From: Phytohabitans houttuyneae
GTDB lineage: Bacteria > Actinomycetota > Actinomycetes > Mycobacteriales > Micromonosporaceae
DNA: 64,000 nucleotides
Direction: 5' to 3'
Assembly: GCF_011764425.1 (NCBI RefSeq)
Contig: NZ_BLPF01000003.1
Location: forward strand, 434,001 to 498,000
Below, piece after piece: positions 1 through 64,000 of this stretch. Every line of letters begins with the position of its first letter. The stretch's first letter is position 1. The translations under genes and the position numbers were made by a program. The notes under the pieces were generated by a model. That model was not told the DNA's origin and searched no databases. It worked only from the letters and a program-made list of their open reading frames with translations.

Positions 1-1283
1 GGCCCGGTTTGACGGCGGCGGGTACTTCACTCCCTCCTGCGCCAGGAGCCGGGACGTGTACTCGGCGAGGTCGGTCGGCGCGAAGTACTCCGGCGCGTCT
101 AGGAAGACGAGGTGTCGGGCGCGGGCGCTGGTGATGCCGAACTCACGCAGCAGGCTCGCCGGCGCGAACGGGTCGGTGGCCATCCATCGGGTTGCTACCG
201 CCGCCCGGACCCAGGGGCGGCGGGCCAGCTGGGTCAGCTGTGATGCGATCTGCCGCCGATCCTTCGCGTCGGGGACCTCGTCGAGACCGTCCACAATGAT
301 CACGCATCGCCGGTCGCCCACTTGCCCGCGTGCGGCATCGTCGACGCCGGCCAGCAGCTGGCCCGGTCCGCTGTCGTCCGCGGCGCCCGTGAGGTCGGCG
401 ACCGCCGTGCGGAAGTCGGCGGCCGTCGCCTGGCGTGCGTGGAACAGAAGACCGCGTGAACCGGAGAGTTCCTCGGACAGGTCGAGCCCCACCCGGGCCA
501 GGACCGCGGACTTGCCCGCTCCCGGTTGCCCGGTGATCACGAGTACGTCGCCGGGTGCCTGGTCTGCCACGAGCCAGTCGTGGATGCGCTCGCGAGCGGC
601 CCAGCGGCCGGTGAACACGCTGCTACCGGACGTCTGCCCACGATGGCCGCGCGAGCGGCGGGTGAAGTGCCCTTGGGCGTCATCGCCCTCCATGAGCCAG
701 GGCAGCCGCGCCAGGACACCACGACTCAACAAGGTGGTCAGTGGCAGGTAGCGGTCGAACCGGCCGGCTTGCGAGCCCGCGGTGAGCAGGCCGACGAGCC
801 GCCCGGACTTAGCATCGACGACCGGGCCGCCGCTGTGTCCGGGCAGCGAGCCGGCACCGTTCCAGTTCAGCTGGTACTGCTCGCCGTCGACCACGCCCGC
901 GACCTCGAAGTCGCGCCACACACCCGCGGCCGTGTGATCCGAGGTCGGATAGCCGAACACCTCCACCCGGGCTGGCTGCCGGGCGCTGCCGGACAACGGC
1001 ACCGGTCGAGGCAGCCGCGGGTCGTCGTCCGCGGTCATCAGGTCCAGCACAACAGCGTCGACCTCGCCCCGTACAACACCCTGGCACCGATCGCGGGTAT
1101 GCCGGGAAACGTGATCCAGACGTCGGGCCGTTCCCAGTGTCCGGGCGTGTGCTTCGCGACGACGTGACGGCAGGTCAGAAGGCGACCAGTATCGATCAAC
1201 ACGGCCGTACCGACCGACTTGCCCGCTTCAGTCAGCCTGACGGTGGCCGTCGCGGCCTGGATGTGCTGCCGGCCAGCCCTCAC
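1..1283 (-). CDS. Trypsin-like serine protease fused to STAND NTPase (3' end off window, frameshifted)
   Basis: The N-terminal part is a trypsin-like protease: GTAVLIDTGRLLTCRHVV carries the catalytic His near residue 39, VDAVVLDL supplies the probable Asp, and GHSGGP near residue 148 holds the Ser. A STAND-type P-loop NTPase follows, with Walker A GQPGAGKS near residue 251 and Walker B VIIVDGLDE near residue 330. Repeats or a sensor domain would lie beyond the left edge. The GTG start at 1283 overlaps the stop of the Trypco1 gene (GTGA), implying coupled translation. The frame breaks at the C-run 1067-1070; adding one base restores VLYGGEVDAVVLDL, so this is a one-base deletion or a sequence error. 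Proteases joined to STAND modules are described in actinobacterial conflict systems, where target sensing is thought to activate the protease; that role is inferred here. Confidence 0.8.
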
Positions 1284-1603
1284 GATGCCGTCAGCCCTCG
1301 CTTCCACGTCGCGGTGACCGTGATCGTGGCCTCGGTCTGACTCTTCGCGAAGAACCACATGTTGAGCTCGCCCGCGATCTTGACGCCCAACTGCACCGCC
1401 AATTCGTCTGGTGTCAGCTCGTCACCCACCGCCCGGGCAATCTGACCGCACGTCTTGGCGATCCCTACCAGCTTGGCCGCCAACGGGCCACCTTCAGCGG
1501 TGTCAGCCATGCCCCCACCATGGAGGCTGACCAGGTCAGCCTCGGCGGACTCGAAGACCACGACCGTGCCGTCATCCAATGTGTACTCCACGAAATCCGC
1601 CAC
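1280..1603 (-). CDS. Trypco1-domain protein (CU044_2847 family)
   Basis: This 107-residue soluble protein begins MADFVEYTLDDGTVVVFES and has the usual length of CU044_2847-family proteins, whose conserved region is called Trypco1 (trypsin-coupled). Such proteins are typically encoded beside trypsin-like protease/STAND NTPase genes, exactly as here, where the stop codon overlaps the protease start. The likely role is as adaptor or substrate of the protease module; no catalytic residues are evident. The ATG at 1603 has a GGAG ribosome-binding site a few bases upstream. The family call is from recognition of the N-terminal sequence and the context. Confidence 0.75.
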   Translation of the reverse strand: MADFVEYTLDDGTVVVFESAEADLVSLHGGGMADTAEGGPLAAKLVGIAKTCGQIARAVGDELTPDELAVQLGVKIAGELNMWFFAKSQTEATITVTATWKRGLTAS

Positions 1604-1856
1604 ATCAGACTCCTACCGCAACACCGGCCGCCCGTGAAGCCAACAGTGCAGACAGATTCCCGACGCGTACGGATGCCCGGGCGGACCGAAGAAGAGGCGC
1701 AACCGCCACCTCGGCAAGCGTCGGGCATCGCCCGCTACCGCCGCAGCCCGCGGTTGACGTCGCCGCATCACTCCTACTACGCCCATCGACACGAGCTCGC
1801 ACTCAACCAGCGCAGCGCCCCGGATCGCGGCATGTGCGGGCGCCACGGGGCCGGAG

Positions 1857-2153
1857 GTGTGTCGTCGGCCGGAGGGCTGGCACGATGTTGCGGTGGGCCA
1901 CCGGTTCAACCTTGACTCCGACGTCGAGCAACTCCTCGCCGACCTGTGCATCAGCTTGGGCTTCTGCCTGCCACCGGCCGAGATACGTCACCTATGTGAG
2001 GCGCCGCCGGAGACGGTGGACAGCTTCACCGACGCGGTCTTCGAAGCCGAAGGCATGGGCGACATGAGCTACACCGATCTTCGCCATCAAGTACGGGAAG
2101 TCGTCGCGCGGCATATGAGCGGCTGGGCCGGCGAAGGGATCGCCGAACGGTAG
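1857..2153 (+). CDS. Small conserved hypothetical protein
   Basis: The reading frame encodes an acidic protein of 86 to 98 residues, depending on start (GTG at 1857 or GTG at 1893), with the coherent segment DSDVEQLLADLCISLGFCLP followed by an alpha-helical C-terminus ending VREVVARHM. It resembles short actinobacterial proteins of unknown function. It has no signal peptide or membrane segment. Neither start has a well-spaced Shine-Dalgarno; 1893 fits the start of the ordered sequence better. It diverges from the Trypco1 gene. I cannot assign a function. Confidence 0.6.
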   Translation: MCRRPEGWHDVAVGHRFNLDSDVEQLLADLCISLGFCLPPAEIRHLCEAPPETVDSFTDAVFEAEGMGDMSYTDLRHQVREVVARHMSGWAGEGIAER

Positions 2154-2493
2154 GCCCGTTGGCATCTACGGTCATGCCCATCCGCACAACCGGACTTCCC
2201 AGGGAGCCGGCGACCAGCATCGCGGCAGAGATCCGCGGAGCGCACGCAGCGCGGCAGATCCGGGCATCGCGTGAGGCGGATGGAGTGCTCGTCGTGCTGG
2301 AGATTGATTTCCTGGCCGAAGCGCTCAACCCGGAGCCCGAACAACCTGCTCCAGGCTGGCGGCCTGCGCGAACCACATGTTCGGTGCATCCACCCTCTAC
2401 GAGCCCACCGTCACCTCAGTCCCGCCGCCGGGCTGTACGCATCGAGGCGCGTCGCGGCGCCCGTCTTGCGTCGAGGGGATCCGGCGAGACACC
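2154..2493. other. Gap without a convincing gene
   Basis: These 340 bases hold no frame with sustained protein-like sequence. On the plus strand a short stretch (about 2200-2330) reads TSIAAEIRGAHAARQIRAS, faintly like the start of an XRE-type helix-turn-helix, but it is not followed by the rest of such a domain. It may be a remnant. Confidence 0.4.
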
Positions 2494-2916
2494 TCACTTG
2501 GCTTGTGTGCGGTACTCGCGGCGGATGACCAACCGCAGGCCCGACCAGATCTCGTCGATCGCACATACCTTGTTGTCGACCAACCCGGTCGGCAGCGCGA
2601 CTTCACGGACGACGTCCTCGGTAACGTCCGTGGGCACCTTCGACGCTCGTTTCGGCCAGGCGACCCAGAAGCCGCCGTCCTGGGCCATGCCGCGTCTGAC
2701 CTCGTCGAGGCGGGCCTGCAACTCGTGGCGTCCGGTCACGAACAGCACGATCACGTCGGTCGGCGCGTCGGCAGCCAGGCCGTACCGGATGACGACTCCG
2801 TCGGGCAGGCCATCGAATTTGGCCTCGAAACCAGTCGGCGCGTCCAACAGTGCGACTCGGTGACCCGGCTTGATGCCGAGCTTGCGGTGCAGCGGCGTGC
2901 CCGAGTAACCAGCCAT
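2494..2916 (-). CDS. DUF3052 family protein
   Basis: The 140-residue product starts MAGYSGTPLHRKLGIKPGHR and matches the DUF3052 family in sequence style and length. It contains VIRYGLAADAPTDVIVLFV, then a helical region and a C-terminal WPKRASKVPTDVTEDVVREV segment typical of the family. The biochemical function is unknown. The frame is open for another 89 codons upstream (to 3183), but that stretch is low-complexity and starts with an unrelated membrane segment, so the ATG at 2916, which gives the normal family length, is preferred. Confidence 0.85.
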   Translation of the reverse strand: MAGYSGTPLHRKLGIKPGHRVALLDAPTGFEAKFDGLPDGVVIRYGLAADAPTDVIVLFVTGRHELQARLDEVRRGMAQDGGFWVAWPKRASKVPTDVTEDVVREVALPTGLVDNKVCAIDEIWSGLRLVIRREYRTQAK

Positions 2917-3179
2917 GTCACCCCATCGCCCCGCGTTGTCGGACACTCGTGGATCGTAGTGGTGCGGCCGAGGCTTACGCATCCGCCGAGCCACCGAGCA
3001 GGCCGTCCCACTCTGTACGCGCGGTTCGCGGCTAGAAGAGTGTCTCGAGGCTGTTGCTCGGGAATTGACGCGGCGGGCGGGTAGGCCAAGCCGCCCTCCG
3101 GTCCCGCGTCGGGAGAGGACGACCGCCCCGGCGCTCAGAGCCACGACGGCGAGAATCAGGCCACCTACGGTGAGGCCGA
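2917..3179 (-). other. Unresolved stretch with a possible membrane-segment coding fragment
   Basis: An ATG at 3183 (overlapping the stop of the upstream small frame as ATGA) begins one hydrophobic helix, MIGLTVGGLILAVVALSAGA, after which this frame loses protein character. Another frame then looks more coding-like, reading AYPPAASIPEQQPRDTLLAA near 3090-3030. A small single-pass membrane protein broken by an indel would explain both, but no single-base change joins them cleanly. Confidence 0.3.
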
Positions 3180-3368
3180 TCATCGCTGGTTCAGTTCGGC
3201 TTTAGCCGGGCTGAACTGAATCAGGACCGACGCCGTCGGCAGTTCGTCCGGGCCGGCAGGTTCGGTGCGCCAGCCCAGTCGCACCTGCCATCGCTGCCCC
3301 GGCGGGAGCCGGTACTCTGGCGCAGCGCGCACGTGAGCACGGAAGCGGCGCGGCGGTTTTGAATGCAC
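3180..3368 (-). CDS. Hypothetical protein, possibly the C-terminal fragment of a larger gene
   Basis: The 62-residue frame contains PEYRLPPGQRWQVRLGWRTE and ends LIQFSPAKAELNQR, which looks like a beta-rich extracellular domain rather than random sequence. There is no signal peptide, so an N-terminal part may be missing. Its TGA overlaps the ATG of the membrane-segment frame at 3183, suggesting a former operon. No family is recognised. Confidence 0.35.
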   Translation of the reverse strand: MHSKPPRRFRAHVRAAPEYRLPPGQRWQVRLGWRTEPAGPDELPTASVLIQFSPAKAELNQR

Positions 3369-3430
3369 TGTCGTCGGCAGAGCCGGATGCTCGAACCAGG
3401 CAGAAGGCCGTTACCGATGGTGACGGTGCG

Positions 3431-4980
3431 CTACCGGCGGCGGACCGTCACGACCGCGATGTCGTCCCGGATGTGCGGGGTGGCCAGCTCCGTGAGCAGG
3501 CGGTGGCAGAAGTGGTCGAGGTCGGCGTCGACCTGCGCCGCGCTGCTCGCGAGTGCCCGCAGGCCGTCGTCGATGTCCGCGTCCCGCCGCTCGATCAGCC
3601 CGTCGGTGTAGAGCACGAGGGTGGCGTCCTGCGGCAGGGTGAACTCCAGGTCCGGCGGGCGCCTCGCGGCTACGCCGAGCAGCGGGGCGAGGTGCTCCAG
3701 GTACCGCGTGCCCGCGCCGGTGACGAGCAGGGGTGGAAGGTGGCCGGCGCTGGCCATCCGCGCCGCGCCGGTGGCCGGGTCCAGCTGGATGACGCAGATG
3801 GTGGCCAGCTCGTCGGGGAGCAGGGTGCGCATCAGCGTGTTGACCCGGTCCACGATCGCGCCCGGCGGGTGGCCGTCGACGGCGTACGCGCGGATCGCGT
3901 GGCGTACCTCCGCCATGACGGTCGCGGCGTGCAGGGAGTGCCCGGTCACGTCGCCGATCGCCACCAGGAGGGTGTCGCCGAGCATGGTCAGCTCGTAGAA
4001 GTCGCCGCCCACCTCGGTGTCGACGCTGGCGGGTTCGTACCGCACGGCGAGGTCGAGGCCGGCGATTCTGGGCACCCGGCGGGGGAGCAGGCTGCGCTGG
4101 AGGGTCAGCGCGATCCGGTGCTCCTGGTCGTACGAGCGCTGGGCCTCGATCGCCGCGGCGACCGCCTGGGCGAGCTGGTGCAGCGTGGAGAGCGCGGGTG
4201 GCTGGTTGCCGGCGGCGACCGTCACGTACACCGGTGCGCGGTCGGCCCGCAGCCGGACCACCGCGACCGCCACCGCCTCGTGCGCGCCCCAGTCGGCCTG
4301 CGGCCAGTCGGCGGCGCGGTCCGAGCGGACGGTGATCCCGACGGGGGCGAGGTGCCGCCGTCGACCCACGGGTGCAGGGTGACCGGCTGGCCGTTGTCGC
4401 CGGTGGCGGCCGCGAGCGCCTCGCCGTCGATCGTCTCCGCCGCGACCACGGCCGATCCGTCGAACATCCGGGCGGCGCCCTGGCAGGCGACCTGGAGCAG
4501 CTCGGTGACCGAGGAGGCGAGGTTGACCGCGAGTGTCGTCTCGGCCAGGGAGGTCATCCGCTCGGCGAGCCGCTCGGCCCGCTGCCGCGCCTGGTAGTAC
4601 CGCAGGACGGCGTGCGCGGTGGCGACGAGCTCGTCGGGCTCGATCGGCTCGGTGAGGTAGGCGTCCGCGCCGTTGGACAGGCCGTGGGTGCGGTCCCGCA
4701 CGTCGACCGCGTGGGCGGAGACGTGGATGACCGGCAGGGCCTGGTGCCGCGGGTTGGTCTTGATCCGCTCGCAGACCTCGAAGCCGGTCATGTCGGGCAG
4801 CTTGACGTCGAGCACGACGAGGTCCACCGGCGTCGCCTCGATCATGTGCAGGGCGGCACCCCCGGTCTCGGCTTGGAGCACGGTGAAGCCCGCGCGGTGC
4901 AGCCAGGTCGTGAGCAGGTACCGCTTGGGTGCGCTGTCATCGACCACGAGGACGGTCATCGCGTCGGCCCGCTCGCTCAT
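3431..4980 (-). CDS. Response regulator with GAF and PP2C (SpoIIE-type) phosphatase domain, frameshifted
   Basis: Domains in order: a receiver (about residues 1-130, TVLVVDDSAPKRYLL, phosphoacceptor Asp in LVVLDVKLPD, conserved Thr/Ser and EPIEPDEL near the end), a helical linker and GAF-like region, and a C-terminal PP2C phosphatase with the SpoIIE motifs DTEVGGDFYEL, AIGDVTGHS, SAGHLPPLL and LYTDGLIERR. It should dephosphorylate a phospho-STAS antagonist in a partner-switching cascade when its receiver is phosphorylated. The ATG at 4980 overlaps the kinase stop (ATGA), so the kinase is the likely phosphodonor. The frame breaks at about 4352-4357 in the GAF region; one added base gives WVDGGHLAPVG and restores the full length of about 516 residues. 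Confidence 0.85.
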
Positions 4981-6320
4981 CCCACCGGCCGTTCGGGGAG
5001 CGTGATGGTGAAGACGCTGCCGCGGCCGGGCTCGCTGTCCACCCGCAGGGTGCCGCCCAGCAGGTTGACCAGCCGCCGGGCATACGGCAGGCCGAGCCCG
5101 GTGCCGGTGCGCGGGGCGGCGATGGTGCCCGGGACCTGGTAGAACTCCTCGAAGATCCGTTCTTGCTGGTCGGCCGGGATGCCCACGCCGGTGTCGGCGA
5201 CGACGAGCTCCACCAGGCCGTCCGGGCCGCTGCGGGCCCGCATGGCGACCTGGCCGGCGGCGGTGAACTTCAGCGCGTTGACGAGCAGGTTGCGCAGGAC
5301 CTGCGCGAGCAGCACCTCGTCGGTGTGGATGACCAGCGGCGGCACCGGGTCGTCGACGACCAGCTCGACGTCGGGGTTGTTGGTCACGGCGCGCAGCGTG
5401 CCCCGCAGCTGGCCGAAGACCACCCGCAGTTCGACGTCGGCCCACTGCGGCTCCAGCCGGCCGGCCTCCGCCTTGGCCAGGTCCAGCAGGTCGTTGACGA
5501 GCGCGAGCAGGTCGGTGGCGGAGCCGCGGATGAGATCGACCTGGGTGGTCTGGTCGGCGACGAGGGGTGCCGCCGGCGAGTCGGCCAGCAGCCGGGTGAG
5601 CCCGATGATCGCGGTCACCGGGGCGCGCAGCTCGTGGCTGACGTTGGCCAGGAAGCGGCTCTTGGACTCGCTGGCGGCGCGCAGCTGCGCGGTCTTCTCG
5701 TCCAGCTCGGCGTAGAGCGCGACGACACCCCGGTTTGTCTCCTCCAGCTCCTCGGAGAGCTGGTTGTAGAGCGCGAGCACGCCCCGGTTTGTCTCGGCGA
5801 GCTCCTCGTTGAGCCGCGCGAGCTCGTCGCGCTGCGCCCGTACCTTGTCCAGCGCCTCGACGAGCTGGCTGTTTTGCGACATCAGCTCGTCCAGCGGTGA
5901 GCCGGGCAGCAGGCGCGCGAGGTCGAGGCGCAGCTGGTCCACGCGCTCGGTGGTCAGGCGCTCCGCGGTCGTTGGCAGATGGCGGGACATCCGCACCATT
6001 GTCACGTCGGTGACGTCGACTCGCAGCGCGTCGACGAGCCGGTGCGCCGCGGCGGCGGGCCCGGCGAGCAGGTCAGCCTCGCTGATCTGACGGCGGGTGA
6101 CCAGGTGTACCCAGAGCGTTGTCGGCTCGGCGTGGAAGGTGACGTCGGCGCCGTCGCCGAGGGCGAGCACCTGCCGGCCCACCTCGCTGAGCGCGGTGGC
6201 GAAGCGGATCTGGTCCTGGTTGTCCAGCCCGACGGCGGCGGCCACCTCGCGCCCGCGCTGCCGGATGAGGAAGATGTCGTGTTCGACGCGCAGGGCCATC
6301 TGGGCCAGTAGCGGACTCAT
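4977..6320 (-). CDS. Hybrid histidine kinase with RsbT-like N-terminal domain and coiled coil
   Basis: The 447-residue protein starts MSPLLAQMALRVEHDIFLIR, resembling the RsbT/anti-sigma ATPase fold without clear nucleotide motifs. A coiled coil (about 145-215) carries two near-identical copies of ETNRGV(L/V)ALY. The HisKA domain has the phosphoacceptor His229 in FLANVSHELRAPV, and the HATPase domain has NLLVNALKF, DTGVGIP and GTGLGL. It has no membrane segment, so it probably senses a cytosolic signal or a stressosome partner. It is cotranscribed with its receiver-phosphatase (ATGA overlap). The start at 6320 is chosen because upstream sequence encodes the preceding phosphatase in another frame. 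Confidence 0.9.
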   Translation of the reverse strand: MSPLLAQMALRVEHDIFLIRQRGREVAAAVGLDNQDQIRFATALSEVGRQVLALGDGADVTFHAEPTTLWVHLVTRRQISEADLLAGPAAAAHRLVDALRVDVTDVTMVRMSRHLPTTAERLTTERVDQLRLDLARLLPGSPLDELMSQNSQLVEALDKVRAQRDELARLNEELAETNRGVLALYNQLSEELEETNRGVVALYAELDEKTAQLRAASESKSRFLANVSHELRAPVTAIIGLTRLLADSPAAPLVADQTTQVDLIRGSATDLLALVNDLLDLAKAEAGRLEPQWADVELRVVFGQLRGTLRAVTNNPDVELVVDDPVPPLVIHTDEVLLAQVLRNLLVNALKFTAAGQVAMRARSGPDGLVELVVADTGVGIPADQQERIFEEFYQVPGTIAAPRTGTGLGLPYARRLVNLLGGTLRVDSEPGRGSVFTITLPERPVG

Positions 6321-6324
6321 GCCG

Positions 6325-7329
6325 TTACCCCCGGGCGACCAGGACGCACGCATCGTCGCGGCGGACCCCGGCGTCCCGCAGGATGGTCGCGGCCGCCACG
6401 GCGGGGTGGTGCTCGCCCAGTCCCGGATAGTCGTCGGGACGCCACCGGTCGTTGACACCGTCGGAGTGCATCACGACCCGCGACTGTGCGGTGAGGGGAT
6501 AGCTGTACTCGCGCACGGCCCGCCGCTGGTGCCCGGCGATGCCCGGCAGCGAGATCATGCCCCGCCGCGTGTCGCCCTCCAGCACCGTCGCGGCGATGTT
6601 GCCGAGCCCGGCGAACCGGACCGTCGCGGCCGGCAGGTCCAGCTCGGCGACCGCCAGCGCGGCCCCGCGGGTGTGGCTGATGCTGCGGTGCAGGTGCTCC
6701 ACGACCGCCGCCGGTGTGGCGGCGGGTGCCCGGTGGAAGGCGTGTACGGCCGCCTGGGAGGCCGCCGCGGCCAGGGCGCCGTGCCCCAGCCCGTCGCTGA
6801 CGAGCACCTGGCGCCGCTCGTCACTGAGCCGCCACGCGTACCCGTCGCCGCACACCTGGCCACCGGTCAGCGGGCGGGCGATGGCCGCCGCCCACTCCAG
6901 CTCCGGCGGTTTCCCCGGCCAGATCTCGACCACCACGACGGTGCCCTTTCCGGGCACGCTGTGCGCGTCGTACCAGCTGGCCAGCCGGCCGATCGCGCCA
7001 AGGCCGATGCCGAGGCTGCCGGCGGTGGAATGCCCGTCCCGTGCCGATCTGGCCAGGTCCGCCATGCCCGGTCCGGAGTCGACGGCGAACAGCGCGACGC
7101 CCGCCTCGCCGTGCCGCCGGACCGGCCGCACCAGCAGCGAGCCGCCGCTGGCGTGCTTGACCAGGTTGCTGGCCAGCTCGGCGACGACGATGGACAGCTC
7201 GGAGATCCGCGCCGCGGCGAGGCCGACCTGGATGGCCAGGCGCTCCGCGGCCCGGCGTGCTCCGCTGCCCGTGGCGTTTTCGTCCACCGTGAACCAGATG
7301 CCCTCGTCGGGGATGGTGGAGTCGGTCAT
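6325..7329 (-). CDS. ATP-binding SpoIIE-family phosphatase (HATPase-PP2C fusion)
   Basis: The first roughly 140 residues form an RsbT/RsbW-like ATPase domain (VVAELASNLVKHASGG, DSGPGM, GIGLGAIGRL). The rest is a PP2C domain like that of RsbX/SpoIIE (LVSDGLGHG, GLGNIAATV, MHSDGVNDRW). Proteins with this arrangement stand where RsbX does in stressosome operons and reset the phosphorylated STAS proteins. The ATG at 7329 overlaps the rsbT stop (ATGA), which fixes the start; the ATG three codons upstream is less likely. The product is 334 residues, cytoplasmic. Confidence 0.88.
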   Translation of the reverse strand: MTDSTIPDEGIWFTVDENATGSGARRAAERLAIQVGLAAARISELSIVVAELASNLVKHASGGSLLVRPVRRHGEAGVALFAVDSGPGMADLARSARDGHSTAGSLGIGLGAIGRLASWYDAHSVPGKGTVVVVEIWPGKPPELEWAAAIARPLTGGQVCGDGYAWRLSDERRQVLVSDGLGHGALAAAASQAAVHAFHRAPAATPAAVVEHLHRSISHTRGAALAVAELDLPAATVRFAGLGNIAATVLEGDTRRGMISLPGIAGHQRRAVREYSYPLTAQSRVVMHSDGVNDRWRPDDYPGLGEHHPAVAAATILRDAGVRRDDACVLVARG

Positions 7330-7736
7330 CGGGACCACTTGGTCACGGTGATCGCCGTGCCGCGGCCCACCTCCGTGTCGATGTCGAACTCGTCCACCAG
7401 CCGCCGCGCGCCGCTGAGGCCGAGGCCCAGCCCGCCACCGGTCGTGTAGCCGTCGGTCATCGCGAGGTCGAGGTCGGCGATGCCGGGCCCCTCGTCGGCG
7501 AAGACGATCTGGATGCCGCGACGGCGGCCGTTGTCGACCGCCGTGACGGTGACGCTGCCGCCACCGCCGTACACAAGGGTGTTGCGGGCCAGCTCGCTCG
7601 CGGCGGTGACCAGCTTCGTCTGGTCGACCAGGGACAGCTTGGCCGCGACGGCGGCGGCGCGGACCAGCTGGCGGACCCGGACGACGTCTTCGTCAGACGA
7701 GATGGGCTGCGTCTGCACCTCGCCGGCGACGGTCAT
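7326..7736 (-). CDS. rsbT: Serine kinase / switch protein RsbT
   Basis: A 136-residue GHKL kinase with the N-box ASELARNTLVYGG, the G1 motif DEGPGI and the G2 motif GGGLGLGLSGARRLVDEF, as in RsbT. It is expected to be sequestered by the RsbR-RsbS stressosome, to phosphorylate both STAS proteins on stress, and then to activate a downstream phosphatase. Its position directly after rsbS, with a four-base overlap, is the standard RsbR-S-T order. The length agrees with the family. Confidence 0.93.
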   Translation of the reverse strand: MTVAGEVQTQPISSDEDVVRVRQLVRAAAVAAKLSLVDQTKLVTAASELARNTLVYGGGGSVTVTAVDNGRRRGIQIVFADEGPGIADLDLAMTDGYTTGGGLGLGLSGARRLVDEFDIDTEVGRGTAITVTKWSR

Positions 7737-8128
7737 GGTGACGGTGACACCTCGGGGGTGTCGACGGCGTCCAGCTCGGGGGAGCCGGTCAACAGCTCCA
7801 GGCCGCGCTCGACGTTGAGTGCGGTGCGGATCCCCGGCAACGACAGGCCCAGCTCGACGAGCGTGATCGCCACCGCGGGGCGCATGCCGACCACCACGGT
7901 CTCGGCGTCGAGAACCTTGGAGATCGACGCCACCGTCGACAGCATCCGGCCGACGAACGAGTCGACGATGTCCAGCGCGGTGATGTCGATGAGGACGCCG
8001 CGCGACCCGTGTGCCACGACCTGCTCGGCGAGATCCTCTTGCAGCTGCAGCGCGGTCTGGTCGTCCATGTCGACCTGGATCGAGACCAGGAGCACCTTGC
8101 CGATCTTGAGAATCGGCACGCGTTCCAT
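7733..8128 (-). CDS. rsbS: STAS-domain antagonist RsbS
   Basis: The 131-residue product is a single STAS domain starting MERVPILKIGKVLLVSIQVD. The site LDIVDSFVGR holds the serine that RsbT phosphorylates in the family, followed by the typical VVGMRPAVAITLVELGL. It forms the core of the stressosome with RsbR and captures RsbT. It overlaps rsbR by the ATGA at 8128 and rsbT by ATGA at 7736. A short tail of about 15 residues after the STAS domain (PELDAVDTPEVSPSP) is unstructured. Confidence 0.93.
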   Translation of the reverse strand: MERVPILKIGKVLLVSIQVDMDDQTALQLQEDLAEQVVAHGSRGVLIDITALDIVDSFVGRMLSTVASISKVLDAETVVVGMRPAVAITLVELGLSLPGIRTALNVERGLELLTGSPELDAVDTPEVSPSP

Positions 8129-8975
8129 CAGGCGACCCCGCGGCCCGGGCGGGCCTCGGTCATGCGGATGGCGTGCCGCAGCGCGTCGGCGAGGCTCGCC
8201 TTGGTGGCGATGTCGCCGAACTCGATGCCCAGCGCCACGATCGTCTGGGCGATCTGCGGGCGGATGCCGGAGATGATGCAGTCGGCACCCATCAGGCGGG
8301 CCGCGACAACCGTCTTGAGCACGTGCTGCGCGACCTGCGTGTCCACGGCGGGCACACCGGTGATGTCGATGATCGCGTAGGGGAGCCGGTGTCGACAAGC
8401 GTCTGGAGCAGCTTTTCCATGACCACCTGTGCCCGCGCCGAGTCGAGCGTGCCGACCAGCGGCACGGCCACGACGCCTTCCCAGAGCTTGACCACCGGGG
8501 TGGACAGCTCGAGCAGCTGCTCGGCCTGGTCGGCGACGACCGACTCGCGGGCCTTGGTGTAGGTCTCGAACGTGAACAGGCCCAGCTCATCGATCAACCG
8601 GGAGAACTCGACGTAGTCACTGAGCAGCTCGGGGCTGTCCCGGATGTCGAGGATGTCGCGCAGCGTGTCCTTGAGCGCGAAGATGCTGACCGCCGTCTCG
8701 GTGGCGGTGAACCCTTGCCGGGCGCGGGCGACGGACAGCTCGGAGAGCACCGCGCGCAGCTCGCCGGCGGCCTCACCGTCGACGCTCATCCCGCTCGGGC
8801 CGGCCGCGGCGACGAGGCTGCGGTGGATCTCGGTGACCTGGCGGCCGAGCTCTGCCTGGCTCAGCCGGCCCCGCAGCGTCTCGGCGACGAGCTCCGTCCA
8901 GCGCTTGACGATCTGGTCCTCATGACGGACGAGGACGGCCGCAAACCGCTCGCCTTCCGCTGCGTCCAGTCCCAC
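8128..8975 (-). CDS. rsbR: Stressosome co-antagonist RsbR (frameshifted)
   Basis: An N-terminal helical, globin-like sensory region of about 150 residues (VLVRHEDQIVKRWTELVAET) leads through LLELSTPVVKLWEGVVAVPL into a C-terminal STAS domain with DITGVPAVDTQVAQH, which contains the phosphorylatable Thr region. It forms the stressosome turrets and core with RsbS. The GTG at 8975 has a strong GAGGAGG site. The frame breaks at the G-run 8380-8383; adding one base restores DTGSPYAIIDITGV. Since rsbS and rsbT are intact and coupled to it, an assembly error is likelier than loss of function. Confidence 0.88.
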
Positions 8976-9056
8976 CGCGTACCTCCTCGAACACCTGATC
9001 TATGGCCGCTGGTCCGGCGGACTCTACCACCGCCGTTACCGCCCTCCGGACCTTCG

Positions 9057-9459
9057 TTATCGGACGGTGGCGGGGCTGACATTCTTCACGAAGCGGATGG
9101 TGGTGCCGCGCCCGGCGGCCGCGTCCACCTCCACGTGATCGACGAGCTGCGCGATGAGGTACAGGCCGCGTCCGGCCAGTGCGCCGGGGAGGGCTGGACG
9201 GGCGTGCCGGTCGCCGTGAACCCGACGCCTTCGTCGCTGACCTCGACGGTGCAGGTCTCGCCGGTGACCATGAGCGCGACGCCGTAGTCTCCGGCCGTCC
9301 CCGCGTGCCGGATCGCGTTTCCGCACGCCTCGGTGAGCGCGGCGGTGATGTCGTACCGGAAGTCCTCGGACACGCCGGCGGCGCTCAGCGTCCGGTCGAC
9401 GACCCCCGGACGAGCGGCAGGCTGGCGACGTCACGCGGCAGCCGCATGCTCACCGTCAT
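9057..9459 (-). CDS. RsbW-like anti-sigma / serine kinase ATPase (two frameshifts)
   Basis: Joined across frames, the protein reads MTVSMRLPRDVASLPLVRG, then ALTEACGNAIRHAG (N-box), VSDEGVGF (G1) and GRGLYLIAQLVDHVEVD (G2), giving a typical anti-sigma GHKL ATPase of about 134 residues. Two one-base gaps break it, at 9403-9407 and 9186-9189, each fixed by one more G or C. The ATG at 9459 is chosen because AGGGGA lies about eight bases upstream. It precedes rsbR by about 80 bases and could be the anti-sigma factor that the stressosome output controls; no sigma or RsbV gene is adjacent. Confidence 0.78.
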
Positions 9460-9598
9460 GGGAACCATCCCCTGCATCGCGCCCCTCCGTCCACCCCGGC
9501 GGGGCAGACCATGAACGATAGGCGCTTTCGTGTTTGCGTTCTGACCCGCACACCCCACGGGGCCACGACCCGCGTCGCGGCCCCCGTTGAAGCACCGG

Positions 9599-9772
9599 TC
9601 AGGAGCGGAAAGCATCCTTGATCTTTTCGCCCGCCTGCTTGAGGTTCGAGGATGTCTGGTCGGCCTTGCCCTCGGCCTCAAGGTCCTCGTCGTCGGTCGC
9701 TTTGCCGACCTTCTCCTTGGCCTTGCCGCCAAGCTCTTCGGTCTTGTTGTCGATCTTGTCATCCATTCCCAT
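9599..9772 (-). CDS. CsbD family stress protein
   Basis: A 57-residue, highly charged protein with the CsbD signature DKIDNKTEELGGKAKEKVGK followed by a second, similar Lys/Glu-rich half ending IKDAFRS. CsbD proteins belong to general-stress regulons (SigB in Bacillus); molecular function is unknown. The ATG at 9772 has a GAAGGTGG site seven bases upstream. A SigB-like promoter lies at 9827-9853. It is set apart from the DUF3618 operon by a terminator. Confidence 0.88.
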   Translation of the reverse strand: MGMDDKIDNKTEELGGKAKEKVGKATDDEDLEAEGKADQTSSNLKQAGEKIKDAFRS

Positions 9773-9826
9773 GACAACCACCTTCGAACTGTCGGCCGTC
9801 CACCGGGACGGCGGCTCCATATAGCG

Positions 9827-9853
9827 GTACCCGCCGGTTCGGAAACCCAATCC
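9827..9853 (-). promoter_or_regulatory. Putative SigB-type promoter of csbD
   Basis: Read on the minus strand, GGATT (9853-9849), a 16-base spacer and GGGTAC (9832-9827) fit the actinobacterial SigB consensus GNNTT-N14-16-GGGTAY as I recall it. It sits about 55 bases upstream of the csbD start and downstream of a terminator, where a promoter is needed. Confidence 0.5.
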
Positions 9854-9858
9854 GGAGC

Positions 9859-9889
9859 CCACCGGCCGGCTGGGGGAGCCGGCCGGTGG
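9859..9889. terminator. Hairpin terminator after the DUF3618 operon
   Basis: A perfect 13-bp inverted repeat (9859-9871 CCACCGGCCGGCT and 9877-9889) encloses a five-base G loop, directly after the DUF3618 stop. There is no U-tract, as is common in high-GC actinomycetes. Confidence 0.65.
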
Positions 9890-9897
9890 TACGCGGG

Positions 9898-10515
9898 CTA
9901 CGAGCGCATCTGCTCGCGGGCGGTGCGGGTCTCGTCCTTGACGTCGCTGGCCGTGGTCCGCGCCTCGTCCTTGACGGCACCGACCGCGTCCTCGGCGCTC
10001 GTCTTGACCGCCTCGGTCGCCTCGCGCGCCGGTTCGCGGAGGCCGTCGCGCAGGTCCTGCGCCACGCCGCCGACCTCTTCCTTGATCGTGTCGCTGTGGT
10101 CCCGCACAACCTCCTTGACCCGGCTGGCCGCCTCCTGCTCGCGCCGGGTGGCCGGCAGCAGGGACGAGACGAGCCAGCCGACACCGAACGCGATCAGCCC
10201 GGCCGCGATCGGGTTGCCCTCGGCCCGCTGCTTGAGCTGGCGCGGCGCGGCGCTGGCCGCGTCGCCCACGGCGGAAGCCGCGTCGCCGACGGTGGATGCC
10301 GCGGACGACACCCGGTCCGAGGCCATCTCGCCGGCCTGCGACGCGGTGCCCATGACCTTGTCGGTCACCCGGTGCACCGCCTGGCCGACGCGCCGCTTGC
10401 GGTCCTCCACCATCCGTCGCGGGTCGGCCTTGTACGCCAGCGCGTCCACGTCGTCGCTGAGGCTCTCCCGGGTACGGGTGATCTCGTTCCGGATCTGATC
10501 CGGGTCCGTGCTCAT
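9898..10515 (-). CDS. DUF3618 domain-containing protein
   Basis: The 205-residue product begins MSTDPDQIRNEITRTRESLS, the hallmark N-terminus of DUF3618, and continues with long amphipathic helices rich in Ala, Ser and Asp. One hydrophobic helix, AAGLIAFGVGWLVSSLLP (about residues 105-122), probably anchors it, and the C-terminus is apolipoprotein-like charged repeats (VKTSAEDAVGAVKDE). Its start overlaps the stop of the holin-like gene (ATGA). The three-gene set is widespread in actinomycetes and presumed envelope-stress related; exact role unknown. Confidence 0.88.
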   Translation of the reverse strand: MSTDPDQIRNEITRTRESLSDDVDALAYKADPRRMVEDRKRRVGQAVHRVTDKVMGTASQAGEMASDRVSSAASTVGDAASAVGDAASAAPRQLKQRAEGNPIAAGLIAFGVGWLVSSLLPATRREQEAASRVKEVVRDHSDTIKEEVGGVAQDLRDGLREPAREATEAVKTSAEDAVGAVKDEARTTASDVKDETRTAREQMRS

Positions 10516-10919
10516 CGGTAGCCTCCTGGCTCTGGCTTGAGGGCGTCCGGAATCTGCTTGGCGGTCTCGGCGGTACGGGTCAGCCCGTGGACCCGCTGTA
10601 CCTGGGAGCGGGCCACGGCGTACAGGACGGCGGCGGCGACCGCCCACACGACGGCGACGATCAGTGCCGCCCATCCCTCGTCCATGCCGTTGGCCAGCGC
10701 CCACCACAGGGCGAAGGACAGGAACAGCAGGACCATGTGCCCCGCGACCGCGGCGGCTCCGAAGGCACCGGCGGCCCGTCCGGCCTTGCCCGCCTCCTGC
10801 CGCAGCTCGGCCTTGGCGAGGTCCATCTCCTGGCGGACCAAAGTGGACAGATCCTGCGCCACCTCGCCGACCAGCTCGCCGAACGAGCGCTGCGACACGT
10901 CCCGCCTCGGCTCGTTCAC
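10512..10919 (-). CDS. Phage-holin-superfamily (YqjE-like, DUF1469) membrane protein
   Basis: A 135-residue protein with an amphipathic N-terminal region (SFGELVGEVAQDLSTLVRQE), then two hydrophobic helices (about 50-75 and 80-105, GHMVLLFLSFALWWALANGM and AALIVAVVWAVAAAVLYAVA). This is the Phage_holin_3_6/YqjE arrangement found with DUF3618 genes on actinomycete chromosomes, where it is not a lysis gene. A GTG at 10919 is taken as start because upstream sequence belongs to the preceding gene. Its stop overlaps the DUF3618 start. Confidence 0.82.
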   Translation of the reverse strand: MNEPRRDVSQRSFGELVGEVAQDLSTLVRQEMDLAKAELRQEAGKAGRAAGAFGAAAVAGHMVLLFLSFALWWALANGMDEGWAALIVAVVWAVAAAVLYAVARSQVQRVHGLTRTAETAKQIPDALKPEPGGYR

Positions 10920-10936
10920 ATCGGAGGCCGCGGGGT

Positions 10937-11595
10937 TCACGGCCGGCCCCGGTGTACCCGATGGGATCCGCCGGCCGACCCTCGGCGTACCCGATGGGAT
11001 CAGCCGGCGGGATGCCGGTAGCGGGCGGCACAGTGGCGACGCCGACGGCGCCGTTGCCCGCCGGACGGTCGTCACCGGTACCGGTGTCCGCGCTCGCGTC
11101 GGCCGCGAGGCCGCGGGTCAGACGCCCGGCGAGGACGCCGAGCACCGCCGCACCGGCCAGGAAGGCGCCGGGGTGCTGCCGCGCGTACCGCTTGACCTCG
11201 TCGAGCACGGCGCCGGGTTCGCGGCCCTCCAGCCACCCGGCGAACTGGTCGATCGTTCCCGACGCGCGGCGGGCCAGCTCGGTGGCCGGGCCCGACCCGC
11301 CACCCTCGTCCGCCATCGCGCGCAGCTCGCCGCTGACCGAACGCAGCCCGCCGGCCGCCCGGCGCTGCTGGCCGCCGACCTGGCCGCGGACCTCGTCGCG
11401 GGCCACGCCGTACAGCTCGCGGGCGCGTTCGCCCGCCTCCCCGGCGACCTGCCGGCCCTGCTCGGCGGCCGTCCGCAGCACCTGCCCGCCGCCCTCGGCG
11501 GCCGTGTGCCCGACGTTAGCGGCCTGTTCCTTCGCCACCCGTGCGGTCGACTCCTGGTCGCCCGAGGGTGAACGAGACATAGCGATGTCCGTCAT
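10937..11595 (-). CDS. Hypothetical protein of DUF3618/holin operon, frameshifted at the 3' end
   Basis: About 218 residues, mostly Ala/Gly/Gln-rich helices (AANVGHTAAEGGGQVLRTAA), then one hydrophobic helix GAFLAGAAVLGVLAGRLTRG. Near the C-terminus PADPIGY occurs twice in succession. As sequenced, the frame has no stop and runs on out of frame past the holin-like gene into DUF3618. Adding one base at the C-run 10947-10950 gives GYTGGRP and a TGA at 10937, just before the holin GTG, which makes a normal three-gene operon. Function unknown; probably membrane-anchored. Start could be 11595 or the ATG at 11580. Confidence 0.7.
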
Positions 11596-11798
11596 CTCGT
11601 GTTGCCCCTAACCTGAGGGATTGCTTGCTGGGGCCCGGTGGCTACCCGCCGCCGGGCCATCCATTCACGCCGGTCGTGCCGTTTTCCGCGCGGCCGCGTC
11701 CGGTGGTTTCCGGCGGCTCATCCAGGGCATCTGGCGTCAGGAAGATTTCGATTGCCGTCACTGATGCGGGGGCCAGGGACGGGTAAGGAGTTGAGGGC

Positions 11799-12215
11799 AT
11801 GACCACGGCACGAGAAATCATGACGGCGGGCGCGGAGTGCGTCGGCGAGAACGACACCGTGCGCGAGGCCGCCCGGAGGATGGCGGATCTCGGCGTTGGC
11901 GCGCTGCCGATCTGCGGCGAGGACAACCGGCTCAAAGGCATGCTGACCGACCGGGACATCGTGCTGAAGGTGCTCGCCGCGGGTGACGACGCCGACAGCG
12001 TCACCGCCGGGGCGCTCGCGCAGGGCAAGCCGGTGACGATCGGTGCCGACGACGAGGCGGACGAGATCCTCCGGACGATGGGCCAGCACCAGGTCCGGCG
12101 GCTGCCGGTCATCGACGGCCACGACCTGGTCGGCATCGTCGCGCTCGCGGACGTCGCGCGGGCGCTGCCGGACCGCCCGGTCGGTGCGGTGCTGGACGCG
12201 ATCAGCGAGCGGTAG
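11799..12215 (+). CDS. CBS domain-containing protein
   Basis: The 138-residue protein is a tandem CBS pair (Bateman module) and nothing else. The first CBS starts TAREIMTAGAECVGENDTVR and ends MLTDRDIVLKVLA; the second starts KPVTIGADDEADEIL and ends RRLPVIDGHDLVGIVALAD. Such stand-alone proteins (Hrp1-like in mycobacteria) bind adenosyl nucleotides and respond to hypoxia or stress. The ATG at 11799 follows AAGGAG. Its neighbours (CsbD, DUF3618, stressosome) fit a stress role. Confidence 0.9.
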   Translation: MTTAREIMTAGAECVGENDTVREAARRMADLGVGALPICGEDNRLKGMLTDRDIVLKVLAAGDDADSVTAGALAQGKPVTIGADDEADEILRTMGQHQVRRLPVIDGHDLVGIVALADVARALPDRPVGAVLDAISER

Positions 12216-12238
12216 CCCGGCCCGCGCGGTCGAGGTGG

Positions 12239-12267
12239 GTCACGCCCGTGGTGAACGCGGGCGTGAC
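12239..12267. terminator. Bidirectional terminator between CBS gene and ECF sigma gene
   Basis: A perfect 10-bp inverted repeat (12239-12248 GTCACGCCCG, 12258-12267) with a nine-base loop lies between these convergent genes and overlaps the last codons of the sigma gene. Confidence 0.6.
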
Positions 12268-12758
12268 GCCTCCTCGGCCCTCGACGACCTGCCGTCCATG
12301 TGGCGCCGCGCCCGTACCGCGAGCTGGCGGCAGTCCGCTTCGGACCTGCCGACCGCCGTGGCGATCTCGGCGAACCCGGCGCCGAACACGTCGCGCAGCA
12401 CGAACACCGCCCGCTCGGCCGGGCTGAGCTGCTCCAGCAGCACCATCGCCGCCATCGACAGCGAGTCGGCGAGGTTGGCCGACCGGGCCGGGTCCGCGTA
12501 CGGGTCGGTGAGCAGCGACCGCGGCGCGGCGGCGTACCGCTCCCGCTGCACCCGCTCGGACTCCAGGGCGTCGATCGAGACCCGGGTGACCACAGCGGAC
12601 AGGAGCGCCTGAACGGACTTGGGCTCCTGCGGGGACGACTCGAACCGCTGCCAGGCCTCCTCGACGGCGTCCTCAGCTTCGGCCACGCTCCCGAGGATCC
12701 GGTAGGCGATGGCGAACATGAGTGGCCGCAGCTGCTCGAACTCCTCGTCCCGCGTCAC
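12240..12758 (-). CDS. ECF sigma factor, SigJ/ECF41-like but without the C-terminal SnoaL domain
   Basis: Sigma region 2 is PLMFAIAYRILGSVAEAEDA and region 4 is LLEQLSPAERAVFVLRDVFG followed by FAEIATAVGRSEADCRQLAV, the pattern of SigJ-type (ECF41) factors. Those normally continue into a SnoaL-like domain that regulates activity and reach about 300 residues; this one stops about 20 residues after region 4 (RRHMDGRSSRAEEASRPRSP). The GTG at 12758 is preferred because GAGGAG is seven bases upstream; an ATG at 12794 is also in frame. Truncation could make it constitutively active or poorly active. Confidence 0.8.
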   Translation of the reverse strand: MTRDEEFEQLRPLMFAIAYRILGSVAEAEDAVEEAWQRFESSPQEPKSVQALLSAVVTRVSIDALESERVQRERYAAAPRSLLTDPYADPARSANLADSLSMAAMVLLEQLSPAERAVFVLRDVFGAGFAEIATAVGRSEADCRQLAVRARRHMDGRSSRAEEASRPRSPRA

Positions 12759-12994
12759 GCTCACACTCCTCGTCCGGTAATAGCGGTTCGTCACCGAGAC
12801 GATTCAGCGGTGCTCACTGTGACATGTGAATCGGCTTCGCAGATGACGAGCATCTATGATTCTGCGCATGTCGGTCGAGTTCGGGGCGGCATTGACGGGT
12901 TCGCTGGCGTGGCGCGGTGCCCCGTCGGAGCGGGCAGATGTTGCCGAGCGTGAGCATGCGGAGCTGCGCAAACCCGCATCCGCGCAGGTTGACG

Positions 12995-13408
12995 CTAGGT
13001 ACCGGTGGGCGGGATGCGGGCCGAGATCCGCTCCCTGGCCCGCGGGCACTCCTCGAAGCTGAGCGGGCACTCCAGCGCCTCCTCGATCAGGTCCTTGGCC
13101 GCCTGCGCGCGGGCGATGCGCTGGTCAAGCTCCGCGACGTGCCGGCGCAACAGGTCCGCCCGGTCCATCGGGTCGCCCGTGGCGAGCACCACGCTCAGCT
13201 CGCGCAGGCCGATGCCCGCCTCCTTGCCCATCAGGACCACCGCGACCCGCATCAGGTCGGCCTTGCCGTACCGGCGCTGCCCGCCCGCGGCCCGACCCGG
13301 CGCCAGCAGCCCCATGCTCTCCCAGTGGCGCAGCACGTGGGTGGCCAGCCCGAACCGGTCGGCCAGCTCTCCGATGGTCAGCTCGTCGTCGACGGCGCTT
13401 GACTTCAT
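12995..13408 (-). CDS. MerR family transcriptional regulator
   Basis: The winged helix-turn-helix TIGELADRFGLATHVLRHWE and the following MGLLAPGRAAGGQRRYGKAD are typical of MerR proteins. A long helix and a C-terminal effector region follow, with two cysteines in EALECPLSFEECPRARE that might bind metal or sense redox state. The product is about 137 residues from the ATG at 13408; further in-frame ATGs extend to 13444. It diverges from the siderophore-interacting protein gene with only a few dozen bases between them, so it probably controls that gene. Confidence 0.85.
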   Translation of the reverse strand: MKSSAVDDELTIGELADRFGLATHVLRHWESMGLLAPGRAAGGQRRYGKADLMRVAVVLMGKEAGIGLRELSVVLATGDPMDRADLLRRHVAELDQRIARAQAAKDLIEEALECPLSFEECPRARERISARIPPTGT

Positions 13409-13471
13409 GCGCACATTAACCATCATCATGTCGGCCATGAGCAATCAGGACCGACCGGCGGCGGGCGTGCG

Positions 13472-14227
13472 ATGAGCACCGCGCCCGCGGCGCGCGTACC
13501 CCGTGTGCTGGACCGCTTCCTGCTGACCGGCACCGTCGAGGCCGTCGAGCAGCTCACCCGCGGCGCGCGCCGCATCCGCGTCACCGGCCCGTCGCTGCGC
13601 GACCTGCAGTGGGCCGCCGGCCAGCACATCCGGGTGCTGGTCGGCGACCTGCGCGCGCCGTCCAACTGGATGCGCGGGCTGCGCGACACCCTGCGCACGT
13701 ACACGGTCTGGGACTACGACGCCGCCGGCCACCTGGAGCTGTGCATCGTGGACCATCCCGAACCCGGCCCGGGCGCGCGCTGGTCCGCGAGCGTCCATAT
13801 CGGACAGCGCGTCTCGTTCACGCGCCCCGAGGGCCGGCTGGTCGTCCAGCGGGACGCGCCCTACCACCTGTTCGTGGGGGAGGAGACCGCGACGGTGGCG
13901 TTCGGTGCCATGCTCCGCGCCCTGCCACCCGCCGCGCGCGTGCATGCTGTGCTCGAGCTGGACACGCCGCAGGACCGGCTGCCGCTGCCCCGCGCCGGCG
14001 AGCTGACCTGGGTGCACCGGGACGGCGCCGCACCGGACGAGGGCGGGCTGCTGCTGGAGGCGCTGCGGTCGCTGCGGCTGCCGGACGAGCCGGGCGTCGC
14101 GTACATCGCCGGCGAGGCACGCGCCTGCCAGGCCGTGCGCCGCCACCTCACCCAGGAGCGCGGCTGGCCCCGGCGCGCCACGATCGTCAAGCCGTTCTGG
14201 ACCCCCGGCAAGCGCGGCCTGGACTAG
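13472..14227 (+). CDS. Siderophore-interacting protein (FAD-dependent ferric-siderophore reductase)
   Basis: The 251-residue cytoplasmic protein has an N-terminal FAD-binding barrel with RTYTVWDYD (the R-x-Y-T/S flavin motif) and a C-terminal SIP domain with HLFVGEETATVAFGAMLRAL, YIAGEARACQAVRRHL and the terminal VKPFWTPGKRG signature. It reduces siderophore-bound ferric iron using NAD(P)H. No siderophore transporter or synthesis gene is nearby, so the link to iron is by family only. The divergent MerR regulator is the likely controller. Confidence 0.9.
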   Translation: MSTAPAARVPRVLDRFLLTGTVEAVEQLTRGARRIRVTGPSLRDLQWAAGQHIRVLVGDLRAPSNWMRGLRDTLRTYTVWDYDAAGHLELCIVDHPEPGPGARWSASVHIGQRVSFTRPEGRLVVQRDAPYHLFVGEETATVAFGAMLRALPPAARVHAVLELDTPQDRLPLPRAGELTWVHRDGAAPDEGGLLLEALRSLRLPDEPGVAYIAGEARACQAVRRHLTQERGWPRRATIVKPFWTPGKRGLD

Positions 14228-14234
14228 CTGTAGC

Positions 14235-14280
14235 GCGGTTGATCAGGGACTTCGTGCCCACCAGGTCCCTGATCAACCGC
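14235..14280. terminator. Strong bidirectional hairpin terminator
   Basis: A perfect 16-bp inverted repeat (14235-14250 GCGGTTGATCAGGGAC and 14265-14280) with a 14-base loop lies between the convergent siderophore-interacting protein and hydrolase genes. The right arm covers the last codons of the hydrolase gene. Confidence 0.75.
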
Positions 14281-15073
14281 GGTGGTCAGCCGGCCCGGTG
14301 AGGGTGAGGTCGGCCTCGATGGCGTAGTGGTCGGACAGGTAGGCCTCGCGGGCGTCCGGCAGGCGTACCGGGTCCTGGAAGGCGAGGCGGGCGTCCCCGG
14401 TCAGGGCGCGGCTCGGGGTGGAGCGGAGGTAGATCTGGTCCAGCGCCGGGGGCTTCGGGAACCGCGCGGTGGGGCGGAAGGTCGGGCTCGAGTCGCCGGA
14501 CAGCAGGTCGTCGAGGCCGGCCGCCGCGCGGAACGCGGTCAGGGTCGGGGAGTGGCGCGGGACGTTGAAGTCGCCGGCGACCACGACCGGCAGTGCCGGG
14601 TCGATCGCCGCGACCAGCGCGGCCAGGGTCTGCAGCTCGGCCTCGGCGATCCGGGTGTACCGGTTGCCCGCCGTCCAGTCGTCGTCGCGGTTGGCCGACA
14701 GGTGCGTGTTGACCACTGCCAGGTCGCCGCCGGGCGTACGCACGACGGCGACCTGGGCGCCCTTGCGCATCAGCAGTTCGGTCCGGGCCGGCCCGGTCAC
14801 CGGGTACCGCGTGAAGTGGTGGCGGACCAGCGGCCACCGCGACAGCATCATCAGCCCACCCCGCAGCAGCGCGAAGCCGCCGGCGGCGCGGAAGCCGTAG
14901 CTGGGCGTGCGCCGGCCCAGCAGCCGGGCGCTGCCCCGGTGCAGGATCTCCTGCAGGCAGACGACGTCGTACTCCGCCTCCTGCAGGATCCCGGCCAAGG
15001 CCCGCAGGCGCGGGCGGACGTCGCCGCGGATGAGCGCGTTGAAGGTGAGCAGCCGGATACCTGTCACCGGCAC
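14273..15073 (-). CDS. Endonuclease/exonuclease/phosphatase (EEP) family protein
   Basis: A 266-residue protein with the EEP fold markers in order: IRLLTFNALIRGDVR, DVVCLQEIL (metal-binding Glu), VVNTHLSANRDDDW, VVVAGDFNVPRHSP and the C-terminal YLSDHYAIEADL (SDH motif). Members include DNases, sphingomyelinases and inositol phosphatases; the sequence alone does not decide the substrate. No clear signal peptide is present, so it is probably cytoplasmic. Start ATG at 15073. Confidence 0.85.
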   Translation of the reverse strand: MPVTGIRLLTFNALIRGDVRPRLRALAGILQEAEYDVVCLQEILHRGSARLLGRRTPSYGFRAAGGFALLRGGLMMLSRWPLVRHHFTRYPVTGPARTELLMRKGAQVAVVRTPGGDLAVVNTHLSANRDDDWTAGNRYTRIAEAELQTLAALVAAIDPALPVVVAGDFNVPRHSPTLTAFRAAAGLDDLLSGDSSPTFRPTARFPKPPALDQIYLRSTPSRALTGDARLAFQDPVRLPDAREAYLSDHYAIEADLTLTGPADHRG

Positions 15074-15108
15074 ATTGCATCACCCGCGGCGGTCCGGAGC
15101 CGTCCCGG

Positions 15109-15498
15109 TCAGTCGGCCGAGGTGAAGGTCAGGGCATACCCGCCGTACACCGGGCAGGTGCCCTGCGCGGTGATCGGCCCCTCGGGAAGGTGGCGGATCT
15201 CCACGAACCCGCCGGAGCAGGCCACCCACAGCGTCGTGTCCGGCTTGCGGATGATGCAGTCCAGGCGGATCTGGCGGTTGATCCGGGTGGCCGCGCAGCT
15301 GCCGCGGTCCGGCTCGTGCGGCGGCGGCAGGATCAGCGCGGCCGTCGCCGGCTGGGTCCAGCTGACCTTCGTGGTGGTGGCGCCGGCCGTGGACGGCGCG
15401 GCGGCCGCGGTGCCGGCCCACGCGAACCCGAACGCGGCGGCCGCGACGAGTACGAACAGCGTCCGGACGATGCGGAGTCGGTGCGTGCGAGGTGTCAT
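15109..15498 (-). CDS. Secreted hypothetical protein
   Basis: The 129-residue protein starts MTPRTHRLRIVRTLFVLVAA, a Sec signal peptide with cleavage probably after AGTAAAA. The mature part of about 95 residues has four cysteines (GSCAATRINR, LDCIIRK, VACSGGF, GTCPVYGG), likely two disulfides. GGGGAGGAA lies before the ATG at 15498, fixing the start. No family recognised; an extracellular or envelope protein. Confidence 0.7.
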   Translation of the reverse strand: MTPRTHRLRIVRTLFVLVAAAAFGFAWAGTAAAAPSTAGATTTKVSWTQPATAALILPPPHEPDRGSCAATRINRQIRLDCIIRKPDTTLWVACSGGFVEIRHLPEGPITAQGTCPVYGGYALTFTSAD

Positions 15499-15695
15499 CG
15501 GTTCCTCCCCAGGACTTGTGCGCGGCGCGGAAGCGACCGCACACATAGGGTGGCAAGACCGACTCGACAACAAATAGACAGAAACTAATGCGATACTCGA
15601 AAAGCTGCGTAAATACGCATCGACCGACGTCATGGGCGGTGACGCCGGGGCCATGGCCTGCCCTTCGCCCGCCCCCGGCCCCTACAATGAGTCCC

Positions 15696-16250
15696 ATGAG
15701 CGCTGAGGCCGTCGGCACGCACATGCCCGCCGTCGTGACGCTCCAAGATCTGGCCGCGATGAACGCTGCCGACGCGAATGGTCATCGCTACGAAACCAGT
15801 CCTGAAGGGGTCCTGTCGGTCATGCCACCACCCGACTCCGAGCATGCGATGATCGCCAGTCGTCTGTTCGCGTGGCTCATCATGGCGGGCTGGCCGGCGG
15901 AACAGGTGCTTCAGGCGGCAGGCGTCAGGATCCCTGGGCCTGACGGCGACGGCGGCCGGATTCCCGATGTCAGCGTCTGGAGAAAGCCGCCGCCCAGAGG
16001 CGTCTGGTCCGCCGTGGCAGACATCGTGCTGGTGATCGAGATCGTCTCGCCAGGCTCGGAGGCCATGGACTCGGTGACGAAGGTCCGTGAGTACGCCTCC
16101 GCAGGCATCCCGCAGTACTGGGTGGTTGACCGGGACGGCGCCCAGACGGTCACCCTGCATCGTCTTGCCCCGCATGGCGCCTACGAGGAGAAGGCGAGGA
16201 TGCCCATGGCTTGGCTGCTGCAGACCTCGCCATCGGACCACATCGACTAA
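15696..16250 (+). CDS. Uma2 family endonuclease (DUF820)
   Basis: The 184-residue protein shows the Uma2 restriction-like PD-(D/E)xK core: HRYETSPEGVLSVMPPPDSE, then RIPDVSVW (metal-binding Asp), VIEIVSPGSEAMD (Glu) and KVREYASAGIPQYWVVD (Lys). Uma2 genes are abundant in cyanobacteria and actinomycetes, often solitary, and their role is unproven. The start is set at the ATG at 15696; another ATG lies three codons upstream. Confidence 0.85.
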   Translation: MSAEAVGTHMPAVVTLQDLAAMNAADANGHRYETSPEGVLSVMPPPDSEHAMIASRLFAWLIMAGWPAEQVLQAAGVRIPGPDGDGGRIPDVSVWRKPPPRGVWSAVADIVLVIEIVSPGSEAMDSVTKVREYASAGIPQYWVVDRDGAQTVTLHRLAPHGAYEEKARMPMAWLLQTSPSDHID

Positions 16251-16273
16251 CCGCGGGTCAGACGAGGCGCGCT

Positions 16274-16765
16274 CTAGGCGGAGTGGCCGGCTTCCAGGTC
16301 GTGGACCGACGAAAACATCAGGGCCGGCTCCGGCTGGCCCTCCTCCTGGATCGGGGCGAGCAGAAACCCGGTGTGGTCGCCGAGGTTGACCCGCTCCAGC
16401 ACGCTGCCGACCAGCCGGCGCGGGCAGTCGTCCAGCAGCGGTGTCCCGTGCGGGCCGGGCGTCCACGCGCAGCGCGCGAACTTGTCGATCTCGTCACCGG
16501 TCTGCTCGCCGAACAGCGCCGCCAGCTCGTGCTGCCCCGGGCTCAGCGCGTGCACCGCGAGCATCTGGCTGGCGGCGGCCACCCCGTGCGTGTGGTTGGC
16601 CTGCGACAGGCAGACGAGGAAGCGGAACGGCCTGATGCTGCACTGCGTGGCGAAGCCGACCAGGCATCCGGACCGCTCCCCGGTGCGCGGGTCGGCGGCG
16701 GTCACGACGAACATCGGGTAGTCGAAACCCGCGACGAACTCGGTCACTCCGCCACGTTGCCACAT
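16274..16765 (-). CDS. Flavin reductase family protein
   Basis: A 163-residue FMN-binding split-barrel protein of the flavin-reductase-like family: FVVTAADPRTGERSGCLVGF, FLVCLSQANHT and the C-terminal GDHTGFLLAPI are characteristic. It would supply reduced flavin to a monooxygenase or act as an FMN-binding oxidoreductase. It lies 15 bases after the Gfo/Idh/MocA gene and may be the last gene of the leftward catabolic operon. Start either ATG 16765 or GTG 16747. Confidence 0.82.
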   Translation of the reverse strand: MWQRGGVTEFVAGFDYPMFVVTAADPRTGERSGCLVGFATQCSIRPFRFLVCLSQANHTHGVAAASQMLAVHALSPGQHELAALFGEQTGDEIDKFARCAWTPGPHGTPLLDDCPRRLVGSVLERVNLGDHTGFLLAPIQEEGQPEPALMFSSVHDLEAGHSA

Positions 16766-16780
16766 CCGCCGCGAAACCGC

Positions 16781-17836
16781 TCAGAGGCCGAGGCCGCGCA
16801 GGTCGGCCACCACGCCGTCGCGTTCGGCGGCGTACAGGCGCCAGATCACGCGCAGTCCCTGCAGGCTGCCGGGGCCGTCGGTGAGCGGGGTGGCGCCGCT
16901 GTCCAGGCAGTCGATGAAGTGGACCAGCTCGCCGCCGAGGTGCTTGGAGTCGGCCGGCACGGTCATCAGCACCTCGGCGTTCGCCGGGTCGGGGGACAGC
17001 CGGCCGGACAGGCCGCCGCGGGGAGCCTCGCCAGGCCAGGCGTGGTGGGCGTAGAGCACGCCGCGGGTGAGGTCGGCTTCGAGCATGCCGCCGGCGCAGT
17101 GCGCGTGGATGGCGTACCCGTGGCGGGTGGCGCGTGCGCCCCAGGTGCCGAAGTGGTAGCCGAGCGCGCCGCTGGCGAACTCGAGCACCGCGTTGCTGGT
17201 GCCCTCCCATTCCATCCAGGGCGTGCCGCGGCGGGTGCCGGTGTGCGTGCCGCGGACCGGTTCGCCGAGCATCCACAGCAGCAGGTCGACGTAGTGGCAG
17301 CCGTGGCTGAACAGCTGCCCGCCGCCGAGCCGGGCGGCGGAGCGGATCCAGTGCCCCTCGGGGTGTTCGGTGTGCTGTTCGGTGAAGATGGAGACCTGGA
17401 AGACCTCGCCGAGCGCTTCGCCGGCGACGAGCTCCCGCAGCCGCGCGACGAGCGGGTGGAAGCGCATCGGGTACGCGGTCATCAGCTGCCGCCCGGTCGT
17501 GCGGGCGGTCTCGATGAGCTCCAGGCACTGCTGCTCGGTGACCGCCATGGGCTTTTCCATGAGCACGTGCTTGCCGGCCCGCAGGCAGGTCATGCCCATC
17601 TCGTGGTGCAGGTCGTGCGGGGTGACGATGAGGCAGGCGTCGGCCTCGTCGAGCAGTTCGGTGTAGTCGGTGACCGCGCGCGGTGCGCCGAGCGCCTTGG
17701 CGGCGTGCTGGGCGCGTTCGAGGACGACGTCGGCGGTGCCGATGACGGTGACGCGGTCGCCGAGGTCGGCGAAGACCTGCTGGTGGGCGTCTTCCATGTC
17801 GCCGCATCCGACGACGGCCAGGCGGTGGGTGGTCAC
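16781..17836 (-). CDS. Gfo/Idh/MocA family NAD(P)-dependent dehydrogenase
   Basis: A 351-residue oxidoreductase with an N-terminal Rossmann fold (HRLAVVGCGDMEDAHQQVFA), the family EKP motif in GKHVLMEKPMAV, and a C-terminal alpha/beta domain with GGGQLFSHGCHYVDLLLWML, containing the usual His. Members oxidise or epimerise sugars, inositols or amino-sugar derivatives. The GTG at 17836 has AAGGAG upstream. It is 11 bases from the PLP enzyme gene, in the leftward operon of the IclR island, so it probably acts on the same unknown substrate. Confidence 0.88.
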   Translation of the reverse strand: MTTHRLAVVGCGDMEDAHQQVFADLGDRVTVIGTADVVLERAQHAAKALGAPRAVTDYTELLDEADACLIVTPHDLHHEMGMTCLRAGKHVLMEKPMAVTEQQCLELIETARTTGRQLMTAYPMRFHPLVARLRELVAGEALGEVFQVSIFTEQHTEHPEGHWIRSAARLGGGQLFSHGCHYVDLLLWMLGEPVRGTHTGTRRGTPWMEWEGTSNAVLEFASGALGYHFGTWGARATRHGYAIHAHCAGGMLEADLTRGVLYAHHAWPGEAPRGGLSGRLSPDPANAEVLMTVPADSKHLGGELVHFIDCLDSGATPLTDGPGSLQGLRVIWRLYAAERDGVVADLRGLGL

Positions 17837-17847
17837 TGGGCTCTCCT

Positions 17848-19059
17848 TCAGAAGCTGGTGCGCGCGACGTCGACGACCGTGCCGTCGGGGTCGACCACGG
17901 GGATGGCGCGCCACTTGTCGAACGTGGTGCAGGGGTGCGAGATGCCGAACCGGACCAGGTCGCTGACGGCCAGCGCGGTGGAGGGCGGGACAGCCAGGTA
18001 GGCGTGCTGGTCGTTGACCGCGGTGACGACAGTGGACGCAAGCGGCTCGCACCCGCCGCCGGGGGTGCGCCGCATCTGCGGTACCGGCAGGCCGGCGTCC
18101 GCCGAGGCGTCCCGGCGGCCGAGGCCGGCGATGGCCAGGCCGGGCTCCGGCCGGGACAGCACCGGTGCCCACACGTGCAGCGCCTCGCGCAACCGGGGCG
18201 CCTCCCGGCCGCCCGCGCCGAACGGTGACAGCGCGTGGTAGCTGCCGGCGTCGTGGGTGACGTAACAGCCGCTGCGCAGCACGGTGCGGAACGCGGTGCC
18301 GGCCAGCGCCCGCGGCAGCAGCCGGACCACCCGGTCGAAGTAGGCGCTGCCGCCGACCGTGGCGATCGGCTCGGTGCCGGCCAGCCCGGCGGCGTCGATC
18401 GCCCCGCACAGGCCGGCGACGCGGCCCAGCAGGGTGTCGACCCGGGCGAGGCCCGCGGCGAGGTCGGGTTCGTCGATGATGCCTTCGAACGCGGCGACGC
18501 CGGCCAGCACCGCCGGACCGGCGGCGATGCGGCGGGCCAGGGCGAGTGCCTGTCCGTCGTCGCGCAGGCCGGTGCGCCCGCCGGTGACGCCGAGCTCCAC
18601 CAGCACCCGCAGCCGGGCCAGGCGGGCGGGTGCGAGGCCGCCGAGGAGGGCGGCCAGCGCTTCGGGCGAGTCGGCGTAGCAGTACACCTCGATGTCCGCC
18701 CGGCCGGCCAGCAGCCGGTCGAGCAGGGCCAGCGAGCCGGCGTCCACCACCTGGTTGGCGATCAGGATGCGGGGTACGCCGGACGAGGCCAGCACGCCGG
18801 CCTGCCAGGCCGTCGCCGCGGTGACCGCCCACGCGCCGAGGTCCAGCTGGCGGCCGATCAGCTGCGGCGACATGGTGGTCTTGCCGTGCGGCGCGAGCAG
18901 CACGCCGTGCGCCGCGCAGTAGCCGGCCATCGTGGTGAGGTTGTGGCTGAGGGCCGCGGCGTCGAGTACCGCGGTGGGCAGCGGGAACGTGCCGTCGAAG
19001 AGGTTGGCGCCGATCGGGTCGGTGCCGGGCGGGAGGCCCTTGGGCGGGTCAGCGGCCAC
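17848..19059 (-). CDS. DSD1-like PLP enzyme (D-amino-acid deaminase/aldolase, alanine racemase N-terminal fold)
   Basis: The 403-residue protein has the alanine-racemase-type barrel: LPTAVLDAAALSHNL, then the PLP-lysine motif LLAPHGKTTMSP, and a C-terminal beta domain with the metal-binding ISHPCTTFDKW of the D-serine dehydratase/D-threonine aldolase group. It is expected to deaminate or cleave a beta-hydroxy D-amino acid. The GTG at 19059 overlaps the deacylase gene end by 11 bases, so release of a free D-amino acid by the deacylase and its breakdown here look coupled. Confidence 0.86.
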   Translation of the reverse strand: MAADPPKGLPPGTDPIGANLFDGTFPLPTAVLDAAALSHNLTTMAGYCAAHGVLLAPHGKTTMSPQLIGRQLDLGAWAVTAATAWQAGVLASSGVPRILIANQVVDAGSLALLDRLLAGRADIEVYCYADSPEALAALLGGLAPARLARLRVLVELGVTGGRTGLRDDGQALALARRIAAGPAVLAGVAAFEGIIDEPDLAAGLARVDTLLGRVAGLCGAIDAAGLAGTEPIATVGGSAYFDRVVRLLPRALAGTAFRTVLRSGCYVTHDAGSYHALSPFGAGGREAPRLREALHVWAPVLSRPEPGLAIAGLGRRDASADAGLPVPQMRRTPGGGCEPLASTVVTAVNDQHAYLAVPPSTALAVSDLVRFGISHPCTTFDKWRAIPVVDPDGTVVDVARTSF

Positions 19060-20635
19060 GGCGCAGCACCTTTCCCGGCCGGGCGGCGCCGACCGTGCCG
19101 TCACGTACCACAATCTGGCCGGCGACCACGACGAGCGCGATCCCCGCCGGCGCGCGCCGGGGTGCGGCGAAGGTCGCGCGGTCCATGACCGCTTCGGGGT
19201 CGAAGGCGACGAGGTCGGCGGCGGCGCCGGCGGCGATGAGGCCGCGGTCGGTGAGGCCGAGTCGCCGGGCCGGCGCGAGGGTCATCTTGCGCACCGCGGC
19301 GGGCAGGCCGAGCAGCCGCGTGTACCGGCCGAGCACGCGCGGGAACGTGCCGAACGCGCGCGGGTGCGTCAGGTCCGCGCCGGCCAGCGGCAGCGCGTTG
19401 CCGTCGGAGCCGACGATCGACAGCGGGTGCGCGAGGAACGCGGTCATGTCGGCTTCGGTGCGGTAGTGGAGTACGACCTGGACGGCGTCGCCGAGCTCGG
19501 CGCACAGGTCGAACATGACCTGTTCGGGCGGCGCGTGCCGGCCGGCGGCGATGGCCGCGATGCTCTGCCCGTTGAGGTGGTGGTGTGGGCCGGCGGCGGT
19601 GACGGTGACCCGTTCCCAGTGCCAAGGGATGCCGCCGAAGAAGCCTTCGCGGACGGCGTCGAGCGCGCGGGCGCGCCAGGCCGGGTCGGCGGCGTTGGCC
19701 CGCAGGGCGGCGCTGCCGCCGTCCTGCACCCACGGCGGCAGGTACTGGATCAGGGCGGAGGAGGAGGCGTCGTAGGGGTAGACGTCGAAGGCGACGTCGA
19801 GGCCCTCGGCTTGGGCGGTGTCGAAGCGGTCGAGGGCGTCGGCGGCGCGCCCCCAGTAGTCGGGGTCGTTGAGCGCGAGGTGGGAGAACTGGAGCCGGCC
19901 GCCGGCCGCCCGGGCGGTGCTGATGGCTTCGTCGATCGCGTCCAGCTCGCGGCCGGCGGCGGCGCGCGCGTGGGTGGCGTACAGGGCGTCGTGCCGGGCG
20001 CAGACCCGCACCAGCGCGGTGACCTCGGCGGCGTCGCCGAGCGCGGACGGTGTGTGGGTGAGCCCGGTGGACATGCCGTACGCGCCGGCGGCCAGCGCGG
20101 CGTCGAGCAGGCGGCACATGCGCTCGAGGTCGCCGGCGGTGGCGGGCGCGTACGGGTCGGCCATCGCGGCGATGCGCAGCGCGCTGTGGCCGGCCAGGGC
20201 GGCGACGTTGAGGGCCGGGCGGGCGGCCTGCAGCGCGGCGGCGTACCCGCCGAAGTCGGTCCACTGTGGAGTAGTTGGCCGGTCGCCGAGCCGGGCCAGG
20301 TGGTCGCGCAGGTCTGCCCGCCGGTCGGGGTGCACGGGGAAGGCGGAGAAGCCGCAGTTGCCGACGACCTCGGTGGTCACGCCCTGCAGCACCTTGCTCT
20401 GCCCGGCCGGGTCGTGCAGCAGGCTGACGTCGGAGTGGGTGTGGATGTCGACGAAGCCGGGCGCGAGGACCAGCCCGCTCAGATCGAGAGTGCGGGCGGC
20501 CGACGGTGGGCGCCCGGTGTCGCCGAGGTACCGGATCCGGCCGCCGGACAGCCCGACGTCGAGGCGGCGCGGCTCGCCGCCGGTACCGTCCACAGTGGTC
20601 GCGCCGCGCAGGAGCAGGTCCAGGTCCGGGCTCAT
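19049..20635 (-). CDS. N-acyl-D-amino-acid deacylase (amidohydrolase superfamily)
   Basis: The 528-residue metal-dependent amidohydrolase starts MSPDLDLLLRGATTVDGTGG and has GFVDIHTHSDVSLL (metal HxH), VTTEVVGNCGFSAFP (the family Cys ligand), ALAGHSALR, ATHARAAAG, LQFSHLAL and the late metal Asp in SIVGSDGNALP. This is the D-aminoacylase/N-acyl-D-glutamate deacylase signature. It hydrolyses N-acyl-D-amino acids. It follows the IclR gene by 16 bases. Together with the D-amino-acid PLP enzyme it indicates that the island handles a D-configured N-acyl compound. Confidence 0.9.
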   Translation of the reverse strand: MSPDLDLLLRGATTVDGTGGEPRRLDVGLSGGRIRYLGDTGRPPSAARTLDLSGLVLAPGFVDIHTHSDVSLLHDPAGQSKVLQGVTTEVVGNCGFSAFPVHPDRRADLRDHLARLGDRPTTPQWTDFGGYAAALQAARPALNVAALAGHSALRIAAMADPYAPATAGDLERMCRLLDAALAAGAYGMSTGLTHTPSALGDAAEVTALVRVCARHDALYATHARAAAGRELDAIDEAISTARAAGGRLQFSHLALNDPDYWGRAADALDRFDTAQAEGLDVAFDVYPYDASSSALIQYLPPWVQDGGSAALRANAADPAWRARALDAVREGFFGGIPWHWERVTVTAAGPHHHLNGQSIAAIAAGRHAPPEQVMFDLCAELGDAVQVVLHYRTEADMTAFLAHPLSIVGSDGNALPLAGADLTHPRAFGTFPRVLGRYTRLLGLPAAVRKMTLAPARRLGLTDRGLIAAGAAADLVAFDPEAVMDRATFAAPRRAPAGIALVVVAGQIVVRDGTVGAARPGKVLRRGR

Positions 20636-20651
20636 GACGCCGCCCGCACAG

Positions 20652-21416
20652 TCAGGTCAGCGCTTCGCCCACCCGCTTGCAGGTCTCGACAAGCCGCGCG
20701 CCGATCGTCGCGAGCATCTCGTCGGTCATCCGCGGCGTCGGCGCGGACACGCTGATCGCCGCCACCGGCCGCCCCGCACTGTCCAGGATGGACGATGCCA
20801 CGCAGCGGGAGCCGACCTCGTTCTCCTCGTCGTCGATCGCGTACCCCTGGGCCCGGAAGTGGGGCAGGTCGGCCACCAGCGCGTCGGCGGAGCGCAGCGT
20901 GTTCGGCGTGAGCGGCGACCAGTCCGCCTCGGCGAGCTGCTCGCGCACCTCCTGCTCGGGCATCGCGGCGAGGATGGTCTTGCCGAGCGCGGTGGTGTGG
21001 ATGTTGTCGCGCAGCGCGATCTGCACCGTCGTGCGCAGTCGCTGGACGCTCTCGATCGCGTCCAGGTACACCACCTGGCCGTGGCTGACCACGCCGAGGT
21101 TGACGGTCTCGCCGAACTCCTCGCTCAGCGCCTGCATGGCCGGGCGGGCCAGCCGGACCAGGTCGGTGGAGTTGCGGGCGGCGCGGCTCAGGCCGTACAG
21201 GGCGGGGCCGAGCGAGTACTCGCGGCGCACCTCGTCGCGCACCACGTAGCCGCGCTGGTCCAGCGTCTTGAGGATGCGGTAGGCGGCGGGCTTGGTCACG
21301 CCGGTCTGCTGGCACAGGTGCGCCACCGTGCACGGCGCGTCGGTGGCCATCCGGTCGAGGATGTCCAGTGCCTTGGCGAGGACGTTGACCTCGTCGGAGC
21401 GCCGTTCGTTGGTCAC
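20652..21416 (-). CDS. IclR family transcriptional regulator of the catabolic island
   Basis: A 254-residue regulator: winged helix-turn-helix (VLAKALDILDRMATDAPCTV, HLCQQTGVTKPAAYRILKTL) and the C-terminal IclR effector domain (YLDAIESVQRLRTTVQIALR, HTTALGKTILAAMPEQEV, GSRCVASSILDSAGRPVAAI). It is divergent from the MlrC gene and heads the leftward operon. Inverted repeats of the IclR-box kind cover its own -10 region, the MlrC promoter and the binding-protein promoter, so it probably autoregulates and controls the island. The start is the GTG at 21416. Confidence 0.9.
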   Translation of the reverse strand: MTNERRSDEVNVLAKALDILDRMATDAPCTVAHLCQQTGVTKPAAYRILKTLDQRGYVVRDEVRREYSLGPALYGLSRAARNSTDLVRLARPAMQALSEEFGETVNLGVVSHGQVVYLDAIESVQRLRTTVQIALRDNIHTTALGKTILAAMPEQEVREQLAEADWSPLTPNTLRSADALVADLPHFRAQGYAIDDEENEVGSRCVASSILDSAGRPVAAISVSAPTPRMTDEMLATIGARLVETCKRVGEALT

Positions 21417-21440
21417 GGTCGCTGAGCTCCGTCCCGTCGG

Positions 21441-21515
21441 TTCCGCGATGGGGACTGATTGTACGTACTGCGGACATCCACCCGCCCCCCTCATTGCCTA
21501 GTCCGCTTCGCGGAA
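21441..21515. promoter_or_regulatory. Three phased IclR-type operator boxes in the divergent control region
   Basis: Boxes of 6-3-6 form occur at 21441-21455 (TTCCGC-GAT-GGGGAC), 21461-21475 (GTACGT-ACT-GCGGAC, right half only strong) and 21501-21515 (GTCCGC-TTC-GCGGAA). Their starts are 20 and 40 bases apart, so they face the same side of the helix. TTCCGC-N3-GCGGAA is the usual shape of IclR-family sites. The same motif recurs at 23136-23170. Regulation by the adjacent IclR protein is inferred. Confidence 0.65.
21458..21463 (-). promoter_or_regulatory. Putative -10 of the iclR-type gene
   Basis: Minus-strand TACAAT lies 41 bases before the regulator GTG and overlaps the edge of the second operator box; no good -35 is visible. 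Binding at the boxes would block it, as expected for autorepression. Confidence 0.4.
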
Positions 21516-21522
21516 CTAGATT
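21494..21522 (+). promoter_or_regulatory. Putative promoter of the MlrC gene
   Basis: TTGCCT (21494-21499), 17 bases, TAGATT (21517-21522). The best operator box (21501-21515) fills the spacer exactly, a classic repression geometry. Confidence 0.45.
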
Positions 21523-21558
21523 TCGGCTAGCGTACATGATCAAGGCGGGTGGTCGATC

Positions 21559-23046
21559 ATGAGAATTGGGCTAGGCGGCATCTGGCAGGAGACCAACACC
21601 TTCGCGCCCCGACCCACGACCTGGGAAGACTTTCACCGGTACCAGCTTTTCGAGGGCCCGGAGCTGGTCGCCTCGCTGGCCGGCACCGGCACCGAGCTGG
21701 GCGGCGCGATCGCTGCCGCGCGCGAGCACCGGGTCCAGCCGGTCGGGCTGCTGTTCGGCGCCGCGCTGCCGGCCGGGACCGTGCGGCGGGACGCGTTCGA
21801 GCGAATGCTGCGCACGCTGGTCGAGCGGACCCGCGCCGCGCCGGCGCTGGACGGCCTGGTGCTCTCGCTGCACGGCGCGATGGTGGTCGACGGGCACGCC
21901 GACCCGGAGGCGGAGATCGTGGCCGCGCTGCGCGCCGTGCTCGGCGACCTGCCGATCGGCGTCACCCTCGACTACCACGCCAACGTCGGCCCGGCGCTGG
22001 CCCGCAGCACCGACGTGCTGTGCGGGTACCGCAGCTATCCGCACGTCGACATGGCCGAGCGCGGCGCGGAGGCGCTGCGTCTCGTGGTCCGGATGGCCCG
22101 CTCCGGCGCCCGCCCGGACCGGCACCTGGTCAAGCTGCCGCTGCTGACCATCCCGCACGCGCAGGAGGACGCCGCCGCGCCGATGCGGCAGCTGCTGGCC
22201 GCCGCCGACGCGCTGCGCGCCGACGCGGACGTGTGGGCGGCCAGCGTGCTGCCCGGCTTCGCCTACGCCGAGACCGACCGGCTCGGCTTCACCGTCTACG
22301 TGGCGGCCGGCGACCGCGCGGCACGGCGGGCCCGCGAGCTGGCCGCGATGGTGTGGGACCGGCGGGCCGAGTTCGCCGCGCCGCTGGTCAGTCCCGACCA
22401 GGCGGCGCTCGCGGCGACCGCGGCGCCGTACCCGGTGGTCCTCGTCGACGTCGCCGACAACGTGGGCGGCGGCTCGCCCGGCGACGGCACCGCGCTGCTG
22501 CACGCCCTGGCCCACGCGCGGGCCACCGGTGCGGTCGCCGTCCTCTGGGACCCGGCCGCGGTGGCCCGGGCGCACGAGGAGGGCGGGGCGTCGCTGTCGC
22601 TGCCGGTGGGCGGGCACAGCGACCCGCGGATGGGACCGCCCTACCCGGCCGCCGGCCCGGTGCGCCGGTACGGCCCGGTCAGCTACCTGCGCACCGGCTC
22701 GTACATGCGCGGCCAGCGCGTGGACATGGGGCGGGTCGCGGTGGTCGAGGACCGGATCGGGCAGATCGTGCTGACCGAGCGGCGGGTGGTGCCGTTCGAC
22801 GACGACCACCTGGCCGCGGTCGGCGTGCGCCCGCGCGGCGCCCGCGCGATCGTCGCCAAGGGTGCGATCGCCTGGAAGGCGGCCTTCGACGGGTACGCCG
22901 CCCGGGCCGTCTACGCCCGCACGCCCGGCTACTGCCCGGCCTCCGTCGACCAGCTCGACTACCGGTCGCGGCCGCAACCGCTGTACCCGCTGGAGCGCGA
23001 TCCGGGCTGGGAGGCCAAGGTGAGCGCGGCGCTCTCGCCGCCGTGA
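21559..23046 (+). CDS. M81 family metallohydrolase (MlrC-like), first copy
   Basis: The 495-residue protein has the N-terminal M81 domain starting MRIGLGGIWQETNTFAPRPT, with the putative zinc ligands in LDYHANVGP and YRSYPHVDMAERG, and the MlrC C-terminal domain with VDVADNVGGGSPGDGTALLH. MlrC of sphingomonads cleaves linear microcystin peptides; most family members act on unknown small amides or peptides. It is the first rightward gene beyond the IclR operators. A second, diverged copy lies at 30279-31763. Cytoplasmic. Confidence 0.87.
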   Translation: MRIGLGGIWQETNTFAPRPTTWEDFHRYQLFEGPELVASLAGTGTELGGAIAAAREHRVQPVGLLFGAALPAGTVRRDAFERMLRTLVERTRAAPALDGLVLSLHGAMVVDGHADPEAEIVAALRAVLGDLPIGVTLDYHANVGPALARSTDVLCGYRSYPHVDMAERGAEALRLVVRMARSGARPDRHLVKLPLLTIPHAQEDAAAPMRQLLAAADALRADADVWAASVLPGFAYAETDRLGFTVYVAAGDRAARRARELAAMVWDRRAEFAAPLVSPDQAALAATAAPYPVVLVDVADNVGGGSPGDGTALLHALAHARATGAVAVLWDPAAVARAHEEGGASLSLPVGGHSDPRMGPPYPAAGPVRRYGPVSYLRTGSYMRGQRVDMGRVAVVEDRIGQIVLTERRVVPFDDDHLAAVGVRPRGARAIVAKGAIAWKAAFDGYAARAVYARTPGYCPASVDQLDYRSRPQPLYPLERDPGWEAKVSAALSPP

Positions 23047-23105
23047 TCAGGCGATTCGTCCTGGTCACGAGTTGGTTGCGGCGACGATCAAGGCGATCCG
23101 AACGA

Positions 23106-23135
23106 TTGACAGGCCGCGAGCATGATCCCTAACGT
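23106..23135 (+). promoter_or_regulatory. Putative promoter of the ABC importer operon
   Basis: TTGACA (23106-23111), 18 bases, TAACGT (23130-23135). Two operator boxes begin one base after the -10, over the likely transcription start. Confidence 0.55.
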
Positions 23136-23170
23136 GTCCGCATAGCAGAATCGGAGTCCGCAATGCGGAC
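23136..23170. promoter_or_regulatory. Two phased IclR-type operator boxes before the importer operon
   Basis: 23136-23150 reads GTCCGC-ATA-GCAGAA and 23156-23170 reads GTCCGC-AAT-GCGGAC, the latter a perfect inverted repeat. The starts are 20 bases apart, as in the 21441-21515 region, which ties the importer operon to the same regulator. Confidence 0.65.
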
Positions 23171-23191
23171 CCGGTGACAGAGGAGTCGCAC

Positions 23192-24400
23192 ATGCCTGGT
23201 GACACAACAGCGGGGCGGGGGCAGCTCAACCGGCGTAACCTTCTGCGAATCGGCGCGCTTGCGGGCGCGGGCACTTTTGTCGGCCTCCCGCTGCTGGGGG
23301 CCTGTTCGGTCGATGACGGCTCGGGTTCGGATTCCGGTTCGGGATCCGGCGCCGGTGGCGAGAAGGTGATCGGCAACGGGATCACCGAGAAGAAGCAGCT
23401 GGCCCCGTTCGACTTCAACGGCCCCGCGGGGGAGAAGCCCGACCTGCCCAAGCGGATCGCCTGGGCGAACACCTCCGACGCGGAGTTCTTCCTGCAGATC
23501 ACCCGGGCCATCGAGTCCGCGGCCACCGCCCGCGGCCTGGAGTTCGCCACCGCGATCGCCAACGACGACTCGGCCAAGAACATCGAGCAGATCGAGACGT
23601 TCCTGCAGCGCGGCATCGCGGCGCTGTGCATCCAGCCGCTGGACGCCAACGCCCAGGCGCCGCTGATGAAGCGGGCGATCGAGGCCGGCGCGGCGGTGCT
23701 GTCGCTGGTCACCCCGCCGAGCACCTCGCAGGTGGTGGCCGACCAGTACAAGGTCGGCAACGCGCAGGGCCTGGCGGCGGCCAAGTACATCACCGAGAAG
23801 CTCGGCGGCAAGGCCAACGTCGTCTACTTCAACACCGACACCATCGAGGTGCTCAAGGCCCGCCACCAGGGCGCGCTGGACGGGCTGAAGACCGCCGGGC
23901 CGGGTATGAAGATCGTCTCCGACATCCAGCCGCCGGCGATCACGCAGGACGGCGGGTTCAAGGCGATGAACACCATCCTGCAGGCCAACCCGGACGTGAA
24001 CGTCATCGTCGGCGGCGACACCTACTGCCTCGGCGCGCTGTCCGCGCTGCAGGCGGCCGGCAAGGCCCGCCCGGACATGTACCTGTCCGGCATCGACGGC
24101 GACGAGCAGGCGCTCGCGGAGATCCGCAAGGGCGGCGCCTACAAGGCCAGCTTCGCCTTCGCCTACCCGCTGATGGGGTACGCGTGGGGCCAGTTCGCCG
24201 CGGACTGGCTGGAGGGCAAGCCGATCCCGCAGGTCATGCAGTTCAACGCGATCGAGCTCAACTCGGCCGCCACCATCGACAAGTACCAGGCGGACATGAA
24301 GGCCGTCGCGGAGACCTGGAAGAACTCCGCTGAGTACTTCACCATGCTCGGTTCGATCCGCTACCAGGATCGCGAGCAGTTCATCAACTACGCCGCCTGA
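23192..24400 (+). CDS. Sugar-type ABC transporter substrate-binding lipoprotein
   Basis: The 402-residue precursor has a twin-arginine-like N-region (LNRRNLLRIGALAGAGTF) and a lipobox ending LLGAC, then a Ser/Gly linker and a periplasmic-binding fold of the Peripla_BP_4 (ribose/xylose) type: FLQRGIAALCIQPLDANAQA, PDVNVIVGGDTYCLGALSAL, YLSGIDGDEQALAEIRKGG. GAGGAG precedes the ATG at 23192, so this is preferred over the GTG at 23174. It feeds the fused permease-ATPase encoded 19 bases downstream. The fold points to a sugar, polyol or sugar-acid ligand. Confidence 0.9.
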   Translation: MPGDTTAGRGQLNRRNLLRIGALAGAGTFVGLPLLGACSVDDGSGSDSGSGSGAGGEKVIGNGITEKKQLAPFDFNGPAGEKPDLPKRIAWANTSDAEFFLQITRAIESAATARGLEFATAIANDDSAKNIEQIETFLQRGIAALCIQPLDANAQAPLMKRAIEAGAAVLSLVTPPSTSQVVADQYKVGNAQGLAAAKYITEKLGGKANVVYFNTDTIEVLKARHQGALDGLKTAGPGMKIVSDIQPPAITQDGGFKAMNTILQANPDVNVIVGGDTYCLGALSALQAAGKARPDMYLSGIDGDEQALAEIRKGGAYKASFAFAYPLMGYAWGQFAADWLEGKPIPQVMQFNAIELNSAATIDKYQADMKAVAETWKNSAEYFTMLGSIRYQDREQFINYAA

Positions 24401-24419
24401 GTCTGGCGAGGGGGTCGAG

Positions 24420-26258
24420 TTGTCGATCGCGTCCGCGGCGGCCAACCGCCGATATCTGGTACCCGGGGAACCCAGCCGGCGCACAGGGCTCGCCCTGCTC
24501 TGCGTCGTCCTGGTCGCCTACTTCGGAATCTCGTTCGACAACTTCTTCACCGTCTCCAATGGACTGACGATCCTGATGAACGTCTCCGCGATCGCGATCG
24601 CCGCGATCGGCGCGATGTTCCTGCTCGTCTCCGGAAACGTGGACCTGTCCATCGGCGGCCAGTACGCGCTGATCTCCGTGATCACCGCACAGTTCGCCAA
24701 GGACTCCGGAAACGTGGTGCTGGCGGTCGCGGTCGGGCTGCTGGCCGGCCTGCTGCTCGGCCTGACCAACGGCATCCTCGTGCGGTACATGAAGATCTCC
24801 CCGCTCATCGTGACGCTGGGCACGATGGCGGTCTTCAAAGGACTGGCGTACCTGGTCAGCGAGGGCCGCTCGGTCTTCGGCTTCTCCGACGCGTTCATCT
24901 TCCTCGGCCGGGCCCGGATCAACGAGGTGCCGCTGCCGGTCATCATCGCGGCGGTACTCTTCGTCGCCGGCGGGTTCTGGCTGCTGCGCACCCCGGGCGG
25001 CCTGCGCCTGTTCGCGATCGGCGGCAACGCGCAGGCGGCCCGGCTCACCGGCGTCAACGTCGACTGGGTGATCGTGCGCCTGTACGTGCTCAACGGCCTG
25101 CTGATGGGTGTCGTGGCCGTGCTCACCACGGCCCGGCTGGGCAGCGGCACCCCGCAGATCGGCACCTCGTTCGAGCTGGATGTGCTCACCGCGGTGATCC
25201 TCGGCGGGGTCGGCTTCGCCGGCGGCAGCGGCCACCCGGCCGGCGTCTTCGTCGGCGTCGCCACCATCGGCGTGCTCAGCTCCGGGCTGATCTTCGCCGG
25301 GCTGGAAGACTGGTGGCAGCAGATCAGCAAGGGCCTGGTGCTGCTGCTGGCCCTGGGCGCCGACCAGATCGCCGAGCACCGCCGGGCCCGGTCGGCACGC
25401 CGCGAGGCGCCGGCCGAACCGGAACCGGTATCCGGGGCACCGCCAACGCCGGCGGCCGACGAGTACGGCCTCGACCGCGACCCCGACCACCGGCCCGGTG
25501 CGGTGGTGCTCAAGGTCGAAGGGCTGTCCCGCCGATTCGGCGCGGTCTTCGCCCTGCGCGACGGCACCTTCTCGGTCCGCGCCGGCGAGGTGGTCTGCCT
25601 GGTCGGCGACAACGGCGCCGGCAAGTCCACCCTGATCAAGCTGATCTCCGGGGTGCACCGCCCGGACTCCGGCCGCATCGAGCTGGACGGCGCGCCGGTC
25701 GACTTCGGCGGCCCGATCGACGCCCGCCGCGCCGGGATCGAGACCGTTCACCAGGACCTGGCGGTCTGCCCCAACCTCGGGGTGGCGCACAACCTGATCC
25801 TCGGCGACGAGCCGCGCCGCCGGCTGTTCGGGTTCATCCCGGTGCGCGACGACGCCGCCGCGCTGGCCCGCACCCGGCAGCGGCTGGCCTCACTCGGCAT
25901 CACACTCAACGACCTGAACCGCTCCGTCGGGCGGCTCTCCGGCGGCCAGCGCCAGTCGGTCGCCATCGCGCGGGCCATGAAGGACGGCGTCAAGCTGGTC
26001 ATCCTGGACGAGCCGACCGCCGCGCTGGGCGTCACGCAGACCCGCAACGTGCTGCGGATCGCCCGCCAGGCGGCGGACAACGGCGCCGGCGTGATCCTGA
26101 TCAGCCACGACATCCGGACGGTGTTCGCCGTCGCGGACCGGGTCGTGGTGCTGCGGCTGGGCCGGGTCGTCTACGACGACACCATCGAGCAGGTCACCCA
26201 CACCAGGCTGCTGCACCTGATGGCCGGCCTGGAAGCTCCCGAGGGGACACTGGCATGA
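24420..26258 (+). CDS. Fused ABC transporter: RbsC-type permease plus ATPase in one chain
   Basis: Residues 1 to about 325 are a ribose-type permease with 8-10 membrane segments and the family signature SGNVDLSIGGQYALISVI. After a Pro/Ala/Glu-rich linker, residues about 365-612 are an ATPase with Walker A GDNGAGKSTLIK, Q-loop ETVHQDLAV, signature LSGGQRQSVAIA, Walker B LVILDEPTAAL and switch LISHDI. In this family the ATPase (RbsA type) is normally a separate double-domain protein; here a single ATPase domain is attached to the permease, so a homodimer would make a full transporter. No frameshift is seen. The start is TTG at 24420. Confidence 0.9.
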   Translation: MSIASAAANRRYLVPGEPSRRTGLALLCVVLVAYFGISFDNFFTVSNGLTILMNVSAIAIAAIGAMFLLVSGNVDLSIGGQYALISVITAQFAKDSGNVVLAVAVGLLAGLLLGLTNGILVRYMKISPLIVTLGTMAVFKGLAYLVSEGRSVFGFSDAFIFLGRARINEVPLPVIIAAVLFVAGGFWLLRTPGGLRLFAIGGNAQAARLTGVNVDWVIVRLYVLNGLLMGVVAVLTTARLGSGTPQIGTSFELDVLTAVILGGVGFAGGSGHPAGVFVGVATIGVLSSGLIFAGLEDWWQQISKGLVLLLALGADQIAEHRRARSARREAPAEPEPVSGAPPTPAADEYGLDRDPDHRPGAVVLKVEGLSRRFGAVFALRDGTFSVRAGEVVCLVGDNGAGKSTLIKLISGVHRPDSGRIELDGAPVDFGGPIDARRAGIETVHQDLAVCPNLGVAHNLILGDEPRRRLFGFIPVRDDAAALARTRQRLASLGITLNDLNRSVGRLSGGQRQSVAIARAMKDGVKLVILDEPTAALGVTQTRNVLRIARQAADNGAGVILISHDIRTVFAVADRVVVLRLGRVVYDDTIEQVTHTRLLHLMAGLEAPEGTLA

Positions 26259-27022
26259 CCGTCGACGACTTCGACCTCACCGGCAGGAGGGTCCTGGTCA
26301 CCGGCGGCGGGGACGGGCTCGGCCGGCAGATGACCGAGGCGTTCGTGGACGCCGGCGCCGAGGTGGTGATCTGCGGGCGGCGGCCCGAGCCGCTGCGGCG
26401 CACCGCCGGACAGCTGGGGGACCGGGTCATCCCGGTACGCGCCGACGTCACCGACCCCGCCGACCTGGACGCGCTGGTGGCCGCCGCCGGCGACATCGAC
26501 GTGCTGGTCAACAACGCCGGCCTGGCGCACCGCGCGCCCTGGCAGGACGTCCGCTCCGAGGACTGGCGCTGGATCATGACGCTGAACGTGGAAGCGCCGT
26601 TCTGGCTCTTCCAGCGGTTCGTACCCGGCATGATCGAGCGCGGCTGGGGCCGGGTCATCAACGTCGCCTCGGTCTACGGCGTCGTCGGCGGCGACGCCTC
26701 CCGCTATCCCGGCATCGACCTGGACATCGCCTCGTACTTCGCCAGCAAGCACGCGCTCGTCGGGCTCACCCGCTTCCTGGCCGCGCAGGTCGGGCCGACC
26801 GGGGTGACCGTCAACGCGCTGTGCCCCGGCATGTTTCCCAGCCCCGCCAACGACGACGCGCTGCAACCCGAGGTGATCGCCGCGCTGGAGCAGGGCACGC
26901 CCATGCGCCGGCTGGGCACCGACCGGGAGCTGCGCTCGGCGGTGCTGTTCCTGGCCGCCCCGGCGTCCTCGTTCGTCACCGGGCAGAGCCTCGTGGTCGA
27001 CGGCGGATGGACGGTCTGGTGA
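26255..27022 (+). CDS. SDR family oxidoreductase (gluconate 5-dehydrogenase-like), first of three
   Basis: A classical SDR of 255 residues: cofactor motif TGGGDGLGRQM, NNAG at about residue 87, and YFASKHAL as the Tyr-x3-Lys active site, preceded by INVASVYGVVG. The C-terminal SFVTGQSLVVDGGWTVW is typical. The Arg-rich segment after the second strand (GRRPEPLRR) suggests NADP(H). Its ATG overlaps the transporter stop. It probably interconverts a keto- and hydroxy-sugar or sugar acid. Confidence 0.9.
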   Translation: MTVDDFDLTGRRVLVTGGGDGLGRQMTEAFVDAGAEVVICGRRPEPLRRTAGQLGDRVIPVRADVTDPADLDALVAAAGDIDVLVNNAGLAHRAPWQDVRSEDWRWIMTLNVEAPFWLFQRFVPGMIERGWGRVINVASVYGVVGGDASRYPGIDLDIASYFASKHALVGLTRFLAAQVGPTGVTVNALCPGMFPSPANDDALQPEVIAALEQGTPMRRLGTDRELRSAVLFLAAPASSFVTGQSLVVDGGWTVW

Positions 27023-27042
27023 CCCCCTCCCTAGGAGTACCA

Positions 27043-28320
<1,278 letters not shown>

Positions 28321-28321
28321 C

Positions 28322-29530
28322 GTGAAGATCGTCGACATCCGGGCGACCGCGGTGACCGTGCCGCTGCGCCGCCCGCTGCGCTGGTCGTTCGGCGTGGAGG
28401 TGTCCACGACCCGCACCATCGTCGAGCTGATCACCGACGAGGGCCTGGTCGGGGTCGGCGAGACCCGCGGCGGCGACGAGGTCGTCGAGGCGCTGCGCCT
28501 GCACCGCGACATCTACATCGGGCAGGACCCCACCGAGGTCGGCCGGATCGCCCGCCGCTTCGGCATCTTCCGGATGACCAGCGAGCAGCTCGCCCTCGTC
28601 GGCGCCGCCAAGCTCGCCGGCGCGGCGGTCGAGATGGCCTGCTGGGACCTGCTCGGCAAGGCCCTCGGCAAGCGCTGCGGCGACCTGTGGGGCGGCGTGG
28701 CCACGGAACGGGTCGAGTTCGCCGCCTATGTCTTCTACCGGTACGAGTCGATGACCGACGTCGGCCGCGGCGACAGCGTCGAGGACGCCGCCGACCACGC
28801 CCAGGAACTGTTCGACACGCACGGGTTCCGCGACATCAAGTTCAAGAACGGGGTCCTGCCTCCGGAGCAGGAGATCGCCAGCGTGCGGCTGATGCGCGAC
28901 CGGCTCGGCGACCGGCTGCGCTACCTGCGCATCGACCCCAACGCGGTGTGGTCGGTGGAGACCAGCATCCGGGTGCTGCACGCGGTCTACGACTACGGCC
29001 TGGAGTTCTGCGAGGACCCGACCTGGGGCATCGAGGGCATGTCGCTGGTCCGCGAGCGCACGCCGGTACCGCTGGCGACAAACATGTGCTGCGTCGCGTT
29101 CGAGCAGATCCCGCTCGCGGTGCGGCAGCGGGCCGTCGACGTCATCCTCGGCGACGTGCACTTCTGGGGCGGCCCCACCGCCGTGCTCCAGCTCGCCAAG
29201 ATCTGCGAGACCTTCAACCTCGGCCTCGGCATGCACAGCGACCGCGAGCTGGGCATCTCCACCGCCGCGGTGCTGCACCTGGCCTCGGCCGAGACGATGC
29301 TCAGCCACACCGCCGACTCGCACCTGCCGGAGCAGGCCGACGACATCATCACCACCCCGTTCACGTTCCGCGACGGCTGCCTGGACGTGCCGGCCGGGCC
29401 CGGCCTCGGCGTCGAGATCGACCAGGACAAGCTGCGCTTCTACGCCGAGCACCACCGCAAGGTCGGCGAGGGCAGCGAGTTCGCCGACGCCGCGCAGGCC
29501 GGTTTCCGGGCGAAGTTTCCGAGGTTCTGA
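28322..29530 (+). CDS. Enolase-superfamily dehydratase, glucarate-dehydratase-like
   Basis: The 402-residue protein has an N-terminal capping domain (RRPLRWSFGVEVSTTRTIVE) and a barrel with the basic pair in IKFKNG, metal ligands in RIDPNAVW and CEDPTWG, LATNM, and the catalytic His in LGMHSDRELGIS, which mirrors the H-S-N/D-x-x-L-G-I-S motif of D-glucarate dehydratases. It should abstract the alpha-proton of an acid sugar and eliminate water. GTG start overlapping the aminotransferase stop region. This gene is the best clue that the substrate yields an aldaric or aldonic acid. Confidence 0.87.
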   Translation: MKIVDIRATAVTVPLRRPLRWSFGVEVSTTRTIVELITDEGLVGVGETRGGDEVVEALRLHRDIYIGQDPTEVGRIARRFGIFRMTSEQLALVGAAKLAGAAVEMACWDLLGKALGKRCGDLWGGVATERVEFAAYVFYRYESMTDVGRGDSVEDAADHAQELFDTHGFRDIKFKNGVLPPEQEIASVRLMRDRLGDRLRYLRIDPNAVWSVETSIRVLHAVYDYGLEFCEDPTWGIEGMSLVRERTPVPLATNMCCVAFEQIPLAVRQRAVDVILGDVHFWGGPTAVLQLAKICETFNLGLGMHSDRELGISTAAVLHLASAETMLSHTADSHLPEQADDIITTPFTFRDGCLDVPAGPGLGVEIDQDKLRFYAEHHRKVGEGSEFADAAQAGFRAKFPRF

Positions 29531-30279
29531 TGGGGGTCGCGCTGGTCACGGGTGCCGCCGGCGGCATCGGCCGCCGGATCGCCGCGCGCCTGGCCGCCGA
29601 CGGCGCGGCGGTGGCGGTCAACCACCTGCCCGGCGAGGAGCCGGCAGCCGAGGCGCTGGTCGCGGAGATCACCGCCGCCGGCGGGCGGGCTGCCGCCGTC
29701 GTGGCCGACGTGAGCGATCCACTTCAGGTCAGAGCGATGATCGACACGGTACGGGAGCGGCTGGGCCCGGTCACCGCACTGGTCTGCAACGCGGCCACCT
29801 CGGTCGCCGCCGTGCGAGACTGGCACACGCTCACCGCCGCCGACTGGCAGCGGGTACTGGCCGTCAACGTCACCGGCGCGTTCCTCTGCGTCCAGGCGGC
29901 CTACCCGGACCTGGCCGCCGCCGGCGACGGCGCGGTCGTGGTGATGTCGTCGGTCACGCCGCTGATCGGGCGCACCGGCAACCTGCACTACGTCACCTCC
30001 AAGGCCGCGCTCATCGGGTTCACCCGGGCGCTGGCCCGCGAGGTCGGCCCGGACGGCGTACGGGTCAACGCGATCGCGCCCGGCGCCATCCGCACCCCGG
30101 ACGAGGCGGTCTACGGCGACCCGGACGAGCTGGCCGCCACGATGGCCGCGCTGCAGTCCCTGCGCCGCCGCGGCGAACCCGACGACGTCGCCGCCGTCAC
30201 GAGCTTCCTGCTTGGCCCCGACGCCGCCTTCCTCACCGGCCAGCTGCTGGTCGTCGACGGCGGGTGGGTGATGCACTGA
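29530..30279 (+). CDS. SDR family oxidoreductase, second of three
   Basis: A 249-residue FabG-like SDR with TGAAGGIGRRIAARL, CNAAT in place of NNAG, MSSVTPLIGRTGNLHYVTSK (Ser, Tyr, Lys of the active site) and the C-terminal FLTGQLLVVDGGWVMH. It is translationally coupled at both ends (TGATG junctions at 29530 and 30279). It differs enough from the other two SDRs in the island to suggest a different substrate, not a recent duplication. Confidence 0.9.
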   Translation: MGVALVTGAAGGIGRRIAARLAADGAAVAVNHLPGEEPAAEALVAEITAAGGRAAAVVADVSDPLQVRAMIDTVRERLGPVTALVCNAATSVAAVRDWHTLTAADWQRVLAVNVTGAFLCVQAAYPDLAAAGDGAVVVMSSVTPLIGRTGNLHYVTSKAALIGFTRALAREVGPDGVRVNAIAPGAIRTPDEAVYGDPDELAATMAALQSLRRRGEPDDVAAVTSFLLGPDAAFLTGQLLVVDGGWVMH

Positions 30280-31763
30280 TGGCAGCAGCCAGAGTCGCGG
30301 TCGCCAGCATCATCCAGGAAACCAACACGTTCGCCGCCCAACCCTCCACACTGGACGACTTCACCGCGCAGGGGCTGTGGGTCGGCGCCGAGGCGGCCGA
30401 GCGGTCCGCCGGCACCAACACCGAGATCGCCGGCGCGCTGGCCCGGATCGCCGCCGGCGGCGCCGAGGCGGTACCGGTCGTGCGCGCCTGGGCGATGTCC
30501 AGCGGGGTGCTGGACCGCCACGCGTTCACGTACCTGCGCGGCCTGCTCTTCGACGGCCTGGTCGCCGCCGGGCCGGTGGACGCGCTGGTGCTGTGCCTGC
30601 ACGGCGCGCTGGTCGCCGACGGTGAGCCGGCCGCGGACGCCGCCCTGGTCGAGGCCGCCCGCTCGGTGCTACGGCCCGGCACGCCGCTGGTCGTCACCCA
30701 CGACCTGCACGCCAACGTCACCGCGCGCCTCACCCGCCAGGTCGACGCGCTGGCCGGCTTCCGCACCTACCCGCACGTCGACCAGGGCGACACCGGCCGG
30801 CGCGGCGCGGTGCTCGCGCTGCGGATGCTCGACGAGGGCCTGCGCCCGGGCACCGCGCTGGCCAAGCGGCCGATGCTGGTACCGGCCGAGTCGCAGGCCA
30901 TCGCCGACCCGCCGATGGCCGCGCTGCGCCGCCTCGCCGACGAGGCGACCGGCGGGCCGATCCTCGACGTGTCGGTGTTTCCCGTACAGCCCTGGCTCGA
31001 CGTGCCCGAGCTCGGCTTCGGCGTCAGCGTCACCCACGCCGGCGACCCGAAGGCCGGGCAGGCCGTCGCCGACACGGTCGCCGCCGCGGCCTGGGAGCGG
31101 CGCGGCGAGTTCGCCGTACACCCGGTCCCGGTCGCCGAGGCGGTGGCGTCGGTACCGGCGCGCACCGGCCGCGGACCGGTGCTGCTGGTCCAGTCCGCCG
31201 ACTCGCCCACCGCCGGCGCCGCCGCCGACAGCGCCACCGTCATCGCCGCCCTGCTCGACCGGCCGGGGCGCATCCGCTCGTACGCCACCGTCGTGGACGC
31301 ACCCGCCGTGGCCTGCTGCCATCTGGCCGGTACCGGCGCCGCCGTCGACACCCCGGTCGGCGCCACGGTCGACCCGCGGTGGTCCAAGCCGGTACGGCTC
31401 ACCGGCACGGTGACCCGGCTCGGCGCGGAGGCGGTCACCCTCACCGGCGCGGCGATGACCGGGCAGGAGGTCGGCATCGGCCGCTGGGCCACAGTGGACA
31501 CCGGTACCGGGCTGACCGTGCTGGTCACCGAGCGGCCGGCGCCGACGTTCGACCCGGCCGGGTACCGCCACGCCGGCCTGGAGCCGGCCGACGCCGACGC
31601 GGTCGTGGTTCGCTCCGCCACCCTCTACCGGGCCGGCTACAACGGCGGCTACGCCGAGGCGATCCTGCTCGACCTGCCTGGCGCCAGCACCCCGCGCCTG
31701 GACTACCTGGACTTCCGGCACGCACCCCGCCCGCTGTACCCGATCGACGGAGGTGCCCGGTGA
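30279..31763 (+). CDS. M81 family metallohydrolase (MlrC-like), second copy
   Basis: The 494-residue protein has the same layout as the 21559 gene: RVAVASIIQETNTFAAQPST at the N-terminus, CLHGALVADGEPAAD, the ligand motifs HDLHANVT and FRTYPHVDQGDTG, and an MlrC C-terminal domain with LVQSADSPTAGAAADSATVI. The two copies are clearly diverged, so they probably act on different amide or peptide-like bonds. Coupled to the SDR before it and the isomerase after it. Confidence 0.87.
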   Translation: MAAARVAVASIIQETNTFAAQPSTLDDFTAQGLWVGAEAAERSAGTNTEIAGALARIAAGGAEAVPVVRAWAMSSGVLDRHAFTYLRGLLFDGLVAAGPVDALVLCLHGALVADGEPAADAALVEAARSVLRPGTPLVVTHDLHANVTARLTRQVDALAGFRTYPHVDQGDTGRRGAVLALRMLDEGLRPGTALAKRPMLVPAESQAIADPPMAALRRLADEATGGPILDVSVFPVQPWLDVPELGFGVSVTHAGDPKAGQAVADTVAAAAWERRGEFAVHPVPVAEAVASVPARTGRGPVLLVQSADSPTAGAAADSATVIAALLDRPGRIRSYATVVDAPAVACCHLAGTGAAVDTPVGATVDPRWSKPVRLTGTVTRLGAEAVTLTGAAMTGQEVGIGRWATVDTGTGLTVLVTERPAPTFDPAGYRHAGLEPADADAVVVRSATLYRAGYNGGYAEAILLDLPGASTPRLDYLDFRHAPRPLYPIDGGAR

Positions 31764-32779
31764 CCGCGCCGCTGGTGCTGGAGGACAACCGTGTCCCGGT
31801 GTACTACGCCGGCGGCGCGGGCATCGACGAGTTCCGGGGCATCTCGGGCACCACCGGCCCGGAGGACTGGGTGGGGTCGCTGACCGCGCTGCCGGCCGCC
31901 ATCCTCCCGCCCGGCCACCCCGCCGACACCGGCGTCTCCCGCACCGCGCGCGGCTCCCTGGCCGACCTCGTCGCCGCCGACCCCGCCGGCTGGCTGGGGG
32001 AGCGGCTGGCCGCCGCGTTCGACGGCCACAGTGGACTGCTGGTCAAGCTGCTCGACGCCGGCGAGCGGCTGCCGGTGCACTGCCACCCCGGCCGCGGCTT
32101 CGCCCGGCGGCACCTGGGCAGCATGTTCGGCAAGACCGAAGGCTGGATCGTGCTGGCCGCCACGCCCGACGCCCGGGTGTGGCTCGGCCTGCGCGACCGC
32201 GTCGACCGGGCGGACCTGCGCGCCTGGATCGACGGCCAGGACACCGCCGCCATGCTCGCCGCGATGAACGAGCTCACCGTCCACCCCGGCCAGGTGCTGT
32301 ACGTACCGGCCGGGCTGCCGCACGCGATCGGACCCGGCGTCATGATCACCGAGCTGCAGGAGCCGACCTCGTTTTCGGTGCTGGCCGACCACACCGCCTT
32401 CGGCGTCGGCGCCGACGCCGCGACCCTCGGCGTTGGCTGGGACCTGGCCCTGTCCTGCTTCGACCTGGGCGGCTACGCCGGCCGCCTCGACGAGCTGCTG
32501 CCCGTCCCGCGCCCCGTCGTCCCCGGCGTCACCAGCCTGTTCGCGCCGGCGGCCGACGAGTTCTTCCGGGCCTGGCTGGTCGAGTGCGCGGACGCGGTCA
32601 CGCTGCCCGAGCCGGGTTTCGCGGTCGTCGTCGTCACCGGCGGCCGCGGCGAACTGCGCTGGTCCGGCGGCGCCATGCCGGTCACCCGCGGCCGCACCCT
32701 CGTCGTGCCGGCCGCCGCCGGACCGCTTCAGTTCCGTGGCCAGGTGACCGCGATCGTCTGCCGGCCGCCGGAGGTGTGA
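31760..32779 (+). CDS. Class I mannose-6-phosphate isomerase-like cupin metalloenzyme
   Basis: A 339-residue type I phosphomannose-isomerase-like protein: zinc ligands in LPVHCHPGRGFARRHLG, GKTEGWIVL and VPAGLPHAIGPG, plus a C-terminal cupin tail. It lacks the extra helical domain of eukaryotic enzymes, as in bacterial paralogues. It would isomerise an aldose and ketose (phosphate). Given no kinase in the island, the substrate may be unphosphorylated. GTG start with GGAGGTG upstream. Confidence 0.85.
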   Translation: MTAPLVLEDNRVPVYYAGGAGIDEFRGISGTTGPEDWVGSLTALPAAILPPGHPADTGVSRTARGSLADLVAADPAGWLGERLAAAFDGHSGLLVKLLDAGERLPVHCHPGRGFARRHLGSMFGKTEGWIVLAATPDARVWLGLRDRVDRADLRAWIDGQDTAAMLAAMNELTVHPGQVLYVPAGLPHAIGPGVMITELQEPTSFSVLADHTAFGVGADAATLGVGWDLALSCFDLGGYAGRLDELLPVPRPVVPGVTSLFAPAADEFFRAWLVECADAVTLPEPGFAVVVVTGGRGELRWSGGAMPVTRGRTLVVPAAAGPLQFRGQVTAIVCRPPEV

Positions 32780-32782
32780 ACG

Positions 32783-33775
32783 ATGCGACAGGTGTGGATC
32801 ACCGGACCCGGCGCGGTCGAGGTGCGCGACGTGCCCGAGCCTCAGCCGGCCGAGGGGGAGGTGCTGGTGCGCACCGCGTACGCCGGCATCTGCGGCTCCG
32901 ACCTGCACACCCTCCACCGTGGACACCCGTGGCTGCCCTACCCGATCGCGCCCGGCCACGAGGCGTCCGGGGTGGCCGGCGGCGAACGGGTCTACCTGCG
33001 CCCCGCGGTCGCCTGCGGCGAGTGTTTCTACTGTGGACGCGGCCGGCCCAACCTCTGCGCCAACCTGATCGGCATCGGCTCGCACCGGCCGGGCGCCTTC
33101 GCCGACGCGTTCACCGTACCGGCCGCCGCGCTCGCCCCGGTGCCGCCCGGCGTGAGCCTCGCCGCCGCCGCGATGATCGAGCCGCTGGCCACCGCGGTAC
33201 ACGCCACCACCGTCGCCGGCGGGGTCGGCGGCGCCACCGTGGCGGTGCTCGGCGGGGGCAGCATCGGGCAGTGCGTGCTGCTGGCCGCGCTCGCCGCCGG
33301 CGCCGCGCGGGTGGCCGTCACCGACCCGGTCGCCGCCAAACGGAACCTGGCCGCCTCCCTCGGTGCGGCGGCAGCGCTCCCGCCCGCCGACGAGGACGGG
33401 ATAGCCGGCGCGCTCGACGGCCGCCCGGACATCGTCTTCGACTGCGTGGCCTCGCGCGGCTCGCTGGAGTCGGCGCTGCGGCTGGCGATGCGCGGCGGCA
33501 CGGTCGTGGTCGTCGGCGTCGGGCACGGCCCGTTCGCGCTCACCGTCGAGCAGATCCAGGACCACGAGATCCGCCTCGCCGGCTCCGCCATGTACGTGCC
33601 CGGCGACTTCACCGCCGCCGAACGCCTCATCGCCGCCGGCGCACCCGTCGACCGGCTCGTCACCGCCGTACACCCGCTCGACGCCGCGCCCGACGCGCTG
33701 CGGGCCGCGGCGGCCGGCGGCGAAGTCAAGATCCATCTGGCCGGCCCGGCCGCCGACGCGGGAGGTACCCCATGA
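32783..33775 (+). CDS. Zinc-dependent dehydrogenase (threonine/sorbitol dehydrogenase-like), first of three
   Basis: A 330-residue medium-chain dehydrogenase: catalytic zinc ligands in AGICGSDLHTLHRG and APGHEASG, structural zinc motif VACGECFYCGRGRPNLC, and Rossmann glycine motif VLGGGSIGQC. It oxidises a secondary alcohol, probably on a polyol or sugar acid. It starts three bases after the isomerase gene. Confidence 0.87.
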   Translation: MRQVWITGPGAVEVRDVPEPQPAEGEVLVRTAYAGICGSDLHTLHRGHPWLPYPIAPGHEASGVAGGERVYLRPAVACGECFYCGRGRPNLCANLIGIGSHRPGAFADAFTVPAAALAPVPPGVSLAAAAMIEPLATAVHATTVAGGVGGATVAVLGGGSIGQCVLLAALAAGAARVAVTDPVAAKRNLAASLGAAAALPPADEDGIAGALDGRPDIVFDCVASRGSLESALRLAMRGGTVVVVGVGHGPFALTVEQIQDHEIRLAGSAMYVPGDFTAAERLIAAGAPVDRLVTAVHPLDAAPDALRAAAAGGEVKIHLAGPAADAGGTP

Positions 33776-34881
33776 TCGTCCCCACGCCGGTGCTGATCGC
33801 GGCCCGCACCCCGCACCGCATCCTCGACCTCGAGGTGGGCGAGCCGCGCGCCGGCGAGGTGCGGGTCCGGATGGCCGCGTCCGGCGTCTGCCACAGCTGC
33901 CTGTACGCGATCGACGGCGACCACGCCGCCATCCCGATGCCGATCGTGCTCGGCGACGAGGGCGCCGGCGTCGTCGAAGCGGTCGGCACCGGCGTGACCA
34001 CCGTGGCACCCGGCGACCACGTGATCGTCTCCTGGGCACCCGGCTGCGACCGCTGCCGCACCTGCCGGCAAGGGCTGCCCGCGCTCTGCACGCACCAGCC
34101 TCCGCTGGGCCGGATGGCCGACGGCACCACCCGCTTCCGCCACGACGGCGGCGAGGTGTTCCACTATGGACCGGCCACCAACGCCCCGCTGACCGTGGTC
34201 ACCGAACGGGCCGTCGTACCCGTCGACCCGGCCATGCCACTCGACCTGGCCGCGCTGATCGGCTGCGCGGCCACCACCGGCGTCGGCGCCGTACGCAACA
34301 CCGCCCGGGTCCGCCCCGGCGACGCGGTCGCCGTCGTCGGCTGTGGCGGCGTCGGCATCAGCGCCCTGCACGCGGCCGCGCTCGCCGGCGCCCACCCCGT
34401 GATCGCGGTCGACGTGCGCACGGACAAGTTCGCCGCGCTCAACCGCATGGGCGCTACCCACTGCGTCGACGCCGCCGCGCCCGACGCCGCCGACCAGATC
34501 CGCGACGCCGCCGGCCGGGGTGTGGACCACGCGTTCGTCACCACCAGCGCGGCCCCCGCCTTTCCGCTCGCCATGGCCAGCCTCGCCGTGCGCGGCACCT
34601 GCGTACTGATCGCCGGCTATCCCGACGGCGCCACCGTCAGCTTCGACCCCGGCCACCTGCTCAACGGCGAACGCCGCGTCATCGCCTCCAAGTACGGCTC
34701 GTCCAACCCGCCGGTCGACTTCCCCGACCTCGTCGACCTGTACCTCGCCGGCCGCCTCGACCTGGCCGCGATGGTCTCCCACCGCTGGCGCCCCGACCAG
34801 ATGGACGAGGCCTACGATGCGCTGCGCTCCGGCGCCGCCACCCGCGGCCTGATCATCTTCGACACACCGGCGGCCGGCTGA
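33772..34881 (+). CDS. Zinc-dependent alcohol dehydrogenase, class III-like, second of three
   Basis: The 369-residue protein resembles class I/III alcohol dehydrogenases: AASGVCHSCLYAIDG, VLGDEGAGVVEAVG (Asp-Glu where most MDRs have His-Glu), structural zinc motif APGCDRCRTCRQGLPALC, LIGCAATTGVGAVRNTA and AVVGCGGVGISALHAA. Probably acts on a primary alcohol or aldehyde adduct. The ATG overlaps the previous stop. Confidence 0.86.
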   Translation: MIVPTPVLIAARTPHRILDLEVGEPRAGEVRVRMAASGVCHSCLYAIDGDHAAIPMPIVLGDEGAGVVEAVGTGVTTVAPGDHVIVSWAPGCDRCRTCRQGLPALCTHQPPLGRMADGTTRFRHDGGEVFHYGPATNAPLTVVTERAVVPVDPAMPLDLAALIGCAATTGVGAVRNTARVRPGDAVAVVGCGGVGISALHAAALAGAHPVIAVDVRTDKFAALNRMGATHCVDAAAPDAADQIRDAAGRGVDHAFVTTSAAPAFPLAMASLAVRGTCVLIAGYPDGATVSFDPGHLLNGERRVIASKYGSSNPPVDFPDLVDLYLAGRLDLAAMVSHRWRPDQMDEAYDALRSGAATRGLIIFDTPAAG

Positions 34882-35873
34882 TGCGCGCCGTCCTCGCCAC
34901 CGGGCCCGGCCAGCTCACCGTCACCAGCGTCCCCGACCCCACTCCCGGCCCCGGCGAGGTGGTCGTCGCGGTCCGCTCCTGCGGCATCTGCGGCACCGAC
35001 CTGCACCTGCTCGCCGGCGACCTCGGCACCGACCGGTTCCCGCTGGTGCCCGGCCACGAGCCGTGGGGCGAAGTGGTCGACGCGGGCGCGAGCGGGTACC
35101 GGGCCGGCGACCTGGTGGCCGTCGACCCGTCGCTGCACTGCGGCGCCTGCGACCCGTGCCGCCGCGGCCAGGGCAACATGTGCCAGCGGTGGGCGGCGAT
35201 CGGCGCCACCCGTGACGGTGCCTGGGCACAGTACGCCGCCGTACCCGCCGCCAACCTGCACCTGCTCGAGCCCGGCTTCCCGTTCGAGGTCGCCCCGCTG
35301 GCCGAACCGGTCGCCTGCGCCGAACGCGGCCTGCGCCGCCTCAACCCGCACCCGGACCAGCCCGCGATCGTCTACGGCGCCGGCACCATGGGCCTGATCA
35401 TGGCCATCCTGCTGGACACCCGCGGCGTCGGGCCGGTGACCCTTGTCGAGGTCAACCCCGCCCGCCGCGCCCTCGCCGCCCGCCTCACCGCCGCCGACGT
35501 GCGCGCACCCGAGGACGCCGCCGAACTGAAGGCACCCTGGGTGGTCGAGGCCACCGGCAACCCCGCCGCCTTCGAACAGGCCCTCGCGAGCGTGGCCCGC
35601 GCCGGCACGCTGCTGGTCTTCGGCGTCGCAAGGCCCGAGGCCACCGCCGCTGTCTCGCCCTACCGCCTCTACGCCGACGAGCTGACCATCGTCGGCTCGA
35701 TGGCCATCCTGCACAGCTTCCCCGCCGCGGTCGACACCCTGCGCCGCCACGCCGCCCGCCTCGCCCCGCTGGTCACCGACCGCTTCGGCCTCGGCGAGGC
35801 CGAAGCCGCACTCGCGCTGGTCCGCTCGGGTGAGACGATCAAAACCGTGCTGACCCCCGAGGAACCCACGTGA
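34881..35873 (+). CDS. Zinc-dependent dehydrogenase, third of three
   Basis: A 330-residue medium-chain dehydrogenase with RSCGICGTDLHLLAGD and LVPGHEPWGEV for the catalytic zinc, the structural motif LHCGACDPCRRGQGNMC and a Rossmann region IVYGAGTMGLIMAIL. It is of the sorbitol/L-threonine dehydrogenase type and not a close copy of the gene at 32783. Coupled at both ends. Confidence 0.87.
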   Translation: MRAVLATGPGQLTVTSVPDPTPGPGEVVVAVRSCGICGTDLHLLAGDLGTDRFPLVPGHEPWGEVVDAGASGYRAGDLVAVDPSLHCGACDPCRRGQGNMCQRWAAIGATRDGAWAQYAAVPAANLHLLEPGFPFEVAPLAEPVACAERGLRRLNPHPDQPAIVYGAGTMGLIMAILLDTRGVGPVTLVEVNPARRALAARLTAADVRAPEDAAELKAPWVVEATGNPAAFEQALASVARAGTLLVFGVARPEATAAVSPYRLYADELTIVGSMAILHSFPAAVDTLRRHAARLAPLVTDRFGLGEAEAALALVRSGETIKTVLTPEEPT

Positions 35874-36609
35874 CCCATCGCATCCTGGTCACCGGCGCCC
35901 GGCGCGGCATCGGCGCCGCCCTCGCGGTCGGCCTCGCCGAGCCGGGACGCACCCTGCTGCTGCACCACCTGGCCGCCCCTGACGAGGCCGCCCAGGTCGC
36001 CCGCGACTGCCGCGAGCACGGCGCCGAGGCGGAGATCCTGGAAGCCGACCTGTCCGACCCCGCCGCCGTCCACGACCTCGCCGCCCGCGCCGGCCATGTC
36101 GACGTGCTCGTCAACAACGCCGCCCGCGCCTCCAACGTGGACGTCGGGGAGCTGACGCTGGGGGAGTGGCAGCAGACGTTCGCCGTCAACGTCACCGCAC
36201 CGATGCTGCTGGCCCAGGCACTCGCGCCCGGAATGGCCGAGCGCGGCTGGGGCCGCATCGTCAACATCACCTCCGCGACCGTCCGGATGGGCGGCCCGTC
36301 CGGCCCGTCGTACGTGTCCAGCAAGGCCGCCCTGATCGGCCTGACCCGGTCGCTGGCCCGCACGCTCGGCCGCAGCGGCATCACCGTCAACGCCATCTCA
36401 CCCGGCGCGATCCAGACGCAGGGCGAGGTCGAGCTCGCCGGGGGCGCGAAGACCCGGAGGCGGTGGCGCGGACGCTGGCCCGGCAGGCGATACCGCGCCG
36501 GCTCGTGCCGGACGATCTGGTGGCCGCGGTCCGCTTCCTGGTATCGGAAGGCGCGGCCGCGACGACCGGCCAGGTGATCGAGGTCGGCGGCGGCCTGGTG
36601 TACCGCTAG
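35870..36609 (+). CDS. SDR family oxidoreductase, third of three (frameshifted)
   Basis: The N-terminal two thirds are a normal SDR: LVTGARRGIGAALAVGL, VLVNNAARASN, ITSATVRMGGPSGPSYVSSK. At the G-run 36440-36444 the frame breaks; adding one G continues ELAGGREDPEAVARTL and then VRFLVSEGAAATTGQVIEVG to the stop at 36609, giving a normal length of about 246. The GTG at 35870 overlaps the dehydrogenase stop. It ends the rightward island operon and abuts the convergent TRIC gene (four-base overlap). Confidence 0.82.
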
Positions 36610-37289
36610 CCGGCGCGGCGGCTGCCGCGCGTCTCTGAGGGTCCCTTCGGATACCGGGGCCGCACCGTGCGCTGCTCGGGGAACGTCCAGCCGAAGCGAA
36701 CGGCGGCCAGACGCAGGGACGTCGTCACGACCACGCAGCCGAGACCGGCGATCAGGGTCGGTGTGCCGAATCCGGTCAACAGGATGAGCGTCCCCGCCCC
36801 GGCCCCGGCGGCGACGGCATAGAGGGTGCCGACCTGGAGAAAGGAGATCGGAAGGCTCAGGATGACGTCGCGCAGCATTCCGCCTCCGATGGCTCCGATG
36901 ACCCCCACGACCAGCGCTCCGGCTTCGCCGACGCCGAGAGACAGCGCCTTCGAAGCCGCGATCGCGCCGAACAGTCCCATGACGACCGCGTCCAGCACGG
37001 TGATCAGCCAGTCCGCTCGCGCGAATACCGGCTGCAGCAGCATGCCCAGGACCGCCGAGGCGCCGGCCACCAGCAGGTACCAGTTCTTCCAGATCACGAC
37101 GGGCGGCTGGTTGAGCACGATGTCGCGGAGCAGGCTGCCGCCGAGCGATACGGCGAGCCCGATGACGATGACGCCGAGCACGTCGATGCGGCGGTGCCTC
37201 TTTCCGGCCGCGAACAGGGCGCCCTGGAGGCCGCCGAGTCCCGCGGCGAGGAGCTCGATCCACAGCGCCACCTGAAACGACGTGGACAT
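36606..37289 (-). CDS. Trimeric intracellular cation (TRIC) channel family membrane protein (UPF0126)
   Basis: The 227-residue protein has about seven membrane helices arranged as two repeats, each with a Gly-rich motif: VSLGGSLLRDIVLNQPPVVI and GAIGGGMLRDVILSLPISFL. This is the UPF0126/YicG family, whose bacterial members are structurally TRIC-type potassium channels; some also transport glycine. The C-terminal tail is basic. No operon partner is apparent. Confidence 0.88.
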   Translation of the reverse strand: MSTSFQVALWIELLAAGLGGLQGALFAAGKRHRRIDVLGVIVIGLAVSLGGSLLRDIVLNQPPVVIWKNWYLLVAGASAVLGMLLQPVFARADWLITVLDAVVMGLFGAIAASKALSLGVGEAGALVVGVIGAIGGGMLRDVILSLPISFLQVGTLYAVAAGAGAGTLILLTGFGTPTLIAGLGCVVVTTSLRLAAVRFGWTFPEQRTVRPRYPKGPSETRGSRRAG

Positions 37290-37358
37290 GCGGTCACACT
37301 CCGCAAAGGTCGGGGCCGGCTCACGTGGCGGGTGCGAGCCGGCCCGGGGTGGGAGTGG

Positions 37359-38066
37359 TCAGCGACCGCTGGCGGCGTTCTGCGCGGCGGTGACGATCAC
37401 GTCGGAGACGGCGGCGGACTGTGTCACGTAGAGCGCGTGACTGGCCGGGACGTTGGTGATCTTCGCGTTCATGCGCTTGGCCATGTGCTGCAGCATCGCC
37501 TGGTCGAACGACTTGTCCTGCGACGCGATGACGGCCCAGGTCGGCTTGTCGCGCCAGGCGGCGTTCTTCACCGGCGTCGCGAACACCGCCATGTTGATGG
37601 GGACCTGCGAGTCGCGAAGGAAGGCGGCTTCGGCGTCGCTGGCATCGGCGGCGAATCCGGCCTTGAACTTGTCGTAGTTGAGGAAGCCGTAGCCGTCCTC
37701 GACGACGTCGATGACGAAGTCGGGCGTCGGGGCGAATCCCTCGTACTGCTGGGCGGTGGTCTCGCCGGCATCGGGCGCCAGCGCCGACACGTAGACAAGT
37801 CCGGCGACGTTCGGGTGGACTCCCGCCTCGGTGATGACCGTGCCGCCCCAGGAGTGGCCGACGAGGATCGTCGGGCCGTCCTGCTGGTCGAGCACTCGTG
37901 TGGTCGCCGCGACGTCGTCCTCGAGCGAGGTCAGTGGGTTCTGCACGATCGTGACCCGGTAGCCCTGGGCCGTCAGCTTGTCGTACACGCCGCGCCAGCC
38001 CGAACCGTCAGCGAACGCGCCGTGCACGAGCACGACATTCTTGATCTCTTGACCGGTGGTGCTCAT
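37359..38066 (-). CDS. Alpha/beta hydrolase
   Basis: A 235-residue hydrolase with the oxyanion region VLVHGAFADGSGWRGVYDKL, the nucleophile elbow VGHSWGG (Ser), the Asp region near AVIASQDKSFD and the catalytic His in ASHALYVTQ. It belongs to the small EstC-like esterase group common in actinomycetes. GAAGGAAGA precedes the ATG at 38066. It is divergent from the GntR gene across two operator palindromes, so the regulator probably represses it. Confidence 0.88.
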   Translation of the reverse strand: MSTTGQEIKNVVLVHGAFADGSGWRGVYDKLTAQGYRVTIVQNPLTSLEDDVAATTRVLDQQDGPTILVGHSWGGTVITEAGVHPNVAGLVYVSALAPDAGETTAQQYEGFAPTPDFVIDVVEDGYGFLNYDKFKAGFAADASDAEAAFLRDSQVPINMAVFATPVKNAAWRDKPTWAVIASQDKSFDQAMLQHMAKRMNAKITNVPASHALYVTQSAAVSDVIVTAAQNAASGR

Positions 38067-38135
38067 GAGGTTCTTCCTTCCGTCGCCGCGCCGGCTTCCC
38101 CGGCGGGTCTCGGTGGGGTCCGGCGGTCGCCGGCC

Positions 38136-38157
38136 TGCATGCAATATATTGCATGCA
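38136..38157. promoter_or_regulatory. GntR-type operator, perfect 22-bp palindrome
   Basis: The half TGCATGCAATA is followed directly by its exact complement. It is strikingly AT-rich for this genome. A second, imperfect copy lies 67 bases further on, over the start codon of the GntR gene. Confidence 0.7.
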
Positions 38158-38202
38158 GAACGATCCGACAAGGGCTGCCTCGACTTGTATCCGCCGGTGC
38201 AG

Positions 38203-38224
38203 TGTGTGCAATATGTTGCATGCC
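38203..38224. promoter_or_regulatory. Second GntR operator copy, over the gntR start codon
   Basis: TGTGTGCAATA followed by TGTTGCATGCC matches the 38136-38157 palindrome at 18 of 22 positions. It covers the ATG at 38220, so binding would block transcription or initiation of the regulator itself. Confidence 0.6.
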
Positions 38225-38897
38225 GATCCCAACGAGCGGTCCGGCCGTGGACCGCTCACTGCTGCGTGACGATGTCTACCGCCGCCTTCGCGACGCCATC
38301 GTCGACGGCACCTTCCTGCCCGGGGAGCAGCTCAAAGACGGTGAGCTCGCGGAATGGCTAGGAGTGAGCCGCACCCCGGTGCGCGAGGCCCTGCTACGCC
38401 TCGGCGGCAGCGGACTGGTGGTCGCGCTGCCGGGCCGATCGACCAGGGTGAGCACCATCGATCCGAGAGCGGTACGGGATGCTCGCGACGTCATCGCCGC
38501 GATGCACGAACTGGCCGTTCGCCAGACAACCGGCCAGCTCAGCGATGACCACATCGAGCGCATGCGGGAGGCCAACCGCCGCTTCGCCGAGGCGGTGGAC
38601 GCCGGCGACATCGGCGCGGCGCTCGACGCCGACGAAGAGATACACCGGATCCCGGTCACCGCGCTGGGCAACAAAGCGCTCGAGACCGTGCTCGACCAGT
38701 TCGATCCCCTGGTACGCCGCGCGGAGCGGATGCGTTTCAGCGCGGACGGGCACATGTCCGTGGAACTTCATGCCCAGCTGATCGAACTCATGGCGGCCGG
38801 CGACGTGGAAGCGGCCGCGTCAGTGGCGTTCAACATCTGGCACACCCTGCCGGCCGAGGCGGACGTGCCGACGGCTGATCTCCAGAGCGGGGAGTAG
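38220..38897 (+). CDS. GntR family (FadR/FCD-type) transcriptional regulator
   Basis: The 225-residue regulator has the GntR helix-turn-helix (DDVYRRLRDAIVDGTFLPGE, LAEWLGVSRTPVREALLRLG) and an all-helical FCD effector domain (AMHELAVRQTTGQLSDDHIE, DADEEIHRIPVTALGNKALE, ELHAQLIELMAAGDVEAAAS). The start is the ATG at 38220, inside an operator copy; a leaderless or repressor-masked start is implied since no Shine-Dalgarno is visible. Likely autoregulated and controlling the divergent hydrolase. Confidence 0.88.
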   Translation: MPIPTSGPAVDRSLLRDDVYRRLRDAIVDGTFLPGEQLKDGELAEWLGVSRTPVREALLRLGGSGLVVALPGRSTRVSTIDPRAVRDARDVIAAMHELAVRQTTGQLSDDHIERMREANRRFAEAVDAGDIGAALDADEEIHRIPVTALGNKALETVLDQFDPLVRRAERMRFSADGHMSVELHAQLIELMAAGDVEAAASVAFNIWHTLPAEADVPTADLQSGE

Positions 38898-39367
38898 ACC
38901 GGACGGCTTCGTGCGTCCCGCGTCGCGGCGATGTCGTCCAGGACCAACACCCGCGTACCGTCACCGGCCGGATCGACCGCGCCGCCTCCGCGTCGTCGTC
39001 GGCCAGCGCGGTCTTGCCCGCGCCCGCCGACCGACGAAGGTCATTTTCATCAGCGCAGGCTTCCGTCCGGCGGTGTCGGCTGGCTAGGGCATCGCCTTCA
39101 GCCACGCAACGAGAAGCGGCAGCACGTCGCGCAGATCGCTTCCGTCCGCAGACACGTGAGCGGCCGCGCGAGCCGCTGCGGTCGCGTTGAGGCACCGTGC
39201 GTGTCATCGCCACTCCATGAATCGCCATCGAGGGAGGTGACCTGCGTCTTTTGGTCGTGTTCGAAGGTCGTTGCGAGTAGCCGGGGCGCCGGGCGACGGT
39301 GACGGGGCGCGCAATCCCAGGCCGGACCACTGCCGGCGCCGGCCACCACCTTCAACCTAGGAGGGTC
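38898..39367. other. Gap with decayed coding fragments
   Basis: No intact gene is seen. On the minus strand, near 39030-38930, pieces in different frames read SAGAGKTALADDDAEA (Walker-A-like) and GTRVLVLDDIAATRD (Walker-B-like), consistent with a decayed P-loop NTPase. A further minus-strand piece, about 39190-39089, reads SADGSDLRDVLPLLVAWLKA and ends at a stop. CTAGGAGG just before 39368 is the ribosome-binding site of the next gene. Confidence 0.4.
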
Positions 39368-40069
39368 ATGTCGAACCTTCGCAAGTTGATCCGCGTACTG
39401 GTCGCATTGGCTGTGGCGACCGTCGTTGTCGCCGTCGTTCCGGCAACGCCAGCGGCGGCCGCAGCCTGCCAGGTCGTGGACTACACCCCGTACAACGGCG
39501 GGCGAGCGTATGCGACCAATTCCGACGGCCGGCAAGAGTGGTTCGGTCGCGGGCCGGTCGGCTATGACTACGTCCTGCATGACTACCAGAACGACAACTT
39601 GAACTGGACAGGGACCTCTTACCGGCTCGGCGGCGAAACGATCGGCAAGCCGACGGCCGTGCGCAACCGCGACAACCGCCTGGTCGTATTCGTGGTCGGC
39701 ACCGATCACCAGGTCTACTTCAAGTACCAGACAAACCCCGGCAGCTCGTGGGACTGGCAGGGGTGGTTCAGCCTTGGCGGCTACGCGAGCGCGAATCCGC
39801 TCGCGCTGGTCAACCACGACGGCCGGATCGAGGTGTTCATTCGGGGCAGCGACAACGCGCTGCACCACCGCTGGCAGAACCTGGACTACTCCTGGTCGAA
39901 CTGGGTGACACTGGGCGGTGGGCTCACCAGCTTCCCGTGGGGCGAACGCAGCAGCGACGGCAAGCTCGTCATCAACGTCCGTGGGACCGACTGCTACCAC
40001 TATTCGATCTGGCAGACGTCGCCCGGCGGTAGCTGGAGCGCGTGGCACCAGTGGGGTTACATCGGATGA
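39368..40069 (+). CDS. Secreted PLL/DUF346-like beta-propeller protein
   Basis: The 233-residue precursor has a Sec signal peptide (MSNLRKLIRVLVALAVATVV, cleavage near TPAAAAA). The mature part is made of about four repeats of some 45 residues with the pattern LGG-x-PxAVRNxDxRLxVFVxGxDxxxYxxxQ, such as RLVVFVVGTDHQVYFKYQTN and RIEVFIRGSDNALHHRWQN. This resembles the PLL-type lectin / DUF346 propeller family. It probably binds extracellular glycans. Enzymatic residues are not seen. Confidence 0.8.
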   Translation: MSNLRKLIRVLVALAVATVVVAVVPATPAAAAACQVVDYTPYNGGRAYATNSDGRQEWFGRGPVGYDYVLHDYQNDNLNWTGTSYRLGGETIGKPTAVRNRDNRLVVFVVGTDHQVYFKYQTNPGSSWDWQGWFSLGGYASANPLALVNHDGRIEVFIRGSDNALHHRWQNLDYSWSNWVTLGGGLTSFPWGERSSDGKLVINVRGTDCYHYSIWQTSPGGSWSAWHQWGYIG

Positions 40070-40121
40070 CAACTGACAGGTCGTAGAACATACCGGTCTG
40101 CCCGCGAGCGAGCAGATCACC

Positions 40122-40155
40122 GGATCCCCACCTGACGGGTGCTAGGTGGGGATCC
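40122..40155. terminator. Hairpin terminator after the propeller gene
   Basis: A perfect 12-bp inverted repeat (40122-40133 GGATCCCCACCT, 40144-40155) with a ten-base loop, followed by TTACG. Confidence 0.65.
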
Positions 40156-40484
40156 TTACGAGGAGCGGTACATGATCTCGGTGGTCGCACGTGAGGTTGG
40201 CGTCGAAGACGAGTCGTAGCCATTACGGTGGCGTCTTGGAAGCCCGCTTCACAGGTAACCGGCTCCGGGTTCGTTTCAACGAGGGGCGGTAAGGGATCTT
40301 CGGCTCGAAGACGCCGAGTTCGAGTTCCTTGTGGAGGACTCGTCCGTGGATCTGCCGGAGGTTCGACGTCAGCTGCTGAGGGTTTTGACCTGTGGTAGGC
40401 CGGAGTACCGCCCGCAAATTCTGGAGATCGAACTATAGGAATTGCCCATCCGCGGAGGTTGGCTGCGTTGATGCGGCGTCGGCC
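40156..40484. other. Gap with a possible gene remnant
   Basis: A plus-strand frame from about 40262 to 40438 reads RDLRLEDAEFEFLVEDSSVD and ends PQILEIEL before a stop. It looks protein-like but has no start, so it is probably the tail of a lost gene. The antisense frame at 40223-40417 is less convincing. Local GC content appears lower than in the neighbouring genes. Confidence 0.35.
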
Positions 40485-40976
40485 TCAGCTGCGGACGAAC
40501 CACCAGCCGTTGCCGAGCGAGGCCGCTGTGGTCACCGAGGTGCCGTCGATGGTGAGCTTTTGGCCGTGCCGGGCGGTTGGCAGGTGGGCGTAGCCGTATC
40601 CGTAGCCGTCCCAGTTCGACATCCACTGGACGGTGTCGCCTCGGGCGGCTGCCGCGGCGAAGTCTGAACGGTGTGCCAGATGATAGGCGCACGGGTAGCC
40701 GAGCTCGAGGTCCTTGCGGACGACGACGGCCAGCCCGAGGGCAGCCACGAGTGCCAGCAGGATTGCGCTCAGGCCGTCGCGTCGCCAGAAGGTGAGCAAG
40801 GTTCCTGCGACCGTCGCCGCTATCGCCAGCAGCCACGCGCAGCCTGCGACCGCCCAGCCAAGCACGAACGAGGTGGCATCCAGCGGGTACCGGAAGAACT
40901 CGACCGCTGCCGTAGCGGCGACACCGACGGCGACTGCGAGTAGGGCCCAGCGGCCACTGTCGACGGTGGTCAGCAC
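40485..40976 (-). CDS. Hypothetical membrane protein
   Basis: A 163-residue protein with four hydrophobic helices in the first 90 residues ([56 protein letters not shown] among them) and a soluble C-terminal part of about 70 residues rich in Tyr/Trp/Gly ([17 protein letters not shown]). No family is recognised. It is divergent from the ECF sigma gene at 41045. Confidence 0.65.
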
Positions 40977-41044
40977 TGCCTCATCATCGCGGTCCGTTCA
41001 CAGTGTTCGCAGGTTGGCGCCGGTCGCGTCGATGTAGCCTCGCG

Positions 41045-42127
41045 ATGGTGAGCGACGCTGGAGATCGCGGGAGCGGTTCGAGTCGGGCGGGCGAGTCTGC
41101 CGTAGCGCAGTTGTTGGTGGCGGCGCGGGCGGGCGACGGCGATGCCTTCGGCCGGTTGGTGGGGCCGTTGCGGGACGAGCTGCGGGCGTACTGCTACCGG
41201 ATGCTGGGGTCGATTCACGACGCGGAGGACGCGGTTCAGGACACCCTGGATCGGGCGTGGCGCAGCCTGGCGCGGTTCGAGGATCGCGGGTCGATCCGGC
41301 CGTGGCTGTACAAGATCGCGACGAACCGGTCATTGACCATCATTGAACGCCGGGGGCGGCGCGAGTTGCCCGCTGACCTGAGCTCGGAAGGCGCGCCGCT
41401 GGCCGAGGTGGCGTGGCTGGAGCCGTACCCGGATCAGCTGATGGGCTGGACGGCGCGGCTGGGCCCGGAGGCCCGGATCGTCGCGCGCGAGAGCGTGGAG
41501 TTGGCGTTCGTCGCCGCGTTGCAGCATCTGTCGGCGTCGCAGCGAGCGGTGCTGTTGCTGCGCGACGTGCTCGGTTACGCCGCCAGTGAGGTCGCCGACC
41601 TGTTGGACACCACGGTCGCCGCGGTCAACAGCGCTCTGCAGCGGGCCCGCAAGGTCGTCACAGACCTGCAACCGGAACCCAGCCAGCAGCAGACCCTGAA
41701 GAGGCTCGGCGACGCGGCACAACGGGAGATGGCCCAGCGGTACATGACCGCTTGGGAGGCCGGTGACGTCGACACCATCGTGGCGATGCTGGCCCAGGAC
41801 GCACGGTACTCCATGCCGCCGCTGACCACCTGGTACGCCGGCCGGGTGGACATCCGCGCGTTCCTGGTCGACGCGGTGCTGCGGCATCGCTGGCGGTTCC
41901 TGCCGGCGCGGGCGAACGGGCAGCTCGCGTTCGGCACATACATGTGGAGCGACGCGCGGGGCGCGTACCTCCCGGCGGGCCTGGACCTGCTGGCGCTGCG
42001 CGGGCAGCAGATAGCCGAGGTGGTCTCGTTCCTGGACGCCGACTTCCCGACCTTCGGCCTGCCGGCCCAGCTGACCGCGGATGACTTCTCAAACGGCGAT
42101 GAGTTTGCGGGCCGGCCCGGGTTGTAG
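41045..42127 (+). CDS. ECF sigma factor with C-terminal SnoaL domain (SigG/SigX5-like)
   Basis: Residues about 20-90 are sigma region 2 ([37 protein letters not shown]), about 140-205 are region 4 ([40 protein letters not shown]), and the rest is a SnoaL/NTF2-like domain ([35 protein letters not shown]). The total of 360 residues fits the SigG-type ECF group (also called SigX5), where the appended domain modulates activity in place of an anti-sigma factor. The next gene encodes a protein with two SnoaL domains. Confidence 0.87.
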
Positions 42128-42166
42128 TCCTGACGGACGCATAAACCCGGAAGGACGAAGCCGAAC

Positions 42167-43069
42167 ATGGCTACCAACGAGGAGCAGATCCGCACCCTGA
42201 TCGTGCGCTGGGCCAAGGCGGTCCACCACGGCGACCTCGGCGCGGTCCTTGCTGACCACACCGAGGACATCGTGATGTTCGACGTGCCGCCACCGCATCA
42301 GGGAGTGCGTGGCCTGGACGCCTACCGTGAGACCTGGCCACCATTTTTCAAATGGCAGGCCGAGGGCGGCTCGTTCGAAATCGAGTCGCTGGACGTCACC
42401 GCCGGCGACGATGTCGCCTTCGCGTACGCCTTGCTACGCTGCGGCACCGAGCGCGACTTCGCCGACAATCCCGACAACCGCCTGCGGCTGACGTTAGGTC
42501 TGCGCAAGGAGGCCGGCCGGTGGGTCGTCACGCACGAGCACCACTCCTTCCCGCTCACCGACGGGGCCACCGCGGCGGACCCCGCTCCCGACCGGGACCG
42601 CGCCGCCGCCGAACAGGACCTGCGCCGGCTACACCAACGCTGGTTCGACAACACAGCCGCCAAAGATCTCGACGGCCTGATGGACCCCATCGCCGACGAC
42701 GTCATCTCCTACGAACACGACCAGCCACTGCAGCACGTCGGTGTCGAAGCCGTCCGCAAAGTGTGCAAGGCCGGACTCGACGCGGCCGGTGACAGCACCG
42801 TCACATGGAACGTTCCCGACCTGAAAGTCCTGGTCGACGGCGATCTCGCCGTCGCCTGGGGCCTCAACCACGTACAGGTCACACCCGCTGACGGCCAGAC
42901 CGTGGACACCTGGTCCCGCGGGACCAGGATCTTCCAGCGCAGAGACGGCGCCTGGCAAATGACCCACCAGCACCTTTCCTACCCCTACGCCCCAGCCACC
43001 GGCGACGCCAGGACCGACCTCCGCCCGCAACCGGGACGGCGCGACCAACCCGACGAGCACGGACGATAA
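42167..43069 (+). CDS. Protein with two tandem SnoaL/NTF2-like domains
   Basis: The 300-residue protein repeats one fold: residues 1-130 (IRTLIVRWAKAVHHGDLGAV, WVVTHEHHSFPL) and about 145-280 (LHQRWFDNTAAKDLDGLMDP, WQMTHQHLSYPY). Both halves end in a similar His-containing strand, as in the family annotated as ketosteroid isomerase-related or SgcJ/EcaC-like. It follows the SnoaL-bearing sigma factor by 39 bases with GGAAGGA as ribosome-binding site; ligand unknown. Confidence 0.82.
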   Translation: MATNEEQIRTLIVRWAKAVHHGDLGAVLADHTEDIVMFDVPPPHQGVRGLDAYRETWPPFFKWQAEGGSFEIESLDVTAGDDVAFAYALLRCGTERDFADNPDNRLRLTLGLRKEAGRWVVTHEHHSFPLTDGATAADPAPDRDRAAAEQDLRRLHQRWFDNTAAKDLDGLMDPIADDVISYEHDQPLQHVGVEAVRKVCKAGLDAAGDSTVTWNVPDLKVLVDGDLAVAWGLNHVQVTPADGQTVDTWSRGTRIFQRRDGAWQMTHQHLSYPYAPATGDARTDLRPQPGRRDQPDEHGR

Positions 43070-43084
43070 CCCACAAGACCGCTT

Positions 43085-43120
43085 CGGGTACGGCCAGCTG
43101 CGCGCAGCCAGCCGTACCCG
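43085..43120. terminator. Compound hairpin terminator
   Basis: A 10-bp perfect outer stem (43085-43094 CGGGTACGGC, 43111-43120) with an inner 5-bp stem GCTGC/GCAGC lies 16 bases after the tandem SnoaL gene. Confidence 0.65.
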
Positions 43121-43145
43121 GTGAAGGGCGCTCTATCCTCGGGCC

Positions 43146-43815
43146 ATGTCTGTGGGTGGTCGGTGGCGCTGGTCTCAAGGCGGCTACCTGACCGGCTGCT
43201 TGGTCGGTCTGGTCATTATCTCGGTCGGCTGCGCGGGTGAGACCCGCGACAGCTCCGACAGGGGCCAGGCCCCGCCGTCGCCTTTCCTCGCCCGGAATGC
43301 GTTCGACTTCGCCAACGGCGACGTCGCCGCCCGTGTCGCCAACGTCGCCCGTGTCAACGCGGACGTCACCGGCACCATCGCCCACGAGGTTCGCACCTTC
43401 GGCCGCGCCAACCGTGCGACCTCCGGTGATTCGCTCGATTCGTGCCGTGCCGGCCCGGATCGATCCGCTTGCCTGCGCGCCGCCCATTCCGCCGGAGCGG
43501 CCCGAGATCGTGGTGAAGGTCGATGCCGGCGGCCACAGCCGTGACCTGTTCTCGGTCCGGCTGATGTATGGCGTCGGCGGCAGTAGCCGGTACGGGGGCG
43601 AGGTGAGGATGGCCTATGACGCCAGCCGTGAGGCGTTTGTGTACCGGTTGCCAGCGGTTACCCGGGACAAAGTGGGCGGCGAAGCACGCAGCATCAGCCT
43701 ATCCGCCGTCATTGAGGCCGGCTCGTCGTACCTGGGCTTGCTCGAGCCGCCGACGACCGCTTACATATCCTTCGCGAGCTACTGCCTGACGACGCCCGAC
43801 GCACCACGCCCGTAA
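43146..43815 (+). CDS. Hypothetical lipoprotein, frameshifted
   Basis: The N-terminus MSVGGRWRWSQGGYLTGCLV with GLVIISVGCAG looks like a lipoprotein signal peptide with the lipobox Cys near residue 29. After about 85 residues the coherent sequence moves to another frame near 43410 and continues PTVRPPVIRSIRAVPARIDP, GGSSRYGGEVRMAYDASREA to the stop at 43815, for about 222 residues. Unlike the other breaks in this window, this one needs one base removed or two added and is not at a G/C run, so a real mutation is possible. No family recognised. Confidence 0.55.
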
Positions 43816-43982
43816 TCCCCAGCAGCTACCGGCGCCGTCATTTGGATCACCGCGCGGCCTGCACCGGTGAGCGGCCGCACGCCCGCACCGGTGTCCAACC
43901 TCGACAGCGGGCAGCTCAACGCCTCGCCACGTAGGGCCGTCGGTCTCGGCCGGGGCGTTGTACGCCACCCGCGGCAGGCACC

Positions 43983-44624
43983 ATGGAACCGGCCGGTCGG
44001 AGCGGGCATAGGTGGGGTGTGGGTGACACGACGGGTGTGACCGGACTCGGCGACGGCGAGCTGTGGGCGCGGGCCGTGCGGGGCGAGGCGGAGTGCTTCG
44101 GTGTGCTGTTCGACCGGCACTGCGAGGCGGTCCGTGCGTACTGCGCGCGCCGGACCGGTTCGGTCGACGCGGCCGACGACCTTGTCTCGATCGTCTTCCT
44201 GGAGGCGTGGCGGTGCCGTGCCGGCGTGGAGCTTGTCGACGGCACCGCCCTGCCCTGGCTCTACGGCATCGCCCGCCGCACCGTGCAGCACCGGTGGCGT
44301 AGCGCCCTACGGCACCGGCGCGCGCTGTCCCGCCTGCCACCGCCACCGGTCACGCCCGACCACGCCGACGAGGTCGCCGCCCGCCTCGACGACGAGCGCC
44401 GCCTCACCCAGCTCACCCGGGCCTTCGCGCGCCTGCCTGCTGCCGACCGCGACGTGCTGATCCTCTGCGTGTGGCAGGGGCTCAGCTACGCCGCCGCCGC
44501 GGTCGCGCTCGGTGTACCGGTGGGCACGGTCAGGTCCCGCCTGTCACGCGCGCGCGCCCGCCTCGAAAGCCTCGCCACGCCCGACGCACTCATCGGCTCC
44601 GCATCGCGCCAGGAGTTGCCATGA
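43983..44624 (+). CDS. ECF sigma factor
   Basis: A 213-residue sigma-70 family protein: region 2 CFGVLFDRHCEAVRAYCARR, DDLVSIVFLEAWR and ALPWLYGIARRTVQHRWRS, region 4 FARLPAADRDVLILCVWQGL and VALGVPVGTVRSRLSRARAR. The start may be the ATG at 43983 or the GTG at 44019. Its stop overlaps the start of the next gene (ATGA), which encodes a single-pass membrane protein likely to be its anti-sigma factor. Confidence 0.88.
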   Translation: MEPAGRSGHRWGVGDTTGVTGLGDGELWARAVRGEAECFGVLFDRHCEAVRAYCARRTGSVDAADDLVSIVFLEAWRCRAGVELVDGTALPWLYGIARRTVQHRWRSALRHRRALSRLPPPPVTPDHADEVAARLDDERRLTQLTRAFARLPAADRDVLILCVWQGLSYAAAAVALGVPVGTVRSRLSRARARLESLATPDALIGSASRQELP

Positions 44625-45438
44625 CAGGGTTGCAGTCCCGCCTTGACCTCGAGCGCCACGCCGCGGTTCGACGGCTGCTCACCGACCACGCCACCCCACC
44701 CCCGCCGGCGGTGCGCGCACGCCACCGCCGGCGGGCCGGCCTCGCGGTCGCCTCCGTCGCGGCGGTCGCGGCCACCACGACGGTCCTGCTGATCGCCGAT
44801 CCGTCCGCGCCGCCGAGCTACGCGGGCTGGACCGCCGAGCCGGGGGCCGTACCGCCGGTGGGCGCGTCGAGCGACGACATCGCGACGTGGGCGTCCAAAT
44901 GCAGCGACCTGGACGTCGGTGCGGTGGGCGTGCAGGGGGTACCCGCGCGCCCGGCTGCCGCGGCCCGCCGGCAGGTGCTGGTCGACCGCCGCGGCGACCT
45001 CACCTACTGCGTCGACGTGTCGGTGGGCAACGGCACGCCGGCCGACCCGCTCATCGCCCTGTCCGGCCTGCGGACCGAGGAGCACGGCGGCCTCAACAGC
45101 ATGTCCGCCACCGTCTCCGACAAGCCCTTCACCCCGCCGCCGGCCGGCGACGTGCTGGTGCTCGGCGGCAACCTGTCCGCCCCACCCCCGAGGAGACCGA
45201 GGAGGGCGTGATCCGGCTTGAGGTCAACCAGGTCTACGGGCTGAGCGGTGCGGATGTGACCGGCGTGGACATCGTGCTGGCCAACGGCCTGCGCGTCACC
45301 GCCACCGTGTACGGCGGCGTCTGGGGAGCCTGGTGGCCCAGCGACCGCGGCTCACCGGCCGGCTCCCGCCTCGAGCTCCGGACCGCCACCACCACCCGCA
45401 CCGTCGACCCCGCCGCCCACCAGCTCCGCATCGAGTGA
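44621..45438 (+). CDS. Single-pass membrane protein, probable anti-sigma partner (frameshifted)
   Basis: A cytoplasmic N-terminal part of about 40 residues (SRLDLERHAAVRRLLTDHAT) is followed by one membrane helix (GLAVASVAAVAATTTVLLIA) and a large extracellular domain. The layout and the ATGA coupling to the sigma gene suggest an anti-sigma factor, though no zinc-binding HxxxCxxC motif is present. The frame breaks at the C-run 45185-45189; one more C restores EETEEGVIRLEVNQVYGLSG to the stop at 45438. The 3' end overlaps the convergent membrane-protein gene by 87 bases. Confidence 0.7.
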
Positions 45439-47379
45439 CCGGACCGGACGGGGGTTGCCAGCCAGCCGGCGGGCGGGGCGGGTGACCGGGGCGAGCCACA
45501 GCGCATAGAGGATGCCGGCTGCCGCCCAGAGCAGCGCAGCGCCCGGAATCGCGGCGAGGCCGTCGACCGGATAGGTCGTGTCGGAGAGCGCGAATAGCAG
45601 CGGTGCTCCGACGACGGAGATGGTCACCACGGCCATGACGGCGGGCACGGCGGCACCGATGCCGGCCAGTGTCCAGAGTGGAATTGTCCGGGCCCGCGGC
45701 CGGTGGCCACGGAGGATCGCCAGCACGGCCAGGGTGGCCGGTCCGGCAAGCAGGATGCCCATCGCGGTCGTGGCGGGTGCGGCTCCATTTGTGGTACCGG
45801 CGCCGAGCGCGCCCAGCGGGACCGCCACCAGCACCACGAGCGCGCCGACCGCGAGCGGGCGTGGCGGCGTGGCGCGGCCGTGCCAGGTGGCGAACGCGGC
45901 CAGCATCACGGCCAGCACGGCCAAGCCGGCGGTCACGACCGCGAAGCCCGCCGGCAGGAGCCGGTGATTGACCTCCGGTGTGCCCTGCACCAGCAGGAAC
46001 GGCCCGCAGCCGATCGAGGTGACCGCCGCGACGGTGAGCCGCCGCCGGACCGGTGCCGAGCGCGGCACGTGCAGCCGCGGCCCGGCCAGCCACCAGGCGG
46101 CGCCCGCGACCGCGGCGGCGACCAACGCCGGCACCCGCGGGTCGGTCACGCCGTCGCGGGCGAGGACGCCGTCGGCGACCAGCAGCAGGGTGCCGAGACC
46201 GGCCGCGGCCAGGGGCGGGCGGTGCCGGTCGGCGGTCGCCGCCAGCAGCCCGATCGCGGCCGTCGCGATCGCGGCCCACCGCAGCTCGGCGACCCACATG
46301 TACAGCTCGCCGTCGCCGCCCGGCATCGGCGCCATCGCGGCCACCTCGGGCACGGCCGGCGTGAGCACCGCGACCGCGTACGCCCAGGCGGCCAGCGCGG
46401 CGACGAGTGCCACCAGGCCGCCGAGGCCGGGTCGCCACCAGCCGGGCAGCGGCGTGCGGAGGTCCGGGGGCGGGGGTGCGGCCACCTGGCGCTCGCGCGT
46501 GGCCGAGCCCAGCGTGTATCCGACGGTGATGGCGGTGAGCAGCAACAGCTGGCCCGGCAGCCAGGGCGCGTCTTCCATGAGCGGCAGGCTCGACCCGGAC
46601 GCACCCGCGAGCGCGGCGGGGGCCCAGCGCAGGGCCGTGGCGGCGCCGTCGAGGGTGGGCGCCACGAGTGGCGCCGCGGCGGCGATGCCGGCGGCCTCGA
46701 CAAGGATCAGGGTGCCCACGCAGCCGGCCACCACGGCCGCGACGAGCTGACCGCCGATGATCCGCCGGCGCACCTGTGCGGTGAGGACCACGCAGGAGGC
46801 CAGCCAGACGGCCAGTCCGATGAGGAGCGGGTCGAGCATGGCGCCGGTGCCCGTCCCACCCACCTGGTAGGTGCCGCAGGCGGCGGCCGCCGCGCCCAGC
46901 GCGAGGGCCACGGCCAGCACCGGCACACCCGGCAGCGCCCGGCCGAGGGCGGTGCCGCCCAGCCCGCAGAGCGCGACGAGGGTGAGCAGCCATCCCGCGT
47001 ACATGCCGGCGGTGAGCCAGCCTTCCAGCTCCGGCCCGGCCACCGCACCGGAGAGGTCGCGCAGGAGCGCGACCGGGACGGGACCCGTCGCCAGCACGGC
47101 GAACATGGCCACGAACAGCCCGCCCGAGCCGAGCGCCACCGCCGCGCCGGCCGTGCCGGGCGACAGCCACGGCCGCACGGACACCGCGCCGCCGCGGGGC
47201 GGCGCGCTGAGGGCCAGGCTCGCCGCGAACCGCAGTGCGCGCAGCTCACGCCTTACCGCTCCGCCGCGCTCGTGGCGGAGCACGTGGACCTCCGCCGTCC
47301 ACTCCGCTAGCCGCTCGGCCCGACCCGGCACTGGCCAGCGGCGGGCGGCGAGGCGCAACACCACTCCGGTGAGCCTCAT
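45352..47379 (-). CDS. Large polytopic membrane protein paired with a PadR regulator
   Basis: The 675-residue protein has a basic cytoplasmic N-terminal segment of about 50 residues (AERLAEWTAEVHVLRHERGG), then roughly 15 hydrophobic helices, and a hydrophilic Gly-rich tail (VGGGVDGAGGGGGPELEAGA). Such proteins occur beside PadR regulators in actinomycetes, often called hypothetical membrane proteins; no transporter signature is seen. Its ATG overlaps the PadR stop (ATGA). The tail lies antisense to the end of the convergent anti-sigma-like gene, so the true stop could differ if this region has an indel. Confidence 0.75.
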   Translation of the reverse strand: MRLTGVVLRLAARRWPVPGRAERLAEWTAEVHVLRHERGGAVRRELRALRFAASLALSAPPRGGAVSVRPWLSPGTAGAAVALGSGGLFVAMFAVLATGPVPVALLRDLSGAVAGPELEGWLTAGMYAGWLLTLVALCGLGGTALGRALPGVPVLAVALALGAAAAACGTYQVGGTGTGAMLDPLLIGLAVWLASCVVLTAQVRRRIIGGQLVAAVVAGCVGTLILVEAAGIAAAAPLVAPTLDGAATALRWAPAALAGASGSSLPLMEDAPWLPGQLLLLTAITVGYTLGSATRERQVAAPPPPDLRTPLPGWWRPGLGGLVALVAALAAWAYAVAVLTPAVPEVAAMAPMPGGDGELYMWVAELRWAAIATAAIGLLAATADRHRPPLAAAGLGTLLLVADGVLARDGVTDPRVPALVAAAVAGAAWWLAGPRLHVPRSAPVRRRLTVAAVTSIGCGPFLLVQGTPEVNHRLLPAGFAVVTAGLAVLAVMLAAFATWHGRATPPRPLAVGALVVLVAVPLGALGAGTTNGAAPATTAMGILLAGPATLAVLAILRGHRPRARTIPLWTLAGIGAAVPAVMAVVTISVVGAPLLFALSDTTYPVDGLAAIPGAALLWAAAGILYALWLAPVTRPARRLAGNPRPVRSLDAELVGGGVDGAGGGGGPELEAGAGR

Positions 47380-47699
47380 GCGAGCCGCGGCCGTCGGCTC
47401 GCCGGCTGCGCCTTGGCCAGGCGCGCGGAGAGGTCGGCGACCGCGTCCCGCGCCGCCACCGCGCCGTCCGGGGTCAGCCGGTAGTAGCGCCGCGCCGGCC
47501 GGCCCACCTCGGTCGTGTCGACGCCCTCCCAGTGCGCCGCCACCCAGCCCGCCTCCTGGAGGCGGGCGAGGATCGGATAGAGCGTCCCGCTGGGCTGGCC
47601 GGTGGCCCGCATCAGCTCCAGACCGTAGCGATCCGCGTCCGGATCCTCCAGAAAGACGGCCAGTACGGTCGCCACCGCAGCCGTCACTCGCATAGCCAT
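47376..47699 (-). CDS. PadR family transcriptional regulator
   Basis: A 107-residue winged-helix protein with TAAVATVLAVFLEDPDADRY, the recognition region GQPSGTLYPILARLQEAGWV and the wing GRPARRYYRLTPDGAVAARD. It is the short PadR form that regulates a downstream membrane protein. A perfect inverted repeat covers its start codon (47698-47714), so it is likely autoregulated, and translation may be leaderless. Confidence 0.9.
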   Translation of the reverse strand: MAMRVTAAVATVLAVFLEDPDADRYGLELMRATGQPSGTLYPILARLQEAGWVAAHWEGVDTTEVGRPARRYYRLTPDGAVAARDAVADLSARLAKAQPASRRPRLA

Positions 47700-47714
47700 G
47701 TAGAGATTCTACAT
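47698..47714. promoter_or_regulatory. Putative PadR operator over the padR start codon
   Basis: ATGTAGA-GAT-TCTACAT is a perfect 7-3-7 inverted repeat, AT-rich against a GC-rich background and similar in form to known PadR boxes. Two of its bases belong to the ATG of the minus-strand gene. Confidence 0.6.
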
Positions 47715-47868
47715 AGCCCCTCGGGAGTCGTCCTCGCGGTAGGTGGCACCGCCGCGTGCCTAGCCAGCCGGCAGCGGCCGACAGCGGCGAGCATCGGCCT
47801 GACCACCACGCTCAAGATCCAGGCCAACCGGGAGTGGTCCAGCAAGGTCGGGATCCGCCTGTCGGCGC

Positions 47869-48516
47869 TCAGCCCGGGGCTTGCTGGCCGAGCCACGCCA
47901 GGACGGCGAGCACCCGGCGGTGGTCCTCGTCGGTGTCGGCGAGGCCGAGCTTCGCCATGATGCTGCTGACGTGGGTCTCCACCGTGCGGTCGGTGAGCCA
48001 CAGCCGCCGGGCGATGCCGATGTTCGTGCGGCCCTCGGCCATCAGGGCCAGCACCTCGCGTTCCCGGGAGGTCAGGGCGGCGAGCGGGTCGTTGTGGCGG
48101 CGGGTGATGAGGGCTGCGACCGCCTCGGGGTCGAGCGCGGAGCCGCCGGCGGCGACCCGGCGGATGGCGTCGAGGAAGTCGTCGACGTCGAAGACGCGGT
48201 CCTTGAGCAGATAGCCGAAGTGCCCGCGGGTCACCAGCTCGACCGAGTGGCGCGTCTCCAGGTGCTGGGACAGCAGGACGATACCCAGGTCCGGGTGGGT
48301 GTCGCGGAGCTGGCGGGCGGCGCGGGCGCCGTCGTCGGTGTGGTCGGGCGGCATCCGGATGTCGATGATGGCCAGGTCCGGCTGTTCCTTGTGGACGGTG
48401 GCGACGAGCGCCGGCGCGTCCGGCGCCTTGCCGACGATCTCGTGGCCGGCGTCGACGAGGAGCCGGGCGAGTCCCTCCCGAAACAGCGCGGAGTCTTCGC
48501 CGATCACGATGCGCAT
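47869..48516 (-). CDS. NarL/FixJ-type response regulator
   Basis: The 215-residue protein has a receiver (MRIVIGEDSALFREGLARLL, phosphoacceptor Asp in LAIIDIRMPP, LVTRGHFGYLLKD) and a LuxR-type helix-turn-helix (LTSREREVLALMAEGRTNIG, LTDRTVETHVSSIMAKLGL). It overlaps the histidine kinase gene by 13 bases. The target is unknown; the membrane protein upstream of the kinase on the other strand is a candidate. Confidence 0.92.
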   Translation of the reverse strand: MRIVIGEDSALFREGLARLLVDAGHEIVGKAPDAPALVATVHKEQPDLAIIDIRMPPDHTDDGARAARQLRDTHPDLGIVLLSQHLETRHSVELVTRGHFGYLLKDRVFDVDDFLDAIRRVAAGGSALDPEAVAALITRRHNDPLAALTSREREVLALMAEGRTNIGIARRLWLTDRTVETHVSSIMAKLGLADTDEDHRRVLAVLAWLGQQAPG

Positions 48517-50471
48517 GGCAGCACCGCCTCCACCTTCGTGCCCGCGCCGAGCGGGCTGTCCACGCGGAGCGTGCCGCCGAGCGCGGCCACCCGGTCGGCG
48601 ATGCTGGAGCGCTGGGACAGCGTTGCGCCGCCGCGGCCGTCGTCGCTGACGCTGATCAGCAGCTGGCCGTCGGACCGGCAGACACTCAGCACGATGCGCT
48701 CGGCGGTGGCGTGCTTGACCGCGTTGGTGAGGGCCTCGCTGACCACGTAGTACGCCGTCGTGGCGACGTCGTCGGGCAGCGGGTCGGTGCGGATGTCCAG
48801 GTCGATCTTGATCGGCACGGTGCGGACCAGCTCGGTCAGCGCCGGGCCGAGGCCGTCGTCGAGGCGGCCGGGGCGCAGGCCGTGCGCGATCCGGCGGAGC
48901 TCGGCCAGCGCCGTGCCGAGCTCGGCGACGCCCTGGTCGAGCACCGCGTTGACGTCCACCGAGCCGTCGCCGAGGTGCCGCTGCGCGAGCCGGAACGCCA
49001 TGCCCAGTGAGGCGAGCCGCTGCTGGGCGCCGTCGTGCAGGTCGCGTTCGAGCCTGCGCCGCTCGGAGTAGCCGGCCTGCACCAGCCGGGCCCGGCTCGA
49101 CTCCACCTCGCGCAGCGCCTGGGCCACCTCCAGCCGCAGCCGCACGACCTCGACCAGCGTCGCCGCCGCACCGCCGACCTGGCGGAGCAGCTCCGGGCGT
49201 ACCGCGCCGGAACCGGGCCGGATCACGCCGATCTCGCGCCCGCCGAGCTCCACCGGCACCGCGCCGGCGGGATCGACGCGGTCGCCGCCGGTGTCGACGT
49301 ACCCCTCGGTGCCGGGCACCTGGAAGCCCACCCGCAGCCCGGGGTCGCGCAGTGCGGTGCGGAGCATCCCCTCCAGCTGCTCGGGGCGGGCGTCGCCGCT
49401 GCGCGCGTCCCGGCTCAGCGCGTCGACCGCGGCCAGCGCGGCCCGGCGGATCGGGTAGAGGCGGCGGTCGACGCCGCGCTGCAGCCGCGTCCGAAGTGGA
49501 GAGAGCGCCACCGCGCAGACCGCGGTGGCGACGGCGGCGGCCACAGTGGACTCCTGACCGAGCAGCACACCGCCGATGACGGACGTGACCGCGTAGATCC
49601 CGATGAGCGTCGCGCTGACGAGGCCGTACGTGACCGTGGCGGCGAGCGCCTTGTCGACGTCGTAGAGGTCGTGGCGCAGCATCGCGACCGCGGTCGCCAC
49701 CGGGATGCCGATCAGCCCGGCGAGGCCGATCGCGGCGCTGACCCACAGCGGCCGGCCCCACAGCAGGATCTCCAGCAGGCACGCCAGGGGATAGATCGGG
49801 ATCGCCATGCCGGCCAGCGCCAGCCACTTGATCTGCGCCCGGCGTACCTGGTCGGAGCGGCGGAACCGGACGACCAGCGACGCCGCGCAGACCAGCACCA
49901 GGGCCAGTTCCAGGACGAACACGACCAGGCCCGCCGCCTGCAGGGGCAGCGGCAGCGGTGACCACGGTCGGGGGATGTCCTGCAACGGCGCCCGGAACGG
50001 CATGGTGTCGAACGAGGTGCCGATATGGTCGATGGCGGCACAGGCGACGAGCGTGGGCGGGATCCACCGCCACCGCGGGCCGGGCACCTTGCCGTCCGGG
50101 AAGTACAGCAGAAGCAGCGCGACGGCCACGAAGATCCACACCGCGCTCTGGTCGGCGAGCGCCGCCAGCCAGTCGAGCGACGGCAGCGCGTCCGGGCGCC
50201 GCTCGGCCAGGTACCACCAGGCGATGTCGCGGCCGGCGTTGAGCGCCGTGGTGAGGCCGAGGAGACCCAGCAACGGTCCGACGACGTTGCGGGGACGGCG
50301 GCGGGCGATGACCAGACCGAGTACCGCCGCGGCGGGCGCCACGCTCAGGGCGATGCCCAGGTTGATCAAGGCCCCGGTGACCGGGGCCCGTGCGGCCAGC
50401 ACCACGGCGACCGCCAGCACGACCCCCGTGACCAGGCAGGTCGCCAGTGCGACGCGTCGGGGCCCACTCAT
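48504..50471 (-). CDS. Membrane-bound sensor histidine kinase (HisKA_3)
   Basis: A 655-residue kinase with about eight membrane helices in the first 300 residues, a GAF-like linker region, a HisKA_3 dimerisation domain with the phosphoacceptor in RRLERDLHDGAQQRLASLGM, and a HATPase with VVSEALTNAVKHATAERIVL and SVSDDGRGGA. It pairs with the downstream response regulator. The N-terminal layout (NVVGPLLGLLGLTTALNAGR, a 7TM-like module) is common in actinomycete kinases that sense envelope state. Confidence 0.92.
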   Translation of the reverse strand: MSGPRRVALATCLVTGVVLAVAVVLAARAPVTGALINLGIALSVAPAAAVLGLVIARRRPRNVVGPLLGLLGLTTALNAGRDIAWWYLAERRPDALPSLDWLAALADQSAVWIFVAVALLLLYFPDGKVPGPRWRWIPPTLVACAAIDHIGTSFDTMPFRAPLQDIPRPWSPLPLPLQAAGLVVFVLELALVLVCAASLVVRFRRSDQVRRAQIKWLALAGMAIPIYPLACLLEILLWGRPLWVSAAIGLAGLIGIPVATAVAMLRHDLYDVDKALAATVTYGLVSATLIGIYAVTSVIGGVLLGQESTVAAAVATAVCAVALSPLRTRLQRGVDRRLYPIRRAALAAVDALSRDARSGDARPEQLEGMLRTALRDPGLRVGFQVPGTEGYVDTGGDRVDPAGAVPVELGGREIGVIRPGSGAVRPELLRQVGGAAATLVEVVRLRLEVAQALREVESSRARLVQAGYSERRRLERDLHDGAQQRLASLGMAFRLAQRHLGDGSVDVNAVLDQGVAELGTALAELRRIAHGLRPGRLDDGLGPALTELVRTVPIKIDLDIRTDPLPDDVATTAYYVVSEALTNAVKHATAERIVLSVCRSDGQLLISVSDDGRGGATLSQRSSIADRVAALGGTLRVDSPLGAGTKVEAVLPCAS

Positions 50472-50615
50472 GCCCGCACTCTACGACCGGGTGGCCGCGA
50501 TGGGACCAGTGCTGGCACGGAGGTCGGGGCCGGCGCCTGTACCGATGCCCCGGACCGCCCCCGGATCCCAGCCTGGATGGCATCGCCAAGCGACCCGTCT
50601 CGGAGGGAAGTTGAT

Positions 50616-51281
50616 ATGTCCACCCAAACCGCCGCGGTCACCTCCGCGCCTGTCCGTCCCGCCGCCCCGCGGGCCGCCATCGTCTCCGCCTTCCTGGCCC
50701 TCGGCGCCGCCGTGGTCGCCGTCCTCGTGCTGTGGCAGCCCTGGGGCGAGCGGGACGCCCTGGGCTACGCCGACCTCGCCCCGCACCGCGACGCCGCGTG
50801 GCTCGGCTCGCTGGCCGACGGCCTGGCGTTCGCCGTGGTGGGCACCGCGCTCGGCCTCGCCGTCTGCCTGCTCGCCCCCGCCCGGGGCGCGGCGTGGGCG
50901 AACGTTGGAGCGGTCATGACCACGCTCGGCGGCGTCGCGTTCTGCGCGGGCATGGTGTCGTTCGGATCCTTCGCCTGGTACGCCACCGACACCGCCGCCA
51001 TCCCCTCCGGCCCCGGCGAGGCGCTGATGAGCTACGTCGAGGACAGCCCGGGGCACATGCTCGGCGTACAGATGGTCGGGTTCCTGCTCTTCACCCTCGG
51101 CTCACTCGCCCTGATGGTGGCGCTGTGGCGGGCTCGCGCGGTGCCGCGGTGGCTGCCGGTCGCGTACCTGGTGCTGACGGTCGGCACGTTCGCGCTCGGC
51201 GGAGTCGTGCTCAACGTCGTCCAGGCGGTCCAGATGCTGAGCCTGGTGGTGGTCGCGTACTACGCGATGCGCACCGCCTGA
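50616..51281 (+). CDS. Hypothetical membrane protein
   Basis: A 221-residue protein with about six hydrophobic helices, including AAIVSAFLALGAAVVAVLVL and MLGVQMVGFLLFTLGSLALM, and a short extracytoplasmic loop with Asp and Glu (YATDTAAIPSGPGEALMSYV). The first 20 residues are a Thr/Ala/Pro-rich cytoplasmic leader. CGGAGGGAAG precedes the ATG at 50616. It is divergent from the sensor kinase gene and may be its target. No family recognised. Confidence 0.75.
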   Translation: MSTQTAAVTSAPVRPAAPRAAIVSAFLALGAAVVAVLVLWQPWGERDALGYADLAPHRDAAWLGSLADGLAFAVVGTALGLAVCLLAPARGAAWANVGAVMTTLGGVAFCAGMVSFGSFAWYATDTAAIPSGPGEALMSYVEDSPGHMLGVQMVGFLLFTLGSLALMVALWRARAVPRWLPVAYLVLTVGTFALGGVVLNVVQAVQMLSLVVVAYYAMRTA

Positions 51282-51589
51282 CCCACCCGAGCTGGGCCCC
51301 GGCGCGGCAACGCCGGGGCCTAGCGGCGTCACTTCTCGTACGCGGTCCAGCAGTTGCCGCGGCTGCGCAGGAACAAGCAAACTCTTCCTACCGTCCGCCC
51401 CCGGGCAACCCTGCTCCCGTGTTGAGCGCGCTTACAGGACATGCGCGGTGGACACGCCGGCCGTTGCCGGCCGACCAGATCCGGAACGTTAGCGACCAGC
51501 ACGGCCAGGCAGCCCCGCCCAGACCGCACGTCAGGACGCGGGTGTAGACAGGTAGCAGGTTGCCGCTTCAGTGGAAGGGCAGGTCTGCC
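51282..51589. other. Gap with a terminator and no clear gene
   Basis: After the terminator at 51295-51320, a minus-strand frame ending at 51329 reads FLRSRGNCWTAYEK, perhaps the tail of a lost secreted protein. The rest shows no coding character. Confidence 0.4.
51295..51320. terminator. Hairpin terminator after the membrane protein gene
   Basis: A perfect 10-bp inverted repeat (51295-51304 GGCCCCGGCG, 51311-51320) with loop CGGCAA, 13 bases after the stop. Confidence 0.65.
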
Positions 51590-51967
51590 ATGCCTGTGCA
51601 GTTCAATCACACGATCGTCGAGGCCCAGGACCGGGACGCGACGGCCGACTTCCTGGTCGATCTGCTGGGGCTGGAGCCGGCCGGGACGTATGGGCCGTTC
51701 CGCGTCGTCGAGCTCAGCAACGGCGTCTCCCTCGACGTAATCCAAGCCGGCCGGCCGGTGCGCGCACAGCATTACGCGTTCCTGGTCAGCGAGGAGGAGT
51801 TCGACAAGATCTGGGCTCGGATCAAGGATCGCCGGCTGACATTCTGGGCCGACCCGCTCCACCGCCAGCCCGGACGGATCAACACCAACGACGGCGGACG
51901 GGGCCTGTACTGGGCCGACCCGAACGGTCACAACCTCGAGATCATCACGCGGCCGTACGGCGGATGA
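51590..51967 (+). CDS. VOC (glyoxalase/dioxygenase fold) family protein
   Basis: A 125-residue single VOC module: FNHTIVEAQDRDATADFLVD (first metal His), GPFRVVELSNGVSLDVIQAG, HYAFLVSEEEFDKIWARIKD and the C-terminal GRGLYWADPNGHNLEIITRP with the terminal metal Glu. Members include glyoxalases, dioxygenases and drug-resistance proteins; the substrate is not predictable. The ATG at 51590 follows GGAAGGGCAGG. Confidence 0.87.
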   Translation: MPVQFNHTIVEAQDRDATADFLVDLLGLEPAGTYGPFRVVELSNGVSLDVIQAGRPVRAQHYAFLVSEEEFDKIWARIKDRRLTFWADPLHRQPGRINTNDGGRGLYWADPNGHNLEIITRPYGG

Positions 51968-52001
51968 GAGCGAGCGATCAAACCCGGCTATGGTGTCATG
52001 C

Positions 52002-52670
52002 GTGAGGCTTCTTCTCACGTCCGCGGGCGTCAGCAACCCAAGCATCCGCGATGCGCTTGTCGACCTGTTGGGCAAGCCGATCGCCGACTCAAGGGCCTTG
52101 TGCGTCCCTACGGCGCAGTACGGCCATCCGATGTGCGGGCCGGCGTCGGCGTGGCGGTTCATCACCGGCCAGACGCCGCTACCCATGTGCGACTTGGGCT
52201 GGAAGTCGCTGGGCGTCCTTGAGCTGACGGCGCTGCCCAGTGTCGGCGAGCGGCGGTGGGTTCCCTGGGTCCGGGAGGCTGACGTCCTGCTGGCGGCCGG
52301 CGGCGATGCGATGTACCTGTGCCACTGGATGCGGCAGTCGGGGCTGGCGGACCTGCTGCCGTCGCTGCGGGACACCGTGTGGGTGGGGTTGAGTGCGGGA
52401 AGCATGGTGATGACTCCCCGGATCGGTGGGGACTTCGTGGAGTGGACGCCACCGACCGGGGGCGACAGCACCCTCGGGATCGTCGACTTCTCGATCTTTC
52501 CGCACCTGGGTCACATGCCGGACAACACCTTGGCTGCTGCCCAGAGATGGGCGGCCGAGATCGCGGGTCCGGCGTACGCAATCGATGACCAGACCGCCAT
52601 CAAGGTGACCGACGGCACCGCCGAGGTCGTCTCCGAGGGGCACTGGAAGCTGTTCTCCTCAGAGCCGTAG
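52002..52670 (+). CDS. Peptidase E (S51 family, Asp-specific dipeptidase-like)
   Basis: The 222-residue protein has the class I glutamine-amidotransferase-like fold of S51: RLLLTSAGVSNPSIRDALVD, DVLLAAGGDAMYLCHWMR, the nucleophile elbow WVGLSAGSMVMTPRIG (Ser) and FSIFPHLGH with the His. Related enzymes cleave N-terminal aspartyl dipeptides or cyanophycin fragments. The start is taken as the GTG at 52002; an in-frame ATG lies four codons upstream. Confidence 0.85.
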   Translation: MRLLLTSAGVSNPSIRDALVDLLGKPIADSRALCVPTAQYGHPMCGPASAWRFITGQTPLPMCDLGWKSLGVLELTALPSVGERRWVPWVREADVLLAAGGDAMYLCHWMRQSGLADLLPSLRDTVWVGLSAGSMVMTPRIGGDFVEWTPPTGGDSTLGIVDFSIFPHLGHMPDNTLAAAQRWAAEIAGPAYAIDDQTAIKVTDGTAEVVSEGHWKLFSSEP

Positions 52671-52679
52671 CCAAACAGC

Positions 52680-52953
52680 CGAGTGCCGCGAGCGCCAACA
52701 GCGGGCTGCCGGGCAGCTGCGGGCGCTGGCTGCCGAGCTACCTGTCGCGACGCCGGTTGGTGGTCGTCTCGGTGCGGCGTTCGCCGCGGTTGTGGACGCG
52801 GGGCGGCGGCACGCGATGCCCCGGCCGTTTTGGTTGGGGTTGGCGCAGGTCGCGCAGACCCTCTGCCTTGACGAGATCGAGGACGCGGACTTCGACGAGG
52901 CGCGCGCCGCGCGTGTGGTCCGTGACCTCAGCGGCGGTGGATCGTCACATTGA
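52680..52953 (+). pseudogene. C-terminal remnant of an unidentified gene
   Basis: A plus-strand frame reads CRERQQRAAGQLRALAAELP, then FWLGLAQVAQTLCLDEIEDA and ends RVVRDLSGGGSSH at the TGA at 52951-52953. The composition looks genuinely coding, with an acidic, helical tail, but no start with a ribosome-binding site is found, and it begins inside the end of the peptidase E gene in another frame. It is probably a truncated gene; the internal ATG near 52817 could give a 45-residue product. Confidence 0.35.
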
Positions 52954-52990
52954 CGGCGGGGTTGATCGCGCACACGGTGGCCGCGATGCT

Positions 52991-53836
52991 GTGGGCGTGG
53001 AGTACGTGTCCAGAGTGCCGCGACCGCCGCTGGACGGGCTGATCGACGACCTTTACTACCTGGAGGGTGCGCCGCCGTACGCCCGGCTGACGCTGCCGCC
53101 GGCGCCGTCGGCGTTGCTCATCGTCAACCTCGGGGCGCCGTTCCGAATCCGCGCCGGCACCGACATCGAGACGGCTGAGTACGCCGACGGCTGCGTGATC
53201 ACCATGCCCACCCGCGCGTTCGAGTTCGGCTACCCCCTCCCGACCCGGTCCGTCGGCGTGCACGTCAAGCCGTGGGGCCTGGCGCCGTTCCTGCCGATGC
53301 CCGCGGCCGAGCTGTGCGACCGGCCGGTGACGGTAGAGCAGGTTTGGGGGCGGCCAGCCGTTGCCGAGCTTCGAGACCGGCTCGCCGCGGCGGACGGACC
53401 GCACGAGATGCTGACGCTGCTCGAGCAGGAGCTGTTGCGACGGCTGTGCGAGACCGCCGGCCTGGGGCTCGTCCGCCACACGAGCAGTGTGATCGCGGCG
53501 GCCAGCGGGGCGGTGGCGATCGGCGACCTGAACCTGGCAGCCGGTGTCAGCAGCACTCATCTGGCACAGCGGTTCAAGGAGCTCATCGGCGTCACGCCGA
53601 AGCGGCTGGCCCGCACCTACCGCTTCACCGCCACCGTGTTCGCGATCAACCCCGCTGAACCGATCGACTGGGGCGACGTCGCCGGTCGCGCAGGCTACTT
53701 CGACCAGGCCCACTTCGGCCACGAGTTCCGTGCGTTCACCGGGCTCACGCCGACCCGGTACATCGAAGTCCGGCGGCGTTTCCTGCGTGAACATCCCGGC
53801 CACGTGATCGACGGCTGGCCGCTTCCGGCCGATTGA
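52991..53836 (+). CDS. AraC family transcriptional regulator with DUF6597-like N-terminal domain
   Basis: The N-terminal part (LIDDLYYLEGAPPYARLTLP, LLIVNLGAPFRIRAG, VHVKPWGLAPFLPMPAAEL) matches the DUF6597-type effector domain. The C-terminal AraC domain has two helix-turn-helices (LAAGVSSTHLAQRFKELIGV and VAGRAGYFDQAHFGHEFRAF) and the closing TGLTPTRYIEVRRRFL. The start is uncertain; GTG 52991 gives 281 residues. It precedes the reductase gene by 65 bases and may control it. Confidence 0.86.
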   Translation: MGVEYVSRVPRPPLDGLIDDLYYLEGAPPYARLTLPPAPSALLIVNLGAPFRIRAGTDIETAEYADGCVITMPTRAFEFGYPLPTRSVGVHVKPWGLAPFLPMPAAELCDRPVTVEQVWGRPAVAELRDRLAAADGPHEMLTLLEQELLRRLCETAGLGLVRHTSSVIAAASGAVAIGDLNLAAGVSSTHLAQRFKELIGVTPKRLARTYRFTATVFAINPAEPIDWGDVAGRAGYFDQAHFGHEFRAFTGLTPTRYIEVRRRFLREHPGHVIDGWPLPAD

Positions 53837-53901
53837 TTTCTTACAAGAGCTGCAGCTCACGACCCACTAATTTGGGGCACCCCAAAGCAGAGGAGAGCCC
53901 C

Positions 53902-54483
53902 GTGGGCAAGGTAGTCATATACGCCTCGGTGTCGGTGGACGGCTTCGTCGCGGACGAGAACGACCAGCCCGGACCGCTGTTCGACTGGTTGACCAGCGGT
54001 GACGTCCCGTTGGACGAGAGCGGCATGCTGAAGGTGTCGCAGGCGTCCTACGACCACACCCGCACGTACTGGGACCAGATCGGGGTGACGATCGCCGGCC
54101 GCCACGTCTTCGACCTGACGGACGGCTGGGACGGGAAGCCTCCGGGCGGCATCGACCACGTGGTCGTCGTTACGCACCGGCCGGCGCCCGAGGGCTGGGA
54201 CCCCGCGGCGCCGTTTCACTTCGTCGACGGCGTCGAGGCAGCCGTGGCCAAGGCGCAGCAGCTTGCGGGTGACCGCCTGGTCGAGGTCGCCGCTGGCGAC
54301 GTCGGTGGCCAGGTGCTTGCCGCCGGCCTTGTCGACGAGGTGCGCATGGACGTCGTACCCGTCGTGTTCGGGTCCGGCAAGCGCTTCTTCGGGTCGGTCA
54401 ACGCGCAGCACCTGTTGGAGGATCCTGACGTGACGATTCAGGGCAACCGGGTGCTTCACCTGCGCTATCGGGTGCGCCGCTGA
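53902..54483 (+). CDS. Dihydrofolate reductase family protein (RibD C-terminal-like)
   Basis: A 193-residue NADPH-binding reductase: VVIYASVSVDGFVADENDQP at the N-terminus, TIAGRHVFDLTDGWDGKPP, VAAGDVGGQVLAAGLVDEVR and VVPVVFGSGKRFFG in the order seen in RibD_C/DHFR-like proteins, which are often unrelated to folate metabolism. The GTG at 53902 follows AGAGGAGA. Located downstream of an AraC regulator. Confidence 0.87.
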   Translation: MGKVVIYASVSVDGFVADENDQPGPLFDWLTSGDVPLDESGMLKVSQASYDHTRTYWDQIGVTIAGRHVFDLTDGWDGKPPGGIDHVVVVTHRPAPEGWDPAAPFHFVDGVEAAVAKAQQLAGDRLVEVAAGDVGGQVLAAGLVDEVRMDVVPVVFGSGKRFFGSVNAQHLLEDPDVTIQGNRVLHLRYRVRR

Positions 54484-54646
54484 CCCGGCTGTACGCGGCG
54501 AGTACACCCCGGGAAACGGTCCAGGATCGCGGGCGCGGCGGCGTCGGTGGGCGGGCCGACGGCCGGCGCCGGTGGAGCCAACGGTCGGCCAGATCCGCCA
54601 CGACGGGGTGATACACGGTCGGTCGGCGCGTCACTACACTGAGTCG

Positions 54647-56368
54647 GTGATCCGCGGCGGTTATCGGCTCGGCATCGACTTCGGCACGTCCACGACCGTC
54701 GCGATGATCCAGGAGCCGGGGCGTCCGGTCCGGCCGGTCCACTTCGACGCCTCGCCCCGGCTGCCCTCGGCGGTCTTCCTCGGTGTCGACGGCGTCCTGC
54801 TCACCGGAGAAGACGCCGAGCGGGCCGCGCCCGCGCACCCGGCGGGCTTCGAGGCCCACCCGAAACGCCGCGTCGACGACGGCACCGTCTGGCTCAGCGA
54901 CCATGAGCTCGGCGTGGTAAACCTCGTCGCCGCCGTGCTCGACCGGGCCGTCGCCGAGGCGGTGCGGGTGACCGGCACCGATCCGTCCGAGGTGGTGATT
55001 ACCTGCCCGGAGGCATGGGGCCCGGCCCGGCGGACGATCCTCACCCGGGCCGCGGCCCACGCGGGCCTCGACGGCGCCCTCCTCGTCACCGAGCCGGTGG
55101 CCGCGGCCACCTACCTGGTCGAGGTGGTCGGCAAGGCGCTGCCGGCCGGGCGCTGCCTGGTGGTGTACGACATGGGTGCCGGCACCTGCGACGTCAGCGT
55201 GGTCCGCGTGACGCCGAGCGGCTTCGAGGTGGCCGCCAGCGGCGGCCTCGACGATGTCGGCGGCCTCGACATCGACGACGTGTTGGTCCGCCATCTGCGT
55301 CGCGCCCACCCCGATCCGGGCTGGGCGCAGCTCGACTGGCCCACGACGCTTGAGCAGCGGCAGGCCCGGCAGGCGTTGTGGCGCAACGTTCGCGAGGCCA
55401 AAGAGCAGCTGTCGCGCCAGGTGAGCGCCGACGTCTTCGTCCCACTTGTCGACCGTCGCCTGCACCTGACCCGCGACGAGCTGGAACGGCTGGCACGGCC
55501 GCTGCTGGACCGCACCGTCGAGCTGACCCTCGCCACCCTGCGCCGCGCCGGCATCCCGCCCGAGGACGTCGGCGCCGTCTTTCCGATCGGCGGCTCGTCC
55601 CGGATCCCACTGGTCGCCACGCTCCTGCATCGGGCACTCGGCGTGCCCGCGACCGCGGTTGACGACCCGCAGCTCGTGGTCGCGCACGGTGGCCTGCTGC
55701 ACCGGCGGGTCACACTCACCGCCGTCGACCTGACCATTGTGGAGGGCCGATCCGACATCGCGGAGCCCCACGACCCGTTCGGCCTCCTCGACGAGGACGG
55801 CACACCCATGCCGCCGTCCTACGTGCCGCCGCGGCCACGACCCAGCCTCGACCCACCGCCGCACGTGGTGGTGGCGCGGCACCTGCTGCCGACGGAGCGG
55901 CGACGAGGCGAGTGGCGCCGCCACTGGGTGCACGTCGCCGGCTCGGCGGTTGTCGGCGCAGCGTCCATACCGGCCGGCATCGCCGCCACGGCGTGGGCCT
56001 TGGGCTCGACAGGTTGGCTGATCACTGTCGCCGTCGCGTGGTTCAGTGTGCTGTCGCAGACCGCCTACCGGTTCAACGAGTGGTCGCGCACCTGGCTGTG
56101 CCTGACCGACCAGCGGCTGATGCTGGTCGAGGGAGGACGCAATCACCGATCGGTGTCACTCGCGCTCGACCGCATCACCGAAATCGAGTACGAGCAGCGC
56201 CGGCTCGGCCAGATCCTCGGCTACGGCGTGCTCATCGTCGAGGCCGACGGCCGCCACCACCAGCTGCGCCGGCTGGCACACCTACCAAACATCCGGGAGC
56301 TCCACCTACGCATCACCGAACAGGTCTACCAGCCCCACGCGGTCGCGGCCCGGCTCCTCGAGCCCTGA
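54647..56368 (+). CDS. Hsp70-family ATPase fused to membrane helices and a PH-like domain
   Basis: Residues 1 to about 380 are an Hsp70/actin-type ATPase: GIDFGTSTTVAMIQEPG (phosphate 1), VITCPEAWGPARRTILTRAA, LVVYDMGAGTCDVSVVRV (phosphate 2) and AVFPIGGSSRIPLVATLLHR (adenosine). The usual substrate-binding domain and lid are missing. After a Pro-rich linker (YVPPRPRPSLDPPPH), two membrane helices (about 430-480) lead to a domain with EWSRTWLCLTDQRLMLVEGG, IEYEQRRLGQILGYGVLIVE and HLPNIRELHLRI, which matches the bacterial PH (bPH2) pattern. The 573-residue protein would be a membrane-tethered Hsp70-like switch. Start GTG at 54647; the frame is also open upstream to 54572. Confidence 0.85.
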   Translation: MIRGGYRLGIDFGTSTTVAMIQEPGRPVRPVHFDASPRLPSAVFLGVDGVLLTGEDAERAAPAHPAGFEAHPKRRVDDGTVWLSDHELGVVNLVAAVLDRAVAEAVRVTGTDPSEVVITCPEAWGPARRTILTRAAAHAGLDGALLVTEPVAAATYLVEVVGKALPAGRCLVVYDMGAGTCDVSVVRVTPSGFEVAASGGLDDVGGLDIDDVLVRHLRRAHPDPGWAQLDWPTTLEQRQARQALWRNVREAKEQLSRQVSADVFVPLVDRRLHLTRDELERLARPLLDRTVELTLATLRRAGIPPEDVGAVFPIGGSSRIPLVATLLHRALGVPATAVDDPQLVVAHGGLLHRRVTLTAVDLTIVEGRSDIAEPHDPFGLLDEDGTPMPPSYVPPRPRPSLDPPPHVVVARHLLPTERRRGEWRRHWVHVAGSAVVGAASIPAGIAATAWALGSTGWLITVAVAWFSVLSQTAYRFNEWSRTWLCLTDQRLMLVEGGRNHRSVSLALDRITEIEYEQRRLGQILGYGVLIVEADGRHHQLRRLAHLPNIRELHLRITEQVYQPHAVAARLLEP

Positions 56369-56376
56369 CGCGGGAG

Positions 56377-56406
56377 CGCGTACCCGTTGGCGCGAGTGGG
56401 TACGCG
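56377..56406. terminator. Hairpin between convergent Hsp70-like and glycosyltransferase genes
   Basis: A perfect 9-bp inverted repeat (56377-56385 CGCGTACCC, 56398-56406) with a 12-base loop, nine bases after the Hsp70-like stop. Confidence 0.55.
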
Positions 56407-56450
56407 TGACGGTCTGGCGCGCCTTGTGCGGGGCCTGGTGGCTGGGACGG

Positions 56451-57562
56451 TCACGGCGGGACGCCTCCGTTCCTTCTCCGCTGTGGATCGGACCAGGCCT
56501 GGTAGAGCGTCAGGTGGCGGCGGGCCGCTTCGGCCCAGGTGTGCCGGGCCGCCACCTGGTGACCGGCCGCTCTCCGGGCCGGGTCGTTGCGGGTCAGAGC
56601 GGTCGCGAGCGCTGCGGCGAAGGCGGGGCGTCGGTGGCGAATCGAACCGCCGGGCCGAAGACCTCGCGTAGCACCGGTAGGTCGCGCGCGACCACGGGTA
56701 CGCCAGCGGCCAGGGCCTCCATGGCGGCCAGGCCGAAGCCTTCCTTGAGGGAGGGGAACGCGAACGCGGCGGCGGCAGCGACCAGTGGCGGCATGTCTTC
56801 CTCGGGGACCGCGCCGAGCACGACCGGTTCGACGCCCAGGTCGGCGGCGCGCTTCTCCCATCTGGCGCGGTAGTCGCGGTAGTCGAACAGCGTCTCGCCG
56901 CCGGCGATGACCAGCTGTACGTCGGGCACGTCGCGACGTAGCAGGGCGTACGCGTCGAGCAGGTCGAGTGATCCCTTGCGTGGCTCGATGCCGCCGACGC
57001 TGAGCAGGTAGCGCCCGAGCCGTGTTCGCCACTTCGCCCGTGCCGCCGGGTCGGTGGTGGTGAAGCGTTCGTAGTCGACGCCGTTGGGGATGACCTCGGC
57101 GGTGATGCCCCAGCCGTCGGCGAGCTCCTTCGCCACGGCGGTCGAGACGCAGATGTGCGCGTGCGGCTCGGTGATGGCCTTTTCGTGACAGGCGACCAGC
57201 TCCGGTGTCGTGAACTGGTCGATGTGGTGGACGGTGCGGATGCAGGGCGCCGCCGCGTTGGCGCTGATGCAGTCCTGGGCGTGCACGATGTCGTAGGCCC
57301 GCGGGTCGAAGGCGTCGCGCAGGACGGCGATCGAGCGCAGGATCCGGTCGCCAACGGTCTCGCCGGACGGGCCGTCCGGAAACGGCACGACCTGCAGCCG
57401 TACCAGCGGGTCGACAGGGCGGAAGAACCCGCGGTCGTCGCCCCGGCCGAGGGTCCACACGGTGACGTCCTGTCCCACGGTGGCCAGTGCCTCGGCGAGG
57501 GCGAGCGTGTGCACGACGCCGCCGCGTGGCCTCGTCGAGTAGGTCAGCAGCGCGATCTTCAC
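56451..57562 (-). CDS. MSMEG_0565-family glycosyltransferase (GT4 type), frameshifted
   Basis: A GT-B glycosyltransferase of about 370 residues starting VKIALLTYSTRPRGGVVHTL, with HAQDCISANAA, EVIPNGVDYERFTTTDPAAR, LLSVGGIEPRKGSLDLLDAY and the donor-binding FPSLKEGFGLAAMEALAAG. MSMEG_0565-type enzymes are a regular part of Nit1C clusters; acceptor and sugar are unknown. The GTG at 57562 overlaps the nitrilase stop (GTGA). The frame breaks at the G-run 56625-56628; one added base restores ATDAPAFAAALATALTRNDP to the stop at 56451. Confidence 0.83.
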
Positions 57563-58392
57563 GGCGAGCCGCGGTACGCGTCGAACCGGAGCTCGTCGAG
57601 GTGGTGCAGGACGCGACGGGCGCGTTCGACTTCGGCGGCGACGTCGATGTCGGCGACGGCGAGGCCAGCCTTGCCGAAGGTGCGGGCGAGGATGTCGCCG
57701 CCAGGACCCACCACTTTGGACTGCCCGAGAAAGCGCATACCTCCCATGGCGCCGGTCTGGTTCGCCGACGCGAGCACGACCTGGTTTTCGGCGGCGCGGG
57801 CCTGGTCGTACAGGTCGAACAGCCGGGACTGGCGGTCCTGGCGGGTTCGGGGTGCGCGGTTGGTGATGCTGGTCGGCCACGCGGACAGGCAGGCGAGGAT
57901 GTGGGCGCCGCCGAGGGCGAGGCTGCGAGCGGCTTCGGGAAAGGTCTTGTCGTAGTCGATGAGCATGCCGACACGGCCGACCGGGGTGTCGAAGGCGTCG
58001 AAGGTGTCGCCGGGCATGTACGCGGCGACCTCGCCGGCGGGGAGGTGGACCTTGCGGTGTCGGCCGAGGACACCGTCGCCGTTGACGCAGACGGCGGCGT
58101 TGTAGCGGAGGTTGCCGTCGGCCTCGCAGTATCCAAAGCAGACGGTCATCTCGGCGGCGCGGCGTGCGACCTGGAAGATGAGCGGGTCGTCCGGCTTGAG
58201 CGCGGGCGGCAACGCCTCGGGGTCCGGGTGGCGCAGATCCGCGAGATAGCCTCCCAGAGCGGCATCGGGCAGCACGAGCAGTCCGGCGCCCTGGCCGCGC
58301 GCGTCCTCGATTATCTTGCCGATCCTGGCCAGGTCGAAGTCGAGGTCGCGACCGAAGTGGGCGGCGGCGGCCGCGATCCGGACCATATTCAT
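57559..58392 (-). CDS. Nitrilase-superfamily protein lacking the catalytic Cys (probable pseudoenzyme)
   Basis: The 277-residue protein has the carbon-nitrogen hydrolase fold and aligns end to end with the neighbour at 58389. The triad is altered: the Glu site reads LLVLPDAALGGYL (Asp for Glu), the Lys is kept in LGRHRKVHLPAG, and the Cys site reads VGMLIDYDKTFPEAARSLAL (Asp for Cys). It therefore should not form the thioimidate intermediate of nitrilases. It may be a non-catalytic partner of the intact paralogue. The ATG at 58392 overlaps the paralogue stop. The sequence shows no frameshift, so decay by indel is not the reason. Confidence 0.85.
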   Translation of the reverse strand: MNMVRIAAAAAHFGRDLDFDLARIGKIIEDARGQGAGLLVLPDAALGGYLADLRHPDPEALPPALKPDDPLIFQVARRAAEMTVCFGYCEADGNLRYNAAVCVNGDGVLGRHRKVHLPAGEVAAYMPGDTFDAFDTPVGRVGMLIDYDKTFPEAARSLALGGAHILACLSAWPTSITNRAPRTRQDRQSRLFDLYDQARAAENQVVLASANQTGAMGGMRFLGQSKVVGPGGDILARTFGKAGLAVADIDVAAEVERARRVLHHLDELRFDAYRGSP

Positions 58393-59239
58393 GCGCTGAA
58401 GGCTCCCGCCGGGTACGTGTACGCCTCCGGGCGCCGGTCGCGCAGGTGAGCCATCGAGCGGCGCGCGGTCCGCAACACCTCGGCCACATCGAGGTCGGCG
58501 ACGGCCATGCCGGCGGTCACGCCGGTGTCGGCGAGGACCTCGCCGCCCGGGTCGACGACCTTGGCGCTACCGACGAACCGGAGCGATCCGAAGGACCCGG
58601 ACTGGTTGGCGGACAGCCACACGATCTGGTTTTCGAGTGCCCGCGCCCGGTCGAAGAGGTCGAAACGGCGCTTCCACCGATCCTCGGCCAGGTCGGCGGC
58701 GGGACTGGTACGCGAGCCGGGCCAGGCGGACACACAGACGCCGATCTGCGCCCCGTCGAGGGCCAGCGCCCGCGCCGACTCGGGAAACGCCTTGTCGTAG
58801 CAGATCATCATGCCCAGCCGGCCGACCGGGGTGTCGAAAGCGCGGAACCGGTCGCCGGAGGAGTAGCTGGCGTCCTCGCGCAGCGGCTGGTGGACCTTGC
58901 GATGGTTGCCCAGCACACCGTCGCCGTTCACACAGACCACGCTGTTGTACCGGGTGTCGCCGTCCGCTTCGCAGTAGCCCGCGACCACGACCATCTCGCC
59001 GGCGAGCGCGGCCAGGCGGCGGATCTGTGGGCCGTCCGCGGCCAACGGGGCGGCCCCGCGTCCTGGTCGCTGTCGCCGTCGAGGCTGAGCAGATAGCCGC
59101 CCAGGCACGCCTCGGGAAGGGCGAGCAGCCGGACGCCCTCGGCGCGGGCCGTGGTGATGAGCCGTTCGACGGTGCGGAAGTCGTGTTCGAGGTCGCGGCC
59201 GAACTGCTCGGCGACGGCGGCAATCCGTAGCCTGCTCAT
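58389..59239 (-). CDS. Carbon-nitrogen hydrolase (nitrilase superfamily), catalytic, frameshifted
   Basis: All three catalytic residues are present: Glu in LLALPEACLGGYLL, Lys in LGNHRKVHQPLRED, Cys in LGMMICYDKAFPESARALAL. It starts MSRLRIAAVAEQFGRDLEHD at the ATG at 59239, overlapping the stop of the GNAT-AIR synthase gene. Length about 283 residues. The frame breaks at the C-run 59054-59057; adding one base restores DQDAGAAPLAADGPQIRRLA. In Nit1C clusters the nitrilase is the key enzyme, implicated in nitrile or cyanide nitrogen use. Confidence 0.85.
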
Positions 59240-60627
59240 GCTCTCCCCATTCCGGTGACGACGCCGGTGAGGGCCTGCGTGACCTCTCCGTCCGGCCAGC
59301 GCAGGCCGACCCCCTCGCCGTGGGTCAGCTCGCCGCAGAGTGCGCTGACCGCCGGCGCGGCGGGCGGTGCGGGCCGTCCCGGCATGTCGGCGGAGACGAC
59401 GGCGTACCCGGGAAAGCAGGTCAGCCAGTCGCCGGCGTTGGCGTCGTGTGGACGCGGGACGGCGGCCACGTCGAGCACGGCCGCGCAGCCGCTCGCCTCG
59501 GCCAGCATGCCCAGCGTTCCCACGATGCCGGCCATCGAGACGTCCTTTGCCGCGGCCGGTCGGTTGGCGGCTACGGCCCCAGTCATCGCGCGGAGCTCGT
59601 CGGCGCGGCGCCCGGTGGTCGAGTCCCACTGGCGACCGTGGTAGCCGGGCCGCCATGCTCCAGCCAGGTCGGCCGTGAGGCGGATCCGGTGGCCGGGTCG
59701 GCCTCCGCCGCCGGGTACCGGGTGTCCGGTCCGCCCGAGGGCGGTGACGGCCAGTGCCGCCGGTACCCCGAGTTGGGTGTGCCCGCCGAGGATCGGAGTG
59801 CCGTATGCGGCCGCGGCGTGGCGCAGCCCGGCCAGGACCCGGGCGGCGTGGGAGGCGTCGCGGGCGGCGAGCGCGTCGAGCAGTCCGATCGGGGTGGCAC
59901 CCATCGCCGCAAGGTCGTTGACGTTGACCAGGACCGCGCACCAACCGGCCCATTCGGGGTCACGCTCCACCATGGACGGGAGGATCGCGTCGCAGGCGGC
60001 GATCACGTCGCTGCCGGGCACCGGTGCGCCGTCGTCGCCGACGAACCCGGCACCGCCCGGCGACAGCTGCGACAGCAGTGGCCCGAGCGCCGACTTGGTC
60101 GCGTCCACCTGGGCGCTGACCCGGCGGATCGGCCATCGCATCAGCGTGTGCGGGGTGTCCGCGACGCTGACCGGGCGTACAGGTGCCCAGCCGAGCCGCT
60201 GGAACATCGGCTCGTTGCGGGTCTGTACGGTCGCCTCGAAGCGCAGCACGCCCTCTGACTCGGCGCGGGCGCAGGCGGCCCTGACCAGGGCCGCGCCGAT
60301 ACCACGCGGGCCGCGAGCCGCGTGGGCGACGGCCAGGCGGCCACCGTTCCACCAGCCGATGTCCGGGCCGCTGTCGACCGGTCCGAGCCGCACACCGCCG
60401 AGGACCGCGCCGCTCGGGTCGCGGGCGACCAGGACGATGGTGCGCGGGTCCTCATCGCGGTCGTCCCGGTCGTGGGCGTCGAAGAGGCGCTGCTCGTCGA
60501 CGAACACGTCGCGGCGCAGCCGGTGGTAGGCATCCAGCACGGCTGCGCCGTCCGCCTCCTCGATCTGAAACGCGGGCTGCCGCGCGAGCGTGCTGCGGTC
60601 GCCGAGCAGCAGGAGGATGTCGTTCAC
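59236..60627 (-). CDS. MSMEG_0567/Sll0787 family protein: GNAT acetyltransferase fused to AIR-synthase-like domain
   Basis: The first about 170 residues are a GNAT fold (YHRLRRDVFVDEQRLFD, NGGRLAVAHAARGPRGIGAA as the acyl-CoA pyrophosphate loop, ATVQTRNEPMFQRLGWAPVR). The rest, to residue 463, is a PurM-like AIR synthase domain (VLVNVNDLAAMGATPIGLLD, GTPILGGHTQLGV, AAAKDVSMAGIVGTLGMLAE). The fusion is normal for this family and is found in Nit1C clusters of cyanobacteria and actinobacteria. Reaction unknown. The GTG at 60627 is four bases after the radical SAM stop. Confidence 0.88.
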   Translation of the reverse strand: MNDILLLLGDRSTLARQPAFQIEEADGAAVLDAYHRLRRDVFVDEQRLFDAHDRDDRDEDPRTIVLVARDPSGAVLGGVRLGPVDSGPDIGWWNGGRLAVAHAARGPRGIGAALVRAACARAESEGVLRFEATVQTRNEPMFQRLGWAPVRPVSVADTPHTLMRWPIRRVSAQVDATKSALGPLLSQLSPGGAGFVGDDGAPVPGSDVIAACDAILPSMVERDPEWAGWCAVLVNVNDLAAMGATPIGLLDALAARDASHAARVLAGLRHAAAAYGTPILGGHTQLGVPAALAVTALGRTGHPVPGGGGRPGHRIRLTADLAGAWRPGYHGRQWDSTTGRRADELRAMTGAVAANRPAAAKDVSMAGIVGTLGMLAEASGCAAVLDVAAVPRPHDANAGDWLTCFPGYAVVSADMPGRPAPPAAPAVSALCGELTHGEGVGLRWPDGEVTQALTGVVTGMGRA

Positions 60628-60631
60628 CGTC

Positions 60632-61711
60632 TCAGCCGCCCGCGGCGGGCAGCACGCTGCAGGCGCCGCAGGCCGCGCACCCGGCTTGCTGGTCGGCGCC
60701 AGACATGCCCGCGGCGCGGAGCATGGCGCCGACCCGTGCGGTGATGTGCGCGAGCAGCCGCGGGTCGGGTGCGCGGACACCGTCGCGGCCGGCCAGGGTG
60801 CCGCGCATCGGACGGAATGGCACCACGAACGGGTAGACGCCGCGGTCGATCAGCCCGCCGGCGCCGGCGACGAGCTCGTCCGGGTCTTCGCCGAGCCCCA
60901 CGAGGAGGTACGTGGAGACGCGGTTGCGCCCGAACACGCGCACCGCCTCGTCCCACGCCGCCTCGTACTCGTCGATGGCAACCGTGGCTTTGCCGGGCAT
61001 CCACCGGCGCCGCACCGCCTCGTCGAGGGACTCGACGTGGATGCCGATCGCAGTGGCACCGGCCGCGTGCAGCTCGCCGATCCAGCCGAGGTCGGTCGGC
61101 GGCTCGCACTGGACCTGGATGGGCAGCCCGGGCACAGCCGCCAGGACCGCTCGGACCGACCGGGCAAGCGCGCGGGCCCCGCGGTCCGGCCCGGTGGTGG
61201 TGCCGGTGGTCATCACCATCTGCCGCACGCCGTCCAGCCGCACCGCCGCCTCGGCCACCTCCGCGAGTTGGGCGGGCGTCTTGGCGGCCACGGTGGCACC
61301 GGAGCGCAGCGACTCCTCGATGGTGCAGAAACGGCACCGGTCCGGCTCGGCGTACCGGACGCAGGTCTGCACGACGGTGGTGGCGAGGACGTCGGCGCCG
61401 TGCAGTCGGGCGATCTGCTCGTAGGGCACACCGTCCGCGGTGGTCAGGTCGTAGAACCTGGGCCGGCGGACGGGAGTCAGGGTGAGGCCGATGTCGTCGT
61501 CGCCGAGCCAGACCCTGCCGTCACGAACGGTGTACGGGCTCGCCGGGTTGGTGGGCAGCGCGGCGTTGGCGCCGTCGATGAGGACGTGGTCGTCGCCGCT
61601 CGGCCCGGCGCCGTCCGGCCTGCGCAGCGTGTCCGCACGGACCCCGTGCAGAGCGAGCTCGGCGCGGGTCATGATCCGCACAGCCACCGTCGTGTCGGCG
61701 CCAACGCTCAC
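60632..61711 (-). CDS. MSMEG_0568 family radical SAM protein
   Basis: The 359-residue protein has the cluster-binding motif TCVRYAEPDRCRFCTIEESL, which is C-x8-C-x2-C instead of the usual C-x3-C-x2-C, as is known for this family. The barrel contains MVMTTGTTTGPDRGARALAR and IQVQCEPPTDLGWI, and LLVGLGEDPDELVAGAG. A C-terminal GCAACGACS (three Cys spaced by two) may bind an auxiliary cluster. It would carry out a radical step in the Nit1C pathway. Start GTG at 61711. Confidence 0.9.
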   Translation of the reverse strand: MSVGADTTVAVRIMTRAELALHGVRADTLRRPDGAGPSGDDHVLIDGANAALPTNPASPYTVRDGRVWLGDDDIGLTLTPVRRPRFYDLTTADGVPYEQIARLHGADVLATTVVQTCVRYAEPDRCRFCTIEESLRSGATVAAKTPAQLAEVAEAAVRLDGVRQMVMTTGTTTGPDRGARALARSVRAVLAAVPGLPIQVQCEPPTDLGWIGELHAAGATAIGIHVESLDEAVRRRWMPGKATVAIDEYEAAWDEAVRVFGRNRVSTYLLVGLGEDPDELVAGAGGLIDRGVYPFVVPFRPMRGTLAGRDGVRAPDPRLLAHITARVGAMLRAAGMSGADQQAGCAACGACSVLPAAGG

Positions 61712-61722
61712 AGCCGCCCCCT

Positions 61723-62238
61723 CTACAGCTGGTAGGTGGAGTTGATGATGGCGCCCTTGCGGGCGTAGTGGATGATCGCGTCCTGGACGTCGAGTGGGTG
61801 GGTCGGGATGACGCCCTCGATGAGGTCCTCCTCGCGGGCCCCGTGCAGCGAGAGGCCGAAACGGCAGCAGTACACCTTGCCGCCCTCGGCCAGGAACGTC
61901 TTGAGCTGGTTGTTGATGTTGTGCTCGCCGGGGAACGCGGAGTTGCCCGTGGTCGGGAAGCCCCGGGTGGCCAGGCAGTTCAGCGAGCCAGGTCCGTAGA
62001 AGTAGATGGCCGCCTCGAAGCCCTTGCGCAGCGCGCGGGTGGCCTGCAGCACGGCCACGAAGCTGACGGACGACTCGTGCGCGATGCCGTGCACGAGGGT
62101 GAAGTACGCCTCGCCGTTCTCGGCCTTGTAGTCGGGAAACACCTTGGTGCTGCCGTAGATGCTGGAGCCCTCGGGCAGCGACGGGTGCGGGATCTCCGCG
62201 AGGCTCTGGCTCTCCAGCTCGCTCAGGTCGACGGTCAT
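61723..62238 (-). CDS. MSMEG_0572/Sll0783 family nitrogen-starvation-response protein
   Basis: A 171-residue DsrE-fold-like protein: TVDLSELESQSLAEIPHPSL, YFTLVHGIAHESSVSFVAVL, AAIYFYGPGSLNCLATRGFP and KVYCCRFGLSLHGAREEDLI. In the cyanobacterium Synechocystis the homologue Sll0783 is strongly induced on nitrogen starvation. Several cysteines are conserved in family style. It lies 11 bases before the radical SAM gene in the same operon. Confidence 0.9.
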   Translation of the reverse strand: MTVDLSELESQSLAEIPHPSLPEGSSIYGSTKVFPDYKAENGEAYFTLVHGIAHESSVSFVAVLQATRALRKGFEAAIYFYGPGSLNCLATRGFPTTGNSAFPGEHNINNQLKTFLAEGGKVYCCRFGLSLHGAREEDLIEGVIPTHPLDVQDAIIHYARKGAIINSTYQL

Positions 62239-62261
62239 GTCCTCTCCTTCGATTCGGTGGG

Positions 62262-63077
62262 CTATCGGTACAGGGCGGAAAAGTTCTCCCGGAAGATCAG
62301 GTCTGCCAGGTCGCCGTCACCGGTGGCGGCGACCATCCGGGCGTACTCACCGGCGTGGTCGCCCCACGGCTGGTCACTGGCGAACAGCACCCGGTCGTGG
62401 CCGACGCCGCGGCGCTCGATCTCGCGGGCCAGCCAGTACGGGGTGAAGCCGATGGCCCACGACAGGTCGGTGTAGACGCGCTTGCCGGCCGCGATCCAGT
62501 CGAAGAAGCGGGAACCGGCCAGCTTGATGTGCCCGCTCATCCCGCCGCCGAAGTGGACCAGGTGGATCGCGGCCCGGTCGGCGTACCAGTCGACCAGGTG
62601 GCCGACCTCGTCGATGTCCGACGCGGCGCCCGGCGACGTGTGGACGTGCACGACCAGGTCGAAACGTTCGGCCGTACCGAAGATCTGGTCCAGCAGAGGG
62701 CGGCAGGCCGGGTCGGTCGCCCGGCCGCCAAGCAGGAAGCTCACCTTCAGCGCTCGCACACCACGTTCTCCCGCCAGCGCGAGGGCGGCCATGGTGCGCC
62801 GCTCGTCGTCCGGTCGAGGCGAAACCCACAGACCGGCGCGGATGCGCTCGTCCGTCTGGGCCGCTTCGACGACCAACTCGTTGAAGGAGAAGGCGACCGC
62901 GGGGTCTGGCACACCGTAGTTGGGCAGCACCAACGCCCGCTCGGTGCGCTCGGCGTCCAGATCGGCCAGGAGCTGCTTGACCGTGGCGCGTGCGGTCGTG
63001 TCGGGCTTGACCGGTGGACCGCCGTAGAACGGGTACGCCGGCAGCACACCGATATGGCGGTGAGCGTCAAAGACCAT
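62262..63077 (-). CDS. Amidohydrolase family protein of the Nit1C cluster
   Basis: The 271-residue metal-dependent hydrolase starts MVFDAHRHIGVLPAYPFYGG (HxH metal motif), and has VHVHTSPGAASDIDEVGHLV (His), AIHLVHFGGGMSGHIKLAG (His) and the late metal Asp in VLFASDQPWGDHAGEYARMV, as in the amidohydrolase_2/TIM-barrel group. It may hydrolyse an amide or decarboxylate a ring acid made by other enzymes of the cluster. The start at 63077 places the HxH motif at residue 5, as in the family. Confidence 0.85.
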   Translation of the reverse strand: MVFDAHRHIGVLPAYPFYGGPPVKPDTTARATVKQLLADLDAERTERALVLPNYGVPDPAVAFSFNELVVEAAQTDERIRAGLWVSPRPDDERRTMAALALAGERGVRALKVSFLLGGRATDPACRPLLDQIFGTAERFDLVVHVHTSPGAASDIDEVGHLVDWYADRAAIHLVHFGGGMSGHIKLAGSRFFDWIAAGKRVYTDLSWAIGFTPYWLAREIERRGVGHDRVLFASDQPWGDHAGEYARMVAATGDGDLADLIFRENFSALYR

Positions 63078-63091
63078 CGCGTGGACCCCCT

Positions 63092-64000
63092 TCACCCGAC
63101 CGGCAGTGCGACGCCCAGCGTCGCCGGCGCACCGGTGAGGACCCCGCACACGTCGGCGAGGCGCCGGGACGCGTCGACGTGGTCGGCCAGAAACTCGGCG
63201 TCGCGCCCGACCGCTTCGAACCGGCCCGAACCCCAGCTGTGCTGCCACGGCAGGCCGAGGAAGTAGAGGCCCGGGCAGCTCGTCACGCCCCGCCAGTGCA
63301 TCGGATAGCCGCGCCCGTCGAACACCGGGACGCCGATCCAGCCATGGTCACGGGTGAAGCCGGTGGACCAGATCACCGACGCGATCCCGGCCGACCGTGT
63401 GTCCACGGTGGATGGTTGGCTGTCGTCGGGTTCCCACACCGGCACGTACCGCGCCTCGGTGGGTGCCTCGATCCCGCGCGCCGCGATGTAGGCGTCGATG
63501 CTGTCCTTGATGCTCTCGGCCACCGCGTCGGCACGGTCGAGGTTGGCCTTCAGGTCACCGGCGAACGCGAGCGTCGAGCCGTGCACGTCCACCAGGCGCC
63601 CGTACAGCCGCATCCCATCTTTGGCGAACGCTCGCAGGTCGATGTCGCGGCCGCCGTCCCGGCCGGTGACGTAGTGGTTGACCCGCAGCCGGACCGCGTC
63701 CGCGTCGGAGAACTCGTCGATCCCCTTGGCGTAGTGGCCCATGTCGTCCAGCCAGGCGACACAGTCGCGGCCACGGTAGAACCGCGCCACCCGCGGTGCG
63801 CCGCCGACAGCCAGGTGCACCTGCCGTCCCGCCAGATGCAGGTCCTCGGCGATCTGGCATCCCGACTGGCCGGTCCCGACGACCAGCACCGCGCCGTCGG
63901 GCAACTGCTCCGGACTTTGGTACTGGCAGGAGTGGATCTGGATCACATCACCGCGGAGCCGTTCCGCCATACGCGGAACCGACGGCGAGTGGTACGGTCC
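63092..64000 (-). CDS. MSMEG_0569 family flavin-dependent oxidoreductase (5' end off window)
   Basis: The visible 302 C-terminal residues contain the second dinucleotide-binding motif VLVVGTGQSGCQIAEDLHLA, the Baeyer-Villiger/FMO-like ASVIWSTGFTRDHGWIGVPV, and GLYFLGLPWQHSWGSGRFEA near the end. This matches the FAD-dependent monooxygenase-like MSMEG_0569 family of Nit1C clusters. The FAD-binding N-terminus lies beyond the right edge; the frame is open to base 64000. It is the first gene of the operon visible here, 14 bases before the amidohydrolase. Confidence 0.87.
   Translation of the reverse strand, partial: GPYHSPSVPRMAERLRGDVIQIHSCQYQSPEQLPDGAVLVVGTGQSGCQIAEDLHLAGRQVHLAVGGAPRVARFYRGRDCVAWLDDMGHYAKGIDEFSDADAVRLRVNHYVTGRDGGRDIDLRAFAKDGMRLYGRLVDVHGSTLAFAGDLKANLDRADAVAESIKDSIDAYIAARGIEAPTEARYVPVWEPDDSQPSTVDTRSAGIASVIWSTGFTRDHGWIGVPVFDGRGYPMHWRGVTSCPGLYFLGLPWQHSWGSGRFEAVGRDAEFLADHVDASRRLADVCGVLTGAPATLGVALPVG

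Follow-up and report, generated by a model that had tools for sequence, protein, structure and literature searches.

The closest described relatives of the locus studied here are the Nit1C gene clusters, which were analysed by Podar and colleagues (PMC1199592) and which, with NitC as the nitrilase, have been tied to cyanide assimilation in Pseudomonas (PMC11049912). The gpr operon (MSMEG_0565-0572) of Mycobacterium smegmatis was described as switched on by nitrogen starvation, with GlnR required for this, and starved cells from which it had been deleted were sensitive to peroxide (PMC6039565). PMC4617892 and PMC4222082 list MSMEG_0566 as an aliphatic amidase, and PMC4222082 lists MSMEG_0571 as a carbon-nitrogen hydrolase. 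At the level of single proteins, the point of comparison is the N-carbamoylputrescine amidase-like branch of the nitrilases (PF00795; TIGR03381; structures 5h8i-l, 1j31, 3ivz, and 6ypa).

The window, i.e., the whole stretch of 64,000 nucleotides of Phytohabitans houttuyneae DNA analysed here, carries within its last 7.5 kb, on the minus strand, an eight-gene Nit1C-like cluster with the same gene set as the gpr operon. Read along this strand, it begins with the gene for an MSMEG_0569 flavin-dependent oxidoreductase (63092..64000; TIGR04046), which extends past the window end, followed by genes for an amidohydrolase of the actinomycete cluster (62262..63083; PF04909), an MSMEG_0572/Sll0783 family protein (61723..62238; TIGR04044), an MSMEG_0568 radical SAM protein (60632..61711; TIGR04043), and an MSMEG_0567 GNAT and AIR-synthase-like protein (59236..60780; TIGR04045 and TIGR04050), whose homology with relatives spans 59239-60600. 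Two nitrilase paralogues follow, one with the catalytic Cys (Cys type) and one with Asp in its place (Asp type; 57559..58392), and the cluster ends with an MSMEG_0565-family glycosyltransferase gene (56499..57559; TIGR04047). All five Nit1C-type marker profiles (TIGR04043, TIGR04045, TIGR04050, TIGR04044, and TIGR04046) were matched, the last at 434.0, below its cut-off of 498.35, its gene being cut by the window end; the Nit1C-like setting proposed from the sequence alone was thereby borne out.

The actinomycete clusters of this kind and the Nit6803-type Nit1C clusters both draw on the radical SAM, GNAT, AIR-synthase-like, flavin oxidoreductase, MSMEG_0570, and MSMEG_0572 families. One Nit6803-bearing cluster (L136) also shares an MSMEG_0565-family glycosyltransferase with the type seen in the window. 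In contrast to the Nit6803 type, the actinomycete cluster has a Cys/Asp pair from another nitrilase branch and, in the window's type, an added amidohydrolase. The Nit6803/NitC profile (TIGR04048; cut-off 502.6 bits) was matched at only 28.2 bits by the Asp type and 40.9 bits by the main piece of the Cys type. No match over this cut-off was present in the source genome (95.44% complete), and no Nit6803 gene was found beside the annotated Asp/Cys pairs of other loci.

The Asp-type gene encodes 277 amino acids on the minus strand in a single open frame, in agreement with the sequence-only reading, and translation yielded LVLPDAALGGY and MLIDYDKTF, as listed there, along with HRKVH. Where nitrilases have Glu-Lys-Glu-Cys, the protein reads Asp-Lys-Glu-Asp. 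Asp43 (codon 58264-58266) replaces the catalytic Glu, Lys114 (58051-58053) and the second Glu, Glu121 (58030-58032), are retained, and Asp146 (57955-57957) replaces the catalytic Cys. In HMMER alignments, Asp146 fell on the Cys of the ICFD motif of 1j31 and 3ivz, and Asp43 shared a column with the Glu of the LPE motif of the solved enzymes; in 6ypa, an entry titled as a C146A variant, the Asp146 column holds Ala. We take these two columns to be the catalytic Cys and Glu of the nitrilase superfamily, and the alignments to 1j31, 3ivz, and 6ypa upheld the earlier assignment of the downstream Asp to the nucleophile site. The Glu-Lys-Cys triad is thus represented by Asp-Lys-Asp in the window protein and its relatives.

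Outside these positions, the protein is a recognizable nitrilase. It scored 117.5 bits against the PF00795 (CN_hydrolase) profile, for which the cut-off is 23.2, and its predicted model (mean pLDDT, 84.6) matched nitrilase-superfamily PDB structures, the top matches listed being amidases and nitrilases with TM scores of about 0.8. A Cys-type sister from another locus (L024; pLDDT, 88.5) likewise matched structures of this superfamily. The two window proteins are 58% identical over residues 63-273 and 48% over 1-64, which confirms that they are paralogues over their whole length. Fold, length, Lys, and second Glu are common to the Asp type and the N-carbamoylputrescine amidase-like branch. In contrast to that branch, the Asp type has neither the catalytic Glu nor the Cys, and both copies remained far below the TIGR03381 cut-off (98.7 bits for the Asp type and 104.2 bits for the Cys-type main piece versus 410.25).

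The upstream Cys copy had been described as keeping Glu-Lys-Cys. Its motifs LALPEACLGGY, NHRKVHQ, and MMICYDKAF are indeed present (minus strand codons: Glu, 59111-59113; Lys, 58896-58898; Cys, 58800-58802), but they do not share one open frame. The gene is frameshifted near 59046-59048, so that an N-terminal piece bearing the Glu (59048..59239) and the main piece bearing Lys and Cys (58389..59045) lie in different frames on the minus strand; the end of the main piece overlaps the Asp-type start by 4 bases. An intact frame had been claimed for the downstream gene only. In relatives, the Cys copy is in one frame, and in a congener (G003) all three motifs are found in a single frame. The glycosyltransferase gene in the same stretch is also frameshifted, near its 3' end (56619-56635), and the other six cluster genes each align in one frame over the extent visible in the window. 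Breaks also occur in the glycosyltransferase of this stretch, in other cluster genes of few-contig assemblies of the genus (G005 and G003), and in five cluster genes of one further locus (L031); for these reasons, the break in the Cys copy is probably an assembly indel, and true pseudogenisation is the less likely cause. L031 belongs to a named Streptomyces assembly, and its five frame-broken genes are a warning for claims of gene loss made from such assemblies. Our own frame-switch detector missed both known breaks in the window and is of little use; it made 2 other calls there, compared to 6 in 974,668 bases (0.39 per 64 kb) of 80 control loci. Among 225 frames, none was common to a nitrilase-type match and a glycosyltransferase, flavin oxidoreductase, GNAT/AIR, or radical SAM gene.

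Relatives of the Asp protein were sought in one genome per species across 84,980 species, and 410 stretches were found to encode one. The best 80 of these 410 were kept, all from Actinomycetota by title. Asp occupied the nucleophile position in 80/80 of them, and identical eight genes in identical order were present in 66/80. A Cys-type sister was in view in 79/80 (split by frame breaks in L031), which answers in the affirmative the question raised earlier of whether the Asp/Asp paralogue recurs next to a catalytic copy; the only locus without it (L097) is on a metagenome contig that is missing several cluster genes. Within the family of the source organism, 21 of 200 genomes matched at 1e-60, and the number of matches was two in every one of them. 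A second family of the same order had 82 positive genomes of 301, and 80 of these showed two or three matches; the other two were one genome with a relic only (G774) and one with a single match (G798, 85% complete). Motifs were read in 19 of these 82 genomes, and an Asp-type and a Cys-type copy were present in all but the relic. The relic itself (L245, 8763-9290) is an Asp-type gene fragment beside a glycosyltransferase fragment, in a genome from which the cluster has apparently been lost. In a sample of the phylum, 9 of 396 genomes matched at 1e-40, five with an Asp type and four with only Cys-type enzymes. Among 72,556 plasmid records, 515 carried the radical SAM gene and only four, all from Rhodococcus, exceeded 60% identity to the Asp protein; the one of the four that was read, a Rhodococcus qingshengii plasmid (L135), has the Asp type.

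For residue counts, 15 fetched loci were left out as repeats of the window or of G003 or because they came from family searches. The remaining loci gave 323 nitrilase matches of at least 120 bits and at least 200 residues, limits that dropped shorter matches such as the L245 relic and a contig-edge copy of G003. The 272 distinct sequences comprised 140 Asp-type and 132 Cys-type proteins. In the former, the nucleophile position was Asp and the Lys was kept in 140/140, the second Glu was kept in 139 (Asp in 1), and the catalytic Glu position was Asp in 138 and His in 2, with the least similar pair only 53% identical. The two His-bearing proteins are encoded at L062 6001-6834 and L247 9045-9875. 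In the Cys type, which here includes stand-alone enzymes, Cys, Lys, and second Glu were each found in 132/132 and the catalytic Glu in 131, the exception being the window's own broken copy with its N-terminal piece in the other frame. The Cys-to-Asp exchange was thus found in every Asp-type copy examined, and the Asp type is better preserved than its sister enzyme. Across the 66 loci in which none of the eight genes is broken (2145 pairs), mean identity of the Asp type was 0.855, second of the eight genes after the MSMEG_0572 family (0.909) and above the radical SAM protein (0.811) and the Cys type (0.792). Median dN/dS in the same set was 0.186 for the Asp type versus 0.217 for the Cys type, and among 78 paired loci the Asp copy was more similar than the Cys copy in 97% of locus pairs. 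The two types also differ elsewhere: Arg176, Trp188, Arg191, and Trp207, invariant in 100 paired Cys types, are all changed in the Asp type, which has invariant residues of its own (Thr150, Gln188, and Leu191).

A tree was built from 71 rows (65 of 209 distinct sequences plus 6 outgroup rows), and in it the Asp type formed a single clade with support of 99/94, which indicates that it arose once. Its nearest relatives were four stand-alone Glu-Lys-Cys enzymes, at weak support (87/80), and the tree program flagged long branches. A recent duplication within one lineage was rejected, as the clade is single and deep; that the Asp type arose when the Cys copy of the cluster was duplicated in tandem is not established by these sequences. 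Because Asp is found in 140/140, the origin is single, and the protein is the second most conserved of the eight, the Asp type is selected rather than decaying. Invariance and dN/dS thus add selection to the earlier observation that the nitrilase fold is kept and the nucleophile lost, and the Asp type is a selected paralogue in which an essential catalytic residue has gone, as is typical of a pseudoenzyme.

Gene neighbours were counted in 105 loci in which the Asp-type gene was found by the letters DYD, with only the searched-for gene families visible. The next gene downstream was an MSMEG_0565-type glycosyltransferase in 103/105, at a median distance of 6 bases (maximum, 702); the two exceptions were a contig edge (L132) and the relic. 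One further Asp-type gene, which reads DHD and lies outside the 105 (L124), is likewise followed by a glycosyltransferase. Upstream, the neighbour was the Cys copy in 83 loci, the flavin oxidoreductase in 11, GNAT/AIR in 6, the MSMEG_0570 family in 3, and others in 2. Hence the steadiest neighbour of the Asp gene is the glycosyltransferase, not the Cys copy. The stop and start of the Cys and Asp genes overlapped by 4 bases in 50/79 loci, taking the start codon nearest to the match. In two genomes (G723 and G628), the copies are in separate loci: one holds MSMEG_0572 family, radical SAM, GNAT/AIR, MSMEG_0570 family, Asp-type, and glycosyltransferase genes, and in the other the Cys type lies with a second MSMEG_0572 family gene and the flavin oxidoreductase. 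The pathway is spread over two loci, with an MSMEG_0572-family gene in each, in the pairs L239/L240, L241/L242, and L243/L244; the genome with the last pair (G712) has an additional second Cys-type copy.

Eight clusters from another class of Actinomycetota (G126, G105, G921, G937, G998, G1032, G1054, and G1078) contain a single Cys type, and neither an Asp type nor an MSMEG_0565-type glycosyltransferase was found in the stretches read; that of G105 spans two contigs. In that class, 36 of 249 genomes matched the glycosyltransferase family at 1e-60, none of the eight among them. As all eight belong to the same family (f42), they may represent a single event. In a third architecture, found at 14 loci (L166-L173, L175, L176, and L265-L268), radical SAM genes occur with GNAT and/or AIR genes, with an amidohydrolase in 12/14 and the glycosyltransferase in 10/14, and no Nit6803, Cys, or Asp nitrilase was in view. 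Eight radical SAM loci (L177-L184) had no other cluster genes in view, except for an AIR gene in L181. Since the glycosyltransferase occurs in L136 and near clusters with no nitrilase in view, it does not in general need the Asp type.

The interpretation we favour, at about even chances, is that the Asp protein may be a nitrilase paralogue that lacks the thiol, has had its pocket repurposed, and acts in that branch of a Nit1C-like pathway of actinomycetes to which the glycosyltransferase belongs. In established nitrilase chemistry, there is no thioester intermediate without a thiol, and the usual hydrolysis of nitriles or amides would thus be closed to the Asp type. If the protein served only as a scaffold, its catalytic positions could vary, yet four of them are near-invariant down to 53% identity, which points to a site that binds or converts something and thus to a repurposed pocket. 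The steady link to the glycosyltransferase, together with their joint absence from the single-Cys clusters, would place the Asp type in that branch. The carboxylates of Asp43 and Asp146 around Lys114 would then bind or transform a metabolite of the pathway, most likely a substrate or product of the neighbouring glycosyltransferase, and the Cys copy would perform the C-N hydrolysis of the pathway, replacing the single Nit6803 nitrilase of other phyla. The pocket may only bind or may also catalyse, and in the latter case this reading overlaps with that of a thiol-free enzyme. Points against this interpretation are that Asp-Lys-Asp could be a structural ion-pair set and that the adjacency of genes bears on function only indirectly.

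That the Asp protein is an enzyme whose Asp-Lys-Glu-Asp site works by a new chemistry without a thiol, the changed chemistry considered in the sequence-only reading, seems unlikely to us. Lys could, for example, serve as an imine-forming residue between two carboxylates, or the site could act by direct general acid/base catalysis. The near-invariance of the four residues, a constraint above that of the cluster's radical SAM enzyme, and the altered invariant positions elsewhere in the protein all favour it; however, ligand binding alone would give an identical conservation pattern, and a precedent was not found in the open-licence literature, where our search for a Cys-less nitrilase paralogue returned no paper. 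More specifically, Asp-Lys-Glu-Asp might be the active site of nitrilase-fold enzymes of a new class, which would either prepare or process what the MSMEG_0565-type glycosyltransferase acts on; this we would likewise call improbable. Nitrilase-superfamily enzymes are oligomers, and this habit would suit a non-catalytic Asp subunit that tunes activity or specificity in a mixed oligomer or filament with the Cys copy, the heteromer suggested in the sequence-only reading; we regard this possibility as doubtful but worth weighing. The copies co-occur in 79/80 of the named loci (the best 80 of 410) and in 21/21 and 80/82 of the positive genomes of the two families, and the frequent 4-base overlap mildly supports co-assembly. 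But two genes of a shared pathway would co-occur just as well, only 83/105 loci have the Cys copy as the upstream neighbour, and the separate loci of G723 and G628 argue mildly against an obligate complex; moreover, near-invariance of Lys, Glu, and both Asp would not be required of a pure subunit. The heteromeric filament thus gained no specific support. We consider it extremely improbable that the Asp type is a duplicate in decay or that sequencing error produced its Asp codon. Frameshifts do exist in the window assembly (Cys copy and glycosyltransferase), but the Asp-type frame is intact there and under strong purifying selection among relatives, and Asp in 140/140 distinct sequences led us to reject decay or error of this codon.

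By gene position, MSMEG_0566 would correspond to the Asp type, as suggested by the gene order in L121, L122, and L135, and MSMEG_0571 to the Cys type. The probable M. smegmatis counterpart of the Asp type is listed as an aliphatic amidase in PMC6039565, PMC4617892, and PMC4222082, and the single annotated record of the pair that we read gives each of the two proteins the name "carbon-nitrogen hydrolase family protein". Such names hide the loss of the nucleophile. The Asp type, carried by many soil actinomycetes in their nitrogen-starvation cluster, appears to be functional, in a role that differs from its sister's. If it is indeed distinct, work on this GlnR-controlled, peroxide-protective operon should drop the amidase label for that gene. 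The conserved pair, with the same fold and pathway but with and without the thiol, offers a test of what a nitrilase pocket lacking its nucleophile does, at a pathway step tied to a glycosyltransferase. If the thiol-free active site proves true, it would be a new enzyme class in a widespread nitrogen-starvation pathway.
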